Shown here in pieces: positions 1 to 21,381 of a stretch of 21,381 nucleotides of DNA; within the stretch, counting starts at the first letter, position 1; each line of letters opens with the position of its first letter. Both the position numbers and the translations under genes were made by a program. The notes beneath the pieces were generated by a model. The model saw only the letters and a list, made by a program, of their open reading frames with translations. It had not been told where the DNA came from and ran no database searches. This DNA comes from a virus, in the IMG/VR virus record IMGVR_UViG_3300025598_000208, positions 1 to 21,381 of that record; one strand, given 5' to 3'.

Positions 1-414
1 AGCCATAATGCCTTTTTCTACTGGGAACTTAGTCATTCCACCAGCAGCCATCTTCTTAACTTTGCCGCCTTTTTTCATTGAAGCTTCAAAAGATTTCATG
101 TTCTTTTCAGACTCAATTGGCTCGGTCTTGCCAGTATCACCTAAATTCATGCCACGGGTTAAACCGCGTTTTTGAACTTCAGATTGACCAAATTTACGAT
201 GCTTGTTTGAACCAGCTTCTACGTCTTTCGACATATTGCGTGGACCCATTGTTTCTTTCATTTTCATATCGCCACCCTTTTTAAAAGATTTGCCCTTATC
301 GGCTTTTACAAAATCCTCACCGACAGAGCGAGGGATACCTACTTTTTTAGCAAATTTCGCATTATGCGCAACCGCTTCCATCAAATTTTGTTGTTTTTTA
401 GATACACTTGGCAT
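1..414 (-). CDS. Lys/Gly-rich phage protein, 3' end outside window
   Basis: The frame opens at an ATG at 414 (begins MPSVSKKQQNLMEAVAHN) and stays open for 138 codons to base 1, so the C-terminus lies outside the window. The N-terminus is predicted helical. The rest is basic and low in hydrophobics, with two KKGG motifs (SFKKGGDM and MKKGGKVKKMAAGG). Proteins with this start and KKGG repeats recur in uncultured freshwater tailed phages beside structural genes; their function is not known to me. The ATG overlaps the upstream stop in TAATG, so translation is probably coupled. Most likely a virion-associated or DNA-associated small protein. The gene is clear and its function is unknown. Confidence 0.75.
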   Translation of the reverse strand, partial: MPSVSKKQQNLMEAVAHNAKFAKKVGIPRSVGEDFVKADKGKSFKKGGDMKMKETMGPRNMSKDVEAGSNKHRKFGQSEVQKRGLTRGMNLGDTGKTEPIESEKNMKSFEASMKKGGKVKKMAAGGMTKFPVEKGIMA

Positions 415-677
415 TATACAAAACGTCCTTTAGTTTTACCGCGCTCACAACAACCATCAGCACGTGCAGATGCGGAGCTTACTTTACCGCCTTTTTTCAT
501 TCCAGCTGCAGAAGGCATAACAGCATCACCCATTGGGTTTACTTGTGGAATGTTTTGCTCTGTTGTGCCAAATAACTTGTAATCGCGTTCTGCTTCTTGA
601 CGAATGCCACGCTCTTTATTGGCCTTCATGTAAGCTTCGCGTTTAGCTTTTTGACTACCAGTTTCTTCGTATGGCAT
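414..677 (-). CDS. Small basic phage protein with KKGGKV motif
   Basis: 87 codons, starting MPYEETGSQKAKREAYMKAN. The N-terminal half is charged and probably helical. The C-terminus has MKKGGKV followed by SASARADGCCERGKTKGRFV, a Gly/Lys/Arg-rich tail that I recall as recurrent in freshwater phage genomes next to tail or injection genes. It shares the MKKGGKV motif with the downstream gene, so the two may be related or may have the same partner, such as DNA or a virion component. Start and stop both lie in TAATG overlaps with their neighbours (677 and 414). An upstream AAGGAC inside the preceding gene could act as ribosome binding site. No enzymatic motif is visible. Confidence 0.75.
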   Translation of the reverse strand: MPYEETGSQKAKREAYMKANKERGIRQEAERDYKLFGTTEQNIPQVNPMGDAVMPSAAGMKKGGKVSSASARADGCCERGKTKGRFV

Positions 678-919
678 TATTTGTGTCCTTCGATGAAGCG
701 GTCTAGCTTGGCTTCTAGTTTATCAAATCGGTCAATAATTTGTTGCATATCGCTACGAACTTCTTGTTTGGTAATATAATCGCGAGCCATTTCTTCACGG
801 GTTTTATTAACCAAAATCGTTACGCGGTCTAATTCATTAAACTTTTCTTTAACAAAATATCCGATTGCTCCAACAACGATTGTCAGTAACGCATTCCAAA
901 ATTGCATAATCGCTTCCAT
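677..919 (-). CDS. Small membrane-anchored coiled-coil protein
   Basis: I take the ATG at 919 (MEAIMQFWNALLTIVVGAIG), not the upstream GTG at 931, because the ATG forms a TAATG overlap with the stop of the preceding gene, as at the other junctions of this operon. The 80-residue product has one hydrophobic segment at about residues 5-24, then a charged amphipathic region (about 26-80) with heptad-like Leu/Ile/Val spacing, typical of a membrane-anchored coiled coil. Similar short proteins occur in phage structural or lysis regions. Holin or spanin-like function is possible but not shown, because there is only one span and no lipobox. Function unassigned. Confidence 0.7.
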   Translation of the reverse strand: MEAIMQFWNALLTIVVGAIGYFVKEKFNELDRVTILVNKTREEMARDYITKQEVRSDMQQIIDRFDKLEAKLDRFIEGHK

Positions 920-1164
920 TAGCACTTCCACTTCTTTAAAGATTTGTTAATCCGGCTATCTGGATCGCTTGCAGTTTTAGAAGAGGTAAGTTTCTTTTTC
1001 ATCCCTTCCATGCGGGCGCAGAATGATTTCTTGCGTGATCCGCCTTCTGGCTGAGGTGGCTTTAAATTCATCCCCTGCTTTTTAGCAGAAGCCCTACCTT
1101 TGGCATTTAAACCGCCAGTAGGACTTTTACCTTCTTTACGCTGCCATGCAGGAGTTTTAGCCAT
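919..1164 (-). CDS. DUF6321-like small phage protein
   Basis: 81 codons starting MAKTPAWQRKEGKSPTGGLN. The order of motifs is PAWQRKEGKSPTGGLNAKGR, then LKPPQPEGGSRKKSFCARM, then MKKKLTSSKTASDPDSRINK and a C-terminal W-K-C. This pattern is highly conserved among cyanophages, pelagiphages and freshwater phages, and I recall it as Pfam DUF6321 (identifier from memory). Its role is unknown. It usually sits among virion genes, and its strongly basic, Gly/Pro/Ser-rich sequence suggests nucleic-acid or virion binding. It starts 2 bases after the stop of the preceding structural gene and ends in TAATG with the next. The family match is the firmest part of this call. Confidence 0.8.
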   Translation of the reverse strand: MAKTPAWQRKEGKSPTGGLNAKGRASAKKQGMNLKPPQPEGGSRKKSFCARMEGMKKKLTSSKTASDPDSRINKSLKKWKC

Positions 1165-1166
1165 AA

Positions 1167-1961
1167 TTAATAACCTACGTATTCGCCTTGGTTTTTAACT
1201 AATTTGCCAGAAATAATAACTCCGGCTGCAATTGGTGTTGCTGTGCTGGTAGACAATTGCCATTGAATGTCTGTTTTTTGTCCATATAAAAATGGTTCAG
1301 AAGTTCTATTAGCGGTATAAATTGAAACAAATGGCTGTTGTAAAATAGTTTTAGTTACACCAGAATTGTTATCAGTTGCTTGCACTCTGTAGGTCACAAT
1401 ATTTGCGCTGGTATAACTATTAGAAGTATTTACCTCAGCCAAAGACAAATAAAAACTATAACCATTTGGCACTGTATAGACTGTGCTTTGGGATTTACCA
1501 ATAGCTGGATTAATTTGACCAAGAATATTGCTGCCTTGTTTTGCGGTAATTGTGCCTACGTTTGATGTTTGGCTTGCTGCAACACCAGTCATAACCATCG
1601 AATTAACGCGCAAATAACTGCCAATCGTAGTCGCTACAGTGGTACCAGTTAATATAACATTCTCAGATAATGGATTGAAGTTAGCATCTAAACCACTGAT
1701 AGTAACCGCTGCTGGAGATACATCAGATGCAGATGAGCTTGCAATAGAAAGTGCAGTAGCTGAAGTAGCAAATGTATATGCAGTAGCATTTTCCCAAATA
1801 GGAATAGCTACGTTTGAAACAGTTGCCTGATATCCAAAAATACTGATAGCACTATGGCCCGTGATTTGACCGCGAGCAACCTGCAAATCAAAAGGCTCAG
1901 TTTTAGCCTGACGAGTGATTGAATTTAATACGTTATTAGTTTGTACAACAGAACCTGTCAT
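1167..1961 (-). CDS. Beta-rich virion structural protein
   Basis: 264 codons, beginning MTGSVVQTNNVLNSITRQAK. A conserved N-terminal block FDLQVARGQITGHSAISIFG is followed by alternating Ser/Thr/Ala/Val-rich stretches typical of beta-sandwich phage proteins. VTISGLDANFNPLSENVILT and VPNGYSFYLSLAEV resemble blocks I recall from structural proteins of pelagiphages and freshwater phages. No signal peptide or membrane span is visible. The ribosome site TAGGAG lies 8 bases before the ATG. A 7-bp hairpin with a GNRA-type loop separates it from the upstream structural gene. It is probably a capsid-surface, neck or tail component; which one cannot be told from sequence. Confidence 0.75.
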   Translation of the reverse strand: MTGSVVQTNNVLNSITRQAKTEPFDLQVARGQITGHSAISIFGYQATVSNVAIPIWENATAYTFATSATALSIASSSASDVSPAAVTISGLDANFNPLSENVILTGTTVATTIGSYLRVNSMVMTGVAASQTSNVGTITAKQGSNILGQINPAIGKSQSTVYTVPNGYSFYLSLAEVNTSNSYTSANIVTYRVQATDNNSGVTKTILQQPFVSIYTANRTSEPFLYGQKTDIQWQLSTSTATPIAAGVIISGKLVKNQGEYVGY

Positions 1962-1984
1962 AATTAATCTCCTAAGTTGTTAAT

Positions 1985-2002
1985 GGGGGAGTTTCCTCCC
2001 CC
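1985..2002 (-). other. Intergenic RNA hairpin with GAAA loop
   Basis: On the minus-strand transcript the sequence reads GGGGGAG-GAAA-CTCCCCC, a perfect 7-bp GC-rich stem closed by a GNRA-type tetraloop. It sits between two virion genes, 10 bases after the stop of one and about 24 before the start of the next. It is followed by ATTAACAA and not a U-run, so it is a poor intrinsic terminator. A transcript-stability, processing or partial attenuation element fits better. Confidence 0.5.
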
Positions 2003-2011
2003 TTGGATTAA

Positions 2012-2728
2012 TTAGTCAAAGTTACCGTATGGGTAAGTTGTACTTGTTCCAATATTGGTATCAGCTTGAACATATCGTAAGGTAATTCCAAACTTACCAG
2101 CTACAGGAGCATTCCAGCTATTACCAGTCATTGCCAAAGTAACAACTACTTGGCTAAACCATGTAGGCTGTTGACCGGGCTGAATGTTCTGAACGTCTTG
2201 CAATGTAGACTGTGCGTTAGCATACTGAGTTGCCGTGAAAGAAGCAGCAGTACGACCAATTGCTGTAGTTGTATTAGAAGCAATGCTTGCATATACAGCG
2301 CCAGTAGAAGAAGTTACAAATTGATTAGATACATAGCAAGCAACTGTTGAAGGAGATAAAGTAGCCGCATCAACTGGGTTTTGAATGAAATCTAAATCTA
2401 CTGCATATAAATATGAGCTTGCTGGCAACAAGAATGCACAACCACGATAGATAGTACCGGCTGCATCAGCAGTAGGAGCGGTTGCTAAAGTTGGACCATT
2501 AGTGCTGTAAGAGCCAGCTTGTGGAACCCAAATGGTTGCTGCTTGGTTAGGAATACCATTAGCATCAACAAATGTACCAGAGCCACCACCATAACCAGCA
2601 GTGCCAGATGTGGTGTTAGCAAAATTCATGAAAACATACTGCGACAATATAACTGAACCAACATCGCGTTGTGGACCAAATCTTTGGTCTCCCGATAGAA
2701 TCGGACCTTCAAATGTACTACGTCCCAT
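2012..2728 (-). CDS. Virion structural protein (MGRSTFEGPI family)
   Basis: I choose the ATG at 2728 (MGRSTFEGPILSGDQRFGP) because AAGGAG lies 7 bases upstream. An in-frame TTG at 2746 would put that site inside the gene. The 238-residue product is rich in Ala, Ser, Thr and Gly. After the conserved GRSTFEGPILSGDQRFGP opening and a segment with Gly runs (GTAGYGGGSGT), it has beta-strand-like stretches, ending TLRYVQADTNIGTSTTYPYG. The N-terminal block is common in uncultured freshwater phages next to capsid genes. It is first in the distal virion operon behind the 2817-2845 promoter. Probably a capsid or head-decoration protein; exact role unknown. Confidence 0.75.
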   Translation of the reverse strand: MGRSTFEGPILSGDQRFGPQRDVGSVILSQYVFMNFANTTSGTAGYGGGSGTFVDANGIPNQAATIWVPQAGSYSTNGPTLATAPTADAAGTIYRGCAFLLPASSYLYAVDLDFIQNPVDAATLSPSTVACYVSNQFVTSSTGAVYASIASNTTTAIGRTAASFTATQYANAQSTLQDVQNIQPGQQPTWFSQVVVTLAMTGNSWNAPVAGKFGITLRYVQADTNIGTSTTYPYGNFD

Positions 2729-2738
2729 AATGGACTCC

Positions 2739-2825
2739 TTATGCAAAAGAACCTATTCCGATCGTTGCATCGTCTGCTGGGGCAGTGGTGGAATAGGGAA
2801 TCACCCAGATGTTGTATTTATACAC
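2739..2825 (-). pseudogene. Possible 3' remnant of a structural gene
   Basis: A 28-codon frame runs from GTG at 2825 to TAA at 2739-2741, with the end IPYSTTAPADDATIGIGSFA. That composition looks like the C-terminus of a phage structural protein rather than random sequence. An in-frame TAA lies just upstream, there is no good ribosome site, and its first codons overlap the -10 of the predicted promoter. Its stop touches the AAGGAG site of the next gene, as expected for the last gene upstream in an operon. I read it as the tail of a gene cut when the glycan cassette inserted. It could also be a short leader peptide or chance. Confidence 0.3.
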
Positions 2826-2845
2826 TATTTAAACTTTTATATCAA
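2817..2845 (-). promoter_or_regulatory. Sigma70-type promoter for distal virion genes
   Basis: On the minus strand TTGATA (2840-2845) and TATAAA (2817-2822) are separated by exactly 17 bases, each with 5 of 6 consensus matches. Transcription would start near 2810, about 80 bases before the ATG at 2728. It would give the distal structural genes their own start after the opposite-strand cassette cut them off from the head operon. Confidence 0.6.
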
Positions 2846-2866
2846 GTTTTGGTGTAAACTTTTGTG

Positions 2867-4492
2867 ATGAAAAATAAAAGTAAAAAGCTTGTAAACAAGC
2901 CCAAGTTTATACCGCTTACTGAAAAAAATACATCAAAACTAATGGCTGCCCAAGAAGCCATGCAAAATGGGCAAAATGAACAAGCCATCATGTTTTGCGA
3001 AAGCATCATATCCCAACAGCCAGAAAACCCTGATCCATACCATTTGATTGCCTGCATATTGGGTGGAGTTAAGAATTACATAGCAGCTTTACAGTATTTT
3101 AATATGTCAATTGAGCGTTTGCCAGACAATCCAGTTGCCCTGAACAACCGAGGAAATGTGTTTGCAGCACTAAAACAGCCAGAATTGGCATTAGACGATT
3201 TTGAAAAAGCCATATCCATAGCCCCAACTTATGCTGAGGCTTACTACAATAAGGGTATTGTTTTGGGTTCTTTGCATAAAACTGAAGAAGAAATTAAACA
3301 ATACGATATAGCTTTGAAATATAAGCCAAATTTCCCAGAAGCCTACAATAACAAGGGTATTGCACTGCAAAAACTCCATAGGATGGAAGAAACTCTAGCC
3401 TGTTATCAAGCTGGAATAGCTCAAAATCCTAAGGGTGTTGAGGCTTTTTACAATAATCGAGGTTTGGTTTACCAGAATTTAGGTCGCCCAGATGAGGCTA
3501 TCGAAGACTACAACCGAGCTGTAGCGATTGACCCAAACCTTGCAGATGCCCGTTTTAATCGGTCTTTATGCCTGCTTTTGCGTGGGGAATACGATATTGC
3601 TTGGGAAGAGCATGAATGGCGCTGGAATCGTGCAGTCTACCCAAGGCCGCCATTGCCCGGAGTCCTGTATGACGGAACACAGGATTTAGACAAAAAAACA
3701 CTTTTTATCCACGGGGAACAGGGTCTTGGAGATATGCTTCAATTTTGTAGATACGCAAAATTAGCTAAAGAAAAAGGTGCAAAAGTTCTTCTTGGTACTG
3801 ATAAACCATTGGCTCGTTTATTAGCTACTTTAGAGGGCGTAGATCAAATAATTGTAAAAGGTGATGCCATACCAGCATACGACCTGCATATTCCGCTTAT
3901 GAGCCTTCCTTACGCGTTTAAGACCCGTATGGATAACATCCCTTATGGTATTTACATTAAGCCAGACCCTAAATTGGTAGACGAATTTAAGGGGCAATTC
4001 TTTTCTTTTGGTAGAAAAAAGAATGTAGGTTTGGTTTGGAGTGGTGGTTTTAGGCCTGACCAGCCAGAAGTATGGGCGGTTAATGAACGCAGAAATATTG
4101 CTTTGGAAAAGCTTTTACCATTAAAAGAAGCTGATGTTAATTTCTATTCTTTGCAAAAAGGCGAAGGCCCAGAAAAAGAGTTAGAAGACTGCTTGGGCTG
4201 GAAGAATATGATTAATGATACTGCCTACTTTAAAGACTTTGCGGATACCGCAGCTTATATTGCTAACCTAGATTTGGTTATTTGCGTAGATACTTCTACT
4301 TGCCACGTTGCCGCCGCAATGGGCAAAGAGGTATGGATGATGAACCGATTTGATACCTGCTGGCGTTGGTTTATGGATAGAACCGATAGCCCTTGGTATC
4401 CCACTATTAAACTTTACCGCCAGCCCAAATTGGGCGATTGGGAATCTGTAGTTCAAAACATTAAAGAGGATTTAATTAAATGGGCCAAATAG
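2867..4492 (+). CDS. TPR-repeat glycosyltransferase
   Basis: About 541 residues. The ATG at 2867 is preferred over the GTG at 2864; neither has a strong ribosome site. Residues about 25-245 form six or so TPR repeats (for example ALNNRGNVFAALKQPELALD, AYYNKGIVLGSLHKTEEEIK, NNRGLVYQNLGRPDEAIEDY). A link RGEYDIAWEEHEWRW leads to a C-terminal GT-B-like domain with HGEQGLGDMLQFCRYAKLA, then VDTSTCHVAAAMGKEVWMM and WRWFMDRTDSPWYPTIKLYR. That layout matches bacterial TPR glycosyltransferases related to GT9/GT41-type enzymes, which transfer a sugar to protein or surface glycan; the donor and acceptor are not readable. It is first in a plus-strand cassette, overlapping the next gene by 13 bases. Confidence 0.85.
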   Translation: MKNKSKKLVNKPKFIPLTEKNTSKLMAAQEAMQNGQNEQAIMFCESIISQQPENPDPYHLIACILGGVKNYIAALQYFNMSIERLPDNPVALNNRGNVFAALKQPELALDDFEKAISIAPTYAEAYYNKGIVLGSLHKTEEEIKQYDIALKYKPNFPEAYNNKGIALQKLHRMEETLACYQAGIAQNPKGVEAFYNNRGLVYQNLGRPDEAIEDYNRAVAIDPNLADARFNRSLCLLLRGEYDIAWEEHEWRWNRAVYPRPPLPGVLYDGTQDLDKKTLFIHGEQGLGDMLQFCRYAKLAKEKGAKVLLGTDKPLARLLATLEGVDQIIVKGDAIPAYDLHIPLMSLPYAFKTRMDNIPYGIYIKPDPKLVDEFKGQFFSFGRKKNVGLVWSGGFRPDQPEVWAVNERRNIALEKLLPLKEADVNFYSLQKGEGPEKELEDCLGWKNMINDTAYFKDFADTAAYIANLDLVICVDTSTCHVAAAMGKEVWMMNRFDTCWRWFMDRTDSPWYPTIKLYRQPKLGDWESVVQNIKEDLIKWAK

Positions 4493-5247
4493 TTTTGTTG
4501 CAAGGTGGGGTTGGAGACTTTCTACAATGTCTGCCATTTATTGATGCAAACAAAAAGAACAATATTCGTTATTGCTGTGTAACCCATTTAAAAGGAGCTA
4601 AAGATTTTTGGGATACGGTTGGGATACAACCTGAAGCTTTGTTTATATTCAAAACATTGGATGAACAAAATCAAGTTCTGAATGCTTTGCCAAGATCTGA
4701 ACAGTATGTTCTATGTCCAAGAACGAAATACTTTGACATATTTCCTTTTGACCACGAAAAGCCTTTGTTTAATAATGGTAAACCCGTAGTGGGAGTCCAT
4801 GTAAATGGCAGTTCCTTTTCTATTGATACCCAAAAGAAGTTTGGAATGATTCTTAAATCTATTCCTGCGCGCGTAATTAAAGATCTAAAGTCTAAAGATT
4901 ACAACCTTATGGTATTTGGCTTAGAGGAAGAATTAAAGGGCATGGGTATTCGTCAATCTGAAACCCTTAAGTTTGTATGCGATCCTAATCCTGCGAAGAG
5001 TTTGGCTTATGTTGGTCAATGCACTGCAGTTATTGGCAGTGATAGCGGAATTAAAACTATGAGTTCTATGAACCGAATTCCTACTTTCGTATGGCTTGGA
5101 GACTATCGAGATGAGCCTAGAGATCAAAACTTTATTGAACCATATATAAAAGATGGCGTAATGAAAGTATTTAGATATAAGGATGTTGATGCTCAGTTTG
5201 AGCGTGGCATGACAATGACCAAAGAGTTTCTGCAAGAGGTTTTATGA
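4480..5247 (+). CDS. GT9-like (heptosyltransferase-type) glycosyltransferase
   Basis: 255 codons. The N-terminus MGQIVLLQGGVGDFLQCLPF resembles the GDxL loop that opens heptosyltransferase-type GT-B enzymes. The C-terminal half has CTAVIGSDSGIKTMSSMNRI followed by PTFVWLGD, the usual donor-site SG...HLA-type block of GT9 proteins with the His replaced by Lys-Thr-Met. At 255 residues it is shorter than the usual 320-350, so part of the acceptor domain may be reduced. It likely adds a sugar to lipopolysaccharide or another glycan. AGAGGA lies about 9 bases before the ATG. It overlaps its neighbours by 13 and 4 bases, so the four genes are surely one operon. Confidence 0.75.
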   Translation: MGQIVLLQGGVGDFLQCLPFIDANKKNNIRYCCVTHLKGAKDFWDTVGIQPEALFIFKTLDEQNQVLNALPRSEQYVLCPRTKYFDIFPFDHEKPLFNNGKPVVGVHVNGSSFSIDTQKKFGMILKSIPARVIKDLKSKDYNLMVFGLEEELKGMGIRQSETLKFVCDPNPAKSLAYVGQCTAVIGSDSGIKTMSSMNRIPTFVWLGDYRDEPRDQNFIEPYIKDGVMKVFRYKDVDAQFERGMTMTKEFLQEVL

Positions 5248-5945
5248 AAAATTATGTTATTTCATTAAAGAAAACTCCAGAAAGACTGCAACAATTTAGA
5301 GATAGAAATGGCCATATAAACTTTGAAGTATTTGATGCAGTAGATGGCAGCACAATTAAACAAGTGCCAAACTATCGTCCGGGAGCGCTAGGAAATGCTA
5401 TGTCGCATATTGAGCTTTGGAAGATGTGCGCTGCTGGAAATGAGATGTTTACTATTTGCGAAGATGATGCGTTTTTGCACAAAGATATTGGTAACTCTTT
5501 ATATCATTTAGATATCATTAATCCATTTGATTTTGTCTGCTGGGGATGGAACTTTGATTGTCCAATAACTGTAAGCACATTGCCATTTTTATCTCCCATG
5601 CAAATTGTATTTAATCAAGAAAGTATGCGGGCAAATAAACAAGGATATTTAAATAATCCCGTTAACTACACATTTATGCGCTTGCATTTATTTAATGGTA
5701 GCTTTTGTTACAGCATTACGCCTGAGGGTGCGAAGCAGTTTTTAGATATTTGTTACCCACTTAAAAATCTAGTGACTGTCAATATCCCTAATGGCGGATC
5801 TATGACAGTTCAGCCATCAGGATTAGATATGGCTATGCCAGCAGCTTATGAAAAGACCAAAAGTGTCCTGTGCTTTCCTCCATTAGCTTTAGCAGATAAC
5901 GATCATTCTACTAGCTTAAATAGAACCGATACCCAAAATGCTTAA
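5244..5945 (+). CDS. GT25-family glycosyltransferase (LPS biosynthesis type)
   Basis: 233 codons. MKNYVISLKKTPERLQQF is the standard opening of GT25 (LgtB/Lob1-like) enzymes, followed by FEVFDAVDGSTI, then GALGNAMSHIELWKMC and FTICEDDAFLHKDI, where the acidic EDD is the expected metal and sugar-nucleotide site. These enzymes add galactose or similar residues to lipooligosaccharide or protein glycans in a GT-A-type fold. The start overlaps the previous stop in ATGA, with AAGAGG just upstream. The predicted partners are the neighbouring GT9-like and TPR enzymes. Family call firm; substrate unknown. Confidence 0.85.
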   Translation: MKNYVISLKKTPERLQQFRDRNGHINFEVFDAVDGSTIKQVPNYRPGALGNAMSHIELWKMCAAGNEMFTICEDDAFLHKDIGNSLYHLDIINPFDFVCWGWNFDCPITVSTLPFLSPMQIVFNQESMRANKQGYLNNPVNYTFMRLHLFNGSFCYSITPEGAKQFLDICYPLKNLVTVNIPNGGSMTVQPSGLDMAMPAAYEKTKSVLCFPPLALADNDHSTSLNRTDTQNA

Positions 5946-6492
5946 ATTAAACTTAGGATGCGGTGGAAATATCCTGCCCGGATTTATTAATGTGGGATGG
6001 GAAGATGGCCATCCAGATTCTGATATATATTTAAATGTAGATTTAAGTAAAGATTTCCCATTCAAAGATGTTGATGTAATTTATAACTGCCATTTTTTAG
6101 AGCATTTAAGCTATCAAGATGGGGTTAATTTTTTAAAGAAATCTTGCACTGCCATGAAAGATGGTGCAATTATGCGCATTCTTGTGCCTGATTTAGAGTT
6201 GTGGTGTTCAAAGTATTTACAGCACGATAGAGAATTTTTGGACGCGTATCGTAATGCATACCTTGGTCAAGATTACCCCACAGATGGTTCTATTTTTATG
6301 GGTATGTTACACAATCATGGACACAAAATGGGATGGGACTGGGATACATTGCGATTTATGTTAGATTGGTGCGGGTTTAAAAACATACGCAGAACCAATT
6401 ATCGCGAAAGTGACTTAGAAGATATTAATGTTCTTGAACCAGTGAATCCCGGCAGAGAGCTAGAAAGTCTATGCGTTGAATGCTACAAGTAA
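5938..6492 (+). CDS. Class I SAM-dependent methyltransferase
   Basis: 184 codons. MLKLNLGCGGNILPGFINVG contains the glycine-rich SAM-binding motif I (LNLGCGG). DIYLNVDLSKDFPF follows as the post-I acidic segment, then the typical C-H-F-L-E-H-L block and MRILVPDLELW. This arrangement is common in small methyltransferases of capsule, O-antigen and glycan clusters. Its place behind three glycosyltransferases suggests that it caps or methylates a sugar; that is inference. It overlaps the previous gene by 8 bases and has no strong ribosome site, so translation is probably coupled. Its 3' end overlaps the convergent FkbM gene by 10 bases. Confidence 0.8.
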   Translation: MLKLNLGCGGNILPGFINVGWEDGHPDSDIYLNVDLSKDFPFKDVDVIYNCHFLEHLSYQDGVNFLKKSCTAMKDGAIMRILVPDLELWCSKYLQHDREFLDAYRNAYLGQDYPTDGSIFMGMLHNHGHKMGWDWDTLRFMLDWCGFKNIRRTNYRESDLEDINVLEPVNPGRELESLCVECYK

Positions 6493-7124
6493 GTAGCGTG
6501 TATATCTTTCCAGCCTAATTTAGCTTCTGCTAAAACATTAAAGAATTGGTCTTTATCAAACCATTCGCCTTGGACATCTTCTCCAAATGGGCCTGCAGCG
6601 TGGGGAGGAAATGTAGGGTAAGTATTATGTACGGTTGCGCCATCAACAATTTTAAATTTATTGTAATTTCCTAAAGCAATCATTAGCGCAAATACTTCAA
6701 TAGTATGAGATTCAGCTGAAATGTATGGCGGTCTAATGCCATTTTCAAATAAATATTTCAAAATAATATGGTCGTAAAATTCCACATCTATTTTGATGTA
6801 ATGCGGTAATCCATGTTCATTAATCAAATGAACTACATTCTTAGCTGGTAAAGTAGTCTTTTGAAATCGACTGTTATCAGTTGTTTTTAAAGTACTTAAA
6901 ACAGGGTCGTCGCAAAGATAAAAATTAACTTCTGATGCGTTATTTATCGTAACTGCGCAAGCTTCAACAACAAGCTTTCCTGATTCAATTTCTTGTAAAA
7001 ACCTATCTTTAATTTTATTTGCTAATTGTGGGTTGGCTTCAACAGCCACAACCTTGTCGGATTTGGTTAAGTAGTAAGGGATATCATCGCCGTTATTGGC
7101 GCCAAGGTCATAAATAACTTTCAT
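6483..7124 (-). CDS. FkbM-family methyltransferase
   Basis: 213 codons. The N-terminus MKVIYDLGANNGDDIPYYLT holds the SAM motif I (D-L-G-A-N-N-G-D), VVAVEANP is the acidic loop that follows, and HYIKIDVEFYDHIILKYL matches the I-K-I-D-V-E block of FkbM enzymes. FkbM proteins O-methylate sugars or small molecules and are often found in phage and bacterial glycan loci. It is the only cassette gene on the minus strand and is convergent with the plus-strand genes. It lies directly downstream of the capsid-operon terminator, so it probably needs its own promoter or readthrough. There is no good Shine-Dalgarno before the ATG at 7124. Confidence 0.8.
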   Translation of the reverse strand: MKVIYDLGANNGDDIPYYLTKSDKVVAVEANPQLANKIKDRFLQEIESGKLVVEACAVTINNASEVNFYLCDDPVLSTLKTTDNSRFQKTTLPAKNVVHLINEHGLPHYIKIDVEFYDHIILKYLFENGIRPPYISAESHTIEVFALMIALGNYNKFKIVDGATVHNTYPTFPPHAAGPFGEDVQGEWFDKDQFFNVLAEAKLGWKDIHATYL

Positions 7125-7129
7125 AACTC

Positions 7130-7135
7130 ATTATA
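7130..7135 (-). promoter_or_regulatory. Possible -10 for a leaderless FkbM transcript
   Basis: TATAAT, a perfect -10 hexamer on the minus strand, lies six to eleven bases before the ATG at 7124 and would place the start of transcription at or next to the start codon. No matching -35 exists at 16-18 bases, where the terminator stem lies. The call rests on one hexamer and the absence of a ribosome site. Confidence 0.25.
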
Positions 7136-7164
7136 AACAAAAACCCCGCCTTTTGAGCGGGGTT
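7131..7164 (-). terminator. Intrinsic terminator of the head operon
   Basis: The minus-strand transcript has an 8-bp stem AACCCCGC / GCGGGGTT (7142-7149 with 7157-7164) and a 7-base loop. The stem is followed by a U-rich stretch (GTTTTTGTTT), 20 bases after the major capsid gene ends. It is a textbook Rho-independent terminator. On the plus strand the same stem is followed by CTTATT, so it may also weakly stop cassette transcription coming from the left. Confidence 0.85.
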
Positions 7165-7183
7165 CTTATTGGAGCTTACTAGA

Positions 7184-8086
7184 TTAGTAAGAACCGTATA
7201 CACCCAATGGATCAGAGTAACCAAAGGAATAACGCTCACGAGACTTGTAACGAACGTTACCAGTATCAAAGTCGCCATCCATAGAATTCTGGAGTGGGGT
7301 ACGAACGAAGTGTTTCAAACCATTTGGAACATCAGTGGTCAAGAACCATGCGTTGGTAGCGGTCAAGAAGTGGTTAATTGTGTAACCTTCTGGAACGGAA
7401 CCGTTGTTCTTGATTGCGTTGATGTCGTTGTTGTTTGTACCAACGCGCAATTCAGTTTCAAGCAAACGAGTTGCAACGAACTGGAGTGCAGGAGGAACAA
7501 CCAACTTACGTGGTTTAGCAGCGATCAACAGACCACGCTCATCGGTCCAAGCAGCGATTTGAATAACAGCATTTTCCAATGCGGTTTCGTTCAAGTCAGC
7601 AGGAGTAGATGGGGTGTTGCCGTTGGTGCCACCGTTAACCAATGGGTGTGAGGTGCTGAACAATGAAACGCCATCACCACCGGTATAAGCGGAGTTGAAA
7701 CCGTTATTCAAAATTGCAGCAGCTTTAACCTGTTTGGTGTAAGCCATAGCACGAGCTAGACCTTTGGTATAGCGAGCTGACAAAGAATCGTAGAGGTTAT
7801 CTTCGATTGCTTCTTCGGTCAAGCTAAAGCCAAGGGCGATAGTTTCGTGGTTGTAGCGAGCTGTCCATGCTTCTTGCGCATTATCATACGCAATTGCATT
7901 GCCTTCAGGCTTAACTGGTGCAGCGCTGAAGCCGGACAATTTTGTTTCTTCTTCGAAGGAACGCTCAGAGGTCTCTGTTTCGTAGATCTCTTTGTGTTCT
8001 TCACCATAGCGAGCATACTCTAATCCGAACAATGCGTTCAATCCGGGGAGCAACTCTTTCAGTAGTTGTGCGCGTGAAATAGCCAT
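7184..8086 (-). CDS. Major capsid protein
   Basis: 300 codons starting MAISRAQLLKELLPGLNALF. The sequence matches the freshwater phage major capsid type: after the helical start come YETETSERSFEEETKLSGFS and a long-helix region with SLTEEAIEDNLYDSLSARYT and LARAMAYTKQVKAAAILNNG. PRKLVVPPALQFVATRLLET follows, and the C-terminus has WFLTTDVPNGLKHFVRTPLQ and the ending SFGYSDPLGVYGSY. This is the HK97-fold Mu gpT-like head subunit pattern. AAGGAG lies 7 bases before the ATG. It is the last gene of the head operon, directly before a strong terminator and downstream of scaffold and portal, as expected for a capsid module. Confidence 0.9.
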   Translation of the reverse strand: MAISRAQLLKELLPGLNALFGLEYARYGEEHKEIYETETSERSFEEETKLSGFSAAPVKPEGNAIAYDNAQEAWTARYNHETIALGFSLTEEAIEDNLYDSLSARYTKGLARAMAYTKQVKAAAILNNGFNSAYTGGDGVSLFSTSHPLVNGGTNGNTPSTPADLNETALENAVIQIAAWTDERGLLIAAKPRKLVVPPALQFVATRLLETELRVGTNNNDINAIKNNGSVPEGYTINHFLTATNAWFLTTDVPNGLKHFVRTPLQNSMDGDFDTGNVRYKSRERYSFGYSDPLGVYGSY

Positions 8087-8100
8087 TTATAGCTCCTTAA

Positions 8101-8991
8101 TTAAAGCGTTGAAGCGTTAGCTGTAGCATTGTAGTACTCATGGATACCGAAGTTAAACTTAACATAAGCTTCAGGATACTGAGTAAATACGAGCGTAGCA
8201 GACGCAGGGATTGTTTGAGTAACAGTGGTTGTACCAGTTGGGCTGGCAACAGTTGCTGGAGCAGCGTTCAATACAACAGTTGTTGAACCTGCAGCAGCAA
8301 AAGAAGAAACCCAAGAACCGGAACCAACATACTGACCATTAGAAGCAATGTAACCAACTTCGGTACCAACTACCAAGTTAGAAGGCAATGCTGAAACAGT
8401 CAATGTAGGTGTACCACTACCGCTTGAATAGGTAGCTGTAGTTTGAACAGCAGAGTCGCGCTTCAAATCAACAATACGGAATGGGTATGTTGAAGTGCTT
8501 GCAACTGCACTGGCCAAAACGCCGTTATAAGAATCACCAGTGTTTACGTTACCAGCCAAATCGGAACCTTGAATATTCAAGCCGATCATTGCAGTAGCAA
8601 CAGAACCAATGGCTTGAGCGCCCGCGGTAGCAGCAACAGCAACTTGGAATACGGTATCTGGATCATCGGTAACAACAGCAAATGCATCACCAGCTAAGGT
8701 GCCAGCTGGCCAATATTGGCTGTAGCGCTTTTGCTTGGTAACTGGATCTGTGTAGTTACAACCTAAGAAAATACCAACTGAACCCAAAGAACCGGTGGTT
8801 GCACCAGCGCCTGTGGTTACAGTCTCACGTGTTACGAAACCACGTGCAATACCTACTACGTCACCGTAAAAAATATTAGTGTTAAAGCCGTACTGGATTG
8901 GCAACTGACGTGTCGAACCAGAGAAAACTTGACCACCAATAAGATTTACAGGCTTAAAACCATATGTACTTGGTACGTTTGGATATGCCAT
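8101..8991 (-). CDS. Virion protein, capsid decoration-like
   Basis: 296 codons beginning MAYPNVPSTYGFKPVNLIGG. The body is rich in Gly, Ala, Ser, Thr and Val with repeated beta-strand patterns and no cysteine cluster; VFLGCNYTDPVTKQKRYSQY-type and FNFGIHEYYNAT blocks are recognisable from proteins next to capsid genes in freshwater phages. Between about residues 183 and 267 is a Ser/Thr/Gly-rich stretch that looks like an inserted beta domain before the conserved C-terminal FNFGIHEYYN. It is just upstream of the capsid gene, 14 bases away, with AAGGAG before its ATG. A head-surface role is likely but not proven. Confidence 0.7.
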   Translation of the reverse strand: MAYPNVPSTYGFKPVNLIGGQVFSGSTRQLPIQYGFNTNIFYGDVVGIARGFVTRETVTTGAGATTGSLGSVGIFLGCNYTDPVTKQKRYSQYWPAGTLAGDAFAVVTDDPDTVFQVAVAATAGAQAIGSVATAMIGLNIQGSDLAGNVNTGDSYNGVLASAVASTSTYPFRIVDLKRDSAVQTTATYSSGSGTPTLTVSALPSNLVVGTEVGYIASNGQYVGSGSWVSSFAAAGSTTVVLNAAPATVASPTGTTTVTQTIPASATLVFTQYPEAYVKFNFGIHEYYNATANASTL

Positions 8992-9005
8992 TTAAATCTC
9001 CTTAA

Positions 9006-9449
9006 TTAATTTTTAGTACCTTTGCTAGTCGTAGACTTACCTTCTTTAAAGATAGGCATACGAGCATCGCTCTGGCGCATTAAATTATTATCTACAGCTT
9101 CCGCTTGTTGTCTGGTCATCTCAGCGTAATATGCAGCTTGCTGTTCACCAAACTCCTCAGGGCGTTTGCAGAGTAATAATCCACCAATCTCGATATTGTC
9201 TTTAAACTGACCTTCACGAGCGGCTAACAACTTGTACTTCGGCTGCTCTTCCGACATCACTGGTTCCCAGCCTTCTCGCATCTTGGATGAAAGATTGCGT
9301 GGGTCAGCTTGGTTGAGCATTGAAACTCGAATCCATCTGTATTCGAATCCAGCCTGTTTGTCAGGTTCTGGTAGTAATTCTGGTGGCGCCCATGATTTTG
9401 GACGTTCATCAAATTCACGATTGGTTACTTCTCTAGTTGCTTTAGTCAT
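9006..9449 (-). CDS. Conserved phage protein of the head module
   Basis: 147 codons starting MTKATREVTNREFDERPKSW. Distinctive pieces are RPKSWAPPELLPEPDKQAGF, EYRWIRVSMLNQADPRN, KMREGWEPVMSEEQPKYK and the end KSTTSKGTKN. The Trp/Pro/Arg-rich front half and helical Gln/Glu-rich back half recur in phages of this type between scaffold and capsid genes. I know no assigned function; it may be an assembly factor or minor head protein. A TGGAGA ribosome site precedes the ATG, and only one base separates it from the scaffold-like gene. Confidence 0.7.
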   Translation of the reverse strand: MTKATREVTNREFDERPKSWAPPELLPEPDKQAGFEYRWIRVSMLNQADPRNLSSKMREGWEPVMSEEQPKYKLLAAREGQFKDNIEIGGLLLCKRPEEFGEQQAAYYAEMTRQQAEAVDNNLMRQSDARMPIFKEGKSTTSKGTKN

Positions 9450-9450
9450 C

Positions 9451-10410
9451 TTAATTCTCCAGTTTTAAAAGTTCACGGACATATTGCTCTGGGGTTAATC
9501 CCAATTTTTTAGCTAAGGCTACCTGTGTAGTAGTTAGCTTGACCTTTTTAGGGGCCGTCGACCTAGTGGCCGGAGCAACAATAGTTTTGGGCTTTGCTTT
9601 AGGCTCGTCCTTTGGCTCTACTTCTTCTTCCGCTTCTTTCTCAAAAGCTTCTGGAAAACGTTTACGCATTGTTTTGTCCAATTGCGCGTAATACTCTTCA
9701 GATCCAATCTTTACTCCTTGACGCTTGAGCTTTTCGTGTAGCCCTAATGCTGATGCGGTCATTTCTTCGTCTTGACCAAACCAAGGATTTTCAGCCTGCC
9801 ATTCCATAACTCTGTCGTCTGGGCGTGGCGCTACTGGATCATTTTGTTGTATTTTTACATCAAAGTTATCTTCTTGTAAAGTAGGTAGCTTAAAATTCTT
9901 TGCTTTGTCCAATTCAAGGCTGGCTTGTACCATCTTTTGTTGGGCTTCTGCTAACTTATCAGAATCTCCTAAGTCATATGCTTCTTTATAGGCTTTTTTA
10001 GCCATTTCCAGTTGCATTTCTGAGGTGTTCTTAACAGCCGTAACATACTCTTGCTCACCCGTTGTCAGCATATGTTTGATACGTTTATTTTCTTCTAATA
10101 GCTTTTTAGTGGCCTGAATCGCTGCTTCGCGTTCCCGTTCTGCGGCTTCAGCACGACGGCGTTCGTCGTGATAAATGCGCTTCATGGTAATGATCTTCTT
10201 CTTCGCATCAGCGCTATATTGGTCTAACTCATCGGTTTCGACCTCTATCTTTTTGATGGTTTCAGGGCTGGCAGGAAATCTGCCGCGATCTTCTTCAGGG
10301 GTATCGTCTTCTACTTCAATTTCGAGGTCAGGTACCTGCATATTGATTTCGGCCTTTGGTGCGTTCATCTCATCAGGAAACTTATATTCCTCTTGCTGTA
10401 ATTCTGCCAT
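9451..10410 (-). CDS. Scaffolding-like protein
   Basis: 319 codons. The N-terminal ~45 residues are very acidic (EIEVEDDTPEEDRGRF). About residues 65-180 is a long charged helix, probably coiled coil, rich in Lys, Glu and Ala. A middle region with WQAENPWFGQDEEMTAS follows, and the C-terminal ~70 residues mix acidic and basic stretches and finish with a helical LTTTQVALAKKLGLTPEQYV. Size, charge pattern, coiled coil and position before the capsid match phage scaffold proteins. The short helical C-terminus would be the capsid-binding end by analogy with P22 and T7 scaffolds. AAGGAG precedes the ATG. No protease motif is visible. Confidence 0.75.
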   Translation of the reverse strand: MAELQQEEYKFPDEMNAPKAEINMQVPDLEIEVEDDTPEEDRGRFPASPETIKKIEVETDELDQYSADAKKKIITMKRIYHDERRRAEAAEREREAAIQATKKLLEENKRIKHMLTTGEQEYVTAVKNTSEMQLEMAKKAYKEAYDLGDSDKLAEAQQKMVQASLELDKAKNFKLPTLQEDNFDVKIQQNDPVAPRPDDRVMEWQAENPWFGQDEEMTASALGLHEKLKRQGVKIGSEEYYAQLDKTMRKRFPEAFEKEAEEEVEPKDEPKAKPKTIVAPATRSTAPKKVKLTTTQVALAKKLGLTPEQYVRELLKLEN

Positions 10411-10421
10411 CGTTTGGCTCC

Positions 10422-10829
10422 TTAAATAAATTTGCGGGTAATTCCGCGTGGATCGTCCACAATTGCCTCTACGGAATCATCGTTAATAATGCGAAATTCT
10501 CTGCCGTGGATTACTAGGCGTGTTCCAGCGTTGGGGCGCACAAGGATAAAATCACCCTGTTTGCACCAAGGTCCGGTGGGGAAACGCTCTTTATCTGCGT
10601 AACAATCAGGTCCTAGGGATACAACAAATAGGACTGTTGTTAGAATTTCGTCATTTTTAATGGTGACGTCTGCTTTGGCTAGGCCGCTGTCAAACTCTTT
10701 TTCAGCCTCAGGAATGGCGCAAAGAATGCGATATCCTTGGGGTTTTGGAAGTTGACTGGCTTTTTCCTCTTGGCTCTTGTCGAGTACTGCTGATAAATCT
10801 ACTGCTTGTGCTAAATTTAAATCATTCAT
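10422..10829 (-). CDS. Phage GroES-like co-chaperonin
   Basis: 135 codons. LPKPQGYRILCAIPEAEKEF is the beta-strand opening of the GroES fold. It is followed by a variable loop (ADVTIKNDEILTT), then VVSLGPDCY, RFPTGPWCKQGDFILVRPNA and the end FRIINDDSVEAIVDDPRGIT, which mirrors the D-I-L-A-I-V of GroES. Phages of T7-like and freshwater types carry such co-chaperonins beside portal and capsid genes, where they would adapt the host chaperonin to fold capsid protein. That is family knowledge applied here; binding to host GroEL is inferred. The start overlaps the previous gene by 8 bases. Confidence 0.8.
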   Translation of the reverse strand: MNDLNLAQAVDLSAVLDKSQEEKASQLPKPQGYRILCAIPEAEKEFDSGLAKADVTIKNDEILTTVLFVVSLGPDCYADKERFPTGPWCKQGDFILVRPNAGTRLVIHGREFRIINDDSVEAIVDDPRGITRKFI

Positions 10830-11016
10830 CGTCGGAATGTTCCATTCTGTGTTTAAGGTCTAATGCGTACTGCTTTGCAAAGAGAAGACCTTGTATCTCC
10901 CCGCAAATTTTTTGGTAGCTTTCAAACGACTGTGCGTTTCCTGCCGCCATCCATTCTTTAAGTTGTGCTGCTTTGTTGTCTAGTTCTGTGACTAAAACTT
11001 CAAAAGCGTCCATCAT
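10822..11016 (-). CDS. Small helical protein of the portal region
   Basis: 64 codons starting MMDAFEVLVTELDNKAAQLK; the second ATG at 11013 is also possible. It is almost entirely alpha-helical by composition and charge, with Leu/Ala heptads and no hydrophobic span, and ends acidic (HRMEHSDDE). A gene this size in this position, between portal and co-chaperonin, is common in such phages, but I know no named function. The ATG overlaps the portal stop in ATGA and the gene's own stop overlaps the co-chaperonin start by 8 bases, so the three are translationally coupled. Confidence 0.7.
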   Translation of the reverse strand: MMDAFEVLVTELDNKAAQLKEWMAAGNAQSFESYQKICGEIQGLLFAKQYALDLKHRMEHSDDE

Positions 11017-13553
11017 TCACCTTTCTGTTTTGGCTCCATTTGTTTCATTTGTGCTTCGTGTCCTTCTCTGCTTTTTTGCAGTGCAACATTAGTCATTAAC
11101 TGTTTGTTCTGTAACTGATGTGCCTTGTCTTTTTCAGAGATATGCTTCACAAGATCTATGCCCATCTTCATCTTCTCGACTGTTTCGGAAGTTTCCATTT
11201 GAGCTTGAGATTTTGCTGCGTCCATTGCGGTTTGTGCGGCAATACGGGCGCGTTCTACTTTGATACGCTCTTGTTCGATCATTAAATCGTTTTGATCTTT
11301 TTGAGCTTTGCGTTTTTGCTCTGCCATCTTGATCTGCATATCCTGTTGTTGTAACTGGACAAGCGGATCTTGAGCCTGTTGCTGGGCTTGTTGCGCTGCA
11401 ACCTGCTGTTGGTTTTGCTGGAGTAAACGCTGGGAAGCCTGCGCCAACAATGGTGCAAGGCGGGCTTCGACTTCTGGATCCATGTGGACATCTTCGCCAG
11501 ACTCGTCCTGCTGAGGAGGCAAGGACATACCGAGCTGCTTTTCAATTTCAACGCGATACTGGAATCCAAGGTGTTCATTAATATGCGCCATCATCGCGGC
11601 TTGTAACTGCTGTGCCATTGGGTTGCCCTGCAACAACTGCATAATCTTAGGATCTTTCATCGCAGACATATGAACTGTGATGTGAGCCGTATGATCTTGG
11701 TACTGGAATGCCTTGGCTGGCTTCATCATCAAGATATCTTGATTTTCTGTGACAGGATCTTTAGGCATCATGTCTTCTGGCAACGGAATTAGCTTATGCG
11801 CATTCTTAATGCTCAATACATCTAGCATTTGGCGATAGAGCAATGGCATATTAAATAACGTTGGAGACTGCTGTGCCAACTGCATGACAGCCTGATATTG
11901 AACAATCTTCTGCGCCATCGTAGAGGCGTTAGGATCGCTGACAGGAATTACATCTACGTTGTGGTAATCAGACTGCTTGGCTTTACGGCTTCCTTCTTCT
12001 GGCTCATAGTCATAATCTACCGGTGCGTTATTACCGATAATTTTCTTTAATAGCTTTAACTCTTGCTTTAAGCTGTAATGAATACGCGCTTGTACCGCAG
12101 ACATGACTTTGAGAGTACGCTCAAGGATAGCAAGCGTTGTGCCGACGGGCGCGGCAGCTGACATATCCGAAATCTGTAGATCGGCTGTATTTGCAAAGCG
12201 ACGGCCTTCTTCTACGATCTGATTGAGCAACGCCATTAAGACTTGGCTTGGCTCTTTGTATGGTAAAGGCATGATGTTGTCGCGCATCACGCCAGAAGGT
12301 ACGTCTACATCACGGAACTCGCCCGGCGCTATTGGTGTGTCGTCGCCTTTGACGCGCAAGCCACGGGTCTTAAAGCCACCCGGCAGATTTGCGAGGGAGC
12401 CTGCATCGACCAGCTGACGAATAATGGAAGTGCCACTTTTAGCATAAGCGCCAATAAGGTGGATGAGACCAAAACAATAAAAACCAAAGCCGGGAATATA
12501 CCCATAGTGGACGAAGTGTTGGAGTTTCTTGTGTTTCTCATCATCTGGCTCCCAGTTTCTACGGATAGACAATACCGTATTTGTGCCTTTTTCAATGGTT
12601 ACAATGTATGGCAAACCAATTCCAGTAGGATTGCCATCTTCATCGGTATGCTCATAACCTTCTAAGTCTAGGTTAACGTGCATTTCTAAAATCTTGTAGC
12701 GATCATCAGAAGTAGCGCGGAATCCTAACTTTTCTGCAATCTTTTTCTCTACTTCGTCCAGCGCATTGACTGGATCGCCAATATCAACATCGCGATAGAA
12801 CCCAGCCACCTGCAAAGCGCGCAATTCATTCTCAGTTTTGCGCATAACGTGGGTTACGCGGTCAGCAGATTCTAGGCTTGAAGCGCCATAAGGAACAACC
12901 ATATCTTCGGCTGGAACATACATCGCTACTTGGCGTCCTAATTGCTCATCTTCGTAGACTTTTTTGAACGCATTACCTGCTAAACCCAAGCCCCACAGCA
13001 TTCTTTCTGTTTCTGGGCGGTATTCTTGCATCACTTCGGTCAGTTCGTAGTTCATATCTTCTTGAACACGCTCTGCCGCAGCCTTTTTATCTGGTGTTTC
13101 TTTACCAATAACGTGGGTTTTTACTGGACCAGACGCTGGGAAAATGGACATCATGGTTTCTGCTTGGAATTTAACCAGCGCTTCGCTCAATAATGGGTGG
13201 TAAACGCCGCAAGCACCCTCCCAAGGCTCGCTTCTTTCCTCAATTTTGAGGCCTAAAAGCTCTAATCCGTCCACATAAGTTTGAATCCAATCTTTTCGCG
13301 CGCCAATATCGCCTTCGAAGTCTTCTATAAGACTGCTGGCAATTGAAACTAGGGTGCGATCATCAATTTCTTCAGCTAAGTTAGCGTAGAAATCATCGCT
13401 TTTCTCGCTGTTAGGCGTTAAAGTAATCTCTAACCCGTCCATTCCAATGGTAACTTCCTTGGGATCTACCACTTCAATCTCTAGTGGCTGTTCTTTTTCA
13501 GCCAAAGCGTCAATCCCTTCGGGGGCTTGGTAGAGAGCTTTATCAATTGCCAT
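11013..13553 (-). CDS. Phage portal protein
   Basis: 846 codons starting MAIDKALYQAPEGIDALAEK. Characteristic of the large portal type are IGARKDWIQTYVDGLELLGL, EPWEGACGVYHPLLSEALVK, FQAETMMSIFPASGPVKTHV and GLGLAGNAFKKVYEDEQLGR. Residues about 660-830 are a very long Gln-rich helical barrel-like tail (QNQQQVAAQQAQQQAQDP), as in portals whose C-terminus forms a barrel, such as P22. It is one of the largest genes in the window, directly before the terminase in reading order of the operon. It forms the dodecameric DNA channel at one vertex of the head. AGGAAAA precedes the ATG. The family is clear. Confidence 0.88.
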   Translation of the reverse strand: MAIDKALYQAPEGIDALAEKEQPLEIEVVDPKEVTIGMDGLEITLTPNSEKSDDFYANLAEEIDDRTLVSIASSLIEDFEGDIGARKDWIQTYVDGLELLGLKIEERSEPWEGACGVYHPLLSEALVKFQAETMMSIFPASGPVKTHVIGKETPDKKAAAERVQEDMNYELTEVMQEYRPETERMLWGLGLAGNAFKKVYEDEQLGRQVAMYVPAEDMVVPYGASSLESADRVTHVMRKTENELRALQVAGFYRDVDIGDPVNALDEVEKKIAEKLGFRATSDDRYKILEMHVNLDLEGYEHTDEDGNPTGIGLPYIVTIEKGTNTVLSIRRNWEPDDEKHKKLQHFVHYGYIPGFGFYCFGLIHLIGAYAKSGTSIIRQLVDAGSLANLPGGFKTRGLRVKGDDTPIAPGEFRDVDVPSGVMRDNIMPLPYKEPSQVLMALLNQIVEEGRRFANTADLQISDMSAAAPVGTTLAILERTLKVMSAVQARIHYSLKQELKLLKKIIGNNAPVDYDYEPEEGSRKAKQSDYHNVDVIPVSDPNASTMAQKIVQYQAVMQLAQQSPTLFNMPLLYRQMLDVLSIKNAHKLIPLPEDMMPKDPVTENQDILMMKPAKAFQYQDHTAHITVHMSAMKDPKIMQLLQGNPMAQQLQAAMMAHINEHLGFQYRVEIEKQLGMSLPPQQDESGEDVHMDPEVEARLAPLLAQASQRLLQQNQQQVAAQQAQQQAQDPLVQLQQQDMQIKMAEQKRKAQKDQNDLMIEQERIKVERARIAAQTAMDAAKSQAQMETSETVEKMKMGIDLVKHISEKDKAHQLQNKQLMTNVALQKSREGHEAQMKQMEPKQKGE

Positions 13554-13566
13554 ATGTTTTTCCTAG

Positions 13567-15060
13567 TTAATAGTACCCAGCATTACGTCGGGATTTAAAA
13601 TACTGCGGTTCGTCGGGTTCATCGGATGGAAGTCTAATGAATCCGCCCTGTCTAAAGCGAATAAGCGCTTGCGTGGATGAGTCCACCAAGTCGTCGTGAT
13701 CTGAATTTGGGAAAGATGCCATCTCTTCGATAACTTCTTCCGCCCATCTTTTTTGGGGCGCCCAAACCTTGCCAGACGCAAACAAATCTGTTACTGAATT
13801 CAATCGGGCTATCTTATCATTTCCGCGGGTTGGGGTAAACTCGGATACGGGAATACCCATGCGTCGTAATTCACCGATTAACGGCAGTCCTGATGCCTTA
13901 CCTTCCACGATAAACGCATCTGGCTGGAATTCTTTGTACATTTCAAAGGCTTTATCTTTGAGTTCTGGAAACTCCAAGCGCGCTTTATAGGCATCCAAAA
14001 GGATAACGTGTGGGTCATTCTCGTTCTCATTCATATAGAAAACACCCCAAGTCGTACAGGCTGAGTAGTCCGAACGCTCATTCTTAGTAAAGGCCGTATC
14101 CCAAGACTGGATTACAAACTCGCAACGAGGAGGGTAGTCTTGCTCCCATACCTTCCACCACTCGCGCTTTACTAATGCGCCTTCTTCGGAGGTTGGTTGT
14201 TGTTGGTATTGCGCCTGCCATTTAGATATCGGCAATTCCTCCCGCAATACCTCTAATTCTTTAAGATCCCAGAACTCTGGCCATAGCGCGCGTCCGGACG
14301 GGAGAATCGCCGGAAAGTCAATCGTCTCCCAGATGTCACCGTCTTTCTCGATTGACGATTTGATAATTCTGCCGGTTAAGTCTTTCTTAGCCCAGCGGGT
14401 CATCACGACTACAATCGCTCCGCCCGGCTGGAGTCGCTGACGTGGACCTGAGGAGTACCATTCGTATACTTTATCGTAAACTTCGGGATTCGTGGCCGCA
14501 ATCGCAGCTTCCTGTTCAGAATGCGGGTCGTCGATGATGAGTAGATCCGCGCCCTTACCAGTAACGGTACCGCCAACACCAATAGCAAAATACTCGCCAT
14601 TACCGCTAGTAGACCAGCGACCAGCAGCTTTACTATCTGACCTAAGAGAGACATCTGGGAACACCTTCGCATATTGTTCGCTTCCTACTAAGTTACGGAC
14701 TTTTCGTCCAAAGCCTACTGCCAGTTCAGCAGTGTTAGAACACTGAATAATCTTTTTATTAGGGAAACGGCCCAAGAACCAAGCAGGAAGCATATAAGAA
14801 GCAAACTCAGACTTGGTATGTCGTGGAGGCATATTAATAATAAGTCTTTTAATTTTCCCACTGGCTATCTCCTCAAACTTCTTGGCCATCACCTTATGGT
14901 GGGCGCCATTGATAAATCCGGGCCACATTTCATGGACAAACGCCATAAAGTCAGTGGTTGCTTTTTCGCGCTTCTTAGAATTTAAATACACCTCGGCCGC
15001 CTCCATAAAGGCAGCTTGCTGGGCAGGGTCTAGTTTCTTAACTAGTTCTGTCAGATTCAT
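13567..15060 (-). CDS. terL: Terminase large subunit
   Basis: 497 codons. The ATPase domain has an atypical Walker A (PPRHTKSEFAS, residues 78-88) and a Walker B ADLLIIDDPHSEQEA (171-185). The RNase H-like nuclease domain shows IQSWDTAFTKNE with Asp321, FIVEGKASGLPL with Glu386, and HDDLVDSSTQALI with Asp456/457 as the probable metal ligands. It cuts and pumps DNA into the prohead as an ATP-driven motor bound to the portal. The start overlaps the preceding LexA-like gene by 23 bases, so its ATG is inside that gene and expression is tied to it. Length is normal for the family and no key residue is lost. Confidence 0.93.
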   Translation of the reverse strand: MNLTELVKKLDPAQQAAFMEAAEVYLNSKKREKATTDFMAFVHEMWPGFINGAHHKVMAKKFEEIASGKIKRLIINMPPRHTKSEFASYMLPAWFLGRFPNKKIIQCSNTAELAVGFGRKVRNLVGSEQYAKVFPDVSLRSDSKAAGRWSTSGNGEYFAIGVGGTVTGKGADLLIIDDPHSEQEAAIAATNPEVYDKVYEWYSSGPRQRLQPGGAIVVVMTRWAKKDLTGRIIKSSIEKDGDIWETIDFPAILPSGRALWPEFWDLKELEVLREELPISKWQAQYQQQPTSEEGALVKREWWKVWEQDYPPRCEFVIQSWDTAFTKNERSDYSACTTWGVFYMNENENDPHVILLDAYKARLEFPELKDKAFEMYKEFQPDAFIVEGKASGLPLIGELRRMGIPVSEFTPTRGNDKIARLNSVTDLFASGKVWAPQKRWAEEVIEEMASFPNSDHDDLVDSSTQALIRFRQGGFIRLPSDEPDEPQYFKSRRNAGYY

Positions 15061-15280
15061 TAGGACGCTTTAATTTAATATATGCGGGGCGGACGGATCT
15101 GGCGGTGCGGGGGATTCTCTTGCAGTGTCCCAATTCACACAGCCGAACGATAATCCTTTGGATATTGGCCTTAGACTTATCTCCGGTGATATCCATGATG
15201 TTTTGAATCGAGGGCGCGTATCCCCGCTTGAGCCAATAGGTCTCAATCACCTCATAGACGTATTGTTGCTTTTCTGTCAT
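15038..15280 (-). CDS. LexA-type winged-helix protein without protease domain
   Basis: 80 codons from ATG 15280. The start is fixed by an ATGA overlap with the upstream small gene; the longer GTG frame at 15373 would add a Pro/His/Trp-rich stretch that resembles no LexA. MTEKQQYVYEVIETYWLKRG then YAPSIQNIMDITGDKSKANI matches the LexA N-terminal domain almost position by position, ending with the wing (CKRIPRTARSVRPAY). The Ala-Gly cleavage site and Ser-Lys protease domain of LexA are missing. In the recognition helix, E. coli Asn41, Ala42, Glu44 and Glu45 correspond to Ala, Asn, Gln and Arg, so its DNA site may differ. It could be a repressor, or a second terminase-linked DNA-binding protein. 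Confidence 0.75.
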   Translation of the reverse strand: MTEKQQYVYEVIETYWLKRGYAPSIQNIMDITGDKSKANIQRIIVRLCELGHCKRIPRTARSVRPAYIKLKRPNESDRTS

Positions 15281-15348
15281 AAAAGGATATTTAGGGCTAA
15301 CCAGATAATCGCCATGCCAAGGATGGCTAGGACTAAATCGCGGTTCAT
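15277..15348 (-). CDS. 23-residue single-span membrane peptide
   Basis: The frame opens at ATG 15348 and ends with TGA at 15277. It starts MNRDLVLAILGM, and apart from its first residues it is one hydrophobic stretch (with Trp near the middle), enough for one membrane span. It has an ATGA overlap with both neighbours, like the other genes in this chain, which makes it unlikely to be chance. No Shine-Dalgarno is obvious. Its role is unknown: a tiny regulator of a membrane target, or a coupling ORF that sets translation of the LexA-like gene. Confidence 0.55.
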   Translation of the reverse strand: MNRDLVLAILGMAIIWLALNILL

Positions 15349-15566
15349 AGGTGGCTTTCCCAGTTGCGGTCACTCCCCGCCTCTTCGCCCGCTACCCAAT
15401 GCGCAGACGCAACTCGGTCTTGGTGCTGTACCACTCCATAGATACGGGAACACACTTCTAACACATACCGGATATCGGATACGGATAGCTGTCCCATTAA
15501 CTGTAGGATCTTAATTACCGCTACGTCATTATCTAGGGGTTGGGGTTTTACAATAGATTCAATCAT
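15345..15566 (-). CDS. Small phage protein, unknown
   Basis: 73 codons from ATG 15566, starting MIESIVKPQPLDNDVAVIKI. AGAGG lies about 10 bases upstream, inside the previous gene. The first ~45 residues are compact and probably helical (IKILQLMGQLSVSDIRYVLE). The rest is polar, with EEAGSDRNWE at the end. No membrane span, no metal motif. It overlaps the genes on both sides in ATGA, so it is co-translated with them. I recognise no family. Its place between the terminase subunits suggests a packaging or head-start role, but that is only position. Confidence 0.65.
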   Translation of the reverse strand: MIESIVKPQPLDNDVAVIKILQLMGQLSVSDIRYVLEVCSRIYGVVQHQDRVASAHWVAGEEAGSDRNWESHL

Positions 15567-15742
15567 TTCATCATCCTCTCAATTATTCTCTTAGCCTCAA
15601 TTTCAGCTAGTTTCTCTTGGTCCTTCTGCTCCTTAATCAAACAACTATGCTCGTGGCTTAGGAACTCTACTAGCCTAGCGTACTGCTCTAGTCTTCCTAT
15701 AGCCCAGTCCAACTCATACTTCACGTCCTTAATGTTTCTCAT
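15563..15742 (-). CDS. Small coiled-coil protein, unknown
   Basis: 59 codons, too short for most ORF cutoffs, from ATG 15742 to TGA at 15563. It opens MRNIKDVKYELDWAIGRLEQ and is helical and highly charged along its whole length (KDQEKLAEIEAKRIIERMMK at the end), which suggests a coiled coil. Both ends lie in ATGA overlaps with the neighbouring genes, supporting that it is real. No family recognised; possibly an oligomerisation or regulatory protein in the terminase operon. Confidence 0.6.
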   Translation of the reverse strand: MRNIKDVKYELDWAIGRLEQYARLVEFLSHEHSCLIKEQKDQEKLAEIEAKRIIERMMK

Positions 15743-15897
15743 TTTTTTAAAAACCTACCCGGTCTACTAGCACAAGCCTCAGCATCATGAAGCATAGTAA
15801 GTAGGCTAATAACATCTTCTAATAGCTTATAGCCAATAGAGTCTGGTATGTAATCTATACGTTGCATAGCTCTCAGATCTTCAATTATCTTTTTCAT
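15739..15897 (-). CDS. Small phage protein, unknown
   Basis: I start it at ATG 15897 (MKKIIEDLRAMQRIDYIPDS), not further upstream, because the upstream codons run into a hairpin and read as low-complexity MFFYNMGGGY. The 52-residue product is helical, contains a Leu-rich middle (LLEDVISLLTMLHDAE) and a basic C-terminus. It ends in an ATGA overlap with the next gene. It is the first of five tiny coupled genes between the small and large terminase subunits. No family is recognised. Confidence 0.6.
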   Translation of the reverse strand: MKKIIEDLRAMQRIDYIPDSIGYKLLEDVISLLTMLHDAEACASRPGRFLKK

Positions 15898-15905
15898 AAA
15901 AATAT

Positions 15906-15944
15906 ACCCCCCACCCATGTTGTAAAAAAACAACGAAGGGGGGT
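15906..15944 (-). terminator. Hairpin between terS and the small genes, possible attenuator
   Basis: A two-part stem: outer ACCCCCC (15906-15912) pairs with GGGGGGT (15938-15944), inner GTTGT (15919-15923) with ACAAC (15930-15934), around an A-rich loop and short unpaired sides. On the minus-strand transcript it is followed by ATATTTTT, a short U-rich stretch just before the ATG at 15897. It may lower transcription of the downstream genes or control access to that start. Confidence 0.45.
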
Positions 15945-15978
15945 GTTTCCTGTAGAAAAACCCTGCTCAATTTGTAAC

Positions 15979-16701
15979 TTATTGATTTTGCTCATCTTCT
16001 TTGTTTTTTGAGATAGGGGGGCTACTTTCAAGTGGTGATTGGATGTCTGGAATAGTATGCAAGGTATTAAAGGGACTCCTACTCTCTAATAGAGGGGGTA
16101 GGGGGTCGCTGATCTGCCCGCTAGGATCGCCAATCCCCGCACCTTCTATTTCTCGCATAAGGTTTTGAATGTCTAAGTCTTCGTCAATAGTTCGCGAATT
16201 ATCGGCTAGGGCATTTTTAAGCATGGCCAATAGGTCGTCCTTGGCCTTGTCGCTATCCTTAACGACCTTAGTCTCTGATCTATGAATGAATGAGTCCACA
16301 CCGGCAATAGTTCCCAATGCTTTCAAGGCATTGACCCTTACTGATGGGTTAGAGTCCTCAGCTATGGCCTCGACTGTAAGCCTATGAGCTACTAATGCCC
16401 TTATTTGTCCGGCTGTATGCGATTTCTCCCATTCAATCGCTAACTTAATCGCTTCCGTTGTAGCCTGAATATCCCCTCGCTTGCTCATCTCATGCCCTCG
16501 CTTTGCTATTGTCCGACTATTGCCCTTACTGTTATATGCTTTCCGATACGCACCGGCTTTAGTCTCTCCCCGTGCTAATCCCTCGCAATATTTGAATTGC
16601 TTACTTGTGAGTGCTGATTTATTAACATTCAATAGCTCATACATAGGGGCTTGATCTAAGGCCTCATTGATTTGCTTTTTACTTAATCTTGGGATTCTCA
16701 T
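15979..16701 (-). CDS. terS: Terminase small subunit
   Basis: 240 codons starting MRIPRLSKKQINEALDQAPM. Residues about 30-90 have the Terminase_2-type HTH pattern: ALTSKQFKYCEGLARGETKA, then GAYRKAYNSKGNSRTIAKRG and HEMSKRGDIQATTEAIKLAI. The middle is helical (AHRLTVEAIAEDSNPSVRVN, ALKALGTIAGVDSF) and could be the oligomerisation core. The last ~50 residues are Pro/Ser-rich and disordered. It recognises the packaging site and loads the large subunit. Five tiny genes separate it from terL, which is unusual. There is no strong Shine-Dalgarno. It is the first leftward gene after the divergent control region with the LexA boxes about 50-85 bases upstream. Confidence 0.8.
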   Translation of the reverse strand: MRIPRLSKKQINEALDQAPMYELLNVNKSALTSKQFKYCEGLARGETKAGAYRKAYNSKGNSRTIAKRGHEMSKRGDIQATTEAIKLAIEWEKSHTAGQIRALVAHRLTVEAIAEDSNPSVRVNALKALGTIAGVDSFIHRSETKVVKDSDKAKDDLLAMLKNALADNSRTIDEDLDIQNLMREIEGAGIGDPSGQISDPLPPLLESRSPFNTLHTIPDIQSPLESSPPISKNKEDEQNQ

Positions 16702-16752
16702 ATATACATAATAGAAACATCATCAGAACATGGATAGACGATACCATAATTA

Positions 16753-16768
16753 CTGTATATATGCACAG
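16753..16768. promoter_or_regulatory. LexA-type operator 1
   Basis: CTGTATATATGCACAG fits CTG-N10-CAG. With flanks it matches 17 of 20 positions of the E. coli SOS box (TACTGTATATATATACAGTA). It lies about 52 bases upstream of the terS start codon. Confidence 0.65.
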
Positions 16769-16770
16769 GA

Positions 16771-16786
16771 CTGTATTTCTATACAG
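16771..16786. promoter_or_regulatory. LexA-type operator 2
   Basis: CTGTATTTCTATACAG fits CTG-N10-CAG, and matches 16 of 20 consensus positions with flanks. It is 2 bases from operator 1, so the centres are 18 bp apart, a spacing seen for tandem LexA boxes in SOS genes. Host LexA binding is the default reading; the phage LexA-like protein is the alternative. Confidence 0.65.
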
Positions 16787-16880
16787 TGTTATATCTTATG
16801 TTATTACCTAGTAGATCAGATGACAGGCCGACCCTTGCGGGAAAAACAAACGGGCTTTTAGGTTTACGAACACCTAAGAC

Positions 16881-16908
16881 TTTCTCACATTGTGGGAAAT
16901 TATTTTCC
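16881..16908. repeat. Overlapping inverted repeats, likely operator
   Basis: TTTCTCACATTGTGGGAAA (16881-16899) is a palindrome with 8 of 9 arm pairs around a central T. It shares its last five bases with a second one, GGAAA-TTAT-TTTCC (16895-16908). Together with the palindrome at 16912 they form a 51-base block of dyad symmetry upstream of the early genes. No specific regulator family is identified. Confidence 0.4.
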
Positions 16909-16911
16909 ATT

Positions 16912-16956
16912 TTCTTGACCTAGATCAAGAATTTATAAATAAACCCGTGAAATACT
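16912..16956 (+). promoter_or_regulatory. FNR/Anr-type box with class II promoter geometry
   Basis: TTGACCTAGATCAA (16915-16928) matches 9 of 10 informative positions of TTGAT-N4-ATCAA and sits in a 20-bp palindrome with 9 of 10 pairs. The extended -10 TGA-AATACT (TG at 16948-16949, hexamer 16951-16956) puts the start near 16963, which centres the box exactly at -41.5, the class II activator position. No -35 is needed in that arrangement. The leader to the first ATG would be about 125 bases. A CRP-family activator of the host is inferred. Confidence 0.45.
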
Positions 16957-17087
16957 CACCTTGTAGATTGATTGACGGGAAAACACTAGACGAAGTATTT
17001 ATACGGGTTCAAGAGTGAAAAAGGCAACAGTAAAAACAAGTCAATCATTCTACATTTATCAAACCATTTAACCGAAAGGGCTAGATT

Positions 17088-17258
17088 ATGAATCAAACAG
17101 TGAGTTTTACAGTGCAATTTACAGTAGATCAGTCATGGATAGATGACGGCTTTACATTAGACAATGAGAAGGCTTTAAATATGTTATCTAATGCCCTTCC
17201 CTATGCTTATCCCCATGAATTACAGGCAACAGTAGTATCTATGAAAGTAAAGGCCTAA
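17088..17258 (+). CDS. First early protein, unknown
   Basis: 56 codons, starting MNQTVSFTVQFTVDQSWIDD, with GAAAGGG 7 bases before the ATG. The N-terminus looks like a beta strand (TVSFTVQFTV), followed by a helix (NEKALNMLSNALPYAYPHEL) and a final strand (ATVVSMKVKA), a compact alpha/beta fold. No family recognised. It is the first gene of the rightward operon and sits 2 bases before the antirestriction-like gene, so it is probably transcribed early; function unknown. Confidence 0.65.
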   Translation: MNQTVSFTVQFTVDQSWIDDGFTLDNEKALNMLSNALPYAYPHELQATVVSMKVKA

Positions 17259-17260
17259 TC

Positions 17261-17557
17261 ATGACTAATCTATATGCTCAAGAGGCTTTATCCCGTGCTA
17301 GAGGCAATACAAGCGGGCTTAACTATCAGGCGATATTTGCGGGCTTTATGGCTAGAGGTATTCCTTCCAGCGAGATCATTCCCCGTGAGAATGTTTTAAC
17401 TTATAAAGCATGGCAAGCAATAGGCCGGCAAGTCAAAAAAGGTGAAAAGGGGGTCAAGGTTATTACATGGATCAGATATACCGATAAAACCGGCCAAGAA
17501 GTCGTTAAACCACAATCCGCTTATGTATTTCACATCACACAGACTGAAAGGGTATAA
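17261..17557 (+). CDS. ArdC N-terminal-like antirestriction protein
   Basis: 98 codons starting MTNLYAQEALSRARGNTSGL. ENVLTYKAWQAIGRQVKKGE then KGVKVITWI and SAYVFHITQTERV match the core of the ArdC N-terminal domain: a Thr/aromatic start to the helix, a Gly-x-x-Val-x-x-Gly-Glu-Lys-Gly turn, and a strand ending in F-x-(V/I)-x-Q-T. In ArdC that domain binds single-stranded DNA; the C-terminal metallopeptidase part is absent here, and the front of the domain is shorter. Its early position fits a role in protecting incoming DNA from restriction, which is inference. AAAGG precedes the ATG. Confidence 0.6.
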   Translation: MTNLYAQEALSRARGNTSGLNYQAIFAGFMARGIPSSEIIPRENVLTYKAWQAIGRQVKKGEKGVKVITWIRYTDKTGQEVVKPQSAYVFHITQTERV

Positions 17558-17559
17558 AA

Positions 17560-17763
17560 ATGAGATTTAGCAAAGAAAACTTAAAAGATCATCTAATCAA
17601 CACATTGTTAAATCTTGAAAAAGATTGGAATTTTGACCCTCAAAATGGTTTTGACCAAGTGAAAACAAGTGATTTTCATAGAATTATCGCTTATGGATAC
17701 TATCAGGCTTTGAATGATTTGTATGATGATGTTGAATACAACAATATAAGGGAAAACCAATGA
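17560..17763 (+). CDS. Small acidic protein, unknown
   Basis: 67 codons starting MRFSKENLKDHLINTLLNLE, with AAAGGG about 9 bases upstream. Mostly helical, with many aromatic residues in the second half (IIAYGYYQALNDLYDDVEYN) and an acidic character. No membrane span, no cysteine motif. It follows the ArdC-like gene by 2 bases and its stop overlaps the zinc-ribbon gene in ATGA. I recognise no family. Small acidic early phage proteins often bind host enzymes, but nothing here identifies a target. Confidence 0.65.
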   Translation: MRFSKENLKDHLINTLLNLEKDWNFDPQNGFDQVKTSDFHRIIAYGYYQALNDLYDDVEYNNIRENQ

Positions 17764-17915
17764 TTCTTACCACTTGCGAAAAATGCGGGTTTAAAGCCCC
17801 GCAATATTGCTTTAAAAAATCTACGGCCTATCGCTATCAATACGCAATAGGATATAGGTATTTCTCAACCGGCCACGGCTTCGGCTTGTGCCATAAATGT
17901 AAAAAAGGAGCTTAA
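17760..17915 (+). CDS. Small zinc-ribbon protein
   Basis: 51 codons from ATG 17760. Two Cys-x2-Cys knuckles (CEKC at residues 6-9 and CHKC at 44-47) are separated by about 34 residues rich in Tyr, Arg and Gly (STAYRYQYAIGYRYFSTGHG). This is a four-cysteine zinc ribbon. Such small proteins in phages often bind nucleic acid or RNA polymerase, but the sequence alone does not say which. The start overlaps the previous stop in ATGA. An AAAGGAG near its end serves the next gene. Confidence 0.65.
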   Translation: MILTTCEKCGFKAPQYCFKKSTAYRYQYAIGYRYFSTGHGFGLCHKCKKGA

Positions 17916-17917
17916 TT

Positions 17918-18205
17918 ATGAATGACAATCTATCAAACCGGATTTGGTGTGCTAAGAATGACGCTAAAGACCTACCCCAAGAATTGACTGAAGATCAAAA
18001 AATGGAAATTTTCCGTTTTATTAGCTCAGGATGCCGAAAACCTACAAAAGACCGGTTATCCCGTAGGATTGATTTACCCTTGTCTTTATGGGGTAATTTT
18101 GGCATTTATTCCCGCATTGTTTTTAATGACGGCAAGGCTAGCTATATTTGCGGGCAATCATGGCCGGATGAAATGCGAACACTTAGAGAATGTATTTTAG
18201 ATTAA
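17918..18205 (+). CDS. Early phage protein, unknown
   Basis: 95 codons starting MNDNLSNRIWCAKNDAKDLP. A helical segment (ELTEDQKMEIFRFISSGCRK) is followed by a basic stretch (KPTKDRLSRRIDLPLSLWGN) and a beta-type end (IYSRIVFNDGKASYICGQSW). It has three cysteines but no zinc pattern. AAAAGGAG overlaps the previous gene's end, 8 bases before the ATG, giving a strong ribosome site. No family recognised; the basic middle might contact nucleic acid. Confidence 0.65.
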   Translation: MNDNLSNRIWCAKNDAKDLPQELTEDQKMEIFRFISSGCRKPTKDRLSRRIDLPLSLWGNFGIYSRIVFNDGKASYICGQSWPDEMRTLRECILD

Positions 18206-18214
18206 GGGGAAATT

Positions 18215-18355
18215 ATGAACCAATCAGATATAGATACATTGTGGAAAGTGCTTACTACTGTTTGGAGTGAGCTACTATCCTTCGGGGTAATTCTTGCGGG
18301 CTTCTATGCTTTATGGGTTTTAGTCTCAGCAATTATTAAATGGGGGAAATTATGA
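18215..18355 (+). CDS. Single-span membrane protein
   Basis: 46 codons from ATG 18215, with AGGGGA just upstream. An N-terminal polar part (MNQSDIDTLWKVLTTVWSEL) leads to one hydrophobic stretch (about residues 21-41: LSFGVILAGFYALWVLVSAI) and a short basic end (IKWGKL). This predicts one transmembrane helix with the C-terminus inside. Small single-span phage proteins can be holin-like, superinfection-exclusion or toxin-type peptides; the sequence does not choose between them. The stop overlaps the next ATG in ATGA. Confidence 0.6.
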   Translation: MNQSDIDTLWKVLTTVWSELLSFGVILAGFYALWVLVSAIIKWGKL

Positions 18356-18567
18356 AAACTAGAAAAGTATTTTTTAGGGTAATAGATCACTCACAAGGCA
18401 GTCACATAGGCGAGGCGGAGCTTAACTATTGGGCGGATTGTGAAAGTGCTGAGGATGCTATTAAGTTTTACTGTGATACTAAAAATAAGCATTCCGGCAC
18501 TAAGTGGGAGTTATACAAAATAGACGGGTATTACAACAAAGAAACCAACAATATAGAAAGGGCTTAA
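18352..18567 (+). CDS. Early phage protein, unknown
   Basis: 71 codons from ATG 18352, chosen over an in-frame ATG at 18340 because GGGGGAAA precedes it at the right distance and it forms an ATGA overlap with the membrane gene. It starts MKTRKVFFRVIDHSQGSHIG. The N-terminus looks like a beta strand, then ESAEDAIKFYCDTKNKHSG is a helix, and WELYKIDGYYNKETNNIE another strand, a small alpha/beta fold. No family recognised. Confidence 0.65.
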   Translation: MKTRKVFFRVIDHSQGSHIGEAELNYWADCESAEDAIKFYCDTKNKHSGTKWELYKIDGYYNKETNNIERA

Positions 18568-18759
18568 ATGATTAACGAACATATAAACGCATTAAACAGG
18601 GCTTATGCCCTAATTGATAACAAAATAGATAGTTTATCCACACGGGAAGAACTCACGGGCTTTTTAGATGAAATTGAATCTCAGAGCTTAGAGCCTTACA
18701 TGGATATTTTATACAGTCATGCTTACGAAACTATCAAACAGAAATTGGGGGAATTATGA
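18568..18759 (+). CDS. Small helical early protein, unknown
   Basis: 63 codons starting MINEHINALNRAYALIDNKI. It is helical throughout by composition, with heptad-like hydrophobics, and reads LSTREELTGFLDEIESQSLE in the middle. It starts right after the previous stop with AAAGGG 7 bases before the ATG, and overlaps the next gene in ATGA. No membrane span or metal motif. A dimer-forming regulator would fit the composition, but nothing proves it. Confidence 0.65.
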   Translation: MINEHINALNRAYALIDNKIDSLSTREELTGFLDEIESQSLEPYMDILYSHAYETIKQKLGEL

Positions 18760-19085
18760 AAACTTGCGATTTATATGGCCGGAAAATTGAGGCCTACACA
18801 CCGACAGAACTAGAGGCTTTACGCCATCACGGGGAAATAGCCCGCGATTTATGGCTCAGGGAATGGGAAAGACAAGGCCAAGAGGATAGCGGAACTTGTT
18901 GCATGGGCAAGGGCTTAAATGTTTGGTTTATCGGCAAGGGTAAACGCAAACCGGAAGAACTCAAAATTACCCGTTGCGATTGGGTGCAAGGCAATCTATC
19001 GGCCAGTCGATCAGTAAAACCGGCACTAGACTACTTAAAAGAACAAGGGATTACCGCAATTTATGATGATGGGGTAATGGACTAA
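18756..19085 (+). CDS. Early phage protein, unknown
   Basis: 109 codons starting MKTCDLYGRKIEAYTPTELE. A helical, charged front (ALRHHGEIARDLWLREWERQ) is followed by a Cys/Gly patch (GTCCMGKGLNVWFIGKGKRK) and a back half with YLKEQGITAIYDDGVMD. The adjacent cysteines and Lys/Gly-rich run suggest a nucleic-acid or metal contact, but no known motif is complete. It overlaps the previous gene in ATGA and the next in TAATG. Confidence 0.65.
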   Translation: MKTCDLYGRKIEAYTPTELEALRHHGEIARDLWLREWERQGQEDSGTCCMGKGLNVWFIGKGKRKPEELKITRCDWVQGNLSASRSVKPALDYLKEQGITAIYDDGVMD

Positions 19086-19225
19086 TGAACTCAAAAAGAA
19101 CGCTAGAAACCTCGCTTATATGGCAACGCTTTATTTTAAATAGAACCACCGACCCAAAACAACGGGCAAGAGCCGAGCAAGCAATCGCAAAACTTGAGGA
19201 ACAACTCAGGCAAGCAAACCAATAG
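19085..19225 (+). CDS. Small basic protein, end of early block 1
   Basis: 46 codons from ATG 19085, which overlaps the previous stop in TAATG. It begins MNSKRTLETSLIWQRFILNR and is basic in front, then helical and Gln/Glu-rich (RARAEQAIAKLEEQLRQANQ), a short coiled coil. It is the last gene before the tandem terminators at 19237-19285. No family recognised; short and therefore less certain than its neighbours. Confidence 0.5.
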   Translation: MNSKRTLETSLIWQRFILNRTTDPKQRARAEQAIAKLEEQLRQANQ

Positions 19226-19236
19226 ACCGGATACTG

Positions 19237-19260
19237 AAACCCTTAGCAATAAGGGTTTTG
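19237..19260 (+). terminator. Stem-loop terminator 1
   Basis: AAACCCTTA / TAAGGGTTT, a 9-bp stem, with a GCAA tetraloop (19246-19249), followed by T and GG. It is 11 bases after the last gene of early block 1. The U-run is short, so it is likely weaker than the next stem. Confidence 0.6.
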
Positions 19261-19261
19261 G

Positions 19262-19285
19262 TATAGGGTTTATCCCTATATTTTT
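19262..19285 (+). terminator. Intrinsic terminator 2
   Basis: TATAGGG (19262-19268) pairs with CCCTATA (19274-19280) around a 5-base loop, and TTTTT follows. It is a short but classical intrinsic terminator, placed directly after terminator 1. Confidence 0.7.
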
Positions 19286-19289
19286 GGTC

Positions 19290-19329
19290 GTAGTATGAGG
19301 CTAAATTATTGACAGTAGTATGAGGCTAA
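19290..19329 (+). repeat. 15-bp direct repeat, possible promoter or operator
   Basis: GTAGTATGAGGCTAA occurs at 19290-19304 and again at 19315-19329, a period of 25 bases, with TTGACA between them at 19309-19314. It lies between the tandem terminators and the strong ribosome site of the next gene, where a new promoter would be expected. No -10 fits TTGACA at 16-18 bases, so the repeat is more likely an activator or phage-specific promoter site. Confidence 0.5.
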
Positions 19330-19350
19330 TTTTTTTAAGAGGAGAAAATT

Positions 19351-19899
19351 ATGGGCTGGACAGGAATGCAACCCCCCTATCACGGGGATAAAAAAAGATG
19401 GTTAGAGGAGGAGTTTAATCAGACCGGTGAAGTTGGGACTAATCCCTCATGGACATTGACCGACTTATCTATTCGTGGCAATACGGCTTACGGGATTTAT
19501 ACAATGGTTAGGCCTGATGGCAGTTGGCATAGTGCTGGCATTGTGATTCTTATGTCATTTAGTGCTGATCAATGGCGATATAAGGATATGACTGAAGAAA
19601 TGATGCCATATTACTTTGATGCCCCGATATCCATGATTAAGAAATTGGACGCCCTTAATCCACAAGTTGAGGGTAATGCTAGGTTATGGCGGGATAAATG
19701 CTTAGAGCAGAAAGCTAAGGTATCCGTGCCTGATGGTTTGACTATCCGCTTTACACGGCCTTTAGATTTCCGGTCATTCAAAGAAGATACATTCAAAATA
19801 CATAAAGAAGGCCGTAAAACTTTTTTTATTGCGGGCAACGGAATGAAGTGCCGGATTACAAAATGGCAAGACCGAGAATATGAGGTGCAAAATGCCTAA
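19351..19899 (+). CDS. MGW-type phage protein, unknown
   Basis: 182 codons starting MGWTGMQPPYHGDKKRWLEE, with AGAGGAG 7 bases upstream. The pattern TNPSWTLTDLSIRGNTAYGI, YTMVRPDGSWHSAGIVILMS, DQWRYKDMTEEMMPYYFDAP and MIKKLDALNPQVEGNARLWR reads as an alpha/beta protein. Short proteins beginning MGW recur in phages and plasmids and some are grouped as DUF6927; I recall that only loosely. It is the first and largest gene of early block 2. The C-terminal residues QNA overlap the next start in the same AAAATGCC junction found between the following genes. Confidence 0.65.
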   Translation: MGWTGMQPPYHGDKKRWLEEEFNQTGEVGTNPSWTLTDLSIRGNTAYGIYTMVRPDGSWHSAGIVILMSFSADQWRYKDMTEEMMPYYFDAPISMIKKLDALNPQVEGNARLWRDKCLEQKAKVSVPDGLTIRFTRPLDFRSFKEDTFKIHKEGRKTFFIAGNGMKCRITKWQDREYEVQNA

Positions 19900-20203
19900 G
19901 AAATTATTTGAACTTACCCCGCAAGTTTGTGGTAATCCGGATTACGGACAAGACCCTAATCAACCGCCTTATGGAGTAGATATTGTCAAAATTACCGCCC
20001 ACAATTTTGATTTATTACTTAAAAGAGTAAGAGAATGGCAATACGAAAATGATATTGGTGGTGGAAATTGGATGAATCCAGCAGTTTATTTTAATGGTAA
20101 AGAAGTAGGTTATATGTCTTACAACGGAAAAGTTTGGGCTGATAAAAGCTGGACACCCAATACTAAACAAATTTATTTCAAAGAGGAGAATGAAAATGCC
20201 TAG
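19892..20203 (+). CDS. Small Met-Pro protein 1, unknown
   Basis: 103 codons from ATG 19892, chosen over an upstream in-frame ATG at 19880 because GAGGTG lies at the usual distance and the MP start matches the following genes. It begins MPKKLFELTPQVCGNPDYGQ and has an N-terminal part with NQPPYGVDIVKITAHNFDLL, then EWQYENDIGGGNWMNPAVYF and YMSYNGKVWADKSW. It is rich in aromatics and Asn/Gly. The end NENA* overlaps the next start in GAAAATGCC. No family recognised. It overlaps the previous gene by 8 bases. Confidence 0.6.
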   Translation: MPKKLFELTPQVCGNPDYGQDPNQPPYGVDIVKITAHNFDLLLKRVREWQYENDIGGGNWMNPAVYFNGKEVGYMSYNGKVWADKSWTPNTKQIYFKEENENA

Positions 20204-20402
20204 ATATTTAGTTTATGTAGATTGTGCTGATAAATCAGTAATTGATGACGCTTTCGAGCATAGTATTGACAATGGCGATACTGATGAATACTACACGCTT
20301 ACCGAAGATGGATCACCTATTGTATTTGAACATGGACAAGTAAGCGATATTGATTTTTGTAATGGTTTAGCTATCCGGTGTGCCGGAATAACGGAGGAAT
20401 GA
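20196..20402 (+). CDS. Small Met-Pro protein 2, unknown
   Basis: 68 codons from ATG 20196; the ATG at 20190 is too close to the AGAGGAG ribosome site, which is 7 bases from 20196. It starts MPRYLVYVDCADKSVIDDAF and is acidic, with DNGDTDEYYTLTEDGSPIVF in the middle and CNGLAIRCAGITEE at the end. It begins inside the previous gene's C-terminal codons (GAAAATGCC junction). Weakly similar in opening and size to the following MPK proteins, so it may be a distant paralogue. Confidence 0.55.
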   Translation: MPRYLVYVDCADKSVIDDAFEHSIDNGDTDEYYTLTEDGSPIVFEHGQVSDIDFCNGLAIRCAGITEE

Positions 20403-20404
20403 AA

Positions 20405-20590
20405 ATGCCTAAATTTATTATCAACGCAAGCGAAGAAGTTTTTTATAGACAAGTAGTAGAGGCCAATTCAAAAGACGATTTGAAAGCTAAGTTAGCAAAA
20501 GGCGATTTTGATTTTGATGGTTTTCAGGTATCGGATTCAGGACAGTTTAATATTGATTCAATAGAAGAGATAGAAAATGCCGAAATTTGA
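20405..20590 (+). CDS. Small Met-Pro protein 3, DpnD/PcfM-like
   Basis: 61 codons from ATG 20405 with GGAGG 7 bases upstream. It starts MPKFIINASEEVFYRQVVEA, then NSKDDLKAKLAKGDFDFDGF and ends EEIENAEI. A strand, helix, strand layout with E-V-F-Y...V-V-E-A-N-S matches the small DpnD/PcfM-type family seen in phages and plasmids. The family name is from memory and the evidence is the short motif and size. It shares EEIENA with protein 5 and NA or ENA with others. Confidence 0.55.
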   Translation: MPKFIINASEEVFYRQVVEANSKDDLKAKLAKGDFDFDGFQVSDSGQFNIDSIEEIENAEI

Positions 20591-20756
20591 AGTAGTAATT
20601 TCTACTCATGCAATTTATACAGTCGAGGCCGAAGGGTATCAAGACGCTGAAGATTTAGCATGGGATTTATTTGATCGTGGGGATTTATCTGATCCCCATT
20701 GTGCTGAAGTAATTAAATTGGAGGAAAAAAATGCCCAAGTATCAAGTTTATGTTGA
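20577..20756 (+). CDS. Small Met-Pro protein 4, DpnD/PcfM-like
   Basis: 59 codons from ATG 20577, which lies 14 bases inside the previous gene, in the same AAAATGCC junction. It starts MPKFEVVISTHAIYTVEAEG, followed by YQDAEDLAWDLFDRGDLSDP and VIKLEEKNAQVSSLC. Strand, helix, strand pattern as in the neighbours, with VEAEG..DAEDLA in place of VEANS..DL. It overlaps the next gene by 26 bases. It is probably a paralogue of proteins 3 and 5. Confidence 0.55.
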   Translation: MPKFEVVISTHAIYTVEAEGYQDAEDLAWDLFDRGDLSDPHCAEVIKLEEKNAQVSSLC

Positions 20757-20910
20757 AGAAGTATATCGTGGATATGTAGAAATTGAAGCAAACTCACCAA
20801 GAGAGGCCGAAGAAATTGCAACAGAAAAGACTTGCTCAGGTGAAATAAATCCCGTCCAAGATTTTGATGGTAATACTTTTATTGATGCAGAGGAGATTGA
20901 AAATGCCTAA
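20731..20910 (+). CDS. Small Met-Pro protein 5, DpnD/PcfM-like
   Basis: 59 codons from ATG 20731, with GGAGG 5-8 bases upstream inside protein 4. It starts MPKYQVYVEEVYRGYVEIEA, then NSPREAEEIATEKTCSGEIN and ends FDGNTFIDAEEIENA. This is the clearest member of the family: V-E-I-E-A-N-S..EAEEIA followed by a G-x-I turn. Its C-terminal EIENA overlaps the start of the next gene in GAAAATGCC. Function unknown. Confidence 0.6.
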   Translation: MPKYQVYVEEVYRGYVEIEANSPREAEEIATEKTCSGEINPVQDFDGNTFIDAEEIENA

Positions 20911-21381
20911 TTGGTGCAATAACAACTTAGTTTTAACCCATAAAGACCCCGCTATGATGGAAAAAGCATTACAGGCTTGGAATGAGGATAAATTTTTATC
21001 TACCCTAGTGCCTGAGCCGGACTATACGAAGGTAAAAGTAAAACATACATTTCCTATGAATTATTCTACCGGTGAATTAAAAACAGAATTCGTTGATCCC
21101 GAACAAGCATGGTGGGATTGGCGAGTGCAGAATTGGGGAACAAAGTGGGATATTGGTGCTGGATCAGATGGTGCAAGGGTAGAAAAATTAAGAAAAGATG
21201 GAGCATTAGAAGTATTTTTTTGCTCCGCTTGGTCTCCTCCTACTGAGGCCTACACAACGCTAGTAGATATGGGTTTTGATGTAAGTGCTACTTATTACGA
21301 AGGCGGTTGCGGGTTTTGTGGAGAATTTGTAGATGGCCAAGATAATTGCTTTGAAATCAAAGGTAATTCTGATTGGGTTAG
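20903..21381 (+). CDS. DUF1281/Api92-like protein, 3' end outside window
   Basis: The frame opens at ATG 20903 and is open to the last base, so it is truncated by the window (159 complete codons). It begins MPNWCNNNLVLTHKDPAMME, continues with LVPEPDYTKVKV, then WWDWRVQNWGTKWDIGAGSD, SAWSPPTEAYTTLVDMGF and YYEGGCGFCGEF. The order MPNWC-N-L, VPxP, W-NWGTKW, AWSPP, YYExG-GF-G is that of the DUF1281 / Api92-like family, found on phages and plasmids, function unknown; a ferredoxin-like fold has been assigned to the Api92 C-terminus. It overlaps the previous gene by 8 bases. Confidence 0.75.
   Translation, partial: MPNWCNNNLVLTHKDPAMMEKALQAWNEDKFLSTLVPEPDYTKVKVKHTFPMNYSTGELKTEFVDPEQAWWDWRVQNWGTKWDIGAGSDGARVEKLRKDGALEVFFCSAWSPPTEAYTTLVDMGFDVSATYYEGGCGFCGEFVDGQDNCFEIKGNSDWV

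Follow-up and report, generated by a model that had tools for sequence, protein, structure and literature searches.

Gene cassettes of the integron type carry an attC recombination site behind each gene, with an integrase nearby. Several arrangements in which small genes are chained together or shuffled at short recurrent sequences have also been described in phages. The nin region of lambda and P22 is a "chain of interlinked genes" joined by ATGA (Kroger and Hobom, 1982, as cited in PMC8022706), and in the passages of that source its genes are largely nonessential and their content varies among lambdoid phages. Cluster K mycobacteriophages carry Start-Associated Sequences (SAS), a 13-bp ribosome-site repeat, GGGATAGGAGCCC. 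It typically lies 3-7 bp 5' of the start codon and is found at many small non-structural genes that are unrelated to one another; most copies share one orientation, and ATG is the favored start. The passages on the SAS mention neither start or stop codons within it nor cassette exchange with breakpoints at it (PMC3203893). In T4-type phages, PeSL promoter/stem-loop elements, which form a promoter-terminator between genes, have been proposed as mediators of modular shuffling (Arbiol, 2010; Comeau, 2014; as cited in PMC4503421). Finally, lambdoid boundary sequences and relaxed homologous recombination by phage recombinases allow modules to be exchanged where the sequence on either side of them is shared over a short length or imperfectly, and De Paepe et al. 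have weighed limited homology against illegitimate recombination in this regard (PMC3945230).

The locus described here lies on IMGVR_UViG_3300025598_000208, a 21,381-base IMG/VR phage contig that was analyzed over its whole length and is hereafter called the window. Its terminase and portal genes are on the minus strand. The plus strand holds a series of small genes that begins at about 17.1 kb and extends to the window end. Within that series, seven genes (g0 to g6) form an array block that is probably an early operon. We consider it probable that this block is a hypervariable operon of single-gene cassettes, in which a standard connector renders the genes interchangeable and translationally coupled and exchange likely proceeds by short homology. 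Like nin, the array is a chain of tightly packed small genes with overlapping stop and start codons; unlike nin, with its 4-bp ATGA, the overlap is 8 bp (ATGCCTAA) and sits within a longer shared block at which single-gene breakpoints are visible, and the phage group is a different one. Like the SAS, the shared block recurs in one orientation at the starts of unrelated small non-structural genes, but its junction consensus, GAGGAGnnnGAAAATGCCTAA, is not the SAS sequence. Gene content shuffles at a recurrent short element here, as is proposed for PeSL, although the connector is located inside overlapping coding sequence and shows no unusual fold at any of the six junctions of the window. In contrast to lambdoid boundary sequences, the connector is at the same time a translation signal and recurs at consecutive genes of one genome. 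The array works like nin, SAS, PeSL and boundary sequences, but on the features compared it belongs to none of these kinds. The sequence-only reading knew of no description of such an arrangement. Related kinds do exist, as the nin ATGA chain, SAS and PeSL demonstrate; for the 8-bp version, our full-text literature search, with many subscription papers beyond its scope, found no paper.

The closest cultured terminases are those of 023Pt_psg01, Pelagibacter phage HTVC027P and DSL-LC04, at 57-60% identity. These phages carry one to three copies each of the motif AAAATGCC in the genome stretches examined, and the overlaps of DSL-LC04 are mostly of 4 bp. A nucleotide search of phage isolates with the array block returned no match.

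The array and its connector

The motif AAAATGCC occurs on the plus strand of the window at 19889, 20193, 20402, 20574, 20728 and 20900 and nowhere else on that strand, with a single minus-strand copy at 16210. This total of seven compares with 1.78 expected, and none of 100 shuffled sequences reached seven. The start codons that it supplies, at 19892, 20196, 20405, 20577, 20731 and 20903, are the best-supported starts of consecutive genes, each preceded by Shine-Dalgarno-like sequence. The claim that six consecutive genes begin at one shared motif, made from the letters alone, accordingly stands exactly as it was put.

All genes and connectors of the array are on the plus strand. Its left anchor is g0 (19351..19899), which encodes 182 aa with a DUF6927 domain (Pfam PF21992, E=2.5e-11) and the C-terminus EVQNA-stop, and which is retained at the left end in L005, L007, L008, L009, L011 and L012. 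Connector 1 (gaggtgcaaaATGCCTAA, 19875..19899), of a type that also links g0 to g4 in L005, joins it to g1 by a ribosome-binding site and an 8-bp stop/start overlap. The 103-aa cassette g1 (19892..20203), of which L016 and L017 hold a near-identical copy, is followed by connector 2 (gaggagaatgaaaATGCCTAG, 20179..20203), again with an 8-bp overlap, and by the 68-aa cassette g2 (20196..20402). At connector 3 (ggaggaatgaaaATGCCTAA, 20388..20412), the TGA stop of g2 lies 2 nt before the start codon of g3 (20405..20590, 61 aa). Connector 4 (agagatagaaaATGCCGAA, 20560..20584) leads to g4 (20577..20756, 59 aa), connector 5 (ggaggaaaaaaATGCCCAA, 20714..20738) to g5 (20731..20910, 59 aa) and connector 6 (gaggagattgaaaATGCCTAA, 20886..20910), by an 8-bp overlap, to g6 (20903..21381). 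The last gene encodes at least 159 aa and continues past the window end; its Api92-like (DUF1281_C) product matches phrog_20518 (E=8e-22) and, below cut-off, PF18406 (E=0.0023).

Three of the proteins had been taken for paralogues, and this is borne out for g3, g4 and g5, which are DpnD/PcfM-like and mutually related (pairwise local-alignment z-scores 4.9-6.4; g3 scores 4.9 and 6.4 against g4 and g5). By the same measure g2 is unrelated to them (z -0.4 to 2.7), and g0, g1 and g6 each fall in a separate family. The match of g5 to DpnD/PcfM (PF14207) is sub-threshold (E=4e-4, 20.7 bits against a cut-off of 25 bits). An AlphaFold2 model of g5 (mean pLDDT 83.6) predicts a beta-alpha-beta arrangement whose last strand comprises residues 44-56, which would place the Asn-Ala end outside the predicted fold; Foldseek found no significant match to this model in the PDB.

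An Asn-Ala ending of the preceding protein, usually with its stop, had been proposed for most junctions, and here the picture is mixed. Asn-Ala-stop is present at three of the six (g0/g1, g1/g2 and g5/g6, through the 8-bp overlap ATGCCTAA/G). At two more, Asn-Ala is read through: the codon after ATG is CCG at g3/g4 and CCC at g4/g5, which removes the stop and extends the upstream frame into the tails NAEI-stop and NAQVSSLC-stop, with overlaps of 14 and 26 bp, respectively. At g2/g3 the upstream gene terminates ahead of the motif. In both L005 and L016, g4 starts with ATGCCTAAA, which suggests that the window copy of g4 has drifted from the overlap.

Over 169 junctions, in a set biased toward the motif inasmuch as loci from L094 on were found by it, the connector consensus is GAGGAG-N3-GAAAATGCCTAA, and the upstream protein has the C-terminus NA at 95 of them and DA at 19. 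The connector is common to unrelated genes and carries ribosome site, start and stop; its ribosome site is itself coding sequence of the upstream gene, encoding a Glu-Glu tail. Neighboring connectors of the window share 8-15 exact bases, with a mean of 17 of 25 bases alike. RNA folding at the six window junctions was in no case stronger than in shuffled sequence (z -0.97 to 1.16), and none gave a promoter- or terminator-like match.

Such a connector would do three jobs at once: it would encode a constant upstream tail, E-E-x-x-N-A-stop, furnish the next gene with its ribosome site and ATG, and set the frame relation between the two through the 8-bp stop/start overlap. A gene with this tail and an ATGCCTA start would therefore fit beside any other with frames and coupling intact. 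To judge from the overlap, translation of neighboring genes may be coupled; termination-reinitiation is known for overlapping gene pairs (PMC6728339).

Some further features were noted in and around such arrays. Just 5' of g0, AGTATGAGGCTAA is present in two exact copies 25 bp apart (19292-19304 and 19317-19329), preceded by a possible AAACCCTTAGCAATAAGGGTTTT hairpin at about 19237-19259 that was spotted by eye; the pair may indicate where a transcription unit of the array itself begins. The same gene-dense plus-strand region encodes, at 17261-17557, a 98-aa protein matching the N-terminal domain of the anti-restriction factor ArdC (PF08401, E=5.8e-9). Elsewhere, a second start-associated motif, AACTGCTAGGAG (L018-L024, L170, L221-L223), and a third, ACGAGGC(T/C)AA(A/T)(A/T), in the form of ACGAGGCTAAAA or ACGAGGCCAAAA (L100, L124, L225, L226, L231), precede genes that mostly do not overlap the gene before them but are separated from it by a gap, as though these motifs marked the opening gene of every sub-operon. 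A connector class with a 4-bp overlap, of the form GGAGGTAGCATGA or close to it and with KEVA at the end of the upstream protein, occurs in L100 (reverse complement, ~2750-2770), L170, L222 and L223, and these connectors also switch neighbors. The g1 family may have either an 8-bp or a 4-bp connector at its 3' end.

Searches by motif alone were poorly productive. Scans of cellular genomes yielded mostly chance or repeat matches, and GAAAATGCYTAR twice at cassette spacing matched eight GTDB loci, none of them an array. Among ten viral contigs with a triple AAAATGCC, five were not such arrays (L095, L096, L097, L099, L101), most of them lying inside single long genes or repeats. The motif search also turned up an unrelated cyanobacterial, interspersed-repeat-like array in Microcoleus (L213:564-1487), where copies of GGAAAATGCCTAAAACC encode MPKTLSGIET and GKCLKPYQGLK in different frames.

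Gene order and breakpoints in relatives

Between the anchors, g0 on the left and MLRW-MVERL on the right, gene content differs among related contigs. The window order is g0-g1-g2-g3-g4-g5-g6. In L005, whose core is 92% identical, the order is g0-g4-MLKF-MPKFIVY-MLRW; in L006 and L007 (93%), g0-g4'-MLNKK-g6-g2-g3'-MLRW; in L105 (90%), MPMY-MPKYDED-g6-MLRW; and in L179 (91%), g4-like-MLRKD-MLSREE-MSKF-MLDID-MLRW. The cores of L005, L007, L179 and L105 are 90-94% identical, yet their arrays differ. The more distant L016 and L017 (core ~74%, 73.6%) have MKRY-g4-MSDYKE-g1-g6-MLRW. A fixed gene order, which would have spoken against shuffling at the junction, is clearly not what the arrays of L005, L007 and L016 display.

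Moreover, in these same three loci the change of gene content, with breakpoints at AAAATGCC as had been anticipated, is seen at base resolution. The alignment to L005 passes through g0 and resumes directly at g4 across the motif. In L007, g2 is placed after g6; the g2 protein of L006/L007 is 100% identical to that of the window, and the DNA segment 20179-20464 is 93.7% identical. Between the window and L016, g1 is 98.4% identical over 321 bp, with 4 of 309 CDS positions differing, and both breakpoints of this identity lie inside AAAATGCC(TA), beyond which the sequences are unrelated. The g4 and g6 copies of L016/L017 are ~90% identical (90.6% for g4 in L016), compared with 73.6% for the core. 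Likewise, L011 and L012 differ by the replacement of one 60-aa cassette by one 94-aa cassette between connectors. In the sequences compared, single-gene gain, loss and movement therefore have their boundaries at the connector.

Protein retrieval of g1 relatives extends this to ~14 further contigs, in which the neighbors vary on both sides. Within this family the connector class can change even for one gene, from 8 to 4 bp: the relatives in L023 and L011 begin MKQF or MRFY with a 4-bp junction, and the window gene begins MPKK with the connector, so the start has changed with its setting. In no other locus that was retrieved are both sides of any of the six window junctions conserved.

The same tendency is evident in aggregate. 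Across the 14 loci retrieved through protein similarity, 61% of alignment ends on the left and 51% on the right are no more than 20 nt away from a gene start, versus 15% and 17% for random positions. Recent exchanges were defined as genes of at least 80% amino-acid identity with a different neighbor, and the tests based on them are indicative only, given automatic gene calls and events with common ancestry. Where the downstream neighbor of an 8-bp junction had been exchanged (11 distinct events), identity fell from ~0.8-0.9 to ~0.3 just after ATGCCTAA; where the upstream neighbor had been exchanged (18 events), it climbed from ~0.33, through an island of 0.6-0.74 over the ribosome site, and reached 0.96 at the ATG. 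The ratio of switched to kept neighbors was 29:27 for 8-bp junctions versus 25:59 for all other classes (Fisher p=0.013, the events not being independent); measured against the 4-bp ATGA class alone (14:22), turnover was not clearly higher (p=0.29).

Alternative explanations and the mode of exchange

The recurrence of the motif could reflect no more than a bias in ribosome sites or codons, a possibility that the enrichment of AAAATGCC and of CCT contradicts. Of the 63 eight-bp junctions in the 14 loci retrieved through protein similarity alone, 22 carry AAAATGCC, versus 4 of 333 other ATG starts. Array junctions in these loci comprise 61 of 8 bp and 32 of 4 bp, the latter class being absent from the window block. 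CCT accounts for 4.5% of the NNT codons of these genes, and for 8 of the 100 NNT second codons that follow other starts, but it is the second codon at 31 of 60 8-bp junctions. The 8-bp overlap dictates nothing beyond a T as the last base of codon 2, and neither codon bias nor overlap geometry explains the preference. The CCT rows are related to one another, with many contributed by the g6 (MPNW) family, so p-values overstate the case; the effect is still large.

Another alternative dispenses with homology altogether. Illegitimate recombination would strike anywhere, only intact and coupled genes would survive, and the connector would be a coupling optimum. This predicts boundaries at gene starts and ends, is in keeping with the exchange of ATGA and gapped junctions in the same phages, and has a footing in the debate over limited homology and illegitimate recombination (PMC3945230). 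It leaves the CC/CCT preference after ATG without an explanation, however, and free joining should mix overlaps and gaps, yet 29 distinct 8-to-8 switches retain the 8-bp register. The Asn-Ala tail is equally unaccounted for, and we know of no translation signal that requires one. Selection acting alone is in our judgment possible but rather unlikely. Common descent, whereby tandem duplicates of one DpnD/PcfM-like ancestor simply inherited the junction, would suit the kinship of g3, g4 and g5 and the abundance in arrays of two related clusters (37 and 21 members); it becomes very improbable once the families of g0, g1, g2, g6, MLRW, MLNWED, MSDYKE and MLNKK are considered, all of which fall outside both clusters and have the connector, and once the g1 family is seen to change its start between 4-bp junction and connector. 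Chimeric joining at short repeats during metagenome assembly deserves mention inasmuch as every relative is a metagenome contig and the window's own order is known from one contig only. Against this, the shared stretches of 8-15 bp fall below the usual word length of assemblers, those arrays that were inspected have unbroken frames and overlaps, and L006 and L007, L016 and L017, and L019 and L021 have arrays that are 100% identical in independent metagenomes and so are not assembly accidents, which leaves this explanation scarcely credible.

We therefore return to the reading of the block as an operon of interchangeable single-gene cassettes. The ~10-25 bp of sequence shared among connectors could serve as exchange homology, by annealing between phages and by slippage deletion between neighboring copies. 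The 8-15 bases of exact identity between neighboring window connectors are at or below the requirement of classical homologous recombination; they could be used when a phage recombinase anneals strands or when slippage deletes a cassette. Short-homology exchange at the connector is likely, and the breakpoint positions are consistent with it, although selection for intact genes would leave boundaries at the same place. That the connector is a dedicated exchange site, on which a recombination protein of phage or host acts by recognition or annealing, and the array a phage counterpart of the integron, with single coupled genes passing between phage lineages at a constant overlapping start/stop signal, we regard as doubtful. 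As to attC-type sites, the window junctions, on a contig that is incomplete, show no strong fold as RNA. Searches for RecT and for DNA polymerase A found neither in 12 records, which are fragments without replication genes and so carry no information on recombinase content.

Implications for accessory gene exchange in phages

How small accessory genes are shuffled without breakage is a long-standing question, with limited homology on one side and random joining followed by selection on the other. An exchange unit of one gene with a defined joint of 20-25 bp, occurring several times per genome, makes this question directly testable. The constant E-E-x-x-N-A tails, as a by-product of the joint, caution against reading such tails as functional domains. 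Lastly, the genes borne by these arrays are good candidates for functions in host takeover or counter-defence.
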